From assembly GCA_000309945.1 (NCBI GenBank), contig CM001633.1, forward strand, positions 1,770,292 to 1,834,291: DNA of 64,000 bases, in the 5' to 3' direction. Under the pieces are notes generated by a model. The model searched no databases, was not told where the DNA came from, and saw only the letters and a list, made by a program, of their open reading frames with translations. This document shows positions 1 to 64,000 of this stretch, piece by piece (position 1 is the first letter of the stretch; every line of letters starts with the position of its first letter). The position numbers were made by a program, and so were the translations under genes. Source of the stretch: Leptolyngbyaceae cyanobacterium JSC-12. Lineage in GTDB: Bacteria > Cyanobacteriota > Cyanobacteriia > Leptolyngbyales > Leptolyngbyaceae.

Positions 1-904
1 TGAGGCGCACGACTTTGGTAAATGCCCAAATCGGTTTCGTTTCGCCGTTGCGGCAAGTGACTTGAATCGGGCGAAAGCTCTCTGGGTGATGGATTCTGAG
101 TTCTAAACCAATCGCATCTACCCGTTGCCATTGGTCATTCCACAAGATGTTGCGAGAACTTTCAACTTCACTCACCCAGTGTTTTCCTGCGGACTCAATC
201 ATGGTGGTTAACTCAACGGTCAACACCCCATTGTCAAACGCATAATCGGCGGTGGGAAATTGTCCTTCCGCTTCCACTTGGCGCACAATCTCGACGGCAA
301 TCTCGGTGCGTTTGCGATACTCCAATCGATTCTTGTGATAATGCAACATCTCAATCAGTCGTTCTCGCACTTGGTCTAAATCGTCATAGTGGGATTTTGC
401 CGTCACCTTCAGATACTCCCGTTCTGCCACTGAAAAATCTGGAAACTGCACCACCACGTCAATCCCATCAATTAGGTGGCGGTTCGCAATCGTCGCCGTC
501 ACCACCGTTTGAAAGCAACTCATCCGATGTTCCACATAATCATAGGATCGCTTCACCCCAAAGATCTGCTTGCCCCAATCGTGATGGCTGAGCGTCCAAT
601 CCAGACTGATGACTTCTCGCCCTCGCCCCTGATGCTCTTTGGCTATCACAGCACGATGATGGGACATTAACTCTGAACTCCTCCAGCCCGCCTCAAACAC
701 CGCTGCGTGCATCGCTCTTCGTCCGCCGACCTCCCCACCTGCTACCCATTGTCCGGCAATCCCTTGCAAGGTTTTGTTCTCACTCAACAGCAATCCGGTC
801 ACATAGCGACTCACCTGCTCAAAGCCTGCGCCTCGGCAGAACAGGTCTCGATATTTCCCAAACTCTTGAGCAATCGTCGATGGCACAGCGACAAAGGGCA
901 GCAT
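1..904 (-). CDS. DDE transposase of IS copy A, 3' end missing
   Basis: Start codon at 904; about 301 of the 446 residues are in the window. The translation matches the intact transposase at 16431-17771, including the stretch around the first acidic residue (VISLDWTLSHHDWG). The C-terminal part with the R-x3-E-x6-K signature lies outside the window, so whether this copy is intact cannot be judged. It would act on the terminal repeats of its own element and of the second copy. Confidence 0.9.
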   Translation of the reverse strand, partial: MLPFVAVPSTIAQEFGKYRDLFCRGAGFEQVSRYVTGLLLSENKTLQGIAGQWVAGGEVGGRRAMHAAVFEAGWRSSELMSHHRAVIAKEHQGRGREVISLDWTLSHHDWGKQIFGVKRSYDYVEHRMSCFQTVVTATIANRHLIDGIDVVVQFPDFSVAEREYLKVTAKSHYDDLDQVRERLIEMLHYHKNRLEYRKRTEIAVEIVRQVEAEGQFPTADYAFDNGVLTVELTTMIESAGKHWVSEVESSRNILWNDQWQRVDAIGLELRIHHPESFRPIQVTCRNGETKPIWAFTKVVRL

Positions 905-977
905 GATACGGCTACGGCTAACGTCTCCTACATTTTCTGCTTATCTTTTTCCTTTCTGGGTAACTTGCCAAGTCGTG
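1..977 (-). mobile_element. Insertion sequence, copy A (cut by window edge)
   Basis: This is the transposase-start end of an IS in reverse orientation. It ends at 977 with the terminal repeat that reads CACGACTTGGCAAGTTACC on the - strand. Base 1 lines up with base 17334 of the complete copy at 16358-17813 and base 977 with 16358, so the two copies are collinear over 977 bp with no indel; the stretches I compared were identical. The other end and the left target duplication lie outside the window. The 7 bp just outside the end (978-984, TAAAGTA) should reappear beyond the far end if insertion was simple. The insertion interrupts a STAND ATPase gene. Confidence 0.93.
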
Positions 978-1934
978 TAAAGTATGCCATTCTGCATCCG
1001 TGGCAACAAATGTTCCCTTGGATGCAAAAATTGCCTGACCTTCTTGATCAGATAGTCCAGTCAGTTGCAGCGATCGCACTGGCAAGGTAACTCCTTCTTT
1101 CCATGTAATGAGATCAGGTTTTTCGCGACTGGTTAGCAGTACACACCCCTCGTGAGGCAGGTCGCTCAGGCAGTCGAGCAATTCCAGGTACCCATTCTCG
1201 CTCGTTTCCCCTGCACTTGCTTCATGACACGACAGCACGGACTCTGCATTATCCAGAATGATCAAGCAGCGTTGTGTTCGGAGATACTCTATTAACCGTG
1301 TCATGCGATTATGGCGATCGCTGGGTAAGGTTGCCTCGGTTTCGGCTCCATCTGATAAAAACTGAATCAGGCTACCCAGAAGCGCTTCAATTGGGGGAGC
1401 ATTTCGTAACGATCGCCACACAATCGCATCAAACTGTGCCTCAACCCGATGTGCCAGCATTACTGCCAGCGAAGTTTTACCCATTCCCCCCATCCCCAAT
1501 AGGGCAATGAGGCGGCAGCGAGCCATAGAGGCGGTGTCGGAGCGATCGCCCACTATCCACTGTTCTAGCGTTGCCAGTTCTTCAGTTCGTCCAGTAAAAC
1601 TTGAAACATCTGGGGCTTCTGCCAAATCCTGGCGCGCATTGCGAGACCTGATGATTTGAGCAGACGTCGCACTGTTGCAATGTTGTTGTGCCCAACGCCG
1701 CACCACCGATTGCACGTTCTTTTTATTGACGCGCACTCCTAACAGATGCGAAAGCGACTCCCACAATTGAGAACCAACGTTCTTCACATAATCTGTCGTG
1801 TAACCAAACTGATCTGCAATTTGCTCATAAGTCCAATCCTCCCAGGCGTGCCGAAACACTAACTCTTGTGTATCGTTAAGCGTGACTTGACCCAGAACAC
1901 TATCCAGAACAGACAGAGCTTCTTCAATTGTCAT
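918..1934 (-). pseudogene. STAND NTPase (HTH + NB-ARC), truncated by IS copy A
   Basis: The N-terminal ~80 residues resemble the helix-turn-helix domain found at the start of vWA-MoxR-associated (VMAP-type) cyanobacterial STAND proteins. An NB-ARC ATPase follows, with Walker A LLGMGGMGKTS and Walker B-like RCLIILDNAE. The reading frame enters the IS at 977 and stops at 918, so the last ~20 residues are IS-encoded. The usual C-terminal sensor region (typically WD40 repeats in this architecture) would lie left of the IS, outside the window. The ATG at 1934 is preferred over an upstream in-frame start at 1964 because MTIEEAL is the usual beginning of this domain. Such proteins are thought to be signalling or conflict ATPases; this copy is probably inactive. 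Confidence 0.8.
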
Positions 1935-2278
1935 GGCTGAACACCCTGAACCCAACAGGAACATCCAATGGTGGTGGCTTCACAAAAGGGTAGAAATGTT
2001 CCCGAAAAAGTGAGAAATACCACCCGATGGGGGTAGACGCTGAAGTTGGTGGGCGATAGTACCAGGGCTAGCACAATCTTCTCAAAACGCACCCAACCAA
2101 ATATGTGGAATTGTAAAAATGCTTGCGGTTTCAAGTGTAAAACACTATCTATAGTAGTGTCAGATTTTAAGGAACACTAAATACAGTGGTTACAGGGTTT
2201 TAGCTGTGTTGCGTCAGTTAAACCAGGTGTCCTTTTCGTTCCTTCTAAACCATTAGCCAAAAAAGTGAGACGTGAAGT
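1935..2278. other. Intergenic region between divergent genes
   Basis: About 340 bp separate the STAND remnant (leftward) from the small gene at 2279 (rightward). It must hold both promoters, but I see no convincing operator, RNA or repeat. Short open frames here do not look coding. Confidence 0.5.
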
Positions 2279-2476
2279 ATGAGTTACCAACAACGACTGA
2301 ATCCCTGGGTTGTGAACAAACTGTTACCTAACCTGAAGCAACTGCCTGTTAGCCGATTCCGTCGTCGTAATGAAGCAGAAGCCTATTTGAAAGCACTGAA
2401 GCAGATGCAACCTCAATCCCACTTTGCACTATTGTTTGATGTAGGCAATGGAGAATATGCCAGTGTTGGTGAGTAG
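2279..2476 (+). CDS. Small conserved-looking hypothetical protein (65 aa)
   Basis: A basic 65-residue protein beginning MSYQQRLNPWVVNKLLPN, with a central helical segment rich in R, E, A and K (RFRRRNEAEAYLKALKQM) and a hydrophobic C-terminal stretch (HFALLFDVGNG). It has no signal peptide or membrane segment. A purine-rich stretch (AAAAAAGTGAGACGTGAAGT) precedes the ATG. I do not recognise the family. The composition and start look genuine rather than chance. It lies 167 bp upstream of the methyltransferase gene on the same strand and could be cotranscribed with it. Confidence 0.6.
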   Translation: MSYQQRLNPWVVNKLLPNLKQLPVSRFRRRNEAEAYLKALKQMQPQSHFALLFDVGNGEYASVGE

Positions 2477-2642
2477 TGTCAATGGAAATTTTGTTTAAGT
2501 GTGGGTTTTAAGTGCGGAGTGTGGTGTTGAAACAATTGAATAGCGATCGCTGTGAAGTGCACCAGCAGCGACTATCTTTTCATCCAATCCCATTGCTGTT
2601 TAGTCAAATCCCAAAGCTATGTCACAATAAAAGCCGCTATCG

Positions 2643-3884
2643 GTGGTGGTCAGGCTCAACCCAGGAATTAAACCCGTGGAATTGGATAACAACAGCAATC
2701 ATCAGGCTCTCGGTGACTTTCTTACCTGTCACATCACCGGGAGCCTTCATTCTCGGATTACCTTTGCAGAGTTTATGGATTGGGTACTGTACCATCCCCA
2801 GTATGGCTACTATGCCTCAGCCCCCACAAAAATTGGTGCCGTAGGGGATTTTTTTACCTCGCCCCATTTAGGTCCAGATTTTGGCGAACTTCTGGCAAAA
2901 CAGTTTGTCCAGATGTGGCACCTGCTTCATCAACCTGATCGCTTTACACTGGTGGAAATGGGCGCCGGGCAAGGCTTGCTTGCAGGCGATGTGCTGCATT
3001 ATTTGCAACAGCACCATCCTGATCTAGTTGCTTGCCTAGATTACATTATTATTGAACGGGCGCCAGCACTGGTGCAGGAACAGCGACAGCATCTAAAGCC
3101 ATACATTGAAGCAGGAGTTGCCCTTTCCTGGCATACCTTAGAAGCCTTACCACTCAATTCGATCACAGGTTGCTTCTTCTCAAATGAACTGGTGGATGCG
3201 CTGCCTGTGCATCTAGTAATTCGGCAGAATGGGGAACTCAAGGAAGTTTATGTAGCACTGGCGGAGAGCGACCGCCCATCACTCAATTTTGTTGAAGTTA
3301 TTGACGATCTTTCGACTCCTCAATTAGCCAGCTATTTTGACTTAGTTGGGATTGATTTAACCGCACCTTGTTACCCGGATGGATACCGAACAGAAGTGAA
3401 TTTAGCCGCATTAGACTGGATGACCAAGGTTGCAACGCGGTTACAGCGAGGATACGTATTAACCATTGACTATGGCTATCCCAGCGATCGCTATTACCAT
3501 CCGACGCGTATTGAGGGAACTTTACAGTGCTACTACCGTCATAGACATCATTCCAATCCATACCTGTATATCGGGCAGCAGGACATTACGGCTCATGTCG
3601 ATTTCACAGTTCTGGAAAAACACGGAGAACAGTGCGGATTACACACTGTAGGATTCACAAAACAGGGGTTGTTTTTGATGGCGCTTGGTTTGGGTGAGCG
3701 AATTGCTGCACTGAGCCAAGCACCTGCCACAAACACGGACACAGTTCAGGCAGTTCTCCAGCGTCGAGATGCTTTGCAAACCCTGATTAATCCAATGGGG
3801 CTTGGGAATTTTGGGGTGTTGATTCAAAGCAAAGGAGTGGAACAGAACGATGCCCTAGACGGGCTGCGCGGAGAACTGCTTTAG
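2643..3884 (+). CDS. MidA/NDUFAF7-family SAM-dependent methyltransferase
   Basis: About 413 residues, the usual length for COG1565 (MidA/NDUFAF7) class I methyltransferases; the mitochondrial relative methylates an arginine of a complex I subunit. The family start is visible in SRITFAEFMDWVLYHPQYGYYAS. The SAM-binding glycine loop is VEMGAGQGLLAGD, and FFSNELVDALPVHL is the conserved segment after it. The start is uncertain: the frame opens at GTG 2643, and a second GTG at 2676 would remove 11 poorly conserved residues. Its bacterial substrate is unknown; a role near NDH-1 is a family-based inference. It converges on the RlpA-like gene. Confidence 0.87.
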   Translation: MVVRLNPGIKPVELDNNSNHQALGDFLTCHITGSLHSRITFAEFMDWVLYHPQYGYYASAPTKIGAVGDFFTSPHLGPDFGELLAKQFVQMWHLLHQPDRFTLVEMGAGQGLLAGDVLHYLQQHHPDLVACLDYIIIERAPALVQEQRQHLKPYIEAGVALSWHTLEALPLNSITGCFFSNELVDALPVHLVIRQNGELKEVYVALAESDRPSLNFVEVIDDLSTPQLASYFDLVGIDLTAPCYPDGYRTEVNLAALDWMTKVATRLQRGYVLTIDYGYPSDRYYHPTRIEGTLQCYYRHRHHSNPYLYIGQQDITAHVDFTVLEKHGEQCGLHTVGFTKQGLFLMALGLGERIAALSQAPATNTDTVQAVLQRRDALQTLINPMGLGNFGVLIQSKGVEQNDALDGLRGELL

Positions 3885-3947
3885 AAATTTAGCGAAGACG
3901 TTGCAGGATTCAGCTCTGCTGCTGCAGAACCAACCTTGGCAATTTAA

Positions 3948-5189
3948 TTAATTTCCAGCCGTCGATGACGCACTACGAGAATCGATTACATCCAGACGCA
4001 CAGGCGCAACCCCAGATTGAATCAATCCCAACACACGCGCTGCTGCTGTGGATAAATCAATCACTCGATTCCCGTGGAACGGTCCTCGGTCATTAATCCG
4101 TACCACCACAGATTGACCATTATCCAGGTTGGTAACCAGCACTCGCGTGCCAAAAGGCAGGGTACGATGAGCTGCGGTCATGGCGTGTTGGTTGAATCTC
4201 TCTCCACTAGCGCTCTGGTTGCCGTGAAATCCTGGACCATACCAGGAAGCAAACCCAGTCAGGCGCATGCGGATAGGTCCCAGAGAAATCTCTTGACCAT
4301 TTCGAGGACTGGGCTGTCCACTAACTTCGCGCAGCGGGGCAGCATTGCCCAATACTCGTCTGAGGCGGTTAGTTGCCTGAAGGGCATCTTGCTCAGCACT
4401 ACGCGTGGTGTCTGGAAGAATTGTATCTGAGTCGATCAGAGCAATCTCGACCTGGTTGGCTCTGATCACGAAGCGATCGCGCTGATCCCCCTGCTTTGGT
4501 GCGGTGTCCCAGCTAACCGTAATATTCCTGGCATCAATGCCATCGCGATGAAGTTGATTAATGCGTGCAGCAATCACTGTTGCTCGCCACACAGGGTTCT
4601 CTTGAGCGGAAGCGTGATCTAAAACGTCTATCTTGAATGAATCTGAAAAGGGTTCAGAAAGGGTGTAAGACGATCGCAAAAGAGAGGTAAGAGTTGGAGT
4701 AGAAGCGTTCGTCTGGTCTAAAGACTTCGACTTGACTGACGAAATTTCGCTTGCAGAAGACTGAGTTTGGGTTCCCATCTTCACCCCGTTGGGTGTAGTC
4801 CTGTTCGCCCCCAGGAAGGTTAAAATTGGGATATTCCGGACATAAAGCGTGGCGGCATCGCGCCCAGAAACTTTGTGAGGTTGCACCTTTGCGACAACCT
4901 CTTCTGAGGTTTGAGATGCAGATTGAGATTGTTGTTCACCAACTTTCACAACCTCATTCGACTGTTTGTCGAGTTTAGCAACAGTGCTCAGTGAAGCACC
5001 TGGTTTCGCTAAAGCCTCGTTAGAAACTGCCTCAACGCTGGAGTTCCTAGTTTCAGAACTGGCGTGATTCGGTTTTGGCTTCAAATCCTGATTGGTTTGA
5101 TCAGGGGAAGATGCGTTGCTTGATAGCGGTACACCCAGAGTTGCAATCAACAGAGACGCAGTCAGACTGCTGAGAAGTTTGTGATTCAT
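3948..5189 (-). CDS. RlpA-like double-psi beta-barrel protein
   Basis: An exported protein of 413 residues. The N-terminal signal peptide (LLSSLTASLLIATLGVPLSSNA) is followed by a long serine/threonine/glutamine-rich linker. The last ~100 residues are an RlpA-like barrel: GFASWYGPGFHGNQSASGE, then MTAAHRTLPFGTRV, VRINDRGPF and RVIDLSTAAARVLG. Family members are septal or cell-wall proteins, and some are lytic transglycosylases acting on denuded glycan. The ATG at 5189 is preferred over the TTG at 5195. No SPOR domain is visible, so septal targeting is uncertain. Confidence 0.88.
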   Translation of the reverse strand: MNHKLLSSLTASLLIATLGVPLSSNASSPDQTNQDLKPKPNHASSETRNSSVEAVSNEALAKPGASLSTVAKLDKQSNEVVKVGEQQSQSASQTSEEVVAKVQPHKVSGRDAATLYVRNIPILTFLGANRTTPNGVKMGTQTQSSASEISSVKSKSLDQTNASTPTLTSLLRSSYTLSEPFSDSFKIDVLDHASAQENPVWRATVIAARINQLHRDGIDARNITVSWDTAPKQGDQRDRFVIRANQVEIALIDSDTILPDTTRSAEQDALQATNRLRRVLGNAAPLREVSGQPSPRNGQEISLGPIRMRLTGFASWYGPGFHGNQSASGERFNQHAMTAAHRTLPFGTRVLVTNLDNGQSVVVRINDRGPFHGNRVIDLSTAAARVLGLIQSGVAPVRLDVIDSRSASSTAGN

Positions 5190-5575
5190 AAGCAATAGAT
5201 GAGAAGCACTTCAATTGGGGTTCGAGGATTGAGACATTGATAAATCTGCCAATCACTCGCTGTGTAACCCGTACTCGTTCCGTGTTCACTCCTAAAAATC
5301 GAACTGCAACAGACTATCACGAAGTTTTTGTCATGGGGATCAGGGATATGACGAATCACGAAAAAGATTTGCCAGGACTTTACAAAATCAAAAAAAACTG
5401 AAACATCGATTATGAAAAACTCCTAGAATTTTATTTTTGTGCAAGATTTTTTGAGCACTTAACAAAACCTTACATTTTTTGTTACTTAACTTAACATAGG
5501 TCATACTGTCTCAGTGCATAGAAGCGAAAAGAGTACAATGACATCCGGCAGTTTAACGCTGGCAACAGGTTCGGC
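5190..5575. other. Divergent intergenic region, rlpA-like / purM
   Basis: About 385 bp, AT-rich toward purM with several T- and A-runs (5390-5500). It should carry the promoters of both divergent genes. I see no clear PurR-like operator, riboswitch or repeat. Confidence 0.5.
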
Positions 5576-6604
5576 ATGGAATATCGGGATGCGGGAGTTG
5601 ATGTAGAAGCGGGTCGCGCCTTTGTGGAGCGTATTCGCACGATGGTCAGCAGCACAACACGACCAGAGGTTTTGGGAAAACTGGGGGGCTTCAGTGGGCT
5701 ATTTCAACTGCCTGCTGGATATCAAGAGCCAATCCTGGTTTCGGGAACAGATGGCGTGGGGACGAAGCTCAAGCTAGCGCACAGCCTTAATCGTCACGAA
5801 ACCGTGGGGATTGATCTGGTGGCAATGTGTGTCAATGATGTGCTGACCTCTGGAGCAGAGCCGTTATTTTTCCTGGATTACCTGGCAACCGGGCATCTGG
5901 ACGAAGGACAACTGGCAGATGTGGTTTCTGGAATTGCGGCAGGATGTCGGATAGCGGGATGTGCGTTGTTAGGTGGGGAAACTGCTGAAATGCCGGGTTT
6001 CTACCAGCCGGGAGAGTACGATTTGGCGGGGTTTTGTGTCGGGATCGTGGAAAAAAGCCAGCTTTTAGATGGTTCCCAGGTACAGATTGGGGATGTAGCG
6101 ATCGCGTTGCCCAGCAGTGGAGTGCATAGCAATGGGTTTAGCTTGGTGCGAAAAATTTTGAGCGATCGCGGGTTTGCCTTAAGTGATCGTCCAGATGTTT
6201 TACCTGAAAAATCACTCGGGGAAACCCTGTTGACTCCCACCCAAATTTATGTAAAACCCATTCTTGCTGCCCGGAAAGCCGGACTGGAGATTCATGGCAT
6301 GGCTCACGTTACAGGCGGCGGATTACCAGAAAATTTGCCCCGCTGTCTGGGACCTGGGCAATCGGTACAAGTTGATCCAACTAGTTGGACAATTCCCCCT
6401 GTGTTCCAGTGGATCGCTGCCGAAGGGGGGGTGAGTCCTGCAGGAATGTTCAATACGTTCAATATGGGGGTTGGATTTGTGGTGCTGGTACCTCCTGCCC
6501 AGGTTGATTCCATCCTTTCCTGGTTTCAATCTCAAGAGATTGCAGCATTTGTAATCGGCAAAGTCGTGGCTGGAGACGGTAAACTCATCGGGTTACCGGA
6601 GTAA
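5576..6604 (+). CDS. purM: Phosphoribosylformylglycinamidine cyclo-ligase (AIR synthetase)
   Basis: PurM closes the imidazole ring in purine synthesis, turning FGAM plus ATP into AIR. The 342-residue length is typical. Diagnostic segments are [13 protein letters not shown] at the start, [40 protein letters not shown] and [13 protein letters not shown]. It is cytoplasmic. The next gene, rsmA, starts 4 bp after the purM stop, so the two are probably cotranscribed. Confidence 0.97.
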
Positions 6605-6608
6605 AGCT

Positions 6609-7439
6609 GTGCCACAACCACGTAAACAATTTGGGCAGCACTGGCTCCGCAGCGATAAAGCATTGAATCAGATCATGGCCGCCGCCGAGTTGAAAAAAGG
6701 AAATGCTGAGGGAGGGAGCCGGGGCGATCGCGTGTTGGAAATTGGTCCTGGTAAAGGTGTACTTACTCGCCTTTTATTGGATCATGCTGATGCAGTTGTA
6801 GCCGTTGAAATTGATCGAGATTTGTGTGAGTTTTTGGTCAAGAAATTAGGTGTGATTGATCATTTTCTACTATTACAAGGTGACTTTTTATCCCTGGATT
6901 TAGTGCAACTTCTCGCACCTTTTCCAAACTTTCAAAATCCTAATAAGGTGGTTGCCAATATTCCCTATAACATTACAGGTCCAATTCTCGAAAAACTGCT
7001 GGGAACAATCGCCCAACCAAATCCTCATCCATTTGACTCCATTGTGCTTTTAGTGCAACGAGAAGTCGCGCTCAGACTTAAGGCTAATCCGGGTTCTAGC
7101 CATTTTGGAGCCTTATCTGTACGGGTGCAATACCTGGCTCACTGTGACTTCATTTGTGATGTCCCAGCTAAGGCATTTTATCCTCCGCCAAAAGTAGATT
7201 CAGCTGTGATTCGTTTGCGTCCAAGACCAATTGATTCGCCAGCGAATGATCCTAAGAAACTTGAGACATTACTCAAGTTAGGATTTGGTAGCAAACGCAA
7301 AATGCTCAGAAATAATTTGCAAGGTATCATCAGTCGAGAAACTTTAAGTAATCTATTAGAAACGATGGGGATTAATCCCCAAGTAAGGGCTGAAGATTTG
7401 AGTGTGGAGCAGTGGGTAGCACTCAGCAATCAGGTGTGA
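6609..7439 (+). CDS. rsmA: 16S rRNA dimethyladenosine transferase
   Basis: RsmA (KsgA) dimethylates two adjacent adenosines in helix 45 of 16S rRNA during small-subunit maturation. The N-terminal RKQFGQHWLRSDKALNQI is the family hallmark, followed by the SAM loop VLEIGPGKGVLTRLL and the catalytic motif NIPYNIT. A C-terminal helical domain ends in QWVALSNQ. It starts with GTG at 6609, 4 bp after purM. Its 276 residues match the family length. The stop abuts the ispE reading frame. Confidence 0.96.
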   Translation: MPQPRKQFGQHWLRSDKALNQIMAAAELKKGNAEGGSRGDRVLEIGPGKGVLTRLLLDHADAVVAVEIDRDLCEFLVKKLGVIDHFLLLQGDFLSLDLVQLLAPFPNFQNPNKVVANIPYNITGPILEKLLGTIAQPNPHPFDSIVLLVQREVALRLKANPGSSHFGALSVRVQYLAHCDFICDVPAKAFYPPPKVDSAVIRLRPRPIDSPANDPKKLETLLKLGFGSKRKMLRNNLQGIISRETLSNLLETMGINPQVRAEDLSVEQWVALSNQV

Positions 7440-7493
7440 ATGTCGGGAAAGAACTATATAATTCAGGCTTGTGCTTTTATTGCTTTAGGACTC

Positions 7494-8441
7494 ATGCGCT
7501 CCTACTCTCTAATTGCTCCTGCCAAAATTAATCTGTATCTGGAAATTTTGGGCGATCGCCCGGATGGCTTTCACGAATTAGTGATGGTCATGCAAAGTAT
7601 TGGACTGACAGACCAAATCGATGTTCGTGCAAACGGTACTAACAACAATCGCGTGTTTTGCTACCATCCTCAGGTTCCTAGCGATGCTAGCAATCTGGCA
7701 TATCGAGCAGCAGAGTTAATGCGGCAACAGTTTCCAGAAGCCTTTGCCCGATATGGCGGTGTAGACATTACGATTCATAAACACATTCCGATTGGCGCAG
7801 GCTTGGCGGGTGGTTCCACCAATGCAGCAGCAGTACTGGTGGGGCTAGATCTGCTCTGGGAATTGGGATTGACTCAATCTGAAATTCAGGACCTAGGCGC
7901 AACATTGGGATCGGATATTCCGTTTTGCGTGACGGGTGGAACCGCCCTGGCAACTGGACGGGGCGAGAAATTGGCACCTCTGCTAGATCTGGAAAATATC
8001 TATGTGGTTTTAGGGAAATATCGTAGTTTGTCGGTTTCAACACCCTGGGCATATAAGACGTATCGCCAAAGATTTAACGAGTCTTATCTAAAGGAACCAA
8101 ACGATTTACAACAACGGTTGCAGCAGGTTCATTCGGGTCCGATGATTGCCGCGATCGCTCATCGTGACGCTGTTGAAATCGGACGTTTACTTTACAATGA
8201 TCTGGAAAAAGTGGTGCTACCAGAACATCCGAAAGTTGCTGCCCTGCGTGACACCTTTCAGCAATTTCAGCCATTGGGAGCTATGATGTCTGGGTCCGGA
8301 CCAACTGTATTTGCATTGCTCAGTTCCCCCGAAGAGGCAAACCAGATGAAGCAGAAGGTTGCCAGCGCAATCACTGACCCTGATCTGGAACTCTGGGTTA
8401 CGGAATTTAGACCCTGCGGAATTCAAGTCGCCCAAAAATGA
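7494..8441 (+). CDS. ispE: 4-diphosphocytidyl-2-C-methyl-D-erythritol kinase
   Basis: IspE phosphorylates CDP-methylerythritol in the MEP isoprenoid pathway, which cyanobacteria use to make carotenoid and phytyl precursors. It is a GHMP kinase: SLIAPAKINLYLEILGDRPD at the N-terminus, the glycine-rich ATP loop PIGAGLAGGSTNAAA, and C-terminal MMSGSGPTVFAL. The frame is open from an ATG at 7440 next to the rsmA stop. The ATG at 7494 is preferred because it puts the conserved SYSLIAPAKINL at the N-terminus; the extra 18 residues upstream are not expected in the family. Confidence 0.95.
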   Translation: MRSYSLIAPAKINLYLEILGDRPDGFHELVMVMQSIGLTDQIDVRANGTNNNRVFCYHPQVPSDASNLAYRAAELMRQQFPEAFARYGGVDITIHKHIPIGAGLAGGSTNAAAVLVGLDLLWELGLTQSEIQDLGATLGSDIPFCVTGGTALATGRGEKLAPLLDLENIYVVLGKYRSLSVSTPWAYKTYRQRFNESYLKEPNDLQQRLQQVHSGPMIAAIAHRDAVEIGRLLYNDLEKVVLPEHPKVAALRDTFQQFQPLGAMMSGSGPTVFALLSSPEEANQMKQKVASAITDPDLELWVTEFRPCGIQVAQK

Positions 8442-8883
8442 GCCAACCTTATATTGGCAGCATTTTGCCAGGAATAGTTCACGGACAAAGGGCGATCGCG
8501 CTAAAAAGTTGACTCACCAAGCAGCTAAAACCTGCCAAGTTTGGGCTGGTTAATTCGTCTGGGTATCAGCGTTGCAACCAATCTTAAAGCGGCATTTTCG
8601 CGACGATAGACTGCGACTTGATGTTTCCAATCGGGTGCTCTGGTCGCAAATAATTCTCTACCAATAATCTCATCGAGATGGGAGCGATCACTCTAAAAAA
8701 CAGCAGATTAGCAGTAGCCTAGCAGATTAGATTTGCATTTGTGGACTGCATAGAAGCCTCCATTTGCTCTCCGAACATATAGTGATTTTGCTTGAAGCGA
8801 GAACCGCGCACTATCGGGATGAGGCGATCGCAAATGCTGATCTGCAATGATGAACAAACCATTGTTGCAATCAGAGGTTGTCC
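8442..8883. other. Intergenic region with an orphan start-less reading frame
   Basis: About 440 bp between ispE and the ABC exporter. On the - strand, 8692-8525 is an open stretch of 55 codons with a protein-like composition (DEIIGRELFATRAPDWK and RENAALRLVATLIPRRIN) but no start codon. It could be a gene remnant; I do not recognise it. Nothing else clear is visible apart from HIP1 octamers. Confidence 0.3.
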
Positions 8884-10695
8884 ATGTCCTTCCAGTCAGT
8901 CTCTCATCCCAAGTCTTACGCTCATCCCCATCCCTTAGTGCGGTTAATAGATTACAGCCGTGCCTATCGCAAAACCGTGTGGGCAGCCATTACCTGTTCC
9001 ATCCTCAACAAAATCTTTGACCTGGCTCCCCCCGTACTGATTGGAATGGCAGTGGATACAGTAGTCGAGCAGCAAAACTCCTTGCTGGCCGGCTTTGGAA
9101 TCAAAGACATTATCGGGCAACTAGCAATTATTTCTGGGTTAACTCTGGTAGTGTGGGGGTTGGAGTCAGTGTTTCAGTATGCCTACGATCGCCTCTGGCG
9201 CAACCTGGCACAAACTATCCAGCATGAACTGCGAATTGATGCGTATGGGCACTTGCAAGAGCTGGAAATATCTTTTTTTGAGGAGCGCAGTACAGGCAAT
9301 CTCCTCTCAATTTTGAATGATGATATTAACCAACTAGAACGATTTCTTGATCACGGTGCCAATGAAGTCTTGCAGGTAACAACAACAGTGATTGTGATTG
9401 GGGCGGCGTTTTTCATCCTGGCTCCGGCAGTGGCATGGATGGCGATGCTGCCGATGCCGTTCATTCTATGGGGGTCGTTTGTCTTTCAGGCGAAGCTAGC
9501 TCCCCGCTATGCAAATGTACGGGAGAAGGCAAGTTTGGTCAATGCACGCCTAGCAAATAATCTAACAGGCATGGCGACGATTAAAAGTTTCACCGCCGAA
9601 GAGTACGAAATTGATCGCGTTACTATTGAAAGCGAACAGTATCGTCGCAGCAACCGCCGTGCGATTGCTCTAAGTGCTGCCTTCATTCCCTTGATCCGCA
9701 TGGTGATCTTGATTGGCTTCACTGCAACCCTATTTTTGGGTGGAATTCAAGCTGCAAATGGGCAACTTGCCGTAGGGACTTACAGTGTGTTGGTGTTTAT
9801 TACGCAACGATTGCTATGGCCGTTGACCAATTTGGGACAAACCCTGGATCAGTATCAGCGGGCAATGGCTTCCACTAATCGCGTGATGAATCTGCTAGAT
9901 ACACCAATTGCTATTCGCACAGGTGCCACACCATTACCGATCTCAACCGTGCGCGGTGATGTGCAGATTGAGAACATTACTTTTGCCTATAATCACCAAC
10001 ATCCTGTAGTCAAGGAGCTGTCGTTACACATTCCGGCAGGACGAACAATTGCAATTGTCGGTTCCACGGGTTCCGGCAAAAGTACCCTGGTCAAACTACT
10101 ATTACGCTTCTACGAAATCCAACAAGGGCGCATTCTGTTGGATGGCAAAGATATTCAAAATTTGAATCTACGTGATTTGCGCCGCTGCATTGGTTGGGTC
10201 AGTCAAGATGTGTTTTTGTTTCATGGTTCTGTTGCCGAGAATATTGCCTATGGCAGTTTTGATGCATCAATGAATGACATCATTCATGCAGCGAAATTGG
10301 CAGAAGCCCATGAGTTCATTATTCGCCTGCCCAACGGCTACGACACAATTGTAGGTGAACGGGGACAAAAACTCTCTGGCGGACAGCGACAACGGCTAGC
10401 GATCGCTCGTGCCTTGCTGAAAGATCCGCCAATCCTAATTTTAGATGAAGCCACTTCAGCCGTCGATAATGAAACTGAAGCGGCAATTCAGCGATCGCTG
10501 GAGCACATTACCCAAAACCGTACCACTATCGCGATCGCTCATCGCCTTTCCACCATTCGTCACGCTGATTGCATTTATGTTATGGAATACGGCAAATTGG
10601 TGGAACAGGGGAAACACGAAACCTTACTGGCACATAATGGCATCTATGCAAATCTCTGGCGAATTCAATCTGGACTACGGAGTGACGAATTATGA
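8884..10695 (+). CDS. ABC exporter, fused permease and ATPase
   Basis: A half-size type-I ABC exporter of about 603 residues. The N-terminal half has about six membrane helices (ABC_membrane fold), followed by a nucleotide-binding domain with Walker [11 protein letters not shown] near residue 392, signature [15 protein letters not shown] near 496 and Walker [13 protein letters not shown] near 518. The H-loop is [10 protein letters not shown]. Members work as dimers exporting lipids, peptides or drugs; the substrate here is unknown. ATG 8884 is chosen because AGAGG lies 6 bp upstream, whereas an in-frame TTG at 8878 would sit directly on that site. Its stop overlaps the next gene as ATGA. Confidence 0.92.
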
Positions 10696-11699
10696 AAACT
10701 CAATTTTCATCCTCTGCCGACTCTGCCCAAACTCGCTCCGGAACCTTACCTTCAAACTTCATCATCAAATCTGGAAAATTTATTTGGACGACATTGTGGC
10801 ACATGATGATGACAAAATTAGCACCCCGTGATTCATCTGGTGCCTACATCCGTCCAGCCAGTGCCTTTAGAAACACGATCAGCACTGAAGTTGGAAATCC
10901 CTTCTCACCAGCAGCAAATCGTTATCGTCTCTACGTTGGATTAGGTTGTCCCTGGGCACACCGAACACTAGTCGTGAGGTCGCTGAAAGGACTAGAAGAG
11001 GCAATTCCCATAACTGTGCTATCGCCTTCCCCAGAAGTTGGAGGTTGGGTGTTTGAGGTGCCAGAAAATGGCTGCTGCACTCTGGCAGAACTATATCGTC
11101 AGGCAAAACCGGGTTACACAGGACGGTCTACTGTTCCAGTACTGTGGGACATGCAAACCAACGCAATTGTGAATAATGAAAGTTCTGAAATTATCATTAT
11201 TTTGAATTCCCAATTCAATCAATTTGCAAAGCATCCAGAACTTGATTTGTATCCAGAATTCTTGAAAGACGCGATCGAAGCATGGAACGAAAAGATTTAC
11301 CCAGCCGTAAATAATGGTGTATATCGCTGTGGATTTGCCCAAACTCAGGCTGCCTATGATCTTGCTTGCAATCAACTTTTCACAGTGCTGGATGAAATCG
11401 AAAATGTATTGCAAACCAACCGCTTTCTATGTGGAGATGTCCTGACGCTGGCAGATGTGCGGCTTTTTACCACACTATTTCGCTTTGACGTTGTGTATTA
11501 CAGTTTGTTCAAATGCAATCGTCGCCGCATTCAAGATTACCCAAACCTGAGTCGCTATTTGCGCGAACTGTATCATCTCCCAGGTGTGGCGAGTACCTGT
11601 GATATTGAAGCGGTTAAGCGAGATTACTATGGCAATCTATTTCCCCTCAATCCAGGCGGCATCATTCCCAATGGACCGGATCTGAGCTATCTCGATTAG
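10692..11699 (+). CDS. Glutathionyl-hydroquinone reductase-like GST (Xi class)
   Basis: Xi-class glutathione transferases (YqjG/ECM4/PcpF-like) reduce glutathionyl-hydroquinones using a catalytic cysteine. The signature [12 protein letters not shown] puts that Cys near residue 86. STVPVLWD and [10 protein letters not shown] form the GSH-binding thioredoxin-like fold, and the C-terminal helical domain includes [15 protein letters not shown]. The 335-residue length fits the family. It overlaps the upstream ABC exporter by 4 bp, which suggests translational coupling and a shared role, perhaps export or detoxification of quinone-like compounds; that link is inference. Confidence 0.9.
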
Positions 11700-11794
11700 T
11701 GGCATGTGAATAGGATGCCCTTTCCGCAGGCAAGGAAAGAATTGGAGTTTTTTAGAAGGCTCTATTTTTTCCCTGCTTGCATGGATGAGGTAAG

Positions 11795-11817
11795 GCATCC
11801 AATCTCTAATTGGATGC
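11795..11817. promoter_or_regulatory. Perfect 9-bp inverted repeat upstream of SnoaL-like gene
   Basis: GCATCCAAT and ATTGGATGC flank the 5-nt spacer CTCTA. The repeat ends 34 bp before the ATG at 11852. It could be a dyad operator or an mRNA 5'-UTR hairpin. There is no following T-run, so a terminator is less likely. It overlaps the alternative TTG start at 11810, which argues for the later ATG. Confidence 0.45.
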
Positions 11818-11851
11818 GTATACCCTACAGATCACCTACAGATTCAAACCT

Positions 11852-12274
11852 ATGTCTACACCAGTTGCCCTGACATCTAACGTGGTACAAGCGGTTGTTC
11901 AGCGTTATTTTGCAGCGAGTCGCTCGCACAATAAAGTAGAAGCCATGATTGCCTGTTTTGCAGAAGATTGTGTGTGCTATGACCCTGCAGAAACCCCTGC
12001 GTTACAGGGAAAAGCCCAATTACGCCAATTTTTGCAAGGGATTGCTGGAATTTTTGAAACGATTGAGCTGGTTGAAGAATTTATTTCAATCAATGGGAAT
12101 GAAGCGGCTGTGAAGTGGATTGGAACAGGAATTGGGCTTAATGGTCGCAGTATAACGTTTGAGGGCATTGACTTGTTTGAAGTGAATGCAGAGGGCAAAA
12201 TCCAGGTAATGCGGGGATATTGGAATCCTACAGCAATGGCGACGGAATTGTTGATCGCTCCGGGAGCAGCTTAA
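11852..12274 (+). CDS. SnoaL-like / NTF2-fold protein
   Basis: A cytoplasmic protein of about 140 residues with the NTF2-like cone fold: an N-terminal helix (VVQAVVQRYFAASRSHNKVEAMIACFAEDCVCYDPA), then GKAQLRQFLQGI and beta strands ending in VMRGYWNPTAMATEL. Such domains act as small isomerases, hydrolases or ligand-binding proteins; no specific function can be assigned. The ATG at 11852 is preferred over TTG 11810. It precedes the ECF sigma gene by about 120 bp and has its own upstream dyad. Confidence 0.82.
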   Translation: MSTPVALTSNVVQAVVQRYFAASRSHNKVEAMIACFAEDCVCYDPAETPALQGKAQLRQFLQGIAGIFETIELVEEFISINGNEAAVKWIGTGIGLNGRSITFEGIDLFEVNAEGKIQVMRGYWNPTAMATELLIAPGAA

Positions 12275-12395
12275 CTAATACCATCTTTCATTGATCGCCT
12301 CTCAGGCGCAACGGAACAAGTTCTTTAGCTCAGCGATCGCAGGAAAGCTTAGAAACCGTTCTATAAAATCCGATCTTGCAATTCAGGAGAACCCA

Positions 12396-13160
12396 TTGGC
12401 TTTGTCACACTCGGCATTTTTTGAAATGGGCATCGTAAACATCAGCGATTCCAGGGCAGAGCAGCAAAGTAATATACCCTGCAATAGTGAACCTCATAGC
12501 AAGTTTGAAAACCTGGTGAACCAAGTTGCATTCTTTCCCAGGAATAGCCCCAGCCAGAAGCCTCCAAACTGGAAAGAGATTCCTTCTGAAATTGACGATG
12601 TTTCACTATTAGCCCGTATTGCCCAACGGGATCAATCAGCACTGGCTATTTTCTATGATCGCTATGCTCGTATCGTTTACGCGATTGCCTTAAAAAGTTT
12701 GCGATCAATCGAAGAAAGTGAAGAAGTGGTATTGGATGTATTTTCGCAAGTGTGGCGCATTGCTGAACGTTATGATGTTCAACGTAGCAAACCCAACACA
12801 TGGCTATTTACACTCGCTCGTAGCCGCATTCTAGATCGGTTGCGTAAACTACGACGAGTGAATTCATCTTCAACGATTTCCTTAGATGCCCTAGAGATCC
12901 AACCGAAAGCAGATAGCGTAGATCTGTTTGAACAGGTCGCGATGACTGAGCGTCGCGGTCGAGTATTAGCGGCAATGCAAACGTTGCCAGATGAACAACG
13001 AATGGCAATCACGCTGGTATATTACCAGGGCTTAACCCACAGTGAAATTGCTACTCAAACTGGCTTATCACTGGGCACCGTCAAAACTCGAATTCGGTTA
13101 GGATTGAGTAAGTTAAAGTCTGCTCTGAATACCGAGGAGGACTTAAACAGACCAGGATGA
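12396..13160 (+). CDS. ECF-type RNA polymerase sigma factor
   Basis: A group 4 sigma factor. Region 2 runs from ALAIFYDRYARIVYAIALK through EEVVLDVFSQVWR to NTWLFTLARSRILDRLR. Region 4 runs from LPDEQRMAITLVYYQGLTHSEIA to SLGTVKTRIRLGLSKLK. An unusually long, poorly conserved N-terminal extension precedes region 2. TTG 12396 is chosen because AGGAG lies 6 bp upstream (12385-12389); ATG 12426 is the conservative alternative, and the frame is open to 12291. The cupin anti-sigma gene follows after 27 bp. By analogy with RpoE-ChrR pairs it may answer oxidative or singlet-oxygen stress; that is inference. Confidence 0.9.
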   Translation: MALSHSAFFEMGIVNISDSRAEQQSNIPCNSEPHSKFENLVNQVAFFPRNSPSQKPPNWKEIPSEIDDVSLLARIAQRDQSALAIFYDRYARIVYAIALKSLRSIEESEEVVLDVFSQVWRIAERYDVQRSKPNTWLFTLARSRILDRLRKLRRVNSSSTISLDALEIQPKADSVDLFEQVAMTERRGRVLAAMQTLPDEQRMAITLVYYQGLTHSEIATQTGLSLGTVKTRIRLGLSKLKSALNTEEDLNRPG

Positions 13161-13187
13161 AACGCAACTTGAAGGCTGATAGCTGAT

Positions 13188-13814
13188 ATGAACACCGACC
13201 ATTACTGTTTTTGCGAACTGGCTCCACTCTACGCGCTGGATCTATTAAATGAATCAGAGCGAGCATGGGTTGAGCAGCAGGTTGAGGAGTGTCCAGAATT
13301 GGTAGAAGAGTTAGCTAGCTATCAGTCTGCAGTGACAGCAATTCCCTACAGCCTTCCCACGGTTTCGCCAGCCCCCACCCTGAAGCATCAACTGTTTGAG
13401 CAATTGGGGTTAGAGCCGCCAACACCAGCCCCAATGATCGCTGAATCGGGGGGAACTCCTTCCTCGCCTGCGTTTTTTGCGACGCGATCACAAGAGCTAA
13501 ACTGGCAACCCCATCCTGTTGCGGTTGGAATTTATCTCGCGATCGTCCATCGAGACGAAATCAAGCGCGAAGTGGTTGGGTTTCTGCGGGCAGAGCCAGA
13601 ATCCCGCTACCCACTTCATCGCCATGCGGCTGTTGAAGAAATCTTTATGCTTGAAGGTGATTTGGTCGTTGGTGATGAAGTGTTTGGTGCTGGCGATTAC
13701 ATTCGCTCACAGCCTGGGTCCAGCCATGCACCACATACAAATGGAGGTTGTTGTTTCTTCTTCCATACTTCGCTGGATGATGAATATCTGGAATGTGCGA
13801 TCACTCGTTCCTAG
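13188..13814 (+). CDS. ChrR-like anti-sigma factor with C-terminal cupin
   Basis: 208 residues. The N-terminal ~75 residues form a helical anti-sigma-like domain (CELAPLYALDLLNESERAWVEQ). The C-terminal half is a cupin with PLHRHAAVEEIFMLEGD, FGAGDYI and SSHAPHTNGGC, so it keeps the histidine/glutamate metal-binding pattern. The zinc-binding H-x3-C-x2-C motif of ZAS anti-sigma factors is absent (QQVEECPELVEEL instead), so sigma binding may not depend on zinc. It sits 27 bp after the ECF sigma gene, its likely partner. The cupin probably senses a small molecule or metal-linked signal. Confidence 0.87.
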   Translation: MNTDHYCFCELAPLYALDLLNESERAWVEQQVEECPELVEELASYQSAVTAIPYSLPTVSPAPTLKHQLFEQLGLEPPTPAPMIAESGGTPSSPAFFATRSQELNWQPHPVAVGIYLAIVHRDEIKREVVGFLRAEPESRYPLHRHAAVEEIFMLEGDLVVGDEVFGAGDYIRSQPGSSHAPHTNGGCCFFFHTSLDDEYLECAITRS

Positions 13815-13869
13815 TAGCCATCTGAGCATTCACGATTCACCAATTCTTTTTGAAAAAACAAGGTTTATT

Positions 13870-13899
13870 CGTAGGGACGCTTCATGAAGCGTCCCTACG
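13870..13899. repeat. Perfect 30-bp palindromic repeat (possible terminator)
   Basis: Two 15-nt arms, CGTAGGGACGCTTCA and its exact complement, abut with no spacer and are followed by GGTTTTT. It lies 55 bp after the anti-sigma gene. A diverged relative is at 57656-57683, so it belongs to a short dispersed palindromic repeat family. Here it may also end sigma/anti-sigma transcription. Confidence 0.75.
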
Positions 13900-14074
13900 G
13901 TTTTTGAACAGGGCTTTAAGACAAATCCAATTCAACATTCCCATCGTATATCTCTTTAGTTCATCCAATTGAACACTTACGGAAAATCAGAACCTCATTC
14001 AAACGTGACTCGGTTAAGACTTGATAGTTCAGTTATTTTCTGTGAGTAACTCACTGAACCAGGAGACTTTGACA

Positions 14075-14743
14075 ATGGATAATCGTATTCTGCTCTCTAA
14101 ATCTCGCCGCTCTCAAGCAGTATCCCGCCGGAATATGGTAATTGGAGGCGCGATCGCTGGCATTTCGTCCGCGATCGGTTTATCTACTCTGACCACCGCT
14201 GCTGGACAAGCCAAGCCAATGTCTCAATCTAGCAACGCCAGCGATGCAGCAATCCTCAACAATGCTTTGTTTTATGAGCATCAAGCCATTTGGGCGTACA
14301 GCGTTGCTGCTGGAAAACTCACGAATACCAATGTAGGACGGGCAGTCAAAGCTCTGGCACTCAAGAATCAAGCGGACCACGTGGCACACCGAGATGCCCT
14401 TGCTGCCGTGGTGCGCCAATTAGGAGTCACTCCGGTTCAAGCACAGCAAAGTTATGATCTTTCGTCTTACATTCAGCGGGGTGAGGGAAATTTAGATTCC
14501 GATGTCAATATTGCAAAACTGGCATTAGCACTGGAAACGGATGCAGCGATCGCCTACACCACAGAAGTTGCCCAGCTCAAAAATCCAAAATTAATTACGG
14601 CTGGAGCTAGCATCGGCTCGAATGAAGCCTCCCATGCTACGGCTATTCGAGCTGCTTTTGTGGCTTTAGGTATTAATCTCGATTATGTCCCTGCCTCCTT
14701 TGTGAGCGCCGATACTCGAAATCGATGGATATTGAAAGTATAG
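14075..14743 (+). CDS. Tat-exported ferritin-like protein
   Basis: Residues 1-45 carry a twin-arginine signal (SRRNMVIGGAIAGISSAIG), pointing to export of a folded, possibly metal-loaded protein. The rest is a four-helix ferritin-like domain with conserved acidic/His positions: LFYEHQAIWAY, NQADHVAHRD, LALETDAAIAYT and SNEASHATAIR. ATG 14075 is chosen because AGGAG (14061-14065) precedes it by 9 bp. Related DUF4439-type proteins often travel with ECF sigma genes. It lies downstream of the sigma/anti-sigma pair and is a plausible target of that sigma; its substrate is not known. Confidence 0.85.
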   Translation: MDNRILLSKSRRSQAVSRRNMVIGGAIAGISSAIGLSTLTTAAGQAKPMSQSSNASDAAILNNALFYEHQAIWAYSVAAGKLTNTNVGRAVKALALKNQADHVAHRDALAAVVRQLGVTPVQAQQSYDLSSYIQRGEGNLDSDVNIAKLALALETDAAIAYTTEVAQLKNPKLITAGASIGSNEASHATAIRAAFVALGINLDYVPASFVSADTRNRWILKV

Positions 14744-14783
14744 GTCTTGGATTTTTTAACTGATTACCACCTATGTTGCTCGT

Positions 14784-14811
14784 AAGGGCTTGGGTTTACC
14801 AGGCCCCTTTC
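14784..14811 (+). terminator. Hairpin after ferritin-like gene
   Basis: AAGGGCTTGG pairs with CCAGGCCCCTT (one bulged C) around the loop GTTTA, followed by TCTCTC rather than a clean T-run. It is 40 bp past the stop, so it could be a weak terminator. Confidence 0.35.
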
Positions 14812-14821
14812 TCTCAGAATA

Positions 14822-16045
14822 GTGTCCAACTCGTTATCTAGTTTTGTGGCTGAGTCAATGGCTGTTTCATCAACGCATTCATCAATTCTATGGCGGCAGG
14901 TATGGGGACTTGCTGCAATTCTTGCGGCCGTTCTCATAAGTTTGATGATTTATGGATTTCATCAGTCCAGTATTTTAATGGAACTGGGGTTTACCCAATT
15001 TGCCGCCACACTGGGGATTCTTCAAGGACTGATGGGCGCTGTGATTGAGCCTTCTGTTGGAGCATTATCTGACCGGATTTTGAATCGTTTTGGCAGCCGA
15101 TTACCCCAAATTACAGTCGGCGTAACATTAGCAGGCTTGCTATTCGTCCTGATTGCAATTTTGCTACCCGTGAATGTGCCAGTTGGGTTGCGCTGGCTTT
15201 TCCCGATTCTCATGAGCTTCTGGCTTGCAGCGATGATTACGATTCGAGGTCCTGTTGTAGCTTTATTGCGTCAACTTGCACCGACCGAAGAATTACCAAT
15301 CGCGAATGGAATTCTCATCCTGGTGTTGGGAATCGTAGGAGCTTGTGGACCGTTATTAGACTATGGCTTTAAACGTCTGGGCGCACCTTTTAGTTTTATG
15401 CTCGGTGCTGTGCTGTTAGTGATTGGCGCAACGTTATTATACCGAACCATGCCATCCCACTGTGTTCCTAATGGAGCAGTCGTTTCTTCTATAGTTCCTA
15501 TTCAACGAAACTACAATCGAGTTTTATTGCTGATCACGTTGGTGGGGATGAGTACAGCACTGGAGATTAACTTGCTGCTGTCGGTGTTTATGCCTCGCTT
15601 GCAGACATTCATCCCGCAATTGGAAGTTGCAATCGTTTCAGCGATCGCGTTACTAATTGCTGCAATTACTGCAAATCCATTAGGTTGGCTTACTAGGCGC
15701 TGGGGCGCAGTTACTGCCATGCAAGTAGGTTTAGGAACTTTCGTAGTGTTAATGGCGATTGCCCTGTTCCCGCTCAATTTTCCTGGTGCGATCGCATTGC
15801 TGCTTGGTTTTGGAACTGCTTTTGGCTTGGTCTTTATCAGCATGGTGCCATTTGCTTTATCGTTCGTTCCGTTTCATCAAACTGGATTAAGCACGGGGCT
15901 ATATTTTGGCGGCAGTAGTGCAGGAACGGTGATCTTTCTGGTGCTCAAACAACTGTTCAATCCCATGAATATTGTCAATGGCATTGGGGTTGCAGCGATC
16001 GCGCTTGTTGTTGCCCTCATTTGTTTACAACTCTGCGATTCTTAG
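14822..16045 (+). CDS. Major facilitator superfamily permease
   Basis: A 407-residue inner-membrane protein with about 12 hydrophobic segments. Loop 2-3 carries the MFS-type motif GALSDRILNRFGSRLPQI. The N-terminal half has long helices (LFVLIAILLPVNVPVGLRW) and a mid-protein hydrophilic loop near residues 215-235 divides the halves. No family-specific substrate motif is recognised. GTG 14822 opens the frame; an ATG at 14858 is the alternative start and no strong ribosome site decides between them. It may be the last gene of the stress cluster. Confidence 0.83.
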   Translation: MSNSLSSFVAESMAVSSTHSSILWRQVWGLAAILAAVLISLMIYGFHQSSILMELGFTQFAATLGILQGLMGAVIEPSVGALSDRILNRFGSRLPQITVGVTLAGLLFVLIAILLPVNVPVGLRWLFPILMSFWLAAMITIRGPVVALLRQLAPTEELPIANGILILVLGIVGACGPLLDYGFKRLGAPFSFMLGAVLLVIGATLLYRTMPSHCVPNGAVVSSIVPIQRNYNRVLLLITLVGMSTALEINLLLSVFMPRLQTFIPQLEVAIVSAIALLIAAITANPLGWLTRRWGAVTAMQVGLGTFVVLMAIALFPLNFPGAIALLLGFGTAFGLVFISMVPFALSFVPFHQTGLSTGLYFGGSSAGTVIFLVLKQLFNPMNIVNGIGVAAIALVVALICLQLCDS

Positions 16046-16357
16046 AACTGAAACCGTTGGATTGATTTGGCATCCAGCGATTTGCAAAAAAAATTCGCCC
16101 TCCGAGGCTTTGAAAATAAATACCACCTACCGTCAACAGAAATTAAATAAGCGATCGCTTGCACCACGTAGAGTCGCTGCGTATAGCCAAACAATGCGTT
16201 CAAAATGCTCCCAGGAAAGCGATCGTCAGGAAGAAGTTTAGAGAAATCCCAAACGTCGGGTTCCAAAATACAAGAATGATTGCGAGAAAACCGCTCGTAG
16301 TAAAAACACAACGACATGGTTCTGCTGCTGGACTGGCAGCCCCCAATGCCTGAATCA
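16046..16357 (-). pseudogene. FTR1-family iron permease remnant, 3' part
   Basis: Fragments in two frames match the C-terminal half of FTR1/EfeU-type high-affinity iron permeases: IQALGAASPAAEP next to the IS, then after a gap PGSILNALFGYTQRLYVVQAIAYLI. Frame changes and missing segments show decay beyond the IS insertion. Joining it to 17821 and upward after removing the IS and one target copy restores GWLIQALGAASP without a break, so the IS entered this gene. Confidence 0.75.
16351..16357. repeat. 7-bp target duplication, left (TGAATCA)
   Basis: TGAATCA directly precedes the IS at 16358 and recurs as a direct repeat at 17814-17820, the signature of one simple insertion event. Confidence 0.85.
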
Positions 16358-17813
16358 CACGACTTGGCAAGTTACCCAGAAAGGAAAAAGATAAGCAGAA
16401 AATGTAGGAGACGTTAGCCGTAGCCGTATCATGCTGCCCTTTGTCGCTGTGCCATCGACGATTGCTCAAGAGTTTGGGAAATATCGAGACCTGTTCTGCC
16501 GAGGCGCAGGCTTTGAGCAGGTGAGTCGCTATGTGACCGGATTGCTGTTGAGTGAGAACAAAACCTTGCAAGGGATTGCCGGACAATGGGTAGCAGGTGG
16601 GGAGGTCGGCGGACGAAGAGCGATGCACGCAGCGGTGTTTGAGGCGGGCTGGAGGAGTTCAGAGTTAATGTCCCATCATCGTGCTGTGATAGCCAAAGAG
16701 CATCAGGGGCGAGGGCGAGAAGTCATCAGTCTGGATTGGACGCTCAGCCATCACGATTGGGGCAAGCAGATCTTTGGGGTGAAGCGATCCTATGATTATG
16801 TGGAACATCGGATGAGTTGCTTTCAAACGGTGGTGACGGCGACGATTGCGAACCGCCACCTAATTGATGGGATTGACGTGGTGGTGCAGTTTCCAGATTT
16901 TTCAGTGGCAGAACGGGAGTATCTGAAGGTGACGGCAAAATCCCACTATGACGATTTAGACCAAGTGCGAGAACGACTGATTGAGATGTTGCATTATCAC
17001 AAGAATCGATTGGAGTATCGCAAACGCACCGAGATTGCCGTCGAGATTGTGCGCCAAGTGGAAGCGGAAGGACAATTTCCCACCGCCGATTATGCGTTTG
17101 ACAATGGGGTGTTGACTGTTGAGTTAACCACCATGATTGAGTCCGCAGGAAAACACTGGGTGAGTGAAGTTGAAAGTTCTCGCAACATCTTGTGGAATGA
17201 CCAATGGCAACGGGTAGATGCGATTGGTTTAGAACTCAGAATCCATCACCCAGAGAGCTTTCGCCCGATTCAAGTCACTTGCCGCAACGGCGAAACGAAA
17301 CCGATTTGGGCATTTACCAAAGTCGTGCGCCTCAAGAAGTTTGGACGCAAGCGATTGGTCATCGTCCACGAGCAAGCAGATTTACAAGACCCACCTCGCT
17401 TCCTGCTCACCGATGCGTTGCATTGGGAAAGTGGGCGAGTCATGCAGACTTGGAGTTATCGATGGTCCTGCGAGGTCTTTCATGAGGTGAGCAAACAGCA
17501 CACCGGGCTAGAGTCGGCTCAGGTGCGGAACGAGGAAGCGGTCAACCGTCACTTCCGTCTTAGTTGCGTGGCGCAGTCGATTCTGCAACGGACTGCCTGT
17601 TCTGGCGCACAATCTGAACGATTTGAGTTTGCTCAAGGCAAGCAAACGGTGGGACAGAAGCTCTATACCCTCACTCGTCAAGCCTTTGATGATTTGCTGC
17701 AATTCATTGTGACGCGATGTTCTCACGGACATACAAATGAACAGATTTTACAAGCTCTCCTCCCCAGTTGATTGGCGATCGTTTTTTCTACTTCGGTAAC
17801 TTGCCAAGTTGTG
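16358..17813 (+). mobile_element. Insertion sequence, complete copy B (1456 bp)
   Basis: A complete element with terminal inverted repeats CACGACTTGGCAAGTTACC (left) and CACAACTTGGCAAGTTACC (right, complemented), matching at 18 of 19 positions, flanked by 7-bp direct repeats TGAATCA. It carries one transposase gene. It lies inverted relative to copy A at 1-977. The family is probably within the IS4-like DDE group, judged from the R-x3-E-x6-K pattern; I do not assign a named element. It splits an FTR1 permease remnant. Confidence 0.93.
16431..17771 (+). CDS. DDE transposase (IS4-like), intact
   Basis: 446 residues. Candidate catalytic acids are in VISLDWTLSHHDWG (first D), TADYAFDNGVLT (second D) and YRWSCEVFHEVSK, where R, E and K are spaced R-x3-E-x6-K as in IS4-type enzymes. 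The N-terminus is MLPFVAVPSTIAQEFGKY. No frameshift or stop interrupts it, so the element may still move. The copy cut by the left window edge encodes the same protein over the visible part. Confidence 0.9.
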   Translation: MLPFVAVPSTIAQEFGKYRDLFCRGAGFEQVSRYVTGLLLSENKTLQGIAGQWVAGGEVGGRRAMHAAVFEAGWRSSELMSHHRAVIAKEHQGRGREVISLDWTLSHHDWGKQIFGVKRSYDYVEHRMSCFQTVVTATIANRHLIDGIDVVVQFPDFSVAEREYLKVTAKSHYDDLDQVRERLIEMLHYHKNRLEYRKRTEIAVEIVRQVEAEGQFPTADYAFDNGVLTVELTTMIESAGKHWVSEVESSRNILWNDQWQRVDAIGLELRIHHPESFRPIQVTCRNGETKPIWAFTKVVRLKKFGRKRLVIVHEQADLQDPPRFLLTDALHWESGRVMQTWSYRWSCEVFHEVSKQHTGLESAQVRNEEAVNRHFRLSCVAQSILQRTACSGAQSERFEFAQGKQTVGQKLYTLTRQAFDDLLQFIVTRCSHGHTNEQILQALLPS

Positions 17814-17820
17814 TGAATCA
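17814..17820. repeat. 7-bp target duplication, right (TGAATCA)
   Basis: This is the second copy of TGAATCA, immediately after the right terminal repeat of the IS. Confidence 0.85.
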
Positions 17821-17897
17821 GCCAGCCAAACGAAATCCCAATCAAGGCGCTGACCACCAGTCCAGCCAAAATGCCCAGGGAAACCCAGCGATCAAGG
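17821..17897 (-). pseudogene. FTR1-family iron permease remnant, 5' part
   Basis: It encodes LDRWVSLGILAGLVVSALIG then ISFGWLI, a membrane helix typical of FTR1/EfeU near the N-terminus. The iron-binding REGxE helix that should come before it is missing: the frame runs back directly into the multicopper oxidase remnant. A deletion has therefore fused the two genes, in addition to the IS insertion just downstream. Confidence 0.7.
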
Positions 17898-18038
17898 TCA
17901 GAGCGATATTCCCATATATCCCGACTCGGCAATCACATCTTGATGCGGATGGAACATATACTTACCTGGTAGGGCATACGCGAACTCTAAAATGTGTCGC
18001 TCGGCAGTTCCCATCGTCATTACATCGGTATTGATACG
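17898..18038 (-). pseudogene. Multicopper oxidase C-terminal remnant
   Basis: The frame reads INTDVMTMGTAERHILEF then GKYMFHPHQDVIAESGYMG. This is the type-1 copper region at the end of multicopper oxidases (H-x-H followed by M). The frame stops at 17898. Everything upstream of about 18038 has been lost, up to the end of the heme-binding lipoprotein gene. Next to FTR1 it recalls Fet3/Ftr1-type ferroxidase-permease pairs. Confidence 0.7.
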
Positions 18039-18051
18039 CTATTGTTTGTCC

Positions 18052-18945
18052 TTACTGGGTAAATACCTGCTTGAGTTGAGTACAGGCTTTATTAATGGCA
18101 TCAATACTACCTGGGTTTACTAGGCCGTAATACTCAAACATATATACCCGATTGGACTTGGTGGCTTGTAGTTGGTTCCAGAAGGGGGCTGTTTTCAGCT
18201 TTGCTGCTTGTCCTTCCTCCGCATCCACTAAAATCACAACTTCTGGGTCAGTTTGCAGCACTTTTTCAGGAGATAGGGTAACGTAACCACTGATCGGGCT
18301 TTGCCCTTGCAAGTCAGCTACCACATTCTTAACTTGAAACTGGGTTAGCAAGTCACCTGCCCAACTGTTTTTATTGGGAGCAAGAATCGGCTGGCTACTT
18401 GCCAAAATCAACGTCGAAGCAGTTTGAGCAGGCTTTGGCTGGAAACAAGCTTGATAGGACCGGAGTAATGGGTTGGGATCTGCCTGAATTTTCGTTGCTA
18501 ATTCACGGGTTAAATCTTCTAGCGATCGCCAGCTATTTACTTCTGTTGCCAAGGTTTGCACACCCATTTCTTTCAACTTTGCCAGGGTTTGATCATGAAA
18601 CCCAGTTGCCCCAATAACCAGATCGGGCTTAAGTGCCACAATTTTTTCCAGGTTGGGCTGGGTTCGCCCTTCACTGACTTTAGGGATCTTAGCAAACTCT
18701 GGTTTTTGGTTAAGTAGACGACTGCCTCCCATCCCAATTAGTTTGGTTTGATCCAACCGTTGCACAATATCTGCCGAGAGTGATGTGAGCGCAATCACCC
18801 TGGAAGCAGTTGTTACTGGAGCTTTCGTAGCTTCAACTATTGCTGGAGTGGTTGAAGTAGATGAGTTAGACGTAACATTGCAAGCTGTTAGGAATAAGCC
18901 ACTGACAAGGGCAAAGCAAAGAAATTGAGAGAGTGATTGCATCAT
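18052..18945 (-). CDS. Heme/iron ABC transporter binding lipoprotein (HmuT/FecB-like)
   Basis: Periplasmic binding protein of the Peripl_BP_2 fold. The N-terminus is a lipoprotein signal with lipobox LFLTAC, then a Ser/Thr linker. The mature part has RVIALTSLSADIVQRL, VSEGRTQPNLEKIVALKPDLVIG and SGYVTLSPEKVLQTDPEVVIL, which are typical. It would hand its ligand to the permease at 22505-23506. ATG 18945 is preferred over 18993 because it places the signal peptide at the N-terminus. It is the last gene of the - strand import operon, 66 bp after the receptor. Confidence 0.88.
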   Translation of the reverse strand: MMQSLSQFLCFALVSGLFLTACNVTSNSSTSTTPAIVEATKAPVTTASRVIALTSLSADIVQRLDQTKLIGMGGSRLLNQKPEFAKIPKVSEGRTQPNLEKIVALKPDLVIGATGFHDQTLAKLKEMGVQTLATEVNSWRSLEDLTRELATKIQADPNPLLRSYQACFQPKPAQTASTLILASSQPILAPNKNSWAGDLLTQFQVKNVVADLQGQSPISGYVTLSPEKVLQTDPEVVILVDAEEGQAAKLKTAPFWNQLQATKSNRVYMFEYYGLVNPGSIDAINKACTQLKQVFTQ

Positions 18946-19010
18946 AAAGTGTTGGCTAAAACGTGAACAGACGATGGGAGTGCGATCGTGCATCGCAGTG
19001 AGAATGACAC

Positions 19011-21419
19011 TTAAAACCGCCAGGTTAGTCCCAACCGTAACCCGATTCCAGGTTGGGCATAGCGTCCAATATCGCGGGGTTCTGGAGCGTCTAACAATGG
19101 ACGTACATCCGAATATTGAAAATATTGATTGTTGAACAAGTTGAACACTCCTAGATTCAGCGAAATTAGTGGTGTGAAGTTGTAATAACCAATCACGTCA
19201 ACTACTGTGTAGCCAACTGGGGTAAATCTGCCAGCGGGGCGATCGCGCAAACGGGGATTACCTACAAACGTCGCTAACACCTCCGCACCCCAGCGGTTTT
19301 CCGGAGCACGATAACGGAGACCCACCACCGCCTTAAAAGGATCGACGCTTTCAAGCGGTTGATTACTCGTCAAATCATCCCCAATCGTTAACCCAATTCC
19401 AGTTAGGATACTGAACCCAGTCTGGGTAGGGCTAAAGCGATATTCTCCACTAAATTCAAACCCGTAGGTGCGAGCTTCACCAATGTTTTGCGACTGAAAT
19501 AAACTGACTGGAAACCCAGGAACAATGGAGAAGTCAACCCCTGCTGGAGCAAATGATTCGATGAAATTATTGTACTTATTGTAAAAACCAGTGATGCTGA
19601 AGTTGAATTGGCGGAAACTCCCCCGAAAACCTAATTCAAACGTGTCGCTAGTTTCTGGCTCTAAATCTGGATTTGACAGGGTCTTATAGCGGAAGAAGGG
19701 GCTAGTGAGATTGGTGAATCCGGCATTAATTTCGCTGTAGAGTGGTGCCCGAAACCCACGAGCATAGCGCCCGACCATCGCCAATTCTGGGATCACCCGC
19801 CAGACAAATCCCAAACTGGGAGAAATAGCGGTAGAATCAAAATCTGCCGCAACTGCACCGACATTACGAGCGTAAACATCGTCTGGTTTTGTAGCAAGTC
19901 GATACAAGTCAAACCGTAGCCCAGGAATTAGAGTGAAGGTATCGCCAAATTCAATTTCATCCTGAATATAAATCCCTAGTCGAAATGTAGTGGAGTCGGG
20001 GAAGTCCTTGACTGGAAAGTTATCTGAGCCGACTAAGTTAGTAGTCAGTAAGACGCGATTAGCCGCGTTGAACCGTGTTTCTAAGCCATCTCGAACCCGC
20101 TCATTAAAGGTAGAAGAAACATCGATACCATAAGTGAGTTTATTCAGAACATTCCCAATCTGAAAATTGCTCTGAAGTTGAATGTCTCCCCCTACTACAC
20201 GATCCACAAAATCATTTTCGAGTTTACGAAACCGACGGCGATCGCTACCTACTCCAATCCGAGTAAAATCCTGGGTGCGAGTTTCATCCACGCGGGCATT
20301 TTGGAAATAGACTTGTGCTCGTGCAGCACTCAAAAATCCAGTGCTTTGAGGATCATTGTAGGTATAGCTAAGACTGACGCGATCGCGACTGGTTTTCGTT
20401 TCTAGCGTTTCATCTGTACCACGAAACCCTGCTGGACCAATTAAATCCCGGGCAATTAACTTAGCAACCCGAAAATCATCGTCATTACGGAAAATCTCCG
20501 CTGTAAACGATAGTTTACTCGTATCACTCAGCCGATAAGATAATGTTGCCAGATAATTATTGCGGGCATTAGTACGAGCATCAACAAATTCATTATCTGT
20601 CGGAACTCTGGCTTCCTGCGCATCGCGGCGAGTGTAGCCCACCAGCATGGCAAAATCACCAACTCGAAAAGCTGTCAAAGCTGTATTCACCCAACCGCTA
20701 TCGCTGGTGTCATATTTCGTTGAAACACTAGTCAATGAATGGTCGCGATCGTATTGTTTCAAAAGTTCAAAAGGTTCTAGTGAACGAAATGATACGACAC
20801 CACCTAATGCATCACTGCCGTACAAAGCAGAAGCCGGACCACGAATAATTTCGAGTCGTTGCAAACTTTCCAAATCCACATAATCCCGACCTAAAGACGG
20901 CGTACCAAAGGTAAATTGGGTTGGAATCCGAATGCCATCATTTAAGATCAATACTCGGTTGCCACCAATGCCACGAATGGTGATGTCTTGCAAACCATAA
21001 CGACGGTTATTACCCACCGAAACGTTGGGTTCATACCTCAACAATTCTCGCAAATCTTGAATGATCAATCGGTCAATAAAATCAGCATCAATGACTGTAA
21101 TCGATGCGGGGGATAAGCGTACTGGACGAGGGGTACGAGTTCCAGTAATGGTAATTTCTTCTTCCTCTTCACTCTTCTCATCGTCTGCGATTGCAGACTC
21201 CTGGGTTGGCAAATTGGCAGGTGCTTGAGTAAGTGCGGCTGCAGCAGTATGGAAGCGAGGAAAATCGCTCAAATGACGAATATCTTCTTCCAGAACAGAT
21301 TCAGCGCTTGAGGAATGGAATTCTGGTTGAGCGATCGCACGGCTCTCAGGAAAAAATAGGCACGACACGGCTGTCAGTGTCAGCCCGACACTGTTGAACA
21401 AAAACCAGTTTTTCTTCAT
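19011..21419 (-). CDS. TonB-dependent outer-membrane receptor, heme type
   Basis: About 802 residues. The signal peptide is followed by an acidic linker and a TonB-box-like EEEITITGTRTPRP. The plug domain has LRELLRYEPNVSVGNN, ITIRGIGGNRVLILNDGIRI and LEIIRGPASALYGSDALGGV, the arrangement seen in hemoglobin/transferrin/lactoferrin-type receptors. The C-terminal beta-barrel includes ARGFRAPLYSEINAGF and ends in phenylalanine (GLTWRF), as expected for BAM-dependent folding. ATG 21419 is preferred over 21557 because it begins the signal peptide MKKNWFLFNS. Heme as ligand is inferred from the plug; a siderophore is possible. Confidence 0.92.
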   Translation of the reverse strand: MKKNWFLFNSVGLTLTAVSCLFFPESRAIAQPEFHSSSAESVLEEDIRHLSDFPRFHTAAAALTQAPANLPTQESAIADDEKSEEEEEITITGTRTPRPVRLSPASITVIDADFIDRLIIQDLRELLRYEPNVSVGNNRRYGLQDITIRGIGGNRVLILNDGIRIPTQFTFGTPSLGRDYVDLESLQRLEIIRGPASALYGSDALGGVVSFRSLEPFELLKQYDRDHSLTSVSTKYDTSDSGWVNTALTAFRVGDFAMLVGYTRRDAQEARVPTDNEFVDARTNARNNYLATLSYRLSDTSKLSFTAEIFRNDDDFRVAKLIARDLIGPAGFRGTDETLETKTSRDRVSLSYTYNDPQSTGFLSAARAQVYFQNARVDETRTQDFTRIGVGSDRRRFRKLENDFVDRVVGGDIQLQSNFQIGNVLNKLTYGIDVSSTFNERVRDGLETRFNAANRVLLTTNLVGSDNFPVKDFPDSTTFRLGIYIQDEIEFGDTFTLIPGLRFDLYRLATKPDDVYARNVGAVAADFDSTAISPSLGFVWRVIPELAMVGRYARGFRAPLYSEINAGFTNLTSPFFRYKTLSNPDLEPETSDTFELGFRGSFRQFNFSITGFYNKYNNFIESFAPAGVDFSIVPGFPVSLFQSQNIGEARTYGFEFSGEYRFSPTQTGFSILTGIGLTIGDDLTSNQPLESVDPFKAVVGLRYRAPENRWGAEVLATFVGNPRLRDRPAGRFTPVGYTVVDVIGYYNFTPLISLNLGVFNLFNNQYFQYSDVRPLLDAPEPRDIGRYAQPGIGLRLGLTWRF

Positions 21420-21578
21420 ACTGTTAGACGTTGATAATTTCTGGGGCAGGTTAGTGCTTGCCCTTTTTTTGCAAATGTTCAGCGAATTAGTCGAGTGGTA
21501 GCAACTCTCGTTTGAGTTAAGAGATAGCTGATTGAGACGAAAGCAAACAATATGCACTCCGTCAGGCAGAGAATGCTT

Positions 21579-22442
21579 TTAAGGTCCATCCCGAACCCGT
21601 TGCTGCTGTCTTGTGACGGCTGACAGGGGCAAAATTTGCAACCCTACTGGTGTGTGTAATATAGATACCTCTACACCAAATCCTTCTATCATTTGGGCAG
21701 AAGTGACAACTTCTTCAGGTGTGCCAACTGCTAGCAAGTGTCCCTGTTTCAGCAATGCCAGGCGATCGCTGTAACGAATTGCTAAATTGATATCATGCAA
21801 AACTGTAATTAATGTTAAGTTCTGTTCCTGATTCAGTCGTTTTAATAGATCCAGTAACTCTAACTGGTAGTGTAAATCCAGAAATGTAGTTGGTTCATCT
21901 AACAGCAACACATGTGGTTCTTGAGCCAATGCCAGAGCCAAAAAAGCCCGTTGTCGCTCACCCCCTGAAAGCTGCTCTACGGGGCGATCGCGCATAGCTT
22001 GTAACTGGGTTTGAGCAATTGCCCAGTCTACATGTTGCTGATCGTTCGGGCTAAGTTCCCATTGCCACCAGGGTTGATGAGGCGATCGCCCCAAACTTAC
22101 CAGTTGATGAACTGTCAACCCAGTTGGAATGGTTTGTTGCTGGGGCAGCATTGCTAACCGTTGAGCAACCCACTGCGGCGATTGTTGATGAATGATTTTT
22201 CCATCTAATATCACGCGACCCTGCTGGGGAGGCAAAATGCAGCTCAACAGACGTAGCAAAGTTGATTTCCCTGAACCATTTGCGCCCACCAAACTAAGCC
22301 ATTCCCCTGGTTGCAACGCTAAAGATAGATTGTGAATAATCCATGCCTCAGAATAACCACCTTGTAGATTCTGTGCCTCTAATAACGAGGAATTAGAGAA
22401 AAGTGAAGGACATTGGTGAGATATAGGCTGAATGTGAGTCAT
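21579..22442 (-). CDS. Heme/iron ABC transporter ATPase (HmuV/FecE-like)
   Basis: 287-residue ATPase with Walker A GANGSGKSTLLRLLS, signature LSGGERQRAFLALALAQ, Walker B HVLLLDEPTTFLDLHYQLELLDLL and the H-loop ITVLHDINLAIRYSDRL. This pattern is specific to the FecE/BtuD/HmuV group that pairs with FecCD permeases. It lies 62 bp after the permease gene and 159 bp before the receptor gene, all on the - strand. Confidence 0.92.
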   Translation of the reverse strand: MTHIQPISHQCPSLFSNSSLLEAQNLQGGYSEAWIIHNLSLALQPGEWLSLVGANGSGKSTLLRLLSCILPPQQGRVILDGKIIHQQSPQWVAQRLAMLPQQQTIPTGLTVHQLVSLGRSPHQPWWQWELSPNDQQHVDWAIAQTQLQAMRDRPVEQLSGGERQRAFLALALAQEPHVLLLDEPTTFLDLHYQLELLDLLKRLNQEQNLTLITVLHDINLAIRYSDRLALLKQGHLLAVGTPEEVVTSAQMIEGFGVEVSILHTPVGLQILPLSAVTRQQQRVRDGP

Positions 22443-22504
22443 GGTCTTTAAATCACTAGCGTGTCAAACATGCATTAAAAGTGGATAACAGCAAAGTTCA
22501 GGGT

Positions 22505-23506
22505 TTATCGTTTGATGCTACCTCTTTGATACAACAGCCAAATAAATAAAGGAGACCCAAGCAATGCTGTAATTGCACCAACAGGTAACTCGATCGCACC
22601 TAATCGAGCAATTAAGTCAGCAATAGTTAACACCCAGGCACCAGCAATTGCTGACAGCGGTAACACCCAACGATAATCACTTCCAACCAGTAACCGCACC
22701 CCATGTGGAACAACTAATCCAACAAACCCAATTAACCCCGCCATGCTAACCGCACATGCTGCTAACAAGCTGGCAACGGCACCAATCAACAAACGAGATC
22801 GCACCAAAGAAGTTCCCAAACTTGCTGCCAAATCATCTCCCAGGTTCAGTAAATTTAACGGACGTGCCAGCAAGCAACCCACCAAAAGTGAGATACCGAC
22901 ATATGGACCAGCCATTATCACCTCAGACCAACCCCGCCCATTCAAACTACCCACTAACCAGTTCAATGCAGCTTGGATGCGCCCATCATCTGCCAACAAT
23001 AGCAACGTCGTTTGAACAGCACCAAACAATGAACTCACGGCTACTCCAGCCAAAATTAATCGTTCGATCGCGATTCGCCCTCCTGCATACCCCAGAGCAT
23101 AGACCAATGCGGCTGTACCAATTGCACCAATCCAGGCTCCCAGCGGCACCCAAACCATTAATACATTCAGGGTAATTAGCGTAATTGCCACCAACCCTGC
23201 GCCAGCCGAAATACCTAATACAAAGGGATCTGCCAGTCCGTTGCGGAGTAATCCCTGTAAAAGCGCTCCAGACAATCCTAGGGCAGCACCTACCACTAAT
23301 GCAGCAACAATTCGAGGCAACCGCAACTCCCAGACAATGGTTTGATGCAGTCCATCGCCCTGATGCGTTAAGGCTTGCCATACCTGAACCGGACTCATCG
23401 CAACTGACCCCTGAGAGAGTGATAATGCGATCGTTAATAACAACCCCATTGCCACGCATATTAATGGCAGAAAAAGCAGTGGCATATTGGATTTAAGCGA
23501 TCGCAT
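22505..23506 (-). CDS. Heme/iron ABC transporter permease (FecCD family)
   Basis: About 333 residues with roughly ten membrane helices. Family landmarks are WELRLPRIVAALVVGAALGLSG, ALLQGLLRNGLADPFVLGISAGAG, GLIGFVGLVVPHGVRLLVG and PVGAITALLGSPLFIWLL. It forms the inner-membrane channel with the ATPase at 21579-22442. ATG 23506 is preferred over the GTG at 23509. It is the first gene of the operon; a candidate Fur box lies about 200 bp upstream. Confidence 0.92.
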   Translation of the reverse strand: MRSLKSNMPLLFLPLICVAMGLLLTIALSLSQGSVAMSPVQVWQALTHQGDGLHQTIVWELRLPRIVAALVVGAALGLSGALLQGLLRNGLADPFVLGISAGAGLVAITLITLNVLMVWVPLGAWIGAIGTAALVYALGYAGGRIAIERLILAGVAVSSLFGAVQTTLLLLADDGRIQAALNWLVGSLNGRGWSEVIMAGPYVGISLLVGCLLARPLNLLNLGDDLAASLGTSLVRSRLLIGAVASLLAACAVSMAGLIGFVGLVVPHGVRLLVGSDYRWVLPLSAIAGAWVLTIADLIARLGAIELPVGAITALLGSPLFIWLLYQRGSIKR

Positions 23507-23703
23507 CACCTGATTTATGCTCCCTTAGCTTTTTATTAGCAACAGAACGAATTGATTCTGCATGAGTTGTCACGCATTGATTAACTGAGAAAACTCTTAG
23601 AAAGAACCATACAATCTAATGAGAACTTTTTTCAAGTACTTCAGGTGAACTCTTGGGTTGCTTAATTTGCTCTGTCAGCATGAAGACGGATTCCTTAATT
23701 AAG

Positions 23704-23716
23704 TTATTCTCAATAA
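23704..23716. promoter_or_regulatory. Candidate Fur-type site
   Basis: TTATTCTCAATAA is an inverted repeat (TTATT/AATAA around CTC) in AT-rich sequence. On the - strand it reads ATTATTGAGAATAACTT, resembling Fur boxes built from GATAAT-like units. It lies 198 bp upstream of the permease start. The match is by eye and imperfect. Confidence 0.35.
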
Positions 23717-24189
23717 TCCTGAAAATATGAGATAGATTATTCAGGGTTCACAGCAAACAAAACCTTGTTAGAAAAATTAAGGGTGATACTTACTTTGTAG
23801 ATAAAAGGCTGACTGACAAGCGTTTGGCGTCACCAAAAATGCTTAGACTACCAAGCTTGAAGCCAGCTTAGTAGAGTTGACTTTCATCAACAGGCATTCT
23901 ATTTTTAGATTGCTAATGCAATCTAATTGCAGTTTGTTAACAGATATTTCCTTAAATCAGCGATCTTATAAGGTTGATTGCTTTAGCTTTTGCTGAACTT
24001 ATGCAACGTTGCTTTCAGTTGGTGTGAGGACTTATCGTGAATTATTGGCATTTACTCATATCGAGTGCGATCGCGTCTGTGTTATGTGATTGATTCTGTT
24101 CATCACTGGGTTGATCATGTGATAGCACTGCAAACGCAAGAATACGGCGATCTCCCAAATCAGCCAACTAAGGAAAAGGGTTTGAATCT

Positions 24190-24240
24190 CCCTTTCTACT
24201 AATCTTTTGGGAGAAGGAGTTAGGGGAGGAGGGCAAGCTA
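24190..24240. repeat. Common cyanobacterial GGGAGA-type intergenic repeat
   Basis: TCTCCCTTTCTACTAATC, then TTTTGGGAGA, then a purine-rich run GGAGTTAGGGGAGGAGGG. The TCTCCC/GGGAGA arms can pair. Similar elements are scattered through cyanobacterial intergenic DNA. Confidence 0.35.
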
Positions 24241-24315
24241 TCTCCAAAATGTCCGAACTATTGCTATTAACCACTCAACTGCCACACAAATGCCTGATGT
24301 TCTAAGGAATTTAAT

Positions 24316-24441
24316 CCCTGTTGCAAAATTGTCATTCACCACAACTGTCATTAGCAGCCCGATTGGTTGGTTACAGCCGTTTAAGTCGCTTTAGCAGTGC
24401 CTTTAATCAATATTTTGGCATCTGTCCGAGCAACGTATAAA
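24316..24441 (+). pseudogene. AraC-family regulator C-terminal remnant
   Basis: The frame encodes SPQLSLAARLVGYSRLSRFS then SAFNQYFGICPSNV followed by a stop. This is the second helix-turn-helix and family signature of AraC/XylS regulators (VGYSxxSxFSxAFxxxFGxxPS). The rest of the gene is missing: an in-frame stop lies at 24313. A further start-less open stretch in the same frame runs from 24442 to about 24575 (KVLDALLTPVKRDEMPLAEL); I do not recognise it. AraC regulators often control siderophore and heme import in cyanobacteria, so this may be the lost regulator of the adjacent operon. Confidence 0.6.
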
Positions 24442-24579
24442 GCAACACCGGACTGATCCCTAGTAAGGTGCTCGATGCTCTGCTAACGCCAGTTAAACGC
24501 GATGAGATGCCTCTGGCTGAACTCAAACTCGCATTCCATCAGACTTTTTTGATGATGAAGGGTGCTGCCTAAGGAGGGG

Positions 24580-24921
24580 TTACGCGATCGCAGCAGGTAA
24601 CTCAAACCAGCCATCAGCATTCGGCTCAAATTCCACTACCTGCACAACTGCATCTAGATTTAAGGCACCGTAGATGTGGGGGAATTGTTCTCCTGTTTCC
24701 ACTACGTCATAACGCAGTTCAGGTTGTACGCGATCAACATCGATGCAAAGTAGTACTAAATCAGTTTGTCCCTGATAAAACAAGTTCGCAACCCGAACGA
24801 CTTGAGAAGCCGTGGAACAATGAATAAACCCCTCACTATCCAGGCTTGTTGCCTGGTATTCTCCAAGCGGTTGTGCCTGTTGCCAGTGCGATCGCGGTGT
24901 AATGTGAAAAACGAGACTCAT
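24580..24921 (-). CDS. DUF952 family protein
   Basis: A cytoplasmic 113-residue protein with the DUF952 pattern: FHITPRSHWQQAQPLGEYQA, SEGFIHCSTASQVVRVANLFY, LLCIDVDRVQPELRYDVVE and FPHIYGALNLDAVVQVVEF. The function of the family is not established. It is a single gene with no obvious partner. Confidence 0.9.
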   Translation of the reverse strand: MSLVFHITPRSHWQQAQPLGEYQATSLDSEGFIHCSTASQVVRVANLFYQGQTDLVLLCIDVDRVQPELRYDVVETGEQFPHIYGALNLDAVVQVVEFEPNADGWFELPAAIA

Positions 24922-25052
24922 AGATACACAAGTGTTGCCTCAAAATATAAGCTGGGCAGAAAGTTTAGAACAAACACATGACCGAGACCCAGGTTTACAG
25001 AGGCTTGCTGACTAACCTCTTCAAACTTTGGATGCTAACAACCATGCAATGG

Positions 25053-25229
25053 CTAAAATCTCTTCTCTATCCAAAACGAGAATAGCTTGAATTGCGGTTG
25101 CTTCGTAGGGAGCGTTTCAGTCTGAAGTGTGGGTACGTTCGAAGATTTCACTCCAGAAACCAAATTCGTTCTCATCAAGACACCCAGTAGTAACGTGATG
25201 ATGACTGACAGAAAAAATTTGTCAAACAT
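25053..25229 (-). CDS. Small membrane or exported peptide (58 aa)
   Basis: A 58-codon frame starts ATG at 25229 with a strong ribosome site GGAGG six bases upstream (25236-25240). The product begins MFDKFFLSVIITLLLGVLM, a short positively charged start followed by a hydrophobic helix, so it is either a signal peptide or a single membrane anchor. A polar tail follows, SSNVPTLQTETLPTKQPQ. The region near 25100-25120 resembles one arm of the GTAGGGACG palindromic repeat, so the C-terminus may have been altered by a repeat. I do not recognise a family. It occupies most of an otherwise empty 565-bp interval. Confidence 0.55.
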   Translation of the reverse strand: MFDKFFLSVIITLLLGVLMRTNLVSGVKSSNVPTLQTETLPTKQPQFKLFSFWIEKRF

Positions 25230-25486
25230 TAGAACCTCCGGTGTCTAATACGATATAGACAGCAAGACGATACAAGTCATCCTAGAGAGGAATGTCATCC
25301 GCCAACTTCATTCCTTTTACTCCTCCAATCGGGCGATATTCTAGGTGGTCATGCTAGTGGGTGATGCTGCTGGATGAAGCGGTCATCGTTGAGTCGGTCT
25401 ACCTTAGAGGCATACAGGAATCGTATCAGAGACCTTCTCCAAGCGTTTTTCGCACTAAACGCACCTGACCTGATAAGGAGTGACTC

Positions 25487-25981
25487 ATGCCCTATACGTT
25501 AAGTCAACTAAAAGAAGTATTAGACGGTTTGGGCTACAATCTTGGACCTGATGGACTCAATGGGAACAGCAGCAATGCACTCGATGCTTTTACCCAAGCT
25601 GCAATTCAAGAACTGCAAGCCTACTACCAGCTTCCTGTCAGTGGAAAGTTAGATACCACAACAGACGATTTGGTGAAGAAACTGGTACGAAATATTCAGT
25701 ACAACTTGAATATCGTGATCGATGCTAAGTTGCCTGTGAATGAGTTTTACGGTCCACGCACAGTGCAGGCTGTGAAGGCATTTCAGCGAACCTATGGCTT
25801 GCCTGTGACAGGGATTGCAGGGCTAACAATTCGGCAGAAGTTATGTGAAGAGGCGAAAAAGCGGGCGATCGCACCCACCTATCTTGAAAGACTTACTGTT
25901 GCAGTTGATACTACAAGCCCGCATCACCCTCAACACTCTGATGAAATCACTAGAAGTTGGGTGAGCAGTTCATCTGCCTAA
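25487..25981 (+). CDS. Peptidoglycan-binding domain protein
   Basis: 164 residues with two PG_binding_1-like repeats: LKEVLDGLGYNLGPDGLNGN with QAAIQELQAYYQLPVSGKLD, and NVVIDAKLPVNEFYGPRTVQ with VKAFQRTYGLPVTGIAG. No signal peptide is visible, so how it reaches the wall is unclear. The start is firm: AAGGAG (25475-25480) lies 6 bp before the ATG. It has no catalytic domain; the C-terminal 30 residues are polar and disordered. Confidence 0.87.
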   Translation: MPYTLSQLKEVLDGLGYNLGPDGLNGNSSNALDAFTQAAIQELQAYYQLPVSGKLDTTTDDLVKKLVRNIQYNLNIVIDAKLPVNEFYGPRTVQAVKAFQRTYGLPVTGIAGLTIRQKLCEEAKKRAIAPTYLERLTVAVDTTSPHHPQHSDEITRSWVSSSSA

Positions 25982-26254
25982 TTACAAGCATGTAAAAATG
26001 CCATGACATATAGCTTTCAAGAGGTTTTGCTCAATCAGAGCAAATTGATTCAATAGTACTATAACGATTCTTTACCAAACCCTTATCAATTCAGTATTGG
26101 TTTAAAGTTTACGTAAAAATATTTACGAATTTTCAGTTAAAGTTGGCTGTTTAACTCTGTCATAAGGGGGGCACCCTTAATATAGTTGGTGAGTTAAATT
26201 TTTGTTGACGTATCGTAAGATTAATTTCTTTGGCAAAACCCAGTAGGCAATCAA

Positions 26255-26884
26255 ATGGTAAACAAATTGGAGCCGATAGAAAGTCCTCAAAAACAAGCAA
26301 CTGAACATCTAAGCTTGTGGCAACAAATTGTTGAAGATTGGGACGCACACGGGCGAGATTGGACAAAGCCTGGATTTCGCGCAATCGCTGTATATCGGTT
26401 TGGGGTATGGCGGATGGGCGTGCAGCCGAGGTTACTCCGTGCTCCTTTGAGTGTTTTATACCGGATGTTATTTCGTAAGGTGCGAAATACTTACGGAATT
26501 GAACTACCTTACACAGCAAAGGTGGGACGGCGCGTCATCATTGAACACCAGAGCGCAATCGTAATTCATGGCAATTGCGAAATTGGCGACGATTGCATCA
26601 TTCGTCAAGGCGTCACGATGGGCAATCGCTATTTAGAACGTCCTTTTGAGGCACCCAAGTTAGGAAACCGAGTGAATATTGGCGCCGGAGCCAAGTTGTT
26701 TGGCAGCATCACAGTTGGCGATGATGCCAATATTGGGGCAAATGCTGTTGTTCTCAACGATGTTCCCCCTGGTGCAACAGCCGTCGGAATTCCCGCTAAA
26801 TTGATTAACACTGGAGAGTCGAAACAGAATACTAACGGTACGCTCAATGGATTTGTTGATTTTAGCGGAGTGGTTGTTTACTAA
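26255..26884 (+). CDS. Serine acetyltransferase-like hexapeptide-repeat protein
   Basis: 209 residues. An N-terminal helical part (FRAIAVYRFGVWRMG, VLYRMLFRKVRNTYGIELPY) is followed by a left-handed beta-helix with hexapeptide repeats from AKVGRRVIIEHQSAIVIHG to VGDDANIGANAVVLNDVPPG. Catalytic-type motifs IEHQSAIVIHG and ATAVGIPAKLI fit CysE-like and polysaccharide O-acetyltransferases. A glycosyltransferase gene follows after 170 bp, so a role in sugar acetylation for surface polysaccharide is as likely as cysteine synthesis. Confidence 0.85.
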   Translation: MVNKLEPIESPQKQATEHLSLWQQIVEDWDAHGRDWTKPGFRAIAVYRFGVWRMGVQPRLLRAPLSVLYRMLFRKVRNTYGIELPYTAKVGRRVIIEHQSAIVIHGNCEIGDDCIIRQGVTMGNRYLERPFEAPKLGNRVNIGAGAKLFGSITVGDDANIGANAVVLNDVPPGATAVGIPAKLINTGESKQNTNGTLNGFVDFSGVVVY

Positions 26885-27054
26885 CTCTGCGATCGCATTT
26901 GCTCAACAATTCAAACCCGTTTGCCCTGATTCAAGTTCCAGATTTTCATTGATTGGATTTTAACTAATTGGATTCAGTCTGACGGGGACTGGTTAGCTCA
27001 CCAACCTGTGTTCCGCTCCCTTCATTGACCTAACCCAATTCAAGCTCAAACCCT

Positions 27055-28086
27055 ATGTCTGTTGAATCTTCAGTGAATCGTCAGCCCCGCCTGCTGATTG
27101 TCACGGTTAATTACCGCACTGCTCATTTAGTGATTGAAAGCCTGCAATGCCTTGCTAAGGAAATTCAATCAACTCCCATCTTCAAAGTTGCTGTGGTTGA
27201 TAACAACTCTAAAGATGACTCGACTGGAAAAATTGCTGCCGCGATCGCCGCAGAAGGCTGGGAAGACTGGGTTACTTTGATGCCCTCCAGTGTTAACGGG
27301 GGATTTTCTTACGGTAACAACTACGCCATTCGCCCAGCATTACAGTCCCCCAATCCGCCAGACTATTTCCTGTTACTTAACCCCGATGCTCAAGTTCGTC
27401 CTGGAGCGATCCAAACGTTGATTGATTTTATGGATCATCATCCCAAGGTCGGAATTGCAGGAGCAAGCCTCGAGGAACAAAATGGTAAGCCATGGCCCTA
27501 CGCGTTTCGCTTTCCCAGCATCATTGGTGAATTTGAGTTTGGGTTTCGTCTTGGCATTGTCTCCAAGCTTTTGTCTCAATGGAAAGTTGTGAAGGTAATG
27601 GAGCAAGACAAGGCGCAACCCATTGACTGGCTACCTGGAGCTTGCATGATGATCCGGCGCGAAGTCTTTGAATCAATTGGTTTAATGGATGAGGGATATT
27701 TTCTCTATTACGAGGAAACAGACTTCTGCCTCCAGGCAAAACGAGCAGGTTGGAGTTGCTGGTATGTTCCGCAAAGCCGAGTAATGCACATTCTTGGGCA
27801 AAGCACAGGCGTAACGGCTAAAAACCAGGCTCCTAAACGTCTACCCCAATACTGGTATGACTCAAGACGGCGCTATTTCTTGAAGAATCATGGTTGGCTT
27901 TATGCCGCGATCGCAGATGCCAGTTGGCTCGTGGGCTACGGGTTATGGCGTGTTCGTCGTATCCTTCAACGCAAGCCAGACGGAGATCCTCCTAAAATGC
28001 TGTGGGATTCGTTCCAGAACAGTGTATTTTTCAAGCGTGAAATTCCTTGTCAGGAATTGCCTCAGCCACAACAGGTCACGAACTAA
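27055..28086 (+). CDS. Family 2 glycosyltransferase (rhamnosyltransferase-like)
   Basis: 343 residues with a GT-A fold: LLIVTVNYRTAHLVIESLQ at the N-terminus, VAVVDNNSKDDS, NGGFSYGNNYAI, and the metal-binding region LLLNPDAQVRPGAI. GACMMIRREVFESIGLMDEG then FLYYEETDFCLQAKRAGW is typical of rhamnosyl/glucosyltransferases of cell-surface polysaccharides. A C-terminal hydrophobic patch (WLYAAIADASWLVGYGLW) may touch the membrane. mobA begins 6 bp after it. Confidence 0.9.
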   Translation: MSVESSVNRQPRLLIVTVNYRTAHLVIESLQCLAKEIQSTPIFKVAVVDNNSKDDSTGKIAAAIAAEGWEDWVTLMPSSVNGGFSYGNNYAIRPALQSPNPPDYFLLLNPDAQVRPGAIQTLIDFMDHHPKVGIAGASLEEQNGKPWPYAFRFPSIIGEFEFGFRLGIVSKLLSQWKVVKVMEQDKAQPIDWLPGACMMIRREVFESIGLMDEGYFLYYEETDFCLQAKRAGWSCWYVPQSRVMHILGQSTGVTAKNQAPKRLPQYWYDSRRRYFLKNHGWLYAAIADASWLVGYGLWRVRRILQRKPDGDPPKMLWDSFQNSVFFKREIPCQELPQPQQVTN

Positions 28087-28091
28087 AGCCA

Positions 28092-28715
28092 ATGGAACTT
28101 TCACTGTCAGCCATGATTCTGGCAGGAGGGCAAAGCTCCCGTATGGGGCAAGACAAGGCACAAATTTTGGTTCATGGAGTGCCTTTATTGCGACGGATCT
28201 GTGAAGTAGCTTTGCAGTGTAGTTCTTCAGTCTTTGTGGTGACTTCCCGCCCAGAGACCTATCGCGCTATCCTGCCAGACGGCTGTGAGTTACTCCAGGA
28301 GCAGCCTTTACCTCATGAGTCATTGCCGCACGGACCGTTAGTTGGGTTTAGTCAAGGGCTTGCTTGTGTACAAACTGAGTGGGTATTGCTGCTTGCTTGT
28401 GATTTACCCTGCCTCCAGGTAGACATCCTCCAACGTTGGATAGATCAGCTTGATCACCAGCTTAATCAGCACGATGAATTAACTGCTTTGCTACCGTGGA
28501 CTCAATACGGTTGGGAACCTTTGTGTGGCTTTTACCGAACGAGTTGTTTAATTAGACTGCGCTCGTTTATTCAGCAGGGAGGACGCTCCTTTCAACGGTG
28601 GTTGGCTCAAGAATCAGTACACGCAATCACGTTTAGCGATGACCCAGTACAACAGCAGCAAGAGCGGCGGATGTTGTTTAATTGCAATACTCTAGAAGAC
28701 CTAGCATCTCTATGA
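28092..28715 (+). CDS. mobA: Molybdenum cofactor guanylyltransferase
   Basis: MobA transfers GMP to molybdopterin to make the MGD cofactor, used in cyanobacteria by nitrate reductase. The NTP-binding signature SAMILAGGQSSRMGQDKA is intact, followed by LLACDLPCLQ (metal-binding D) and LLPWTQYGWEPLCGFYRTSC. ATG 28092 is preferred over an in-frame GTG at 28047 that would overlap the preceding glycosyltransferase. About 208 residues, normal length. It converges on and overlaps mreD by 6 bp. Confidence 0.92.
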   Translation: MELSLSAMILAGGQSSRMGQDKAQILVHGVPLLRRICEVALQCSSSVFVVTSRPETYRAILPDGCELLQEQPLPHESLPHGPLVGFSQGLACVQTEWVLLLACDLPCLQVDILQRWIDQLDHQLNQHDELTALLPWTQYGWEPLCGFYRTSCLIRLRSFIQQGGRSFQRWLAQESVHAITFSDDPVQQQQERRMLFNCNTLEDLASL

Positions 28716-29273
28716 TTGTTGCTCAATTGTTTGGATATATTGCCACCAGCGGTTGAGCGGATAGTATACAATCGGTGCCCACAAGCTACTTAAAACGGCT
28801 GACCCTAACGCAATTAATTGATGATAAGTCCAGATTTCAACCAGAGTGCGATCGCCCTGAAAACTGTATTGAATTGCCGTCATAGTTTCCGCAATCACTG
28901 CCATAGCAAATACTATCAGCGCGATTGAAATAAAGTCTTCCTTCAGGTATCGCTCTTTTCGAAGTCGTGCAGTCAACACACCCACCAGCATCAAGCTGAC
29001 TACATGAGTTGGCGTGTAAGCTGTCATCCCGTCTTGAATCAACCCCAAAATTAGCCCTGCTAATGCTCCTTGCAGAGCTGTGCGCTTCACACTCCAAGCA
29101 ACAACCCAAATCAGAAGCCAATTGGGACCGATTCCAGCCAACTCCATTCCTGGTAAGCGACTTGGAGATACCAATAGACACAGCAACACTGACCCTGCAG
29201 TGACGGCACAATTGATGGCAATCCGGGCAGATGGGCTTTCTTGTAAAACAGCAGTCAAGGATTCATTTTTCAT
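28710..29273 (-). CDS. mreD: Rod shape-determining protein MreD
   Basis: 187-residue inner-membrane protein with about five helices, including INCAVTAGSVLLCLLVS, LIWVVAWSVKRTALQGALAG and FISIALIVFAMAVIAETM. GLILGLIQDGMTAYTPTHV resembles the MreD core. Sequence conservation in this family is low; the assignment rests largely on the order mreB-mreC-mreD, 16 bp after mreC. It is part of the elongasome that guides sidewall peptidoglycan synthesis. Confidence 0.88.
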   Translation of the reverse strand: MKNESLTAVLQESPSARIAINCAVTAGSVLLCLLVSPSRLPGMELAGIGPNWLLIWVVAWSVKRTALQGALAGLILGLIQDGMTAYTPTHVVSLMLVGVLTARLRKERYLKEDFISIALIVFAMAVIAETMTAIQYSFQGDRTLVEIWTYHQLIALGSAVLSSLWAPIVYYPLNRWWQYIQTIEQQS

Positions 29274-29289
29274 GGCAGGGGGGCGATCG

Positions 29290-30054
29290 CTAATTCGTTG
29301 CCTTACCAGGTTGAACCTGAGTGTGTGGATGAATAATCGCCCACTCTAAAAAGCTGACTGGCGCAGTTAACTCAATCACCGCCTCTGGAGCAGGGCTTTT
29401 GCTCATATTGATTGACTCTACCCTTCCAACAGGTAACCCAGCCGGAAAAAGCTGGCTAAGGGATGACGTAGTAATCACATCCCCTTGCCGCACATCGGGC
29501 ACCTTATCAAAAAACTCCATCACCGCCCGATTGGAAGATTGCCCACGAATATAGCCCATGAAACGACTGCGACTCACCGTGACTCCAACCCGGCTAGAAG
29601 GGTCACTTAGCAGCAATACTCGGCTAGTGTTCGGCGTAACGCTAATCACTCGCCCCACGACTCCCCCCGGAGCCATCACAATATAGCCTTCCTTAATTCC
29701 GTCTCGGCTGCCTCTCCCCATTAGAACGTATTGCCACCAATGGTCGGCGCTTCTCCCTACAACGGGAGCCGTAATTCCAGGTTTCTTCGCTTGCTCAACG
29801 TAGCCCAACAACGTCCGAAATTGCTGATTTTGGCTTTCTAGCTCTGTGAGCCTTTGTTGTAGTTCTTGAATCTGAGCATTCGTCAGAACAGTTTTGCGCT
29901 CAAGGTCAGGCTGAAAAGGGCGAACCAACAATTGGTAAGCCTCATAAAGCATTGCGCCTTCTGTCTGCCGTAGAAAAAGTGCAGTCCCAACTGCCAGACC
30001 CACCAACGTAGTCTGTACCCGATGACGGTCCCACCAGCGACGGAGCGTAAACAT
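29290..30054 (-). CDS. mreC: Rod shape-determining protein MreC
   Basis: 254 residues: a short cytoplasmic start, one membrane helix (TTLVGLAVGTALFL), a coiled coil (TNAQIQELQQRLTELESQNQ) and a periplasmic beta domain with APVVGRSADHWWQYVLMGRG, VAPGGVVGRV-like MAPGGVVGRVISV and LLSDPSSRVGV. MreC bridges MreB filaments to the peptidoglycan synthases. It lies between mreB (77 bp upstream) and mreD. Confidence 0.95.
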   Translation of the reverse strand: MFTLRRWWDRHRVQTTLVGLAVGTALFLRQTEGAMLYEAYQLLVRPFQPDLERKTVLTNAQIQELQQRLTELESQNQQFRTLLGYVEQAKKPGITAPVVGRSADHWWQYVLMGRGSRDGIKEGYIVMAPGGVVGRVISVTPNTSRVLLLSDPSSRVGVTVSRSRFMGYIRGQSSNRAVMEFFDKVPDVRQGDVITTSSLSQLFPAGLPVGRVESINMSKSPAPEAVIELTAPVSFLEWAIIHPHTQVQPGKATN

Positions 30055-30131
30055 AAAAATTCAAAAGCTTAGACAAATTGAGCCAGGTGGTACACAAACA
30101 GAATTCCAAAAAATGGAGGACAATCAGAAAA

Positions 30132-31169
30132 CTAGAAATTACGAGAACGACCGCTAAACACCCGTTCAAGTTGCTTAAAATTCTCTAGTACGCGCCCTGT
30201 TCCTAGCACAACACAACTCAGGGGATCGGCCGCAACATGAACAACAATTCCAGTTTCGTGGCTGATTAACGTATCCAAACCTTTGAGCAGTGCTCCGCCA
30301 CCTGCTAACATGATGCCGCGATCAATAATGTCTGCAGCAAGTTCGGGAGGAGTACGTTCTAGCGTGCGTTTCACGGCATCGACGATGACTGCTAGTGGCT
30401 CTGCCATACTTTCCCGAATTTCAGCACTCTTGACTTTCACGGTACGAGGTAACCCTGAAAGTAGATGCAAACCGCGAACTTCCATCTCAGCATCATCGTC
30501 AATAGGATAGGCAGACCCGATGGTAATTTTGATTTCTTCTGCAGTGCGCTCACCAATTACCAGGTTATGAACTTTTTTCATGTACTGGGAAATGGAATCA
30601 CTGAGTTCATCTCCAGCAACGCGCACCGATTCGCTCAGAACAGTGCCTTGCAAGCTGAGCACTGCCACTTCGGTTGTGCCACCGCCAATATCAATAATCA
30701 TATTTCCGGTTGGTTCAGCTACAGGCAAGCCTGCGCCGATCGCAGCCGCAACAGGTTCATCAATTAGATAAACATCACGGGCACCTGCCTGAGAAGCTGC
30801 ATCCATCACCGCCCGCCGTTCAACTCCGGTAACTCCACTAGGAATACCAATAACGATACGAGGAGCAACCAGCGTCTTGCCTTCATTTACGCGAGTAATG
30901 AAGTGTTTTAACATTAACTCAGCAGTATCAAAGTCGGCAATCACACCATCGCGCAGAGGGCGAAGTGCAACCACATTGCCAGGAGTTCGCCCTAGCATTC
31001 GTTTTGCATCTTCTCCAACTGCCAGAGGAACCTTCTCATCCTGGTCTATAGCTACCACAGATGGCTCTTGGAGCACAATTCCTTTACCAGAAACATAGAC
31101 CAGGGTGTTCGCAGTACCCAGGTCAATGCCCATATCCCGAGAGAGAGAGAAACGACTGAAAAGACCCAC
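30132..31169 (-). CDS. mreB: Rod shape-determining protein MreB (bacterial actin)
   Basis: 345-residue actin-fold ATPase. ATP-binding motifs are [18 protein letters not shown] (phosphate 1), [16 protein letters not shown] (phosphate 2) and [14 protein letters not shown] (adenosine). [17 protein letters not shown] is also characteristic. It assembles membrane-associated filaments that organise cell elongation. Translation appears to start at GTG 31169 and the protein begins [18 protein letters not shown]. It is the first gene of the mreBCD operon. Confidence 0.97.
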
Positions 31170-31662
31170 TAGCCTCTATGCCTCTAAACGACTAAACGCG
31201 CAACAAATCGAAATCAAGACTGGATTCTATTACGTTTTTGATCACGAGTCTAGTAAGAAATCTAGAGCCTCGTGATAGTCCAGTTTCCATCAATTCAACA
31301 ATCTTTCGAGATGACAGGAGGAAAATCTAAGGCTGATAAACTTCAACCGAAGTCTAATTAATTTTCTTTTAATTAAGATTTACTTAAAGGATTTTGGTTG
31401 AAAAATCTAAAGAAACTGCAGGTAGATAACCCTAAGGCTTTAACTTTACATCAAATCTTGTGCATTGCATTAATAATTCCTGCGATCGCGCAAAGGGGAT
31501 ACCCCAAAGGGTAAGTCTAACAAGCTAAGAAACTATCCCAGAGATGATAAGATCATACGTATTAGTTAGATGCATTTCTCGCTACGATGCGTAGAATGAT
31601 AACTTACGTTCCTGTGCACTGGTTGAACTGAAATTGTACTGAACTAACCTGACAAATTGCTT
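31170..31662. other. Divergent intergenic region, mreB / ssb
   Basis: About 490 bp holding the promoters of both divergent genes. A short GGGG-ATA-CCCC dyad lies around 31496-31506. I see no other motif, small gene or RNA. Confidence 0.5.
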
Positions 31663-32028
31663 ATGAGCCTGAACGTTGTGACCTTAGTAGGTCGAGTTGG
31701 GGGAGATCCTGACGTTAAATATTTTGAATCGGGTAGTGTAGTTTGCAATATGACACTTGCTGTCAAGCGGCAATCTCGTAATAGTGATCAACCAGATTGG
31801 TTCAATCTGGAACTCTGGGGACAAACAGCCGAGGTGGCGGCAAACTACGTTCGCAAAGGAAGCCTGATTGGTGTTACTGGGTCGCTGAAGCTGGATACCT
31901 GGAAAGACCGCGCCACCGGAGCTAATCGTTCGAAGCCTGTGATTCGGGTAGACCGTATGGAACTGTTGGGGTCTAAACGGGACAACGAAGCCGAAATATC
32001 CGGTGGTGGATACAGTGATGAGTTTTAG
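31663..32028 (+). CDS. ssb: Single-stranded DNA-binding protein
   Basis: 121 residues of OB fold: NVVTLVGRVGGDPDVKYFES, NMTLAVKRQSRNSDQPDWFN, LELWGQTAEVAANYVRKGSL and GVTGSLKLDTW. It coats ssDNA in replication and repair. It is shorter than enterobacterial SSB and lacks a long disordered linker; the C-terminus SGGGYSDEF has only a minimal acidic tip, as in other compact cyanobacterial SSBs. ATG 31663 is preferred over TTG 31657. Its stop overlaps that of the convergent gene. Confidence 0.93.
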   Translation: MSLNVVTLVGRVGGDPDVKYFESGSVVCNMTLAVKRQSRNSDQPDWFNLELWGQTAEVAANYVRKGSLIGVTGSLKLDTWKDRATGANRSKPVIRVDRMELLGSKRDNEAEISGGGYSDEF

Positions 32029-32747
32029 TAGCTGATTTGTAGTGTCACGGTGGCTTCAACTTGTTGTTCTCCTCCAACGATCGGTGAAGGGAGCGCTGAT
32101 ACCTGTTCAGTGTCTGCGAGTTTGGCATTGTTGATGTTGAAGGGGCGAGGTGCAGGCATGTGCGCTCCGTCAATGCGAATACTTATAATTTCTCGACGAG
32201 TCAGCCCCAATGCACTCAAGACTGCATCAGCTTGAGCCTGAGCATCTTGGGTTGCTTCTCGCAGAGCAACTTTTTGGGCACTAGCGATCGCGCTTTCCGG
32301 GGCAACGAAACTGACTCCATCAATTCGACTGGCTCCCGCTTTGACGGCATTATCCAGAATATCTCCCGCTTTTTGAGTTTCGACCCGAAAACTCACGATA
32401 TTGCTGGCGCTGTATCCGGTCAGCGTCTGGTTGCCATTCTCATACCGATAAGTCGGGTTCAGGTTAATTCCCGTTGTTTCTAACCGTGTGACGTTGCGCG
32501 ATCGCAGCAGAGAAACCACTGAATTAGAGCGACGAGCCACTTCTTGCTGAACTTCATTCGCAGTTTTGCCTTGAGCTTCCACACCTAAACGAACCTGAAC
32601 CAGAGTGGTTGGGACAAATTCTGTTCCACGTCCGCTCACAGTAACTGTCCGCAAGGTTTTTTCTTGCCCGATCGCAGGGGCTACTAAGCCAACTCCTAAG
32701 ACACATGCACCAACTGCGATCGCACTCCACAATTTCCACGAATTCAT
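32025..32747 (-). CDS. SIMPL-domain (DUF541) periplasmic protein
   Basis: 240 residues. A signal peptide (AIAVGACVLGVGLVAPAIGQ) precedes a SIMPL domain: VTVSGRGTEFVPTTLVQVRL, NPTYRYENGNQTLTGYSASN, VRVETQKAG-like FRVETQKAGDILDNAVKAGA, and QAQADAVLSALGLTRREIIS. Family members are periplasmic or outer-membrane proteins linked to stress defence, with no defined biochemistry. The gene converges on ssb and shares four bases of stop-codon sequence with it. Confidence 0.92.
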   Translation of the reverse strand: MNSWKLWSAIAVGACVLGVGLVAPAIGQEKTLRTVTVSGRGTEFVPTTLVQVRLGVEAQGKTANEVQQEVARRSNSVVSLLRSRNVTRLETTGINLNPTYRYENGNQTLTGYSASNIVSFRVETQKAGDILDNAVKAGASRIDGVSFVAPESAIASAQKVALREATQDAQAQADAVLSALGLTRREIISIRIDGAHMPAPRPFNINNAKLADTEQVSALPSPIVGGEQQVEATVTLQISY

Positions 32748-32910
32748 ACTCTCAGATGTCCTTACCGAATCAGGATGTCTCTAATCTGCCATTCAAAGCC
32801 GTGCATTGGGTTCCAGGTTACAGTTTTGGAAACTCCTGATCAGTGTTACAGCATCCAGCCACCTGAAATGCGCGTTACCATAACCACATACTGCTGTTGC
32901 ATGTATCTTA

Positions 32911-33594
32911 ATGAAGATCCCACCCAGTTTCAGTTTCAGTGTTATTGCCATGGTCAGCGCTGTGGGAATAACACAAGCCAGCCCCAGCATTGCTCAGGTG
33001 GGCACAGTCAACCGCAATATTTTCTTCCGCACCCAAAACTATGGAGTGCAAATTACTTGGCGCGGGGGTAGTCCTTATATGACCGTGAGTAACAACGGTT
33101 GGCGAGTAATGCTGGATGCTCCAGCAACCATACTGCCATTACAAGGAGCGGCTGATAACTGGACGACCTACACAGTCGTTTCAGGAGATTATCGGGCAAC
33201 GGTTCGCGTCAGTCCGACAGGAGCAAAGACAATCGCAGTTACACTGGCAGGCAAACGCATTACCGAAGAATATGCTAAGACGTCGTCTATACAAAAACCC
33301 CCCAGTCTGGCAAAACTGCCTGAGCAGGACAGCACAGTGCTTGAGTTTCAAACGGAGGACTACGCAGTTCGGGTATATCGGCAAAAAGGGGATTTGTGGA
33401 TGAATTTATATAACCGTCAGCAGCGAACTGTTGACCTGAAACAGGTTCCTGTAACACTGGTAAACACGAGCGATGCAACTGTTTATCGGCATGATGGCAA
33501 GGTAAGTGTTCAGGCACGGGAAGATGTAAGGGGCGTGCGATCGCTTTATCTTATTCAAGATAATCAAATTCAATATCGAGGGGAGGGCTATTGA
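32911..33594 (+). CDS. Secreted hypothetical protein
   Basis: 227 residues with a clear signal peptide (MKIPPSFSFSVIAMVSAVGI, then TQASPSIAQ). The mature part is beta-rich with two similar halves: FFRTQNYGVQITWRGGSPYM and EFQTEDYAVRVYRQKGDLWM share the pattern F-x-T-x-x-Y-x-V-x-[IV], suggesting an internal duplication. I do not recognise a named family. It lies 48 bp before the ABC-2 ATPase on the same strand, but its role in that transporter is unknown. Confidence 0.75.
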   Translation: MKIPPSFSFSVIAMVSAVGITQASPSIAQVGTVNRNIFFRTQNYGVQITWRGGSPYMTVSNNGWRVMLDAPATILPLQGAADNWTTYTVVSGDYRATVRVSPTGAKTIAVTLAGKRITEEYAKTSSIQKPPSLAKLPEQDSTVLEFQTEDYAVRVYRQKGDLWMNLYNRQQRTVDLKQVPVTLVNTSDATVYRHDGKVSVQAREDVRGVRSLYLIQDNQIQYRGEGY

Positions 33595-33642
33595 GCAAAG
33601 TATCTATCACACAGTCGCAAACCTCCATCATTGAGATCCGCC

Positions 33643-34626
33643 ATGTCTGCAATTCTGGCTGAAAACCTTAGCAAATTTTATCCCGTTGCAATCAAGGAAC
33701 CGGGGCTAAAAGGCACCCTCCGGCATTTCTTCCGGCGCACCTACCGTAACATCAAGGCAGTCCAAAACATTTCCTTTCAAATTGAACCAGGCGAAGTTGT
33801 AGGCTTTTTGGGAGCCAACGGAGCAGGCAAAACGACTACCCTGAAGATGCTCACCGGGTTGATTCACCCCTCCGAAGGCAAAATTAATGTCGCAGGACAT
33901 GTGCCGTTTCAGCGTAAATCCCCCTTTCTTAAAAAAATTACGCTGGTGATGGGGCAAAAGCAGCAATTGATTTGGGATTTACCAGCGCTGGATTCACTCC
34001 GAATTAATGCGGCGGTTTACGGGATCAGCGATCGCGAGTTTCTGCGACAGGTTGATGAGTTAACGGAGATGCTTTCTCTGGAAGGAAAATTATCTCAACC
34101 TGTGCGCAAACTGTCCTTGGGTGAGCGGATGAAAGCAGAATTATTGGCGGCACTGGTGCACCAACCCCAAGTGTTATTTCTGGATGAACCGACTCTAGGG
34201 CTAGATGTGAATGCTCAAGTCAGTGTGCGGGACTTTTTGCGGGAATATAACCAGCGCTACCAGGCAACTGTTTTGCTTACGAGCCACTACATGGCAGATA
34301 TTACTGCTCTTTGCCAGCGGGTTTTGGTGATTCATCAGGGTCAGTTGATTTACGATGGCAGTTTAGATGGATTGGTGCATCGGTTCGCACCCTGCCGTGA
34401 AATTGAAGTGGAACTGGCGAATCCTTATTCCCGCGATCGCCTTGCGGGTTATGGAGATCTGGAAGCGATCGATGGACGGATTGCCAAGTTTTTAGTATCG
34501 CAGGAAGCACTTACCCGTACCGTTGCCCAAATTTTGTCCGATTTAGAAGTCGTGGATTTATCAGTATCGGAACCACCGATTGAAGAAATCATCGGACGAG
34601 TCTTGCAATCAGGATCCGTGGCATGA
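33643..34626 (+). CDS. ABC-2 type exporter ATPase (COG4586-like)
   Basis: About 327 residues. Walker A GFLGANGAGKTTTLKMLTGL, signature LSLGERMKAELLAALVHQP and Walker B VLFLDEPTLGLDVNAQVSVR are intact. A LSLGER signature in place of LSGGQ is typical of the COG4586 group. The N-terminal RHFFRRTYRNIKAVQNISFQ also fits that group. ATG 33643 is preferred over TTG 33631. It overlaps the permease gene by 4 bp (ATGA). The exported substrate is unknown. Confidence 0.92.
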   Translation: MSAILAENLSKFYPVAIKEPGLKGTLRHFFRRTYRNIKAVQNISFQIEPGEVVGFLGANGAGKTTTLKMLTGLIHPSEGKINVAGHVPFQRKSPFLKKITLVMGQKQQLIWDLPALDSLRINAAVYGISDREFLRQVDELTEMLSLEGKLSQPVRKLSLGERMKAELLAALVHQPQVLFLDEPTLGLDVNAQVSVRDFLREYNQRYQATVLLTSHYMADITALCQRVLVIHQGQLIYDGSLDGLVHRFAPCREIEVELANPYSRDRLAGYGDLEAIDGRIAKFLVSQEALTRTVAQILSDLEVVDLSVSEPPIEEIIGRVLQSGSVA

Positions 34627-35429
34627 GTCAAACTACCCCCTTCAAAAAAGTCTGGCGTATTGCAACTACACTTCTGTCTGTTTACTATGCCTACATGCTG
34701 GAGTACCGGGCAGAATTGCTGCTGTGGGTGTTATCTGGCTCTCTACCCATTATCCTCATGGGCATCTGGATTCAAGCATCACGCACAGGGCATTTTTCCC
34801 TCACGCCTGTTGAATTTGCCCGTTACTTTCTGGCAGTCTTCCTGGTACGCCAATTCACCGTCGTCTGGGTGATTTGGGAGTTTGAGCGGGAAATCGTTGA
34901 AGGTAAATTATCGTTTCGGTTACTGCAACCTCTCAATCCCATCTGGCATCATTTCGCCTCTCATTTTGCTGAACGATTTGCTCGTTTGCCCTTTGCATTT
35001 GTTCTCGTCACATTCTTTTTCTGGCTGTATCCCCAAGCATTTTGGATTCCTGATGGGGGGCAGTTGTTTCTGGCATTGCTGGTTATTTTCTTGGCGTTTG
35101 CCTTGCGCTTTCTAATGCAATACACACTGTCGATGGCTGCTTTCTGGACGGAGCGCGCTAGCTCGTTGGAGCAGTTTGGCTTTTTGTTTTATTTATTTCT
35201 GTCAGGAATTATTGCACCGCTGGATGTATTTCCGCCGCTGGTTCGAGAAATTGCCCTCTGGACACCCTACCCTTACTTAATTTACTTTCCTGCTAATTTA
35301 TTGGTAGGGCTGCCTGTGGATCTGGGGCGAGGGCTATTGGTAATGTTGGGATGGAGTGTGGGCTTGTATATGCTTTATCGCTGGCTATGGCGCAAAGGAT
35401 TGCGTCAGTATTCGGGAATGGGGGCTTAG
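34623..35429 (+). CDS. ABC-2 exporter permease 1 (COG4587/DUF990-like)
   Basis: 268-residue membrane protein with about six helices. VYYAYMLEYRAELLLWVLSG and WVIWEFEREIVEGKLSFRLL are typical of this permease group; PLDVFPPLVREIALWTPYPY lies in the second half. It is coupled to the ATPase by a 4-bp overlap. Its partner permease is at 36733, beyond an oppositely oriented gene whose end overlaps this stop by 4 bp. Confidence 0.9.
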   Translation: MSQTTPFKKVWRIATTLLSVYYAYMLEYRAELLLWVLSGSLPIILMGIWIQASRTGHFSLTPVEFARYFLAVFLVRQFTVVWVIWEFEREIVEGKLSFRLLQPLNPIWHHFASHFAERFARLPFAFVLVTFFFWLYPQAFWIPDGGQLFLALLVIFLAFALRFLMQYTLSMAAFWTERASSLEQFGFLFYLFLSGIIAPLDVFPPLVREIALWTPYPYLIYFPANLLVGLPVDLGRGLLVMLGWSVGLYMLYRWLWRKGLRQYSGMGA

Positions 35430-36559
35430 TTTGGACTGGGCTGTTGTTCTTGGCGCTTGATGCCTTCGATATTGGTGTGGTCTTCCAGATAGTCCAGAAG
35501 CTTGAGAAAGTCAGTGCGCGGCAGCGATCGCCCACCAATTTCCCGAAACGCCAACTGTGGCTTGCCATTCTCAACAATGTGATAGCCCCAATAAAGTAAC
35601 TGCTTACTATAGCGAATTGCCACCATATCGGGATCAATGTAATGGCAACGCGCATCCTCTGCCATCATCCGCTCAAATTCGGTTTTTAGTAAGCTATTGA
35701 GGATGTTGTTTCGGCGATCCTCATCGCTGTGATAGTTGTTAATTAGCACGAACAGTTCAGCAGTTTCGTTGAGCCGACGAATTGCTGTGAAGGTTCGCTT
35801 AATCACATCAGCATTCTTATTGATTCCCAGCGGGTTGAGTGTCGTGGGAATAATGCAATAGTTGAACTTTTTGAGGAACTCTTCTGGATTGGCGTCATAT
35901 TCGGGGCTACAGTCGCAAATCACCACTCGTGCATCAGGGTATTCTTCTTCGTTCCACTCGCTGTAGTTCAAGACAGTGATGGTTGCGCCTAGTTGTCCCT
36001 TTGGACCTGGGAGATACACCCCATCTCCCAGCAGTTTACGCAAATTGCTCTGCCGATCCAGGTCAATTAACACTACATCGTAACCATTTAAGGCAAATGC
36101 TCCTGCTAGATGAGCGCTGATAGTGGTTTTACCAACGCCACCTTTGCAGGTAAACACGCCGATGTAGGTTAGTTTTGGGCGCGGAGGAGGGGCAGGAATT
36201 TCGCCATCTTCCCAAATAATTTGATTGTCTCGGAAACTGCCCAGCGCAATGTCAACCACTTCTTCGGTTCGCATGAAGGTGAAGACAGAGGGAGTATAGC
36301 CCGATGCAGAGATCAAAAATCCCCGATTAAACCGGGCAGACATAGGCTGTTCCAGAAAATCTATAAATTTCTCCAATTGTCCGGCATGAACTTTGGCTCG
36401 CTGATTGCGGACTTGTACGGCAACACATTCGCCGTCCCGTTCCAGTTCGATGTCGTAGCCTTGGGTTCCCGGCGGGGCTAACTTTGCCGTCCAGCCTTCT
36501 TGCTCAAACAGGCTGACGAGAACCTTCTCGAAGTCAGATGAATGCTCAAACTGTGACAT
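35426..36559 (-). CDS. Nuclease-like (Mrr fold) domain fused to a ParA-type ATPase
   Basis: 377 residues. Residues ~1-110 resemble restriction-endonuclease-like (Mrr/PD-(D/E)xK) domains: FEKVLVSLFEQEGWTAKLA, GTQGYDIELE with D36, and CVAVQVRNQRAKVHAGQLEK. The usual catalytic lysine of Q-x-K is replaced by arginine (Q49-V-R51), so cleavage activity is doubtful. Residues ~130-375 are a ParA/MinD-type ATPase: deviant Walker A FTCKGGVGKTTISAHLAGAF (139-146 core), VVLIDLDRQSNL, and VVICDCSPEYD. The two parts are joined by a proline-rich linker (IPAPPPRPK). It lies, reversed, between the two permease genes of an ABC-2 exporter. Function unknown; DNA partitioning or genome defence are guesses. Confidence 0.85.
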   Translation of the reverse strand: MSQFEHSSDFEKVLVSLFEQEGWTAKLAPPGTQGYDIELERDGECVAVQVRNQRAKVHAGQLEKFIDFLEQPMSARFNRGFLISASGYTPSVFTFMRTEEVVDIALGSFRDNQIIWEDGEIPAPPPRPKLTYIGVFTCKGGVGKTTISAHLAGAFALNGYDVVLIDLDRQSNLRKLLGDGVYLPGPKGQLGATITVLNYSEWNEEEYPDARVVICDCSPEYDANPEEFLKKFNYCIIPTTLNPLGINKNADVIKRTFTAIRRLNETAELFVLINNYHSDEDRRNNILNSLLKTEFERMMAEDARCHYIDPDMVAIRYSKQLLYWGYHIVENGKPQLAFREIGGRSLPRTDFLKLLDYLEDHTNIEGIKRQEQQPSPN

Positions 36560-36732
36560 GGGCTTCTGTTGACCGCAATTCGCCAGAGGGGTAAAGGTCG
36601 CTTATAGAGATTATCTCAAACCTGACCAAAGGCAAAGTACCGTCTTCCGTACATTTGCGATCGCAGGTTACCACTAATGCGCAATTGGCGACCGCTATAG
36701 AATCATAAGTAGCCTTCTATCTCCTCTGGCTC

Positions 36733-37515
36733 ATGAAACGCTATTGGCAAGTTTTGAAACTATTTTGGGCAACAGCACTAGCTGCCGAATTAGAGTATCG
36801 AATTAACTTTTTAATTGCAACACTCAGCAGCATTGGTGGGTTAATAGGCAGCCTGTTTGGGTTATTTCTGTTTTACCGAACAGGTTACAGCTTTCAAAAT
36901 TGGAATTGGGATCAGGCATTGATTGTCCTCGGATTGTTTACTCTTTTGCAAGGGTTTTCAGCTACTTTTTTGGCTCCAAATTTGAACCGAATTGTCCGGC
37001 ACATCCAGCAGGGCACCTTAGATTTTGTTTTATTAAAGCCAATCAATTCACAATTCTGGCTGTCAACTCATACTCTCTCACCCTGGGGTTTGCCAGATTT
37101 ATTATTTGGTGTGCTGATTATCTTAATTGCCGGAAATCGCCTGGGGGTGCATGTGAGCAATTACTTCATAGGATTGCTACCCATTTTCTTGGGTTTTGTA
37201 ATCCTCTATAGCTTGTGGTTTATGTTAGGGGCAATGAGTATCTGGTTTGTCAAAATCTACAATGTGACGGAAGTACTGCGAGGTTTGCTAGAAGCCGGAC
37301 GGTTCCCAACGGTCGCGTATCCCATGGGATATCGGATCTTTTTCACCTTTGTGGTACCAGTTGCGTTTTTGACAACAGTGCCAGCGGAGGTAATTTTGGG
37401 ACGGGGCAATTGGCACTGGGTTGCGGGAGCAGCGATTTTAGCAGGAGTCTTGCTTTGGCTATCCAGTGCTTTCTGGCGGTTTGCGCTACGGTTCTATACC
37501 AGTGCATCGAGTTAG
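36733..37515 (+). CDS. ABC-2 exporter permease 2 (COG3694-like)
   Basis: 260-residue membrane protein with about six helices. LKLFWATALAAELEYRINFL at the N-terminus parallels the start of permease 1, and LNRIVRHIQQGTLDFVLLKP and AVTVPAEVILG-like LTTVPAEVILGRG are typical of the group. It presumably completes the heteromeric exporter with the ATPase at 33643 and permease at 34623, though it is 1.3 kb away and must have its own promoter (upstream 36560-36732). Confidence 0.9.
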   Translation: MKRYWQVLKLFWATALAAELEYRINFLIATLSSIGGLIGSLFGLFLFYRTGYSFQNWNWDQALIVLGLFTLLQGFSATFLAPNLNRIVRHIQQGTLDFVLLKPINSQFWLSTHTLSPWGLPDLLFGVLIILIAGNRLGVHVSNYFIGLLPIFLGFVILYSLWFMLGAMSIWFVKIYNVTEVLRGLLEAGRFPTVAYPMGYRIFFTFVVPVAFLTTVPAEVILGRGNWHWVAGAAILAGVLLWLSSAFWRFALRFYTSASS

Positions 37516-37544
37516 AAGAAGGTTCGAATCTGTGATTTTCCTAG

Positions 37545-38714
37545 TCACGGCACAAACTGCGTTACAACTCTGCCACCACTAACAACAACTTGTTGGTCTC
37601 TAAGAGTGCCCCTGGCACGAGGACCAGCTAGATTTAAGGGAGGAGTCGCCTGTTGATAGGTGACATTGCCATCTGCCTGAAATTGCTGGGTATCGATATT
37701 CCAGGTTAAGCGATCGCTGGTAAGACGTGCCTGCCGTGGTCCACCTGCGCCTCGAACATTTCCAACAAGATTGAGCAACTTGGTTTTAAGATTTAGATCG
37801 CCCTGATTTCCAGTCAAGGTAATGCCATCTTTAGCGTTGTTAATCGTAATCAACTGAGGAGACACAATCAGGCGCTCCTGAATGCGCCAAGTCACCAAAT
37901 TTCCACTCACTTGTACAGCTGGATCAAAGATGTTCAACTGAGCATTCTGCTTCAGGGTAACAATCTGAGTTTTAAGATCCATTTCGCCCTGAGCAGCATT
38001 CGCGCGATCAGTTGCCACCTTATTGTCGTAGCGCTCCAACTGGAGGGGGCGATCGCCCACGAGTTTATCTTTTTCCACCAACCAGACCAGTCGTTCTGTA
38101 TTGAACTTCAAATCCGGCTTAGTTGACTCCGCCATGACTTTGCCATCCAACTCTAGTCGCCGTTGCCGGGTAAAATACTTCCCACTATTAGCAGAAGCGC
38201 TGATATTCTTCCGTGCTCCAGTGACGTTATTGCGAATTAAGATCAGGTCATTTTGGGGTTGCCACTCCAACTCATTGCCTTTAAGTGTCAAACCATCCCG
38301 TAAATCAGTTGCAAGAATATTTCCTCTAAGGAAAATTCGTTCCCCATCCTTCACCACTTCTCCGCTGTCACCAGACACTTTTACAATCGCTTTTCCATCC
38401 TGATAAAACTCTCCATTTGGCTTTTTTACCAGTGCGGTTTTCTTATCACGACTATAGGCAGCCTGTTCTGCTTTCACCTTCCACCACAACCGCCCTTTTT
38501 TGTCAAAATCCTCAAGCGTCACCGAGTTGAAGGTGAGATCTGTATCAAAATTTTCCCCTTCAAGCTGTTTCGCATCTTCTGCTAGCTTACGCTCTGCTCG
38601 GTTTGTATTGCATCCAAACAATGCCATAGGCATCACGATTAAGAGTGCGCCGCAAAACAAAGTGCCAATCAAACGGTGAGACTTCAGTCCAGAAGAAAAC
38701 ACGACAGGATGCAC
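37545..38714 (-). CDS. lptC: LptC/OstA-like LPS-export lipoprotein
   Basis: 389 residues. An N-terminal signal with lipobox MALFGC, then an LptC-type jellyroll (DTDLTFNSVTLEDFDKKGRL, WWKVKAEQAAYSRDKKTALV) followed by repeated LptA/OstA-like beta strands such as LTLKGNELEWQPQNDL and KFNTERLVWLVEKDK. Cyanobacterial LptC proteins are longer than the ~190-residue enterobacterial form and carry this extra OstA-like region. It should bridge the inner-membrane Lpt ABC transporter to the outer membrane. Neighbouring genes are not other lpt genes. Confidence 0.85.
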   Translation of the reverse strand: MHPVVFSSGLKSHRLIGTLFCGALLIVMPMALFGCNTNRAERKLAEDAKQLEGENFDTDLTFNSVTLEDFDKKGRLWWKVKAEQAAYSRDKKTALVKKPNGEFYQDGKAIVKVSGDSGEVVKDGERIFLRGNILATDLRDGLTLKGNELEWQPQNDLILIRNNVTGARKNISASANSGKYFTRQRRLELDGKVMAESTKPDLKFNTERLVWLVEKDKLVGDRPLQLERYDNKVATDRANAAQGEMDLKTQIVTLKQNAQLNIFDPAVQVSGNLVTWRIQERLIVSPQLITINNAKDGITLTGNQGDLNLKTKLLNLVGNVRGAGGPRQARLTSDRLTWNIDTQQFQADGNVTYQQATPPLNLAGPRARGTLRDQQVVVSGGRVVTQFVP

Positions 38715-38865
38715 TGGGTTACCCAGACTTGTGAAATACAGGATATTAGACCACAGACTGAGGCGAAAAGTTCACACCAACTCGAAAAACAGTAGAGGCA
38801 AAACGTTCTCATGAATGTGTTGTCCTGAAACGGACTTAGTTTTGCCTCCAACAAGGATAAATCAG

Positions 38866-39480
38866 CTACTCAGGGGGAGCATCATCCATTAGCCCAATGC
38901 CTGATAAGGGGCGGTAAGTGTAGCTCCGGGGAGTCTTCTGAATATCTTCTTTAATGTTGTCTAAGTCGATATAGCGATCTGCAACGTTAATCAGGCTATC
39001 ACTCGTCATTGATCGCAAACTTACCACTTCCACCCGGACGCCCCGATAGCTAACTGCATTGACAGCATACGCCAGATCTCCATCTCCACTGACTAGTACT
39101 GCAGTATCGTAGGAACCCACGAGAGACATCATATCCACGGCAATTTCCACATCCAGATTAGCTTTTTTAGAACCATCTGGGAGTTGTACTAGATCTTTGG
39201 AAATCACACGATAGCCATTACGGCGCATCCAAAGTAAGAAGCCCTGTTGTTTCTCATTGGTGCGATCAACCCCAGTATAAAAAAATGAGCGGAGTAAGCG
39301 CGAACCCGCAGTTAATCGACATAACAACTTGGTGTAATCGATTTCAATACCGAGTTGAAGGGCAGCATAGAACAGATTGGAGCCATCGATGAAAATAGCA
39401 ACCCGCCCACGGTTTTCAAGTACTTGTTGAGGCGTAAACGCCGACTCGTTCATTTCAAAATTGTTATTGGTATTTAACAT
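38866..39480 (-). CDS. LabA-like NYN-domain protein
   Basis: 204 residues. The NYN (PIN-like) fold has the conserved acids in VAIFIDGSNLFYAALQLGI, KANLDVEIAVDMM and AVLVSGDGDLAYAVNAV. LabA of Synechococcus acts in the circadian output of KaiC, while other NYN proteins are RNases. GVRVEVVSLRSMTSDSLINV is typical of the LabA/DUF88 group. A second start 27 bp downstream (MNESAFTP) is possible. It is 74 bp upstream of the LptC-side genes' strand partner metG. Confidence 0.9.
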   Translation of the reverse strand: MLNTNNNFEMNESAFTPQQVLENRGRVAIFIDGSNLFYAALQLGIEIDYTKLLCRLTAGSRLLRSFFYTGVDRTNEKQQGFLLWMRRNGYRVISKDLVQLPDGSKKANLDVEIAVDMMSLVGSYDTAVLVSGDGDLAYAVNAVSYRGVRVEVVSLRSMTSDSLINVADRYIDLDNIKEDIQKTPRSYTYRPLSGIGLMDDAPPE

Positions 39481-39554
39481 GGCGATAGTGCCTCTGTGTT
39501 ATGAAAAGAAGTTTTGAACAAAAGGGGCTGCGTACTTAAAATAGCTCAGTTTAT

Positions 39555-41159
39555 TCAAGTGGAAACAGGTTCTAAAAGTTCAAGGCGTTGAAAAACAGGT
39601 TGGGGGATTCCCAGAAGTTGGCTGACTGGAAGTGCTCCCCATTGGGTATGAACTTCAAAAGGGGCAGCTTTTACCATCCCAATTTGGTCAGTAAAATCAA
39701 CCGAGAATCCTAACTGTTGATAAATGAGGGTACTAACCTTGGGGATAACGGGTGAGAGTAAGTAAGTTGATAACCGAACCGCTTCTAGTACGGTGTAGAG
39801 TACATGGTCAACGATCTGGTGCTGTCCTTGCTTGTGGAGAGTCCAGGGAGCTTGTTCATCAATGAATTTGTTGCCCGCCCGAACCAGTGTCAAGATTGCT
39901 TCATAAGCTTCGCTAAAAGCAAGCGCTTCGTAAGCCTTTGTAACGCGATCGCTCAAGCTTTTTGCCAGTTCCACAAAAGCATCCTTCTCCCACAAGGTTT
40001 GTGAGGGCTGAGGCACCTTAGCATCGCAATATTTATACGCCATTTTTAATGTGCGATTTAGCAAATTGCCCAGATCGTTCGCTAAATCTGCGTTAAGGAT
40101 ATTGATAAAGCGAGTGTGATTAAAGTCTCCATCACGCCCAAACTCAATTTCTTTCAGAAAATAGTAACGAACTGCATCAGACCCATATTGTTTGACAAGA
40201 TCAAAGGGATCAAGCACGTTGCCCAGAGATTTCCCCATCTTTTGTCCATCCTTAGTTAGGTAGCCATGCCCAAAGACGCGATCAGGAAGCGGCACCCCTG
40301 CTGACATCAGCATTGCAGGCCAATAGACTGCATGGAAGCGCAAAATGTCTTTGCCAATGAGATGAACATTCACAGGCCACCACCGAGCCAAAGCATTTTC
40401 CAATGTGGGTTGTGCACCAGGGTCTAGCAAGGCAGTTACATAGCCCAGCAGGGCATCAAACCAAACGTACAAGGTATGCTTTGGATCAGCAGGAACCGGA
40501 ATCCCCCAACTCACATTCACTCGCGAGATGGAAAAATCTTGCAAACCCTGGTTTACAAAGCTAATGACTTCATTACGGCGAGTTTCAGGTTGAATGAAAT
40601 CAGGATTGTCTGAATAAAGTTGCTTCAACCGCTCCTGGTATTTGGACAGGCGGAAAAAGTAATTCTCTTCATCCCGCCATTCGGCTTCGATGGTGGTGTG
40701 AATAGGGCAGCAGTGGTTATCTAGGAGTTCGCGTTCCTCTTTAAATTCCTCGCATGCAACGCAGTACCACCCTTTCTGCTGCCCCAGATAGATGTCACCT
40801 TGATCCCACACTCGCTGATAAAAATCATTGACGATTTTCTCATGCCAGGGATCAGTTGTGCGAATAAAGCGGTCAAACTGAATGTCACACAATTCCCATA
40901 GGGCTTTGAACTGCGCTACAACCTGATCACAATGGTCTTGGGGATCTCGCCCTGCAGCTTCAGCTGAACGCTGAATCTTTTGTCCATGCTCGTCTGTTCC
41001 CGTAACAAAGAGCACAGACTTTCCCTGCAGTCGCTGAAATCTTGCTAAGACATCAGCAGCAATTGTAGGGTAGGCACTGCCCATATGAGGCAATGCATTC
41101 ACGTAATAAAGCGGAGTAGTGATAACAAATTGATTCTTATCGATAGTGCTAAGGCTCAT
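39555..41159 (-). CDS. metG: Methionyl-tRNA synthetase
   Basis: 534-residue class I synthetase that charges tRNA-Met. The HIGH-equivalent is PLYYVNALPHMGSAYPT; the KMSKS-equivalent is DGQKMGKSLGNVLDP. A zinc-type knuckle is present (WYCVACEEF and DNHCCPIH). The anticodon-binding helical domain follows (ADLANDLGNLLNRTLKMAYK). It lacks the C-terminal EMAP-II-like tRNA-binding extension of the longer bacterial form, which is usual in cyanobacteria. Confidence 0.96.
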   Translation of the reverse strand: MSLSTIDKNQFVITTPLYYVNALPHMGSAYPTIAADVLARFQRLQGKSVLFVTGTDEHGQKIQRSAEAAGRDPQDHCDQVVAQFKALWELCDIQFDRFIRTTDPWHEKIVNDFYQRVWDQGDIYLGQQKGWYCVACEEFKEERELLDNHCCPIHTTIEAEWRDEENYFFRLSKYQERLKQLYSDNPDFIQPETRRNEVISFVNQGLQDFSISRVNVSWGIPVPADPKHTLYVWFDALLGYVTALLDPGAQPTLENALARWWPVNVHLIGKDILRFHAVYWPAMLMSAGVPLPDRVFGHGYLTKDGQKMGKSLGNVLDPFDLVKQYGSDAVRYYFLKEIEFGRDGDFNHTRFINILNADLANDLGNLLNRTLKMAYKYCDAKVPQPSQTLWEKDAFVELAKSLSDRVTKAYEALAFSEAYEAILTLVRAGNKFIDEQAPWTLHKQGQHQIVDHVLYTVLEAVRLSTYLLSPVIPKVSTLIYQQLGFSVDFTDQIGMVKAAPFEVHTQWGALPVSQLLGIPQPVFQRLELLEPVST

Positions 41160-41748
41160 GGATGATTAACAAAAAGCTCCCTCAAAGATTGCTCTCTGAA
41201 TATTAGGAGCATTTAACGCATAACTGACACATAGCTGAAAAGCGTCTCAATCACGAGTAACACATTGAGACTGAATTAACCTTGCTCAGACTATTAATCT
41301 CACTTGGACTATTTAGACTCAAATAAACTATGAATTGTATCTTACTGTTTCAATAGTAACTATAAACCAAATTTAAGAAGATGGGTAAACCTTAAGATTA
41401 ACCAAACGATTGCGCAGAGAAAATTACTCCGAATGGTATTTCTATGGAGCTCATTTTGCTGATATCTGGGGTGGAGAATGGGTTTTAGCTTTATCCTAGA
41501 ATTACTCAGGGGATTCCATTGGCTACAATTAAATTATTAAAAGTTTTTAGTCCTTAATATTTTATAGCGAGTCTTTAAAGACTGTCTTTCTCTGGCTGCA
41601 AAACAACCGAAGATCTACCTAATTCATTAACAGCAGCCTGGAGTTTTCTATCTGGGGTTTGTGTCAAGTCTCTGTGAAAACACGTTAAGCCCTATATGGA
41701 GCTTTTGCTAGCGAGTCTCATAGTGTCAGGAAACTTAGTGTCAGGAAA
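41160..41748. other. Intergenic region, metG / acyltransferase
   Basis: About 590 bp, AT-rich, between divergently transcribed genes. It must carry both promoters. No gene, RNA or repeat is supported; the only local repeat is GTGTCAGGAAA, twice, at 41723-41750, overlapping the acyltransferase start. Confidence 0.5.
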
Positions 41749-42471
41749 ATGCTGTTCGACAATCCTCTAGAAATTTCTCAGTTGCTTCTGGCGATGTCAG
41801 GAGTTCGAATATATACATTTCATCGAGATCGGGTTCCGCAAGAGGGCGCAGTGGTTGTAGTTAGTAACCATCGTAGCTTTATGGATGCACCTGTGTTGAT
41901 GGCAGCAATCAACCGTTCAATTCGGTTTGCGTGTCACCACTATATGGGGCAGGTACCTGTGATGCGGGATGTTGTTCAACGACTTGGTTGTTTTCCACTA
42001 GGGAACCCATCTGAGCGCAATCAAAGTTTTTTCCGTAAGGCAGTCTATTTGTTGCAAACCCATCAGGCAGTCGGGGTATTTCCAGAGGGGGCAGAGCCAA
42101 TGGTGAAAGAAACTGCTCCGGCACAAATGGGAGACTTTCAGCGGGGGTTTGCTCATTTAGCGTTGCGTGCACCTGTGGAGGATTTAGCGATTTTACCGAT
42201 CGCGATCGCCTCCAATGAAGAAATAACCAACTCCGCTGTTCCCTTACGGTTGCTAAGTTTGTTTGATCCCTCTGAACCCTTATTTGCCCAGTCAGGTTGG
42301 CATCCCATGGTGGTTTACCAGCGAGTAAACGTCTTGATCGGTCGTCCCTATTGGATTCACTCATCGCAACGAGAAGACTATCAGGGAAGACATGCGCGAT
42401 CGCTAGTCACTGAAATTACACAAACTTGCCATGCCGAAATTAACCATTTACTCACTCAAGGCTGTTATTAA
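41749..42471 (+). CDS. Lysophospholipid acyltransferase family (PlsC-like)
   Basis: 240 residues. The acyltransferase H-x4-D motif is VSNHRSFMDAPVL (H41, D46) and the second block is FPEGAEPMVK. It is a PlsC-type enzyme that moves an acyl chain to a glycerolipid or another alcohol. An alpha/beta hydrolase gene follows after 46 bp. In plants the two domains are fused in phytyl ester/diacylglycerol acyltransferases (PES/ELT), so the pair may be a split form. Confidence 0.88.
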   Translation: MLFDNPLEISQLLLAMSGVRIYTFHRDRVPQEGAVVVVSNHRSFMDAPVLMAAINRSIRFACHHYMGQVPVMRDVVQRLGCFPLGNPSERNQSFFRKAVYLLQTHQAVGVFPEGAEPMVKETAPAQMGDFQRGFAHLALRAPVEDLAILPIAIASNEEITNSAVPLRLLSLFDPSEPLFAQSGWHPMVVYQRVNVLIGRPYWIHSSQREDYQGRHARSLVTEITQTCHAEINHLLTQGCY

Positions 42472-42517
42472 ATAGCCCCAGTCTTAACTATCGTTTCTAA
42501 TCCAACGTCTAGACATC

Positions 42518-43330
42518 ATGCTAAGCACAGGTCCCGTCTTTCTCACCCCAAAACGCTTACAGCCAGACCTACCACTGTTTGTGTTTTTGCCTGGAATGGA
42601 TGGAACAGGGCAATTGTTTAGAACTCAGACTGATGGACTTGAGATTGGATTTGATGTTCGCTGTCTGGCAATCCCACCTACTGATTTAACCAGTTGGGAT
42701 GAGCTAGCGGAACAAACTGTAATGCTAATTCACCAAGAATTAGCCAAGAAGCGCGATCGCTCTGTTTATTTATGCGGTGAGTCGTTTGGTGGCTGTTTGG
42801 CGCTGAAAGTTGCCTTGCATTCACCCCATTTGTTCAACCGGGTAATCCTGGCAAATCCAGCTTCGTCCTTTAAGGAAAAACCCTTTTTGAACTGGAGCGG
42901 AGTGATTACTAGTTGGATGCCAGAACCAGTTTATCGATGGTCATCTCTTTGGCTCATGCCCTTTCTAGCAAGATTAGAACGATTAACGCCCGATGATCGC
43001 CAGACTTTACTCAAGGCAGTGCAATCAGTACCCCAAAAAACCTCAATTTGGCGATTGTCTCTCCTGAATGAATTTATGATTTCTGAGGCAGAACTTCAGC
43101 AAATTACACAACCAGTATTGCTGATAGCAGGAGCAGCTGATCAATTGCTGCCATCCTTAGCAGAGGTGCAGCGGCTTCAGCAGACTTTACCCCATTCAAA
43201 AGTTGTGGTTCTACCTGATAGTGGACATGCGTGCTTGCTAGAAGCAGACGTGAACCTGTATGAAATTCTGCAAGAGCATGGGTTTCTGGAAGCATCATTA
43301 GCCGTTAAAGCACCTGTTGCAAATCGTTAG
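42518..43330 (+). CDS. Alpha/beta hydrolase (PES-type esterase partner)
   Basis: 270 residues. FVFLPGMDGTGQLFRTQTDG begins the fold; the nucleophile elbow is YLCGESFGGCLAL (S89), with acid D208 in LLIAGAADQLLPS and H237 in PDSGHACLLE. The PGMDGTG and GESFGG motifs resemble the hydrolase part of plant phytyl ester synthases. It lies 46 bp after the PlsC-like gene, so cotranscription is likely. Substrate unproven: phytyl, acyl or chlorophyll-derived esters are candidates. Confidence 0.87.
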   Translation: MLSTGPVFLTPKRLQPDLPLFVFLPGMDGTGQLFRTQTDGLEIGFDVRCLAIPPTDLTSWDELAEQTVMLIHQELAKKRDRSVYLCGESFGGCLALKVALHSPHLFNRVILANPASSFKEKPFLNWSGVITSWMPEPVYRWSSLWLMPFLARLERLTPDDRQTLLKAVQSVPQKTSIWRLSLLNEFMISEAELQQITQPVLLIAGAADQLLPSLAEVQRLQQTLPHSKVVVLPDSGHACLLEADVNLYEILQEHGFLEASLAVKAPVANR

Positions 43331-43413
43331 CACGTTCCTTAAATCGGGAATAATGGGCAGAGTCTGTAAGGCGATCGCGACTTATCCCAATATTTGCCTA
43401 GAGATCAATATCG

Positions 43414-45939
43414 ATGCATCCCTTTGCTGCAAGTTCTCCGCTCAGCCCAGCTAGTGATCAAGCTCCACTCTCCAACGATTTTTTAAGTTGCGTTATCAAC
43501 GGATTATCCGATCCCGTTTTTGTCAAAGATCGGCAACATCGCTGGGTCATGCTCAACGACGCTTTTTGTACATTCATTGGACGATCACGAACTGAATTAT
43601 TGGGCAGAACAGAATATGATTTTTTGCCAACAGAGCAGGCGCAGACCTTTTGGGAGCGAGATGAGCAAGTTTTTATTACTGGAACCCAGAGTGAATGGGA
43701 AGAAGCCTTTACTGATCAACGAGGTATCACTCACATCATTTCTACTAAAACATCTCTTATCCAGAATGCTCATGGTGAAGCTTTTTTAGTGGGCACAATT
43801 CGAGACATCACCCAACGTAAACAAACAGAAGAAGAGTTACGGCAAAGCGAAGCAAACCAACGAGTGTTACTAAGTGCCTTACCCGATCTGATCCTGCGCA
43901 TGACTGGAGATGGCACCTACCTGGATTTCATTCCAACCGAAACTTTTCACATCTTTGGGAGTGCAGATTTAGTTGGAACGTCCATTCATGGGAGTCTGCC
44001 ACCTGATCTGGTAGAGCAGCGATTAGCATACATGCGAAAGGCTCTGGAAACGGGCAAACTCCAGGTTTATGAGCAGGATATTCAAGTCAATGGCGAAATT
44101 CGTACTGAGGAAGTACGAATTACAGTTAGCGGTGATAACGAAGTTTTGATTATTGTGCGAGATATGACCGAACGTAAACAGGCAGAACTCGCATTAGAAC
44201 GTCTTAAAGATGAACTGGAGGCACGGGTTGAAGAACGTACCCAGGCGTTACAAGAGAGCGAGGCCCGGTTAAGAGCTTTGGTAGACAATTTGCCTTTTGG
44301 TTGCTGGGCGTGTGATACCGACAGTCGGCACATTATGCAAAACGCCACATCTATCAAACAATGGGGGAATCTCATCGGTAAACGTCCTCAAGATTTGGAT
44401 CTACCCCCCGAAATTCTCACGAAATGGCTTGCTAATGATGCGAGAACGCTTGCTGGGGAGGTGCTGCATCTGGAAAATGAGTATGAGCAAAATGGTGAGA
44501 CTCGAATTTACCAAACCATTCTGGCTCCAATCCAGACTGAGGATGGGATTTGTGGCTTATTGGGAGTAGATATCGATATCACAGAGCAGAAACAAAATGA
44601 GATGGCTTTGCGCCAGAATGAGGAGCGTTTGCGTTTAGTCCTGCAAAACATGCCTGTGATGATGAATGCGGTTGATGCTGACGGTAATATCATTGTCTGG
44701 AACAGTGAATCTGAGCGGGTGACAGGTTACACAGCAGCAGAAATTATCAACAATCCGCAGGTAATGGAATTGCTTTATCCAGATAAAGAGTTTCGGGAAT
44801 TAATGTTGGCAGAGGCGAACAAGCGAGGCAGTAGTTATCGCAACTGGGAGCAGAATATTTGGTGTAAAGATGGCAGCGTGAAAACTATTTTATGGTCAAA
44901 CATTTCAGCACAATTTCCAGTGTCTGGTTGGGCAGGATGGAGTGTGGGTATTGATATTAGCGATCGCAAACAAGCAGAAATACAATTACGTGCCTCTGAA
45001 ACTCAGCTTCGGCAGCAAGCCGATGAATTAAACCATGCGCTTCAAGAATTGCAACGAACCCAGACTCAATTAATCCAAAGTGAAAAAATGTCGAGTTTGG
45101 GGCAACTGGTAGCAGGGGTTGCCCATGAGATTAACAATCCAGTCAGCTTTATCTATGGCAACCTCAACTATGCTGACGAATACATTCAAAGCTTGCTCAA
45201 CCTTTTGCAGCTTTACCAGAAGCATTATCCAAATCCTGTTGCAGAAATTCAAGTTGAGTCAGAAGCACTAGATTTAGAGTTTGTCATGAGCGATTTGCCA
45301 AAACTTTTGAGTTCAATGCGGATTGGAGCAGAGCGCATTGAGCAGATTGTGATATCGCTGCGAACATTCTCACGCATGGATGAAGCTGAGATGAAAGCGG
45401 TCAATATTCATACTGGCATTGATAGCACCCTAATGATTTTGCAGAGCCGTCTTAAAGCTCAACCTAACCGCTCTAAAATTGCAGTCATTACTAATTACGG
45501 TGATTTACCTCTTGTGGAATGCTATGCCGGACAGTTGAATCAGGTATTCATGAATATTTTGGTAAATGCGATCGATGCACTTGAAGATGCAGAGTCCAGA
45601 AATTGCCAGCCAGGATGGCAACCCACCATAACAATTTGCACGGAATTTGTTCCTCAAGATCAACTTTCAGGTACCTCAGGCACACGCTCCTCAAGCCGTC
45701 TTCCCTTTATTCGGATTCGCATTGCAGACAATGGTCCTGGCATTCCTGCATCTGTTCAGCAACGTCTATTCGATCCCTTCTTTACAACTAAGCCAATTGG
45801 CAAAGGTACAGGGATGGGCTTGTCAATTAGCTATCAAATTGTGACTGAACGGCATGGAGGCATTCTAGAGTGCGTTTCAGAACCCGGAGAAGGAGCGGAG
45901 TTTCGGATTGAGATTCCGATTTCCCAATCTACTTCTTAA
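43414..45939 (+). CDS. Multi-PAS sensor histidine kinase
   Basis: 841 residues, no membrane helix. About four PAS-type domains in tandem, each ending with the DIT/DMT-RKQ-type linker (TIRDITQRKQTEEELRQSEA, IVRDMTERKQAELALERLK, VDIDITEQKQNEMALRQNEE, VGIDISDRKQAEIQLRASET). A coiled-coil segment after the second holds ELEARVEERTQALQESEARL. The kinase core has the H-box VAGVAHEINNPVSF (H571), the N-box LVNAIDALE, and G-boxes IADNGPGIPAS and GKGTGMGLSIS. No receiver domain and no adjacent regulator gene, so the partner is unknown. No cofactor-binding residue is obvious. Confidence 0.93.
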   Translation: MHPFAASSPLSPASDQAPLSNDFLSCVINGLSDPVFVKDRQHRWVMLNDAFCTFIGRSRTELLGRTEYDFLPTEQAQTFWERDEQVFITGTQSEWEEAFTDQRGITHIISTKTSLIQNAHGEAFLVGTIRDITQRKQTEEELRQSEANQRVLLSALPDLILRMTGDGTYLDFIPTETFHIFGSADLVGTSIHGSLPPDLVEQRLAYMRKALETGKLQVYEQDIQVNGEIRTEEVRITVSGDNEVLIIVRDMTERKQAELALERLKDELEARVEERTQALQESEARLRALVDNLPFGCWACDTDSRHIMQNATSIKQWGNLIGKRPQDLDLPPEILTKWLANDARTLAGEVLHLENEYEQNGETRIYQTILAPIQTEDGICGLLGVDIDITEQKQNEMALRQNEERLRLVLQNMPVMMNAVDADGNIIVWNSESERVTGYTAAEIINNPQVMELLYPDKEFRELMLAEANKRGSSYRNWEQNIWCKDGSVKTILWSNISAQFPVSGWAGWSVGIDISDRKQAEIQLRASETQLRQQADELNHALQELQRTQTQLIQSEKMSSLGQLVAGVAHEINNPVSFIYGNLNYADEYIQSLLNLLQLYQKHYPNPVAEIQVESEALDLEFVMSDLPKLLSSMRIGAERIEQIVISLRTFSRMDEAEMKAVNIHTGIDSTLMILQSRLKAQPNRSKIAVITNYGDLPLVECYAGQLNQVFMNILVNAIDALEDAESRNCQPGWQPTITICTEFVPQDQLSGTSGTRSSSRLPFIRIRIADNGPGIPASVQQRLFDPFFTTKPIGKGTGMGLSISYQIVTERHGGILECVSEPGEGAEFRIEIPISQSTS

Positions 45940-45994
45940 TGCACTGCCCCTCTTTCCTCCTGGCTGCCTTCCTTATTTTCTGCCTGGACTCTGT

Positions 45995-46594
45995 TTATTG
46001 TCTGTTGGTATTTTTGGTGTTTTTGGGTGGCTCAGCAAAGGGATCGATAGTGGGTAAGGTAGTGGGGGCAGTTGGGGTTGCAAGGGGATCAGGAGTGAAG
46101 GGCTGCTCGGATAAGGGAACGTTAGCAGAGGGGACTACAGCAATTTCGATAGTTCGTTTAGCGGGGGCACAGCCCTGTACGGAGGCTTCGAGGGTGATTG
46201 TATCGTTGACGAGCGATCGCGGGGCTGTGTAAATCGACTGTGGCTCCATCGTGACGCGAGATTCAAACTGTCCGTAGGTTGATCGCCATTGGTAAATCAC
46301 AGATTTCTCATCAGGATTTTCAACTGAAGCAAGAAAAATACGCTTTTCGCCTGCTGGGACTACGATAGGTAAACCTTTCGGTGCTTGAATTTTTTTGGGA
46401 GGTTGCCCTGGTTGGCTACTGGGCTTGAGGACCGTAACATTAACGAGGAGTGTGGTGCAGGTGTTGGTAGGTGGCTGAACTTTGGACAGCGGTTGGATAA
46501 TTAAATCCCAGGTTCCGTACATCCCAATCCCCACAACCACTAGTGGAAAAACGTAGCGGTTGAGTTGGTCTATCCAGGTTTGCCGTTTGGTCAT
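45995..46594 (-). CDS. Membrane-anchored hypothetical protein with Ig-like domain
   Basis: 199 residues. One N-terminal membrane helix (YVFPLVVVGIGMYGTWDLII) anchors a periplasmic part. RIFLASVENPDEKSVIYQWR, then STYGQFES and QSIYTAPRSLVNDTITLEA, resembles an immunoglobulin-like bacterial fold. The last 40 residues are proline-rich and disordered (PLSEQPFTPDPLATPTAPTT). No catalytic motif is seen; I do not recognise a named family. It is a lone gene converging on the histidine kinase. Confidence 0.65.
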   Translation of the reverse strand: MTKRQTWIDQLNRYVFPLVVVGIGMYGTWDLIIQPLSKVQPPTNTCTTLLVNVTVLKPSSQPGQPPKKIQAPKGLPIVVPAGEKRIFLASVENPDEKSVIYQWRSTYGQFESRVTMEPQSIYTAPRSLVNDTITLEASVQGCAPAKRTIEIAVVPSANVPLSEQPFTPDPLATPTAPTTLPTIDPFAEPPKNTKNTNRQ

Positions 46595-46857
46595 GGGTGA
46601 CTGTAAAAATGGGACTGCTTCTATTCTTCACCGCTCTGCCCATTTCTGCCTTATCCTTTCAGCATGTCTCATCATCTCTTTAACCGATGATGAAAACTAT
46701 TAGTGTTATTAGTTAGTCATTAGTCGCTTGCTTACAAAGTAAGCCGCTGCTAATCCTAGATTTGGGCGAGGAGGGTTGGGGCGGTGAGGGCAAAACAGTT
46801 GCACATGTTACGCAGAGGTTTTCTTAGGGAAATTCTGGTCATCTAGCTGGATGTAGT

Positions 46858-47817
46858 TCAGACAGGCAAGTTGGCACGGGGATCAAAGGTTTCAAGCTGG
46901 CGCAGTTTTTCGTAAAGTTCTCGTTCTTGTTCAGAGAGTTCTTTGGGAATGACAATCTGGATTTCGACAATCTGGTCACCGCGATCGCCATTAATGGGAT
47001 AACCTTTATTAGCCAAGCGTAATCGCTGACCAGAGCGTACTCCGGGCGGAATTGACATTTTCACCAGTCCATCCAGCGTTGGTACTTCAATGGAACCACC
47101 CAATACTGCTTCGCTGGGTGTGATGGGCAACTGGCAAAAAATATCGGAGCCTTCCAGCTTAAAGAATGGATGGGGAGCAACATCAATTTTCAAGTAAAGG
47201 TCGCCACCTGAAACACCCTGTCCCTTCAAGCGGACTCGTTGCCCAGTGACCATACCAGACGGCATATTCACTTCCAGTGATCGCCCATCTTCCAGCCGAA
47301 TACGTTCCCGACCACCCAGGTAAGCCCGATCCAAAGGAACGGTTAAGCGAGCTTCTGCATCGCGGGGCTTAGTGCGGGGAACAGTGTAAGTGGTTTTAGT
47401 AGTGCCAGGACGAAAGGGTTCCTGAGCCGTACCAGCAGTGGATACGCCTTCCCGACGATTCAGCAATTGATCGACGAAGCTATTAAAATCGCTGAATTCG
47501 CCAAAATTGAAATCATCGGTTGCGCGATCGCTGCCGCGTCCGTTCCAACTGCGACCCACTGGCGATCGTCCACCCGTTTGAAAGCCCGGACGATTCCAAT
47601 ATCGTCCAAACTGGTCGTACTGTGTACGCTTACTCGGATCTGATAGCACTTCATAAGCTTCGTTGATCGATTTGAAGCGCTCTTCAGCCTCTTTGTTACC
47701 CGGGTTTAAGTCTGGATGGTACTGCCGAGCCAATTTTCGGAAGGACTTTTTGACTTCCTCTGCGGTAGCGTCTTTATTGACTCCTAAGATGTCGTAGTAA
47801 TTCCGAAAGTTTTGCAT
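46858..47817 (-). CDS. DnaJ-type co-chaperone (class B, CbpA-like)
   Basis: About 319 residues. J-domain at the N-terminus ([23 protein letters not shown] in [20 protein letters not shown]), a G/R-rich linker with [12 protein letters not shown], then the two C-terminal substrate-binding beta domains ([40 protein letters not shown]). The zinc-finger domain of class A DnaJ is absent. ATG 47817 is preferred over TTG 47832. It follows dnaK by 121 bp on the same strand, so it is probably its partner. Confidence 0.93.
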
Positions 47818-47938
47818 AGAGACAGAAGTCAAAAAAAGGGAGTCAGGAGGTAGAAGAGAAGTTCAGGAGGGTAAAGGCGGGTAGTATTTAATCTTCCCAA
47901 TCCAGCTCATGCGCTATTCATCTCTCCTACAACAATGA

Positions 47939-50494
47939 TCAAAGCCATTCATCGTCGTCATCCCAGTTGTCTTGATACAGATTAGGGCGGGAATTTTGGG
48001 GAGGACGAGCAGAGGATGAGCGATTGGCACGACCACGAATGTCGCGGCTGGGTGACTGAGCACCAGAGGAAGAGCGATCGCTATCATAATACCGATCCTC
48101 CCGATTGCGACTAGTCAGTCGGCTATCCTGATTGTCCCGGTTGCTGTATCGACCCTCACTGCGAGATGAACCGTAGCTGTCTCGACTATTGGGTTCACGG
48201 CTACTATAGCTAGCTCGACTGCCATAACTATCCCGGCTATCGTAGCTATCCCGTGAGCTATAGCTATCCTGACTGTTGTAAGGTTCGCGATTACCGTCGG
48301 TGTCCCGTGAACTGTAGCGATCGCGGTTACTGTAGCTATCTCGATTATTGTAAGAATCACGGCTACCGTAACTATCTCGAGCGTTGGTATCGCGAGATTC
48401 GTAGCGATCACGGTTATCCCATTGGTCATCCTTCCAGCGGTCAGAACTGCTGCGAGACGACCCATAACCATAGTTAGTGTTGCTACTGCCATACCGACTG
48501 CTGCCATAGTTACTATTGGCGTAGCCACTGCTGCTGCTATAACCACTACTCCCGTAGCCGCTACTGCTGCCATAGCCACCATAACTGCGGCGATCGTCGT
48601 AATCGTAGTAATCATCGTCATCGTCAGTAAAGAAGCTCTTGATTGCACCCAGCAGGCTATCAGCTTCTTCCTCTTCTTTATTGCGCTGATACACTTCCCG
48701 AGTCAGGTCGGATAGAGCATCTTGCAGATCAGCTTGATAGCGATCAATCCCTCGTTCATCATTCTCTGCTAATGCCGTTTTCAGCTTTTGAGAAGCGGCT
48801 TCAATGCGACTACGATAACTGCTAACAAACTGCATACCAAAATCCAGAGTTGCTTCGCGCAGTTGCCGTTCAGCCTTGAGAATCAAGGATTCAGAATCAT
48901 TGCGCTTCTGGACTTTCTCTTTCTTGAGGCGATCAGCTTCAGCAGCTTCTTGAGCATCGCGAATCATCCGGTTCACCTCGTCTTCGCTCAGGGTAGAAGC
49001 TCCCTGAATCGTGATGCTCTGTTCTCGGCCAGTAGTGCGATCCATAGCGGTGACTTGCAAAATGCCGTTTGCATCAATGTCAAATGCCACCTGAATCTGG
49101 GGAATACCGCGAGGTGCTGGTGGAATGCCAGTGAGTTTGAAGCGACCGAGAGATTTATTGCCCGATGCCATTTCTCGCTCACCTTGAAGTACGTGGATTT
49201 CAACAAGAGTTTGATTATCTTCTCCTGTCGAAAAAATATCCGATCGTCGCACAGGAATCGTCGTGTTGCGGGGAATCAATTTTTTCATCAAGCCACCGAT
49301 CGTTTCTAAGCCCAGTGACAGTGGAGTTACATCCAGCAACAAAATATCTTTGACTTCGCCACCCAAAATTCCAGCTTGAATCGCCGCCCCCACTGCTACC
49401 ACTTCATCCGGGTTCACATTCTGATTAGGTTCCCGGTCAATAAAACTGCGAACCAGTTGTTGCACGATGGGAATGCGGGTAGAGCCACCCACGAGTACTA
49501 CTTCATCGATTTGGGCAGGATTAAGCCCAGCATCGCGCATTGCCTGTCGTACTGGACCGCGCAGCCGAGTTAGTAAATCCCCACATAGCCCTTCAAATTC
49601 AGCACGGGTCAGGCGAGTTTCGATGTGTTTGGGTCCGTCTTCAGTGGCTGTAATGAAGGGTAAGTTGATTTCAGTAACAGTCACTCCAGAAAGCTCGATT
49701 TTGGCTTTTTCTGCTGCTTCGGTTAGTCGTTGCAGAGATTGGCGATCGCGCCGCAAATCCACCCCTTCCTTCTCTAAAAATTGCTCTGCCAGCCAATCCA
49801 CAATCTTTTTGTCGAAATCATTGCCGCCCAGTTGCGTATCACCTGCGGTAGCTTTGACCTCAAACACACCCTCACCCACTTCCAAAATTGAGACATCAAA
49901 TGTGCCACCGCCCAGATCAAACACCAGAATGGTTTGGCTATCGCGCCGTTCTAAGCCGTAGGCAAGCGAGGCGGCTGTGGGTTCGTTCAAAATCCGCTTC
50001 ACTTCCAATCCAGCAATCCGCCCAGCATCACGGGTTGCCTGCCGCTGCGAGTCGTTAAAGTAAGCCGGAACAGTAATAACAGCACCAGTGACGGGTTCTC
50101 CCAGGTAACGGCTAGCTTCTTCTGCCAGCTTTTTCAAAATCATCGCCGCCAATTCTTCCGGTGCAAACTCTCGTTGTAGCCGAGGACATTTAATTAGAAT
50201 GTTGCCGTTCTCGCTTTTGCGGATGGTATAGGGCACTCGCTTCGACTCTGGCGTGAGTTCGGTGTATTTGCGCCCAATAAAACGCTTGATGCCGAAAAAA
50301 GTGTTCTGCGGGTCGAGCACTGCCTGACGACGCGCCAGTTGTCCTACCATGCGTTCACCGTCTTTGCTAAACCCAACGACGGAGGGAGTCGTCCGCATTC
50401 CCTCTGCATTTGCTATGACGACGGGTTTTCCACCCTCCATCACAGCAACCACTGAGTTTGTAGTACCCAAGTCTATGCCGACGACTCTTCCCAT
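47939..50494 (-). CDS. dnaK: Hsp70 chaperone DnaK with long RDSY-rich tail
   Basis: About 851 residues. The ATPase domain has [40 protein letters not shown] and [17 protein letters not shown]; the substrate-binding domain has [20 protein letters not shown]. The helical lid ends near [16 protein letters not shown]. From about residue 623 onward roughly 230 residues are low-complexity, rich in Y, S, R, D, N and G, with repeats of SYGSRDSY and [10 protein letters not shown]. Standard DnaK ends in a short EEVD-like or acidic tail, so this extension is unusual in length. ATG 50494 is preferred over 50542. Confidence 0.95.
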
Positions 50495-50649
50495 TCGCGT
50501 TTGTTCTCCCCTACTCTGCCCGACTAACGCAGATTTTTGCATCCATTGTATCGTGTCAATGAAATGTGTCTTGGCGATCGCATAAGGTCAACCAAGCCTT
50601 TGAATCGATAGCTTCAACTTAGCAATCCAACTCAGCAGTTGTTGAGAAC

Positions 50650-50735
50650 GGAGAGAGAGGGATTCGAACCCTCGTTACAGTTACCCGTAAACAGCATTTC
50701 CAGTGCTGCGCCTTCAACCACTCGGCCATCTCTCC
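50650..50735 (-). tRNA. tRNA-Ser (GGA)
   Basis: Complementary-strand sequence folds as a type II tRNA: acceptor GGAGAGA/TCTCTCC, D-arm with GGCCGAGTGG, anticodon loop CTGGAAA giving anticodon GGA (UCC/UCU serine codons), a long variable arm, and T-arm GAGGGTTCGAATCCCTC. Length 86 nt, no encoded CCA. It stands between dnaK and the ferredoxin gene. Confidence 0.95.
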
Positions 50736-50819
50736 AAAAAGAGTTGCGCTGCATGAACAGCCACAGGATGATTATATTAGCAGAACTTCGTGTTACCCAG
50801 GTATCCAAAATTAGAATTC

Positions 50820-51188
50820 ATGACTCGCTTTTACACCGTTCATATTCGCGATCGCCGCATTAACCAGACTTACACAATTCAAGCTCCAGAAGACCGCTAT
50901 ATTCTTCACACTGCTGAAAATCAAGGTGCGGATCTCCCCTTCGCTTGTCGCAATGGAGCCTGTACAACTTGTGCCGTGCGGGTGCTATCTGGAGAACTAT
51001 ATCAACCCGAAGCCATGGGGCTTTCCCCTGACTTGCAACGACAGGGATATGCTCTCTTGTGCGTCAGCTATGCCCGCTCTGATTTGGAAGTAGAAACCCA
51101 GGATGAAGACGAAGTTTATGAGCTGCAATTTGGGCAATATTTTGGCAAGGGTAAGGTAAGGAGAGGGTTACCGTTGGATGAGGATTAG
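50820..51188 (+). CDS. Plant-type 2Fe-2S ferredoxin
   Basis: 122 residues. Cluster cysteines are in FACRNGACTTCAVRVLSGEL (C-x4-C-x2-C) and ALLCVSYARSDLEVETQDED, so all four are present. The fold starts FYTVHIRDRRINQTYTIQAP. A C-terminal extension (ELQFGQYFGKGKVRRGLPLD) makes it longer than photosynthetic PetF, placing it among the extended low-potential or special-purpose ferredoxins. ATG 50820 is preferred over the GTG at 50790. Confidence 0.92.
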   Translation: MTRFYTVHIRDRRINQTYTIQAPEDRYILHTAENQGADLPFACRNGACTTCAVRVLSGELYQPEAMGLSPDLQRQGYALLCVSYARSDLEVETQDEDEVYELQFGQYFGKGKVRRGLPLDED

Positions 51189-51383
51189 GGATACTACCCA
51201 CGCCCATCCAAGAATTGCTATATGCTGAATCTGGTTTGCTGAAGCTAGACTCAATCCTCAAAAAAGCATTGTTGTAATGATGCAGGGTGTATAGATGCTT
51301 CGCCGAGTCTTTGAGTGGGCTTAACTTGACAAAATTTATTCTGATTTCTAATTCCTTCTTGGCTTTTCTCCTTTTTCCCAAAA

Positions 51384-52232
51384 ATGGCTGTTAACACCAA
51401 CCAACTTCAAAACTTTCTCGACATTGCGACGGAAGCAGCTTATCTGGCAGGTGCTGTGCTACAAGACTACGCCGATAATCTGGAGCAGGTGCAGGAAAAA
51501 GGACGACCAGGTGATCTAGTTACTGAGGCTGACAAGGCTGCTGAAGCAACTATCCTGAATGTGCTGCATCGTTACTTGCCGGATCATGCGATCTTGGCAG
51601 AGGAATCTGGACAGATCGGCGATCGCAGCAGTTCCTTTCTCTGGGCAATCGATCCCCTCGATGGCACCACCAACTACGCTCATCGGTATCCCATTTCTGC
51701 AGTATCTATTGGCTTGATGATCGAAGGGATCCCACAAGTAGGGGTCATTTATGATCCATTTCGGCAAGAGCTATTTCAGGCGGCATCTGGGATGGGGGCA
51801 ATCTGCAATCAACAACCGATTCAAGTCTCTTCAACGAGTGAACTCCAGAAAAGTTTGCTAGTGACTGGCTTTGCGTATGATCGCCATCAAACAGTCGATA
51901 ATAACTATGCAGAGTTTTGCTATCTTACCCATCTGACTCAGGGCGTGAGGCGTAGTGGCTCTGCTGCCATGGATCTTGCCTATGTGGCATGTGGACGGTT
52001 AGATGGTTACTGGGAACGTGGGCTTTCCCCCTGGGATGTGACAGCAGGTGTGGTGATTTTGCAGGAAGCAGGGGGGGTCGTTACAGCTTACGACAGCAGT
52101 CCGTTTCAACTGAAAACAGGGCGAATTCTGGCAACCAATGGGCAGATTCACGCAAGTTTGAGTCGTGCCTTGCAGAATGTTCCACCAATTGAGGTTTGGG
52201 CAGACCGCGATCGCTTTAGTAAACTGTGCTAG
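51384..52232 (+). CDS. Inositol monophosphatase family protein
   Basis: 282 residues. Metal and phosphate motifs: LAEESGQIGDRSS, WAIDPLDGTTNYAHRYPISA, and SPWDVTAGVVILQEAGGVV. The family (SuhB/IMPase) hydrolyses myo-inositol-1-phosphate or related phosphates with Mg2+; in cyanobacteria the real substrate varies. It precedes the J-domain gene by 63 bp on the same strand. Confidence 0.93.
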   Translation: MAVNTNQLQNFLDIATEAAYLAGAVLQDYADNLEQVQEKGRPGDLVTEADKAAEATILNVLHRYLPDHAILAEESGQIGDRSSSFLWAIDPLDGTTNYAHRYPISAVSIGLMIEGIPQVGVIYDPFRQELFQAASGMGAICNQQPIQVSSTSELQKSLLVTGFAYDRHQTVDNNYAEFCYLTHLTQGVRRSGSAAMDLAYVACGRLDGYWERGLSPWDVTAGVVILQEAGGVVTAYDSSPFQLKTGRILATNGQIHASLSRALQNVPPIEVWADRDRFSKLC

Positions 52233-52295
52233 CGCAGACTATAAGTGGTCAGATTACACTAGAGAGAACTCAACGGCAGTCAGGCGAGTATCACA

Positions 52296-53294
52296 ATGTC
52301 TTTTCAAATTGATCGAGGGCTATTTCAGTTTGATTTTGTTGATCAGCACGCGGTTTTGGGAGTGCCCATTGATGCAGACACTCAAACCATCCGTAAGCGC
52401 TACCTCAAAATTGCTCGCCGACTGCATCCCGACAGTTGTGCTTCAGAAAGTGAGGATGACAAACAGCGTGCAAGCGAATTCTTGTCCAAACTTGTTAACC
52501 CCGCATGGGAAAAGCTTTCTCAAGAAAAAGAGCGAGTGGAGTACGATTTAGTTGTAAAGCTTAAAGCACAACAGGCAACCAAACAGGGTGGAATTGAACT
52601 TGGCAACCTAGGAAAAGAACTGTCCAGTGCCAGCAATCCTGATCATTTTTACCGGGCTTCCTTAAAAAACCTAGCAGAAAAGCAATTTGAGCATTTAGAC
52701 CAGACTCTGGAAATCATTGGGCAGATTAGCGAACTGAATATGGTCTACCTCATGCGCAAAGAAGGACAGCCAGTCTTCACCACCAGGGATACAAAGAAGA
52801 CGATTTACACCGGAAGCAATATTCCGGACTCCTCCCAGTCTTTCACTCCAACTCCTGCTAAAAGACCAGTGCAAACTTCGCCTCGCCGAGAGTCAGTTAC
52901 TGAGCAGTACTATCGCCGAGCTGAAGGCTATGCTGCTAAAAATAATTTTGCTCAAGCAGTTTTGGAACTGCGCGATGCACTTCAGCTTGAACCCAAGAAT
53001 AGTCGCTGTCATGCTTTGCTAGGGACAGTCTATTTACGACAGAATCAAGCCACTATGGCAAGAATTCATTTTGATAAAGCCCTCGAAACCGATCCTCAAA
53101 ATGCAATGGCGATCGAGGGAAAGCAGAAACTGGAGCTATTACAGCAAAAAGCAACGGGGAAATCAGCAGGTACTGCTCAAGGAGCCAAAACCAGTGCAAA
53201 AGCCCCTGCACAAAAGCCTAGCCCGAAGTCGAACAAACCAGACGATAAGTCGGGCGGGGGACTGTTTGGTCTATTTGGTGGGAAGAAAAAGTAA
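52296..53294 (+). CDS. J-domain protein with TPR-like C-terminus
   Basis: 332 residues. An N-terminal J-like domain keeps HPD (YLKIARRLHPDSCASESEDD). After a linker, a C-terminal TPR region has AEGYAAKNNFAQAVLELRDA, LGTVYLRQNQATMARIHFDK and ALETDPQNAMAIEGKQKLEL. The last 50 residues are K/S/G-rich (SPKSNKPDDKSGGGLFGLFG). It may recruit Hsp70 to a client via the TPR. Stop and hisZ start overlap as TAATG, so translational coupling is likely. Confidence 0.9.
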   Translation: MSFQIDRGLFQFDFVDQHAVLGVPIDADTQTIRKRYLKIARRLHPDSCASESEDDKQRASEFLSKLVNPAWEKLSQEKERVEYDLVVKLKAQQATKQGGIELGNLGKELSSASNPDHFYRASLKNLAEKQFEHLDQTLEIIGQISELNMVYLMRKEGQPVFTTRDTKKTIYTGSNIPDSSQSFTPTPAKRPVQTSPRRESVTEQYYRRAEGYAAKNNFAQAVLELRDALQLEPKNSRCHALLGTVYLRQNQATMARIHFDKALETDPQNAMAIEGKQKLELLQQKATGKSAGTAQGAKTSAKAPAQKPSPKSNKPDDKSGGGLFGLFGGKKK

Positions 53295-54541
53295 TGGTGT
53301 ATCAGCCTCCGGTTGGAGCCAGGGATTTGTTACCCTTGGATGTCGCCCAAAAGCGTTGGATTGAGGATCGGCTGCAGCAAGTCTTTCATCGGTGGGGGTA
53401 TCACCGGATTATCACGTCTACCCTGGAACGGCTTGATACCTTGATGGCAGGAGGTGCGGTTCAGCGTTCTACGGTTTTACAACTGCAAGAGAACGAAGAG
53501 GAGTTGGGGTTGCGCCCAGAGTTAACAGCGTCGATCGCCCGAACAGTGGTCACTCGCATGGCAGGAGCCACCCACCCCCTACGGCTTTATTACAACGCCA
53601 ATGTGTTTCGTCGTGCCCAGGAAAACAGCCACAACCGTCAGCAAGAGTTTTATCAGGCTGGGGTGGAATTACTGGGTAACGGTGGATTGCTGGCAGATGC
53701 TGAAGTTTTGCTGCTGTTAGTGGATTGTTTACAAAACCTGGGCTTAAACCAGTGGTCGTTAGTTCTGGGAGAAGCGGGACTTACACGATCGCTGCTGTCA
53801 GCCTTTCCTGAAGCCCTGCAGTCTAAAATTCGCCAGGCGATCGCTCATCTTGACCGAGTCACCCTCGAGACCTTGCCTCTCTCGCCAGACTTGCGAAATC
53901 GTGCGCTGTTTCTTCTCGACCTGCGCGGTACCCCCACTGATGTTCTGCAAAAAGTTGCCCAACTCGATCTCAATCACTCCCAGCGCCAAAGCCTAGATAA
54001 TCTCAAGTCCCTGGTTGATCTCTTGCAATCTGCCTCCACTTCCCCTACTTCCCCGCTCCCTTACTCACCTACGCTCCCTCTCATTCTTGACCTCAGCCTG
54101 ATCCAAACCCTCGACTATTACACTGGCATTGTGTTTGAAGTTGTTAGCCAATCCCCTACTGGACTGCAAGTGCTGGGGCAGGGCGGACGGTATGACCAAC
54201 TTTTGGGACTTTACGATCCGCAGGGGCAAACCTACCCTGGCATCGGCTTTGCCCTGCAAATCGAGCATTTGCATCAAGTTTTGGTTCCCACCGGACAATT
54301 ACCGCCGCAAACCCCCGCAATTGATTGGTTGGTTGTTCCAGAAACTACTCAAGCCTATCCTCATGCACTTGCCTATGCCCAAAAGCTCCGGGCTGCTGCT
54401 AATCCGGTGCGAGTGGAGTTAGAGTTAGGCGATCGCACCAGATTGGAAATTTACGACTATACTCGTCATCGGCGCATTGGTAGCATTGCCTGGATTTCAA
54501 CTCAGGGCGAAGCTAAAGTTGAAGCGATCAATCCTTCATAA
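53294..54541 (+). CDS. hisZ: ATP phosphoribosyltransferase regulatory subunit
   Basis: HisZ pairs with short HisG to start histidine synthesis. The 415-residue class II synthetase-like fold has MVYQPPVGARDLLPLDVAQK, DRLQQVFHRWGYHRIITSTL-like text, RPELTASIARTVVTRMAG, YYNANVFRRAQENSHNRQQE and GLQVLGQGGRYDQLLGLYDP. A proline/serine/threonine-rich stretch at about residues 245-262 (encoded by 54031-54085) is pyrimidine-rich and looks inserted. It starts inside the stop of the J-domain gene. hisG is not in the window. Confidence 0.94.
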   Translation: MVYQPPVGARDLLPLDVAQKRWIEDRLQQVFHRWGYHRIITSTLERLDTLMAGGAVQRSTVLQLQENEEELGLRPELTASIARTVVTRMAGATHPLRLYYNANVFRRAQENSHNRQQEFYQAGVELLGNGGLLADAEVLLLLVDCLQNLGLNQWSLVLGEAGLTRSLLSAFPEALQSKIRQAIAHLDRVTLETLPLSPDLRNRALFLLDLRGTPTDVLQKVAQLDLNHSQRQSLDNLKSLVDLLQSASTSPTSPLPYSPTLPLILDLSLIQTLDYYTGIVFEVVSQSPTGLQVLGQGGRYDQLLGLYDPQGQTYPGIGFALQIEHLHQVLVPTGQLPPQTPAIDWLVVPETTQAYPHALAYAQKLRAAANPVRVELELGDRTRLEIYDYTRHRRIGSIAWISTQGEAKVEAINPS

Positions 54542-54544
54542 AAA

Positions 54545-54570
54545 GTAGTGTAGGGTAGTAGTGTAGGGTA
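54545..54570. repeat. Tandem 13-bp direct repeat
   Basis: GTAGTGTAGGGTA occurs twice in immediate succession, just after the hisZ stop. It is a short tandem duplication with no T-run, so I see no terminator function. Confidence 0.7.
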
Positions 54571-54631
54571 TAAGGAAAAAATTTAAGATTGCGAAACCCC
54601 TATTCCCCAACCCCTTATCCTCTATCGAACT

Positions 54632-54859
54632 GTGCCTCATACAATTGTTACTGAAATTTGCGAAGGCGTTGCCGATTGTGTCGATGCTTGCCCAGTCGCT
54701 TGCATCCATCCCGGTCCTGGCAAGAATATGCAAGGCACCGATTGGTACTGGATTGATTTTTCCACCTGCATTGATTGTGGCATTTGCCTCCAGGTTTGCC
54801 CGGTTGCAGGGGCGATTGTGCCCGAAGAACGCCCTGATTTGCAGAAAACTCCCCAATAA
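54632..54859 (+). CDS. 4Fe-4S-type ferredoxin
   Basis: 75 residues. Cysteines cluster in ICEGVADCVDACPVACIHPG and DFSTCIDCGICLQVCPVAGA, matching a small bacterial-type ferredoxin with two Fe-S sites. It starts with GTG at 54632, after a low-complexity interval. It is followed 8 bp later by the LivF-like ATPase gene; the link between electron transfer and that transporter is not evident. Confidence 0.9.
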   Translation: MPHTIVTEICEGVADCVDACPVACIHPGPGKNMQGTDWYWIDFSTCIDCGICLQVCPVAGAIVPEERPDLQKTPQ

Positions 54860-54867
54860 ACATTGCT

Positions 54868-55599
54868 ATGTCTGATTTCGCGCCCATTCTTGAAGTTGAA
54901 AACGTTTTTGCTGGGTACGTCAAAGATCTAGACATTTTGCAAGGTGTTAACTTTCGGATTTATCCAGGCGAGTTGGTAGCAGTAATTGGTCCAAATGGAG
55001 CCGGAAAATCCACTCTGGCAAAAACTATTTTTGGCTTGCTGATACCGCACACGGGCAAGATTGTGTTTCAGGATGAAAACATTGTTGGGCTAAAGTCGGA
55101 TGCGATCGTGCAGCGTGGAATGTGCTATGTACCGCAAATTGCCAATGTGTTTCGTTCTCTCACAGTGGAAGAAAACCTGGAGATGGGCGCGTTTGTGCTG
55201 GATGAACCGATTCAACCATTGAAAGAGGAAATCTTTTCGCGCTTTCCCAAACTGGCAGAACGGCGAAAGCAACGCGCAGGAACGCTGTCTGGTGGAGAAC
55301 GGCAAATGCTGGCAATGGGTAGAGCTTTGATGCTGAAACCCAGTTTGCTGCTGCTGGATGAACCTTCGGCGGCATTGTCTCCCATTTTAGTGAACAGCGT
55401 GTTTGAGCAGATTCGAGAAATTAATCGCAGCGGAACAGCGATCGCCCTGGTAGAACAAAATGCCCGCAAAGCTCTGGAAATGGCAGATCGTGGCTATGTG
55501 TTGGAAGCAGGGAAAGATCGCTTTGAAGGACGTGGCATTGATTTATTGAATGATCCCAAAGTAGGCGAACTTTACCTGGGGGCAGCAAGAACACATTAG
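54868..55599 (+). CDS. Branched-chain/neutral amino-acid ABC ATPase (LivF/NatE-like)
   Basis: 243 residues. Walker A GPNGAGKSTLAKTIFGLL, signature LSGGERQMLAMGRALM and Walker B SLLLLDEPSAALSPILVNSV are intact. YVPQIANVFRSLTVEENLEM is the LivF hallmark. It resembles NatE/LivF ATPases of branched-chain or neutral amino-acid importers; the permease and binding-protein genes are not in the window, so its system is scattered. Confidence 0.92.
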   Translation: MSDFAPILEVENVFAGYVKDLDILQGVNFRIYPGELVAVIGPNGAGKSTLAKTIFGLLIPHTGKIVFQDENIVGLKSDAIVQRGMCYVPQIANVFRSLTVEENLEMGAFVLDEPIQPLKEEIFSRFPKLAERRKQRAGTLSGGERQMLAMGRALMLKPSLLLLDEPSAALSPILVNSVFEQIREINRSGTAIALVEQNARKALEMADRGYVLEAGKDRFEGRGIDLLNDPKVGELYLGAARTH

Positions 55600-55615
55600 A
55601 CTGCAGCTTATTGAG

Positions 55616-55840
55616 TCACCAAGCTAAAATAAGCGACTTAAACAAATCAACTTCTAATTCTCCCCATATAATTTTGTCTTGAATCAAGGGTTTCACCGAG
55701 ATCATTTCTTCCGGCAAAAACTTTTTGTTAGACGCAAGTGTGTCTCGGATCAGTGTAAGTTCGTCGCCTGTTAAAACCCCATCTGCGAAGCAGAACCAGG
55801 TTTGTCCTGATGCTGGACATACTATAGAATACTTGAGCGT
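55616..55840 (-). pseudogene. Start-less protein-like reading frame (possible remnant)
   Basis: A - strand frame encodes KYSIVCPASGQTWFCFADGV, then LTGDELTLIRDTLASNKKFL and ends IIWGELEVDLFKSLILAW before a stop at 55616. The composition looks coding, but no ATG, GTG or TTG opens the frame before it enters the JAMM gene on the other strand. Either the N-terminus is lost, a rare start is used, or a frameshift is present. Not recognised. Confidence 0.35.
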
Positions 55841-55854
55841 TTTCCTTTCTAAAG

Positions 55855-56367
55855 ATGTCTTTAACCCTTCGGGCTGACCATTTGCAAGTAATGCGATCGC
55901 ACGCTGAACAAGCCTATCCCAACGAATGTTGTGGGTTTATCCTTGGCATATTGGGGCAGCACACAGTGAAACAGGTCGTTGAAATTCGCGCTGTGGAAAA
56001 TGCCTGGGATAAAGCCGCTGCGCTTGACTTACAAACTTGTGGCTTGGATGATGAACTCCCGCAATCCAAAACTCATCGTTATTGGGTTGATCCCCAAGAA
56101 ACGCTAGCAGTGATGCGTGAAGCTCGGAGCCGTAATTTAGATATTATTGGGATCTATCACTCCCATCCGGATCATCCTGCGGTACCTTCCGAATGCGATC
56201 GCCAACTCGCCTGGCGGCAATACTCTTACGTCATCATCTCAGTTCAACAAGGTGCCGCTCAAGAACTGAGCAGTTGGCAACTCAGCGAAGTGCATCAGTT
56301 TCAACCTGAAGCGATCAAGCTTGCTCCCTCTCTCAATCAAGTAATGTCTACTCTCCCCATCCCCTAA
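55855..56367 (+). CDS. JAMM/M67 metalloprotease
   Basis: 170 residues. The zinc-protease signature E-x(n)-H-x-H-x10-D is complete: E24 in NECCGF, H102 and H104 in IYHSHPDHPAVPSECD, and D115. Bacterial JAMM enzymes trim ubiquitin-like sulfur carriers or related tails. The E1-like MoeB-rhodanese gene follows after 65 bp, supporting a role with a sulfur-carrier protein. No such carrier gene is recognised nearby. Confidence 0.92.
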   Translation: MSLTLRADHLQVMRSHAEQAYPNECCGFILGILGQHTVKQVVEIRAVENAWDKAAALDLQTCGLDDELPQSKTHRYWVDPQETLAVMREARSRNLDIIGIYHSHPDHPAVPSECDRQLAWRQYSYVIISVQQGAAQELSSWQLSEVHQFQPEAIKLAPSLNQVMSTLPIP

Positions 56368-56432
56368 ACCCCCAACCCCCGTTTCTGCACTAACTCTTTA
56401 TCTACCCTAATTCATCACTGCAAACACTGACT

Positions 56433-57605
56433 ATGCTGAATCCCAACCTGGATGAAATCCAGCTCGAAAAAGAAGAATACGAACGCTATTCACGTCATTT
56501 GATCTTGCCGGAAGTGGGCTTAGAAGGTCAGAAACGGCTAAAAGCCGCCAGCGTTTTGTGCATTGGTACGGGTGGACTAGGTTCCCCATTGCTGCTGTAC
56601 CTAGCTGCCGCTGGAATTGGTCGTATTGGGATCGTGGATTTCGACGTGGTTGATCGCTCTAACCTCCAGCGCCAGGTGATCCATGGCACATCCTGGGTCG
56701 GTAAACCTAAGATTGAATCTGCCAAAAATCGGATTCATGAAATCAACCCTTACTGCCAGGTAGATTTGTATGAAACCCGCCTGAGTTCTGAGAATGCCCT
56801 GCAAATCGCAGAACCCTACGACATTGTGGTAGACGGCACTGACAATTTCCCCACCCGTTATCTGGTGAATGATGCCTGTGTCCTGTTGGGTAAGCCCAAC
56901 GTCTACGGCTCTATCTACCGCTTTGAAGGGCAGGCAACCGTTTTTAACTATGAAGATGGTCCCAACTATCGCGACCTATACCCCGAACCACCCCCACCTG
57001 GACTTGTCCCCTCCTGTGCTGAAGGGGGGGTGTTGGGAATTTTGCCAGGGATTATTGGTGTCATTCAAGCAACAGAAACCATCAAGATCATTCTGGGCAA
57101 AGGTACAACACTGAATGGTCGTTTGCTGCTATTCAATGCGCTGGATATGAAGTTCCGAGAGTTAAAATTGCGACCCAATCCAGAACGTCCGGTGATTGAC
57201 AAACTGATCGATTACGAAACGTTCTGTGGCATCCCCCAGGCAAAAGCGGCTGAAGCCCAACAGCAATCTGATTTGCAGGAAATGACAGTGCAGGAACTGA
57301 AGCAACTGCTCGACAGCGGAGATGATGACTTTGTCTTAGTAGATGTGCGGAATCCTAATGAGTATGAAATTGCACGAATTCCTGGGTCTATTCTGATACC
57401 GCTCCCCGATATTGAGAATGGTAATGGGGTCGAGAAAGTGAAAGAACTACTGAACGGTCACAAATTGGTAGTGCACTGCAAAATGGGTGGACGCTCGGCA
57501 AAAGCATTGGGGATTTTGAAGCAAGCTGGTATTGATGGCATCAATGTGAAGGGTGGAATTGCTGCCTGGAGCAAAGAAGTTGATCCGTCAGTGCCAGAAT
57601 ACTAA
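56433..57605 (+). CDS. moeB: E1-like adenylyltransferase with rhodanese domain (MoeB/ThiF-rhodanese)
   Basis: 390 residues. Residues 1-265 are ThiF/MoeB type: LCIGTGGLGSPLLLYLAAAG, VDFDVVDRSNLQRQVIHGTS and PSCAEGGVLGILPGIIGVIQ. Residues ~285-390 are a rhodanese (VLVDVRNPNEYEIARIPGSI, VVHCKMGGRSAKALGI with the active cysteine). It would activate the C-terminal glycine of a MoaD/ThiS-like carrier and donate sulfur. It is 65 bp after the JAMM gene. Fused E1-rhodanese forms (MoeZ/MoeBR) serve molybdopterin, thiamin or cysteine routes; which one is open. Confidence 0.92.
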   Translation: MLNPNLDEIQLEKEEYERYSRHLILPEVGLEGQKRLKAASVLCIGTGGLGSPLLLYLAAAGIGRIGIVDFDVVDRSNLQRQVIHGTSWVGKPKIESAKNRIHEINPYCQVDLYETRLSSENALQIAEPYDIVVDGTDNFPTRYLVNDACVLLGKPNVYGSIYRFEGQATVFNYEDGPNYRDLYPEPPPPGLVPSCAEGGVLGILPGIIGVIQATETIKIILGKGTTLNGRLLLFNALDMKFRELKLRPNPERPVIDKLIDYETFCGIPQAKAAEAQQQSDLQEMTVQELKQLLDSGDDDFVLVDVRNPNEYEIARIPGSILIPLPDIENGNGVEKVKELLNGHKLVVHCKMGGRSAKALGILKQAGIDGINVKGGIAAWSKEVDPSVPEY

Positions 57606-57655
57606 ACACCATCAAAGCTCTATATTTTGGAATGAAACTTGGAATGAAATTATTC

Positions 57656-57683
57656 GTAGGGGCGTTTAATAAAACGTCTCTAC
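57656..57683. repeat. Imperfect palindromic repeat, relative of 13870-13899
   Basis: GTAGGGGCGTTT and AAAACGTCTCTAC form imperfect arms around AAT. It matches the palindrome at 13870-13899 in layout (GTAGGG, CG, a T/A centre, CG, CTAC). It lies between the convergent moeB and regulator genes and may end transcription of both. Confidence 0.6.
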
Positions 57684-57699
57684 AATCGCGAATATCAGA

Positions 57700-58377
57700 C
57701 TATTCATCCAGTTCCTTTGTTGGTTCAGCGGGAGGTTTAAATCCACGTTCAAAGGCGTAGCGAACGAGTTGTGAGCGATTTTCCAGTTCTAACTTGCTGA
57801 GGATGTTGCTAAGGTGAGTTTGTACCGTGCGAGGACTGACGAAGAGGCGATCGCCAATTTGCTTGTTCGTAAATCCTTGCACCACTTCCCAAAACACTTT
57901 TTCTTCGGCTGGGGTAAGTGGTAGCGGTTCTGGAGATGTCTGAGTCGGTTTAGTCGATTCCTCAATCGGCGATCGCTGAATGACGCGGACAATTTCGGAG
58001 TGAAAGCGGCGGGTGCGTTCTAATTGAGACTCAATTTTTGCCAATAACTCTTTCGGCTCAAAAGGTTTGATCAAATAATCATCTGCACCAATCGAATGCC
58101 CCTGTACACGAGCATCCACTTCGCCGCGACTAGATAGAAAAATAAACGGCACCAACTGTCCTGAACGCATGGCACGCAATCGACGGCAAAACTCAAATCC
58201 ATCCATTTCTGGCATCATCACATCGGAAACAACCAGATCGGGCGGGTCATGCTCAAAAAGGCTTAAAGCTTCGACCCCTGAACTTGCATTTTGTACCACG
58301 TACCCTCGTTTCTCCAGGTAACGAGTTAATGCCATTCGTAGAGTTGTATCGTCATCAACTACAAGAACTCGCTTCAT
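57700..58377 (-). CDS. NarL/LuxR-type response regulator
   Basis: 225 residues. Receiver domain: VLVVDDDTTLRMALTRYLEK, phosphoacceptor D in DLVVSDVMMPEMDGFEF, and DDYLIKPFEPKELLAKI. Output: a LuxR helix-turn-helix, PLTPAEEKVFWEVVQGFTNK and VSPRTVQTHLSNILSKLELE. The layout resembles the Ycf29-type regulators of cyanobacteria and plastids, but I do not assign a name. The cognate kinase is not adjacent. Confidence 0.92.
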   Translation of the reverse strand: MKRVLVVDDDTTLRMALTRYLEKRGYVVQNASSGVEALSLFEHDPPDLVVSDVMMPEMDGFEFCRRLRAMRSGQLVPFIFLSSRGEVDARVQGHSIGADDYLIKPFEPKELLAKIESQLERTRRFHSEIVRVIQRSPIEESTKPTQTSPEPLPLTPAEEKVFWEVVQGFTNKQIGDRLFVSPRTVQTHLSNILSKLELENRSQLVRYAFERGFKPPAEPTKELDE

Positions 58378-58623
58378 TAGACTCTTCCATGTGCATGTTA
58401 TAAGGTAGATCCATCAAAATGCCAAATTAACTGAATACAAAGCTTTTAATTAAATAGAATTCCCAAAGATCGACAAACTTCACAGTCCAACGAATCTTTT
58501 ATATGGCTTTCTACTTATACATGGATATATGGTTGTTGAGATGATGTATGTGAATGATGGTTTACTTGCTGGTCAAGTTTTAAGTTTTGTTGGATTGAAG
58601 ACTGGTTGGGCAGCGTAGCGATT

Positions 58624-61080
58624 TTAACCCAGGTCAATTCCCAAAAAGCGATCAAGGAAGCGACTGCGCCAGATTGCCCGCAAAATTAAACACCATTCCA
58701 GTGCGATGAGACCAATGAATACATAACTGAAGGAACTCAGGCGGTATAGCTCAAAAAATGCTCGGAAGGGAGGAATTGCCACGATTAGGAAATATACGCC
58801 CAGTAATACAATCGCCACAACCGTGTAGCGCCAGTCACCACTGTAGGGTTCACCGCCTACCCAAAATTTAGTAGGCGGTTTAAGAAAGGGGATAAGCAGC
58901 AATTGCCCCATGACCAAAATGGTAACGAGTGCACTGCGGGGCTCTACATAATCTAACTGAGTCAAGTTCATATCGGGTGGTAAGTCAAGAATCGCAACGA
59001 CGAGAAAAAAGAGATACACCATCAGGGCAACCAGCGTGAGGGTAAGGGTGGAGGGAATGACGAAGTGCAGCATGGAGCGCACCATACTCCGGCGAGGAAT
59101 AGCCCCTGGCTTTGCCCACACGGGAATAAACATTGTTGGAAACCCTACGCCGATCAGGGCAACGATCGCCGATTGTTTATTTTGCAAAGGAAAACTATCA
59201 GTCACAATAGCGGTGGCAAACACCAACAGGGTCACACAAAAGGTTCGTACTAAAAACAGCTTCATGGCATCCAGAATACCGTTTCGGATACGCTGCCCTT
59301 CTAAAAAGGTATGAGGCAATGCACCAAACGAATCTTTGAGCAGCACAATATCGGCGACGCTGCGAGTGGCTTTGCTGCCGCTTTCCATTGCGATCGCCAG
59401 ATTTGCCTGCTTTAAGGACAACACATCATTGACCCCATCACCAATCATGGCAACGTACCTGCCACGGCGGCGCAGGCTGCGTACCAGATCCGCTTTTTGA
59501 TCAGGCGTAATCCGCCCAAACACAGTACTGCTGAGTGCCGTTTGGACGAACTCTGCCGAACTCATTTGCGCCAGATCTTGCCCAGATACGACCTCAATCT
59601 CATCCCCTAGCCCTGCCTGTCGGGCTAGGGCTGCAACGGTTTGCGGATTATCGCCAGAAATAATTTTGACTTCAATACCTGCTTCGGCAAAACCATCCAA
59701 TGTTTCCTTGGCTTCTGGGCGCAGTTGGTCGCTAAACCGCAAGATGCCTAAGGGCTGCAAATGGGGGGGTAAAAGGGCTGGAGTGCCATCGCCACCCAGC
59801 GATCGCACCTGGGGGCTATAAGCAAACATTACCACGCGCAATCCCAAGCGGGTGCCTTCGTCAATGTATTGAGCTACTGCTGGATCTAATGTGGTCGAAG
59901 GTAACAGCATTTCTGGAGCACCTAGAATATAGGTGCCTTTCTCAGCAAATACTAATCCGCTCCATTTGCGGGCAGATGAAAATGGCACTTCAAACAATGG
60001 CTCCATCACAAGACCTGGGCAATGGTTGGCGATCGCATCGTTGGTTTTATTCCCAGCTTTAGTACTGGCAGCATAAGTTCCCAGGAGCGATCGTAACTCC
60101 TCCTCAGAAATGCCAATTGGGTAGATTTCTTGCAACTGAATTTGGTTAGTGGTCAACGTCCCAGTTTTGTCCAAACACAAGACATCCACATTACTCAGCG
60201 ACTCAACCGCATTTGCCTGCTGAATTAACACATCTTGCCCAATCATGCGCACCGCGCCCAACCCATATGCCAGCGTAATCGCCAGGAGTAACCCAGCCGG
60301 TACCAAGCCAGCAATCACGGCTGATCGCTGTACCACATCATTCAGTGAATAAGAGCGGCTCAGAAAGCTAATTCCCACCAGAATCCACAAAAAGCACGCA
60401 AGCAGCAAAAACACCCGAATTACCACGTTGATCTCGTGTTGGACTGGTGTTAACACATTGCGAAACGCTCTGGCCCCCGTCATCAGTTTGAAGGCAACTG
60501 TTTCAGTCCCAACCTTTGTGGCTTCATAATGTGCTGTGCCACTAACGCAAAAGCTTCCAGAGTAAACCAGGTCGTTAGCGGCTTTAGGAATAGAATCGGA
60601 TTCACCTGTCAGCAGGGATTCATCCACTTCAATCCGCCCGTCCCCAACTACAACCCCATCCACCACAATCTGATCACCGGGCCGCAACACTAAAATATCC
60701 CCCAACACAATATCGCTGGGATCTACATTCTGTTCTTCCTGCGATCGCAGCACTGTCGCCTTTGGTCGATAGAGTAGGGCAATTTCATCGAGCTTACGCT
60801 TTGCCCAAATCTCCTGACAAATGTTGACCAATACCCCACCGAAAATTACGACGACGACTAAAACCGCATCTCCCAACCGTCCCAATAAAAACATCACCAG
60901 GCTGATAGTGAAGAAAGCCGCATTGATAAAGGTAAACAGATTTTCTTTAAGAATTTGGCTGTAAGGGCGGCTACTTTGAAGCGGAACATTATTCCCCTGC
61001 CCTGCTGCACGACGAGCGCTAACTTGCTGCTCGCTTAACCCAGAGAGATTGCGAGATAGGGTGGTGTTGTTCTCAATCAT
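58624..61080 (-). CDS. P-type cation ATPase (CtpE-like)
   Basis: About 818 residues. Phosphorylation motif DKTGTLTTN, actuator LTGESDSIP, and hinge MIGDGVNDVLSLKQANLAIA. Helix 4 reads GLVPAGLLLAITLAYGLGAV, lacking the CPC of heavy-metal pumps and fitting the CtpE-like group (calcium-linked in mycobacteria). No N-terminal metal-binding domain. ATG 61080 is preferred over GTG 61098 because AAGGA precedes it at a good spacing. Ion specificity is uncertain. Confidence 0.9.
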   Translation of the reverse strand: MIENNTTLSRNLSGLSEQQVSARRAAGQGNNVPLQSSRPYSQILKENLFTFINAAFFTISLVMFLLGRLGDAVLVVVVIFGGVLVNICQEIWAKRKLDEIALLYRPKATVLRSQEEQNVDPSDIVLGDILVLRPGDQIVVDGVVVGDGRIEVDESLLTGESDSIPKAANDLVYSGSFCVSGTAHYEATKVGTETVAFKLMTGARAFRNVLTPVQHEINVVIRVFLLLACFLWILVGISFLSRSYSLNDVVQRSAVIAGLVPAGLLLAITLAYGLGAVRMIGQDVLIQQANAVESLSNVDVLCLDKTGTLTTNQIQLQEIYPIGISEEELRSLLGTYAASTKAGNKTNDAIANHCPGLVMEPLFEVPFSSARKWSGLVFAEKGTYILGAPEMLLPSTTLDPAVAQYIDEGTRLGLRVVMFAYSPQVRSLGGDGTPALLPPHLQPLGILRFSDQLRPEAKETLDGFAEAGIEVKIISGDNPQTVAALARQAGLGDEIEVVSGQDLAQMSSAEFVQTALSSTVFGRITPDQKADLVRSLRRRGRYVAMIGDGVNDVLSLKQANLAIAMESGSKATRSVADIVLLKDSFGALPHTFLEGQRIRNGILDAMKLFLVRTFCVTLLVFATAIVTDSFPLQNKQSAIVALIGVGFPTMFIPVWAKPGAIPRRSMVRSMLHFVIPSTLTLTLVALMVYLFFLVVAILDLPPDMNLTQLDYVEPRSALVTILVMGQLLLIPFLKPPTKFWVGGEPYSGDWRYTVVAIVLLGVYFLIVAIPPFRAFFELYRLSSFSYVFIGLIALEWCLILRAIWRSRFLDRFLGIDLG

Positions 61081-61213
61081 GCTGTTATCCTTTACCACCT
61101 ATCAGCCACACAGTCAGGATTGCCATTGCAGTTAAAAATTTGCTTTTGGATCTGTCTCAGTAGTGCGATTGTAACCGGGATGGTCAACGCAGGTCACGGT
61201 TGATCAGGTGAAG

Positions 61214-61265
61214 CTGGGGATAGGAAATTGGGGATAGGGTCAGGAGATTGGAGGGATAGGGGGAA
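61214..61265. repeat. Degenerate G-rich GGGATAGG repeats
   Basis: Three imperfect copies of a GGGATAGG-centred unit (CTGGGGATAGG, TTGGGGATAGG, GGAGGGATAGG) lie between the P-type ATPase and the small membrane protein. Runs of three or four G could form a G-quadruplex on the + strand. Confidence 0.5.
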
Positions 61266-61305
61266 GATGTGGTTAGGCTAAGGGGAGTTGCTAGAAAAAA
61301 GTGAT

Positions 61306-61500
61306 ATGGATGATGCGGCGTTTAGTCTGTTTATTGGGTTTGGGGTGCTGTGGACGATGATGGGAGCTGTAGCTGTTATTGCCCTGCTGCAAGCGGATGG
61401 CCAAAAAATTCAGTTTGGTAAGTGGGGGTTAGTGGTGACAGTGCCGATTGTGGTGCCATTGATTGCCGCATTGGTGTTTGCAGCAATTTGGCACCCGTAG
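61306..61500 (+). CDS. Small two-helix membrane protein (64 aa)
   Basis: A 64-residue protein from ATG 61306 (TTG 61288 is the alternative). Two membrane helices: FSLFIGFGVLWTMMGAVAVI and VVTVPIVVPLIAALVFAAIW, joined by a short loop (QADGQKIQFGKW). No family is recognised. It converges on mnmA 8 bp away. Confidence 0.65.
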   Translation: MDDAAFSLFIGFGVLWTMMGAVAVIALLQADGQKIQFGKWGLVVTVPIVVPLIAALVFAAIWHP

Positions 61501-61507
61501 CCTGTGC

Positions 61508-62563
61508 TTAGGACTGTCGTTCGATAATGCCGCCACCTAAGAGCATTTCGCCATCGTACCAGACGGCTGCCTGTCCAGGTGTGACGCTGGATTGGGGTTC
61601 GTCGAACACGACTCGCACACGATCGCCCTCCAGGGGAACAATCGTCGCGGGAACGGCAGCAGCACGATACCGAATCTGAACGTCAGCCCGGATAGGAGTG
61701 GCAGGCGCAGCGATCGCGACCCAGTTCACCCGTTGAACCGTACAGTCGGGGGAGAGTGTGGCAGCGCGATCGCCCACAATCACTTGATTCTTAACTGCAT
61801 CCAGTGCTACGACGTAAAGTGGTTCACTATGAGCAATGCCCAAGCCCTTACGTTGCCCAATTGTGTAATGATGCACACCCTCGTGATAGCCCAATACCTG
61901 ACCTGATTGATCCACAATCTCGCCTTTTTGGGGGGTGATGTACTTATCTAAAAACGCCCGCATAGAGCCGTTCGCTTCTACTAAACACAGATCCTGGCTC
62001 TCTGGTTTATCCGCCGTGTGTAGCCCAAAGCTGGCAGCAATGCGGCGGGTTTCAGTCTTGGAATATTCACCCAGCGGAAACAGCACATGGGACAAGATCT
62101 CTTGAGATAAGTCGTACAGAAAGTAAGACTGATCTTTACTGCGATCAACAGCTCGCAAAAGCTGATGCCGCCCTGTGGCTTCGTCGTAGCGAATACGAGC
62201 ATAGTGACCTGTTGCAATGCGATCGCAGTTCAATTCATTCCGAGCATAGTTCAGCATGGGACCAAACTTCACTGCTTTATTGCATTGCGAGCAGGGCAGG
62301 GGCGTAATGCCATCGCTGTAACCCGTCACCAAGAAATCCACAATGTATTTGTCAAATACTTCGCGGGTGTCTACCACGTGGTGAGGGATATGCAACTGGT
62401 CACAGAGCTTAGCGGCATCCACCATGCCTTCTGAACAGCATTGACCTTTGCCACGCATTAACCAGAGGGTCAGCCCAATCACTTCATACCCTTGCTGGTG
62501 CAAAATTGCTGCTGCTGTTGAACTATCGACTCCGCCAGAGAGTCCCACCACAACCTTATCCAT
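61508..62563 (-). CDS. mnmA: tRNA 2-thiouridylase
   Basis: MnmA (TrmU) makes 2-thiouridine at the wobble position of Lys, Glu and Gln tRNAs, using sulfur from a cysteine desulfurase relay. The ATP pyrophosphatase loop [14 protein letters not shown] starts the protein; catalytic cysteines lie in [14 protein letters not shown] and [10 protein letters not shown]. 351 residues, typical length. It ends 8 bp from the small membrane-protein gene and is divergent from the CHAT gene. Confidence 0.96.
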
Positions 62564-62806
62564 TGCTAGCCAGATAAGCCCCCGAGAAACGCATTACTCC
62601 TTTAGGCTAACACTCGTGCATCAGGTCAGGGCAGTCTACTTTTTGATGTAGGCAAATCCACTAAAATAACGCAGGGAGCATGTTCGTGTGATTTTCTGAT
62701 TTGTTGGCAGTTAAGCAACTGTCTTTCTGATGACTTCTGGTTTGGCTGGCATACTTGAGACAGGCAAACGGCAGCGATCGCTGCATAAACAGTAGCCTAT
62801 CCTCGT

Positions 62807-64000
62807 ATGAGACAGCAGAAGGGTTGGAGAGTGCAGCCAGTGGCTAAGGTCGTCGTCTTGAAGTTTGGCAAAGGCAGCTTTGAGCAGGGCTTCCCAGTCA
62901 TTCTGCAACTGAGCGAAGAAAACGCCCTCCCCTTTGCCGAAATCACAGGTGAACTGGACCCTGCTTCTGACCTGCCGAATTTTTATCGCCAGTGGCAAAC
63001 GGCTTATCGTCGCGTTGAGTTTACAGGTCGCCCCATCGGCTTGCCAAAGTCCACTCAGCCCCAAGGAACGACCGCCGAGTGTGAAATGCTTGCCAAGCAA
63101 TTACGCGATCGCTTCAATGCCTGGCTTCTGTCCGAATCATTTCGGCGCATTCGAGAAATGTGGTTAGAGCAACTCAGCCCCACCGAGCCGATCCGCGTTG
63201 TAATCCAAACTGATACCCCTCAATTGCGGCGATTGCCCTGGAGCGAATGGGAACTACTCGAACGCTATCCCCAGGCTGAAATTGCCCTTAGCCCACTAGA
63301 CTTTGGCAGACACACTGCCCAGCCTTCCCCCACAACCCGCGTTCGCATTCTGGCGATTTTGGGCAACAGTCAGGGGATTGATGTGCAAAAAGATCGTGCT
63401 CTACTGGAGCAGTTGAGTCATGCTGAGGTGACTTTTCTGGTGGAGCCAGAGCGCCAGCAACTTAGCGATCGACTCTGGGAGCAAAGCTGGGAAATTTTGT
63501 TTTTCGCTGGACATAGCGCCAGTCAAGAATCTGACCAGACGGGGCTGATCCATTTGAACCAGCATGAAACACTCAGCCTCAGTCAGTTAAAACACGCCCT
63601 GGAGAAGGCCGTAAATCGGGGACTTAAGTTAGCAATTTTCAACTCCTGTGACGGGTTAGGCTTGGCGCGAGAACTGGCATCCCTGCAAATCCCTCAGCTA
63701 ATCGTCATGCGTGAACCTGTACCTGATCGCGTGGCAGAAGCATTTTTGAAATACTTTCTTGCAGCGTATTCCAGTGGTGAAACATTGTATCTCGCAGTGC
63801 GTCAGGCACGAGAACGCTTGCAAGGACTCGAAGATCAGTTTCCCTGTGCCAGTTGGTTGCCTGTGATCTGTCAACATCCAGCCGAAATTCCCCCAACTTG
63901 GGCACAGCTAAGGCAGGCAGTGGAACCTCAATTATCTCCAGGGTTACCCCAACCTCGGTTCAAACGGGGCTTAGTTCGAGTGCAGCCTAAATTAGGCTGG
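62807..64000 (+). CDS. CHAT-domain protease, 3' end missing
   Basis: An open frame of 398 codons runs off the window from ATG 62807 (in-frame GTG starts follow at 62831 and 62840). It begins VAKVVVLKFGKGSFEQGFPV, then carries a CHAT (caspase-like) domain: IQTDTPQLRRLPWSEWELLE, the catalytic His in ILFFAGHSASQES (H236) and Cys in AIFNSCDGLGLARELA (C281). Proteins with this start often continue into a CHASE2 sensor module in cyanobacteria, but that part would be beyond the edge. Function is probably regulatory proteolysis. Confidence 0.88.
   Translation, partial: MRQQKGWRVQPVAKVVVLKFGKGSFEQGFPVILQLSEENALPFAEITGELDPASDLPNFYRQWQTAYRRVEFTGRPIGLPKSTQPQGTTAECEMLAKQLRDRFNAWLLSESFRRIREMWLEQLSPTEPIRVVIQTDTPQLRRLPWSEWELLERYPQAEIALSPLDFGRHTAQPSPTTRVRILAILGNSQGIDVQKDRALLEQLSHAEVTFLVEPERQQLSDRLWEQSWEILFFAGHSASQESDQTGLIHLNQHETLSLSQLKHALEKAVNRGLKLAIFNSCDGLGLARELASLQIPQLIVMREPVPDRVAEAFLKYFLAAYSSGETLYLAVRQARERLQGLEDQFPCASWLPVICQHPAEIPPTWAQLRQAVEPQLSPGLPQPRFKRGLVRVQPKLGW

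What the first reader, a model, noticed from the sequence alone, without database searches (positions are those of the whole stretch)
35426..36559. Nuclease-like/ParA fusion nested inside an ABC-2 exporter locus
One gene joins an Mrr-like PD-(D/E)xK domain to a ParA/MinD ATPase through a proline-rich linker and sits in reverse orientation between the two permease genes of one exporter. The usual catalytic lysine is arginine (Q49-V-R51), suggesting a DNA-reading rather than DNA-cutting head steered by a ParA ATPase. The stop overlaps the first permease stop by 4 bp, so the arrangement is tight. I know of no named system with this make-up.
Basis: partly seen in the sequence, partly recalled or inferred. 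Interest (0 to 1): 0.68.

Follow-up and report, generated by a model that had tools for sequence, protein, structure and literature searches.

The report
ParA ATPase with fused pseudo-nuclease head
A bacterial positioning-type ATPase is joined to a DNA-cutting-enzyme fold whose cutting site has decayed in this lineage; the fusion is a real, uncharacterised gene family, but its place beside an exporter looks like a local accident.

Summary
The gene is real: 377 aa, minus strand 35426-36559. Residues 1-119 are an Mrr-type REase fold (Pfam Mrr_cat 5e-9; AlphaFold model matches AF1548, Z 12.3). Residues 131-365 are a ParA/MinD ATPase with all five motif residues checked intact. The fusion is a patchy chromosomal family: 43 loci in at least six phyla, 11 of 386 cyanobacterial genomes, no match in the plasmid or phage collections. 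The ABC-2 link is weak: tail-to-tail with the first permease in 11 of 17 carrying genomes of the window's family, between both permeases in 4, and no such permease seen beside the homologues compared outside it. Arg51 is real but local. In other subfamilies the PD-QxK triad D36/Q49/K51 is among the head's most conserved positions (ranks 7, 4, 2 of 109); in the Leptolyngbya-type plus Acidobacteria clade it is not (51, 42, 76), though 6 of 14 cyanobacterial members keep the whole triad. The window's head stays under purifying selection and is acidic (net -8; its paralogue +5), which weakens 'DNA-reading'. Best reading: an orphan ParA-type ATPase whose ancestral nuclease head became, here, a pseudo-nuclease that binds a partner.

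The parts
35426..36559 (-). Mrr-ParA fusion gene, 377 aa
   Evidence: 96-97% identical in the nearest genome
36203..36559 (-). residues 1-119, Mrr-type PD-(D/Q)xK (REase) fold head
   Evidence: Pfam Mrr_cat 5e-9; AlphaFold mean pLDDT 86.5 for residues 1-126; 1y88 Z 12.3, rmsd 2.4 over 106 residues
36407..36454 (-). active-site positions D36, Q49, R51 (PD-QxK with K replaced by R)
36170..36202 (-). proline-rich linker, residues 120-130
   Evidence: sequence; pLDDT < 50 at 120-126
35465..36169 (-). ParA/MinD-type ATPase, residues 131-365; deviant Walker A FTCKGGVGKTT at residues 136-146
   Evidence: CbiA 4e-15; Foldseek to FleN, ParF, Soj; K139, K144, D166, D168, D216 in 73 of 73 full-length homologues
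33646..34626 (+). ABC exporter ATPase (neighbour, not counted as part of the system)
   Evidence: ABC_tran 1.7e-28
34623..35429 (+). first ABC-2 permease (neighbour)
   Evidence: PF06182 1.7e-16
36733..37515 (+). second ABC-2 permease (neighbour)
   Evidence: PF06182 2.9e-69

Best explanation
A stand-alone ('orphan') ParA/MinD-type ATPase with its partner-specifying module fused to it: an N-terminal Mrr-type REase domain. ATP binding makes the ParA parts pair as a sandwich dimer (inferred from the family and the intact motifs), which brings two heads together and holds the complex on the nucleoid until hydrolysis releases it. In most other subfamilies the head keeps a full PD-QxK site and would act as an ATP-gated dimeric nuclease on DNA. 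In the window's copy the head has lost the catalytic lysine (K51 to R), is acidic and is still conserved; there it most likely works as a pseudo-nuclease that binds a partner, probably a protein, and lets the ATPase cycle place or regulate it. Shown by computation: the two folds, the fusion, intact ATPase residues, weaker constraint on the triad in this clade, purifying selection, charge difference. Inferred: dimerisation, nucleoid binding, nuclease activity of relatives, partner binding. The ABC-2 exporter probably plays no part.
For: Fold of both halves. K139, K144, D166, D168, D216 invariant in 73 of 73 full-length homologues. D36/Q49/K51 entropy ranks 7, 4, 2 of 109 head positions in 32 distinct sequences of the other subfamilies, against 51, 42, 76 in 27 of the clade with the window. 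Position 51 has the largest gain in variability of all 109. Of 1140 triples drawn from the 20 positions conserved elsewhere, 9, the observed one included, reach the observed sum. Head dN/dS 0.008 against the nearest relative. Net head charge -8 in the window's copy, -9 to -3 in 14 cyanobacterial clade sequences, +5 in its own paralogue, mean +2.8 in 32 others. No match in plasmids or phages and no neighbour cluster shared across the main clades.
Against: D36 and Q49 remain in the window's copy, so activity with Arg is not excluded. Of the 14 acidic heads 7 keep K51 and 6 the whole triad, so charge and loss of the triad do not go together strictly. The Acidobacteria part of the clade, in which 0 of 13 keep the triad, is not acidic (mean +2.2). 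Net charge is not surface potential. The clade was picked from the tree after the losses were seen; its support is 87 SH-aLRT on a quick tree, and neither triple test corrects for kinship. A second dN/dS comparison (L061) was saturated. No partner was found.
Confidence: 0.43

Rival explanations
1. DNA-reading head: the REase fold binds a DNA site or structure without cutting, and the ParA ATPase positions or bridges that DNA, as the N-terminal DNA-binding domain of type Ia ParA proteins does (recalled).
For: REase fold kept while the triad is less constrained; ParA proteins commonly bind the nucleoid; D36 and Q49 kept. In the Acidobacteria part of the clade, where the triad is gone, heads are not acidic.
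Against: The head is net acidic in 14 of 14 cyanobacterial sequences of the clade, -8 in the window, while the same-genome paralogue is +5.
Confidence: 0.23
2. Still an active ATP-gated nuclease: Arg51 stands in for Lys and the protein cuts DNA.
For: D36, Q49 and E11 kept; R is the commonest state at 51 in the clade (14 of 27), not a random residue; 6 of 14 cyanobacterial clade members keep the whole triad.
Against: In the other subfamilies residue 51 is K in 31 of 32 and residue 49 is Q in 30 of 32; within the clade D36 also becomes N, T or S and residue 51 also S, V, L or F.
Confidence: 0.14
3. Anti-invader (restriction) effector: an Mrr-type type IV nuclease regulated by a ParA-like NTPase.
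For: Mrr-cat domains of PD-QxK type are found in modification-dependent restriction enzymes (PMC12707154, passages) and Mrr-NTPase fusions exist (PMC11037411, passages); one homologue (L033) lies beside a methyltransferase and, by the PADLOC tally, one type II restriction enzyme is among the neighbours.
Against: Among 143 near neighbours the PADLOC models hit more than once are mad3 (8, as many as the ABC ATPases), mad2 (3), two PycC models (2 each) and AriA (2); which neighbours hit mad2, PycC and AriA was not resolved, and the other 58 of 63 models have at most one. No match in plasmid or phage records.
Confidence: 0.14
4. Part of the ABC-2 exporter: a localisation or regulatory ATPase for that transporter.
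For: Within 600 bp of the tail of the first permease in 11 of 17 family genomes with the gene; between both permeases in 4.
Against: At least 3 of the 17 carry it elsewhere (G399, G409, G410). 37 of 42 family genomes have each permease but 17 have this gene; in 14 of the 25 without it the two permeases lie within 120 bp of each other. No such permease seen beside the homologues compared outside the family.
Confidence: 0.05

Closest known systems
ParA/MinD (deviant Walker A) ATPases: ParF, Soj, FleN, McdA
   Same: Fold, KGGVGKT motif, acidic residues of the ATPase site; orphan status as in PpfA or ParI (PMC9178275, passages)
   Different: N-terminal REase-fold head, a C-terminal part with invariant YWG; both genes next to it in the window are permeases, not a partner gene
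Mrr-cat PD-QxK nucleases (EcoKMrr, MspJI) and AF1548 (1y88)
   Same: Fold of residues 1-119 and QxK order of the site (PD-QxK of Mrr and MspJI in PMC12707154, passages)
   Different: Fused to ParA rather than to a winged-helix or SRA reader; K replaced by R in the window
wH-Mrr-NTPase and RAMA-Mrr-NTPase fusions (PMC11037411, passages)
   Same: Mrr catalytic domain joined to an NTPase
   Different: They carry a modification-reader domain; the passages seen do not call their NTPase ParA; no such reader was found here by Pfam
PADLOC candidate PDC-M28B
   Same: Weak hit through the ParA part (5.6e-7)
   Different: Six cyanobacterial members read carry KGGVGR, not KGGVGK; their N-terminal parts were not scanned against Pfam
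NA-iREase1 (PF22722, NACHT-associated inactive REase)
   Same: 6 of 37 family members match weakly, best 5e-4
   Different: The window's copy does not match at 0.01

Membership tests
ParA/MinD ATPase | Deviant Walker A with signature lysine and acidic residues of the ATPase site | tested here: met
   K139, K144, D166, D168, D216 in 73 of 73
ParA/MinD ATPase | ParA fold | tested here: met
   Foldseek to FleN, ParF, Soj, E about 1e-8
ParA/MinD ATPase | ATP-dependent dimerisation and nucleoid or membrane binding | not testable with these tools
   biochemistry needed
ParABS partition system | Adjacent parB-type partner gene | tested here: not met
   Both genes adjacent in the window are ABC-2 permeases. 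No ParB-specific search of the homologues' neighbours was run; the Pfam tally shows 25 of 141 families, none ParB
Mrr-type PD-QxK nuclease | REase fold | tested here: met
Mrr-type PD-QxK nuclease | Complete D...QxK site | tested here: not met
   D36 and Q49 present, residue 51 is R in the window; D, Q or E, and K all present in 33 of 59 distinct homologues
Mrr-type PD-QxK nuclease | DNA cleavage | not testable with these tools
   assay needed
ABC-2 exporter component | Conserved linkage with the permeases | tested here: not met
Anti-phage defence system | Recurrent defence-gene neighbourhood | tested here: inconclusive
   143 neighbours scanned; a few PADLOC models hit 2 to 8 neighbours, not resolved
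Anti-phage defence system | Carriage on plasmids or phages | tested here: not met
   no match at 1e-20 in plasmids or 1e-10 in phages

The most novel reading that the evidence does not exclude
A two-copy ATPase system in which one paralogue is an ATP-gated dimeric nuclease and the other, the window's copy, is its acidic pseudo-nuclease counterpart: a decoy, inhibitor or heterodimer partner that tunes where the active copy cuts. In G000 and G397 a copy with the full triad and a basic head (+5) lies divergently beside a recJ-like gene, while the R51 acidic copy (-8, -9) lies at the exporter. [quoted passage not shown] Against it: four R51 genomes (G399, G409, G410, G418) show no second copy.
Probability: 0.11. 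Interest if true: 0.68.

Novelty: new variant of a known kind. Interest (0 to 1): 0.42.

Why it matters
ParA/MinD ATPases normally meet their cargo through a separate, very diverse partner protein, and orphan members are hard to assign (PMC10241942, passages). Here a candidate partner-specifying domain is covalently attached, so the cargo question can be tested on one polypeptide. The family also offers a natural series of nuclease heads (full triad, partly lost, replaced) on an ATPase that keeps its site, for asking what such a head does beyond cutting.

Tried and rejected
Exporter link: rejected by distribution. Conserved operon partner: clustering of neighbours gave local synteny only, e.g. 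AhpC/TSA-family and DUF481 genes in Acidobacteria and a metallophosphoesterase-like gene in a second cyanobacterial subfamily; names of clusters without a Pfam call are my reading of the sequences. Defence island: PADLOC scan of 143 neighbours, left inconclusive. PDC-M28B membership: not accepted, its members read carry KGGVGR. Viral carriage: 4 weak matches in viral contigs, none reaching into the head beyond residue 115. Link between R51 and a second copy: G000, G397, G400 and G396 have both, but G399, G409, G410 and G418 have R51 and one copy, and the second copy of G400 has N at 36, so no rule. Promoter scan 36400-36800: 0 sites, 0.3 expected. In VIA-align a family that is not listed is not excluded. 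A survey paper on the PD-(D/E)XK superfamily was not held.

Rows dropped or capped: 8 ORF fragments under 340 aa are not among the 73 full-length ORFs; 61 of the 73 are distinct; L025_2 (frame begins at a contig end) and L035_30 (head cut) were left out of the 59-row counts. The 43 loci include two contig-end halves from one genome (L014, L043). The 143 neighbours are up to two ORFs of at least 90 aa on each side in loci L004-L046 without L014 and L043; two ORFs over 900 aa and frames cut by contig ends were left out. Pfam and PADLOC tallies show the first 25 of 141 and 63 families. The unrestricted random test gave 22 of 100000 triples but ignores regression to the mean; the restricted one gave 9 of 1140. 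After checking, confidence of the best explanation went from 0.45 to 0.43, of the rivals up by 0.01 each and of the novel case from 0.12 to 0.11, because the Acidobacteria heads are not acidic and the PADLOC hits are unresolved.

Full report
OBSERVATION. The ORF is present as described: 35426-36559 on the minus strand, 377 aa. It is convergent with the first ABC-2 permease (34623-35429), sharing 4 bp with its stop, and lies 173 bp before the second permease (36733-37515). Pfam gives Mrr_cat at residues 8-98 (5e-9, above the curated cut-off) and CbiA and AAA_31 from residue 132 on (4e-15, 2.3e-12).

FOLDS. AlphaFold2 on alignments of 37 family members gave mean pLDDT 86.5 for residues 1-126 and 85.2 for the whole chain, with low confidence in the linker at 120-126. 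The head's order of elements is H-E-E-E-H-E-H-E-E. VIA-align of Foldseek's matches put AF1548 (1y88) first, Z 12.3 with rmsd 2.4 over 106 residues, then PaqCI, a CRISPR ancillary nuclease, LlaBIII, a Pyrococcus repair endonuclease (NucS, name recalled) and MspJI at Z 9.1 to 9.8; Foldseek ranked 1y88 and MspJI at the top. Foldseek on the whole model returned FleN, ParF and Soj at about 1e-8.

FAMILY. A scan of 84,980 species genomes with the window protein returned 43 loci (two of them contig-end halves from one genome) in Cyanobacteriota, Acidobacteriota, Pseudomonadota, Thermodesulfobacteriota, Verrucomicrobiota, Nitrospirota and one bacterium without a phylum. The scan needs exact short peptide patterns, so it reaches close relatives only. 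In a spread sample of cyanobacteria 11 of 386 genomes had a match at 1e-20, in the window's own family 17 of 42 (the copy of G389 belongs to another subfamily), in the Acidobacteria phylum sample 2 of 297, one being the genome used as centre. In the cyanobacterial sample 14 of 15 matches begin within the first 13 residues of the query; the fifteenth begins at residue 32, in an ORF that carries a head. In 23 genomes searched again with the family profile, 26 of 26 matches begin by model position 12. No match in 72,556 plasmid records at 1e-20 or 50,697 phage records at 1e-10. Of 37 members, 37 match CbiA and 33 match Mrr_cat at 0.01. The fusion is thus the rule in this family.

CONTEXT. In the window's family the gene lies within 600 bp of the tail of the first permease in 11 of 17 carrying genomes (G000, G397, G398, G400, G060, G415, G416, G417, G419, G420, G421). 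In G396 it is 2.3 kb from that permease. In G418 gene and permease are on different contigs (cannot tell), in G399, G409 and G410 the gene is elsewhere, and in G389 no first permease was found. It lies between both permeases in 4 (G000, G397, G400, G396). In 14 of the 25 family genomes without the gene the two permeases lie within 120 bp of each other, and in G410 the gap between them holds an RNA-binding protein and a ribosomal-S21-like gene (my reading of the ORFs). Among 143 near neighbours of the loci the ABC-2 permease family has 10 members; one search places exactly ten permease neighbours, all in the Leptolyngbya-type loci L004-L012 and L023, so none seems left for the other phyla. Elsewhere the neighbours differ from clade to clade. 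The PADLOC tally is not clean: mad3 8 (as many as the ABC ATPases), mad2 3, two PycC models 2 each, AriA 2, and single hits including a type II restriction enzyme and methyltransferases. The nesting is therefore local synteny; a defence context is neither shown nor fully excluded.

ACTIVE SITE. Mrr-cat domains carry a PD-QxK site (PMC12707154, passages). Here the positions are D36, Q49 and residue 51. Among 73 full-length ORFs residue 51 is K in 48 and R in 20, residue 36 is D in 58 and residue 49 is Q in 64. On a quick tree of 61 distinct sequences the losses cluster in a clade of Leptolyngbya-type cyanobacteria plus Acidobacteria (support 87), with 9 changes at 51 and 8 at 36 over the whole tree. 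Outside the clade (32 sequences) the triad ranks 7, 4 and 2 of 109 head positions in conservation; inside (27 sequences) it ranks 51, 42 and 76, while E38, E63, G80, S84, G87, S91 and E99 are invariant. The whole triad is present in 33 of 59 sequences: 27 of 32 outside, 6 of 14 in the cyanobacterial part of the clade and 0 of 13 in its Acidobacteria part (from the states). Position 51 shows the largest gain in variability of all 109; 9 of 1140 triples of positions conserved elsewhere reach the observed sum. The five ATPase residues never vary. Against its nearest relative the window's head has dN/dS 0.008; a second comparison was saturated. So the window's head is constrained although its catalytic lysine is gone.

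CHARGE. The window's head has net charge -8; the 14 cyanobacterial sequences of the clade run from -9 to -3. The 13 Acidobacteria average +2.2 and the 32 others +2.8. In the same genomes the second copies have +5 (G000), +5 (G397) and +8 (G400), and +1 in G396. This weakens a DNA-reading role for the window's copy and suggests a protein partner, with the limits that net charge is not surface potential, that 7 of the 14 acidic heads keep K51 and 6 the full triad, and that the Acidobacteria heads, which lost the triad, are not acidic.

MECHANISM. Shown by computation: the folds, the fusion, an intact ATPase site, weaker constraint on the triad in this clade, continued selection on the head, a charge difference. 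Inferred from the ParA/MinD family: ATP-dependent dimerisation that brings two heads together, and a nucleoid-bound cycle. In relatives with the full triad this would gate a dimeric nuclease; in the window's copy it would present a non-cutting head to a partner. Orphan ParA proteins with diverse cargos are described (PMC9178275 and PMC10241942, passages).

NOVELTY. Searches of the held library for ParA or MinD together with Mrr, restriction-endonuclease domain, the Pfam names or 'nuclease domain' showed no title or abstract about this fusion; two searches listed 20 of 67 and 15 of 56 papers, and most subscription papers are not held. Mrr-NTPase fusions with reader domains are noted in PMC11037411 (passages). 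PMC7159879 (passages) describes MinD/ParA-like domains predicted inactive, and inactive enzyme versions, in conflict systems; the ParA part here keeps its motifs. I file it as a new variant of a known kind: a ParA/MinD-type ATPase with an unusual fused head.

Noticed in passing
G000:C1:110275-111357 (L079:8252-9394): Second copy of the fusion in the same genome, 47% identical, with the full D-QxK triad and a basic head, divergent from a recJ-like gene (my reading of the sequence); the same adjacency is seen in G397, G396 and G400.
   Followed up: partly
L028:7914-10694 and L030:7914-10708: Tandem duplicates in two Acidobacteria with strongly degraded active sites (N-K-V and N-K-F; N-R-L and N-K-F at 36, 49, 51) while the ATPase motifs stay intact.
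   Followed up: partly
L011:2878-4031, L063:1489-2642, L027:8001-9203: Copies broken by a frameshift or internal stop, possibly sequencing errors: a Leptolyngbyaceae MAG (apparently seen twice, as L011 and L063) and Hyella patelloides.
   Followed up: no
L033:9841-11528: Just downstream of the homologue in Chromatium okenii lie a 255-aa ORF and a DNA-methyltransferase-like ORF, probably the type II restriction-modification pair of the PADLOC tally.
   Followed up: no
L093:823-3399 (G410): An RNA-binding protein and a ribosomal-S21-like gene (by eye) lie between the same two ABC-2 permease genes, so this junction takes up unrelated genes.
   Followed up: partly
G000:C1:3994332-3994931: The genome also has an 896-aa open frame with a ParA-like stretch matching PADLOC candidate PDC-M28B (1.2e-39); six other cyanobacterial members read carry KGGVGR.
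   Followed up: no
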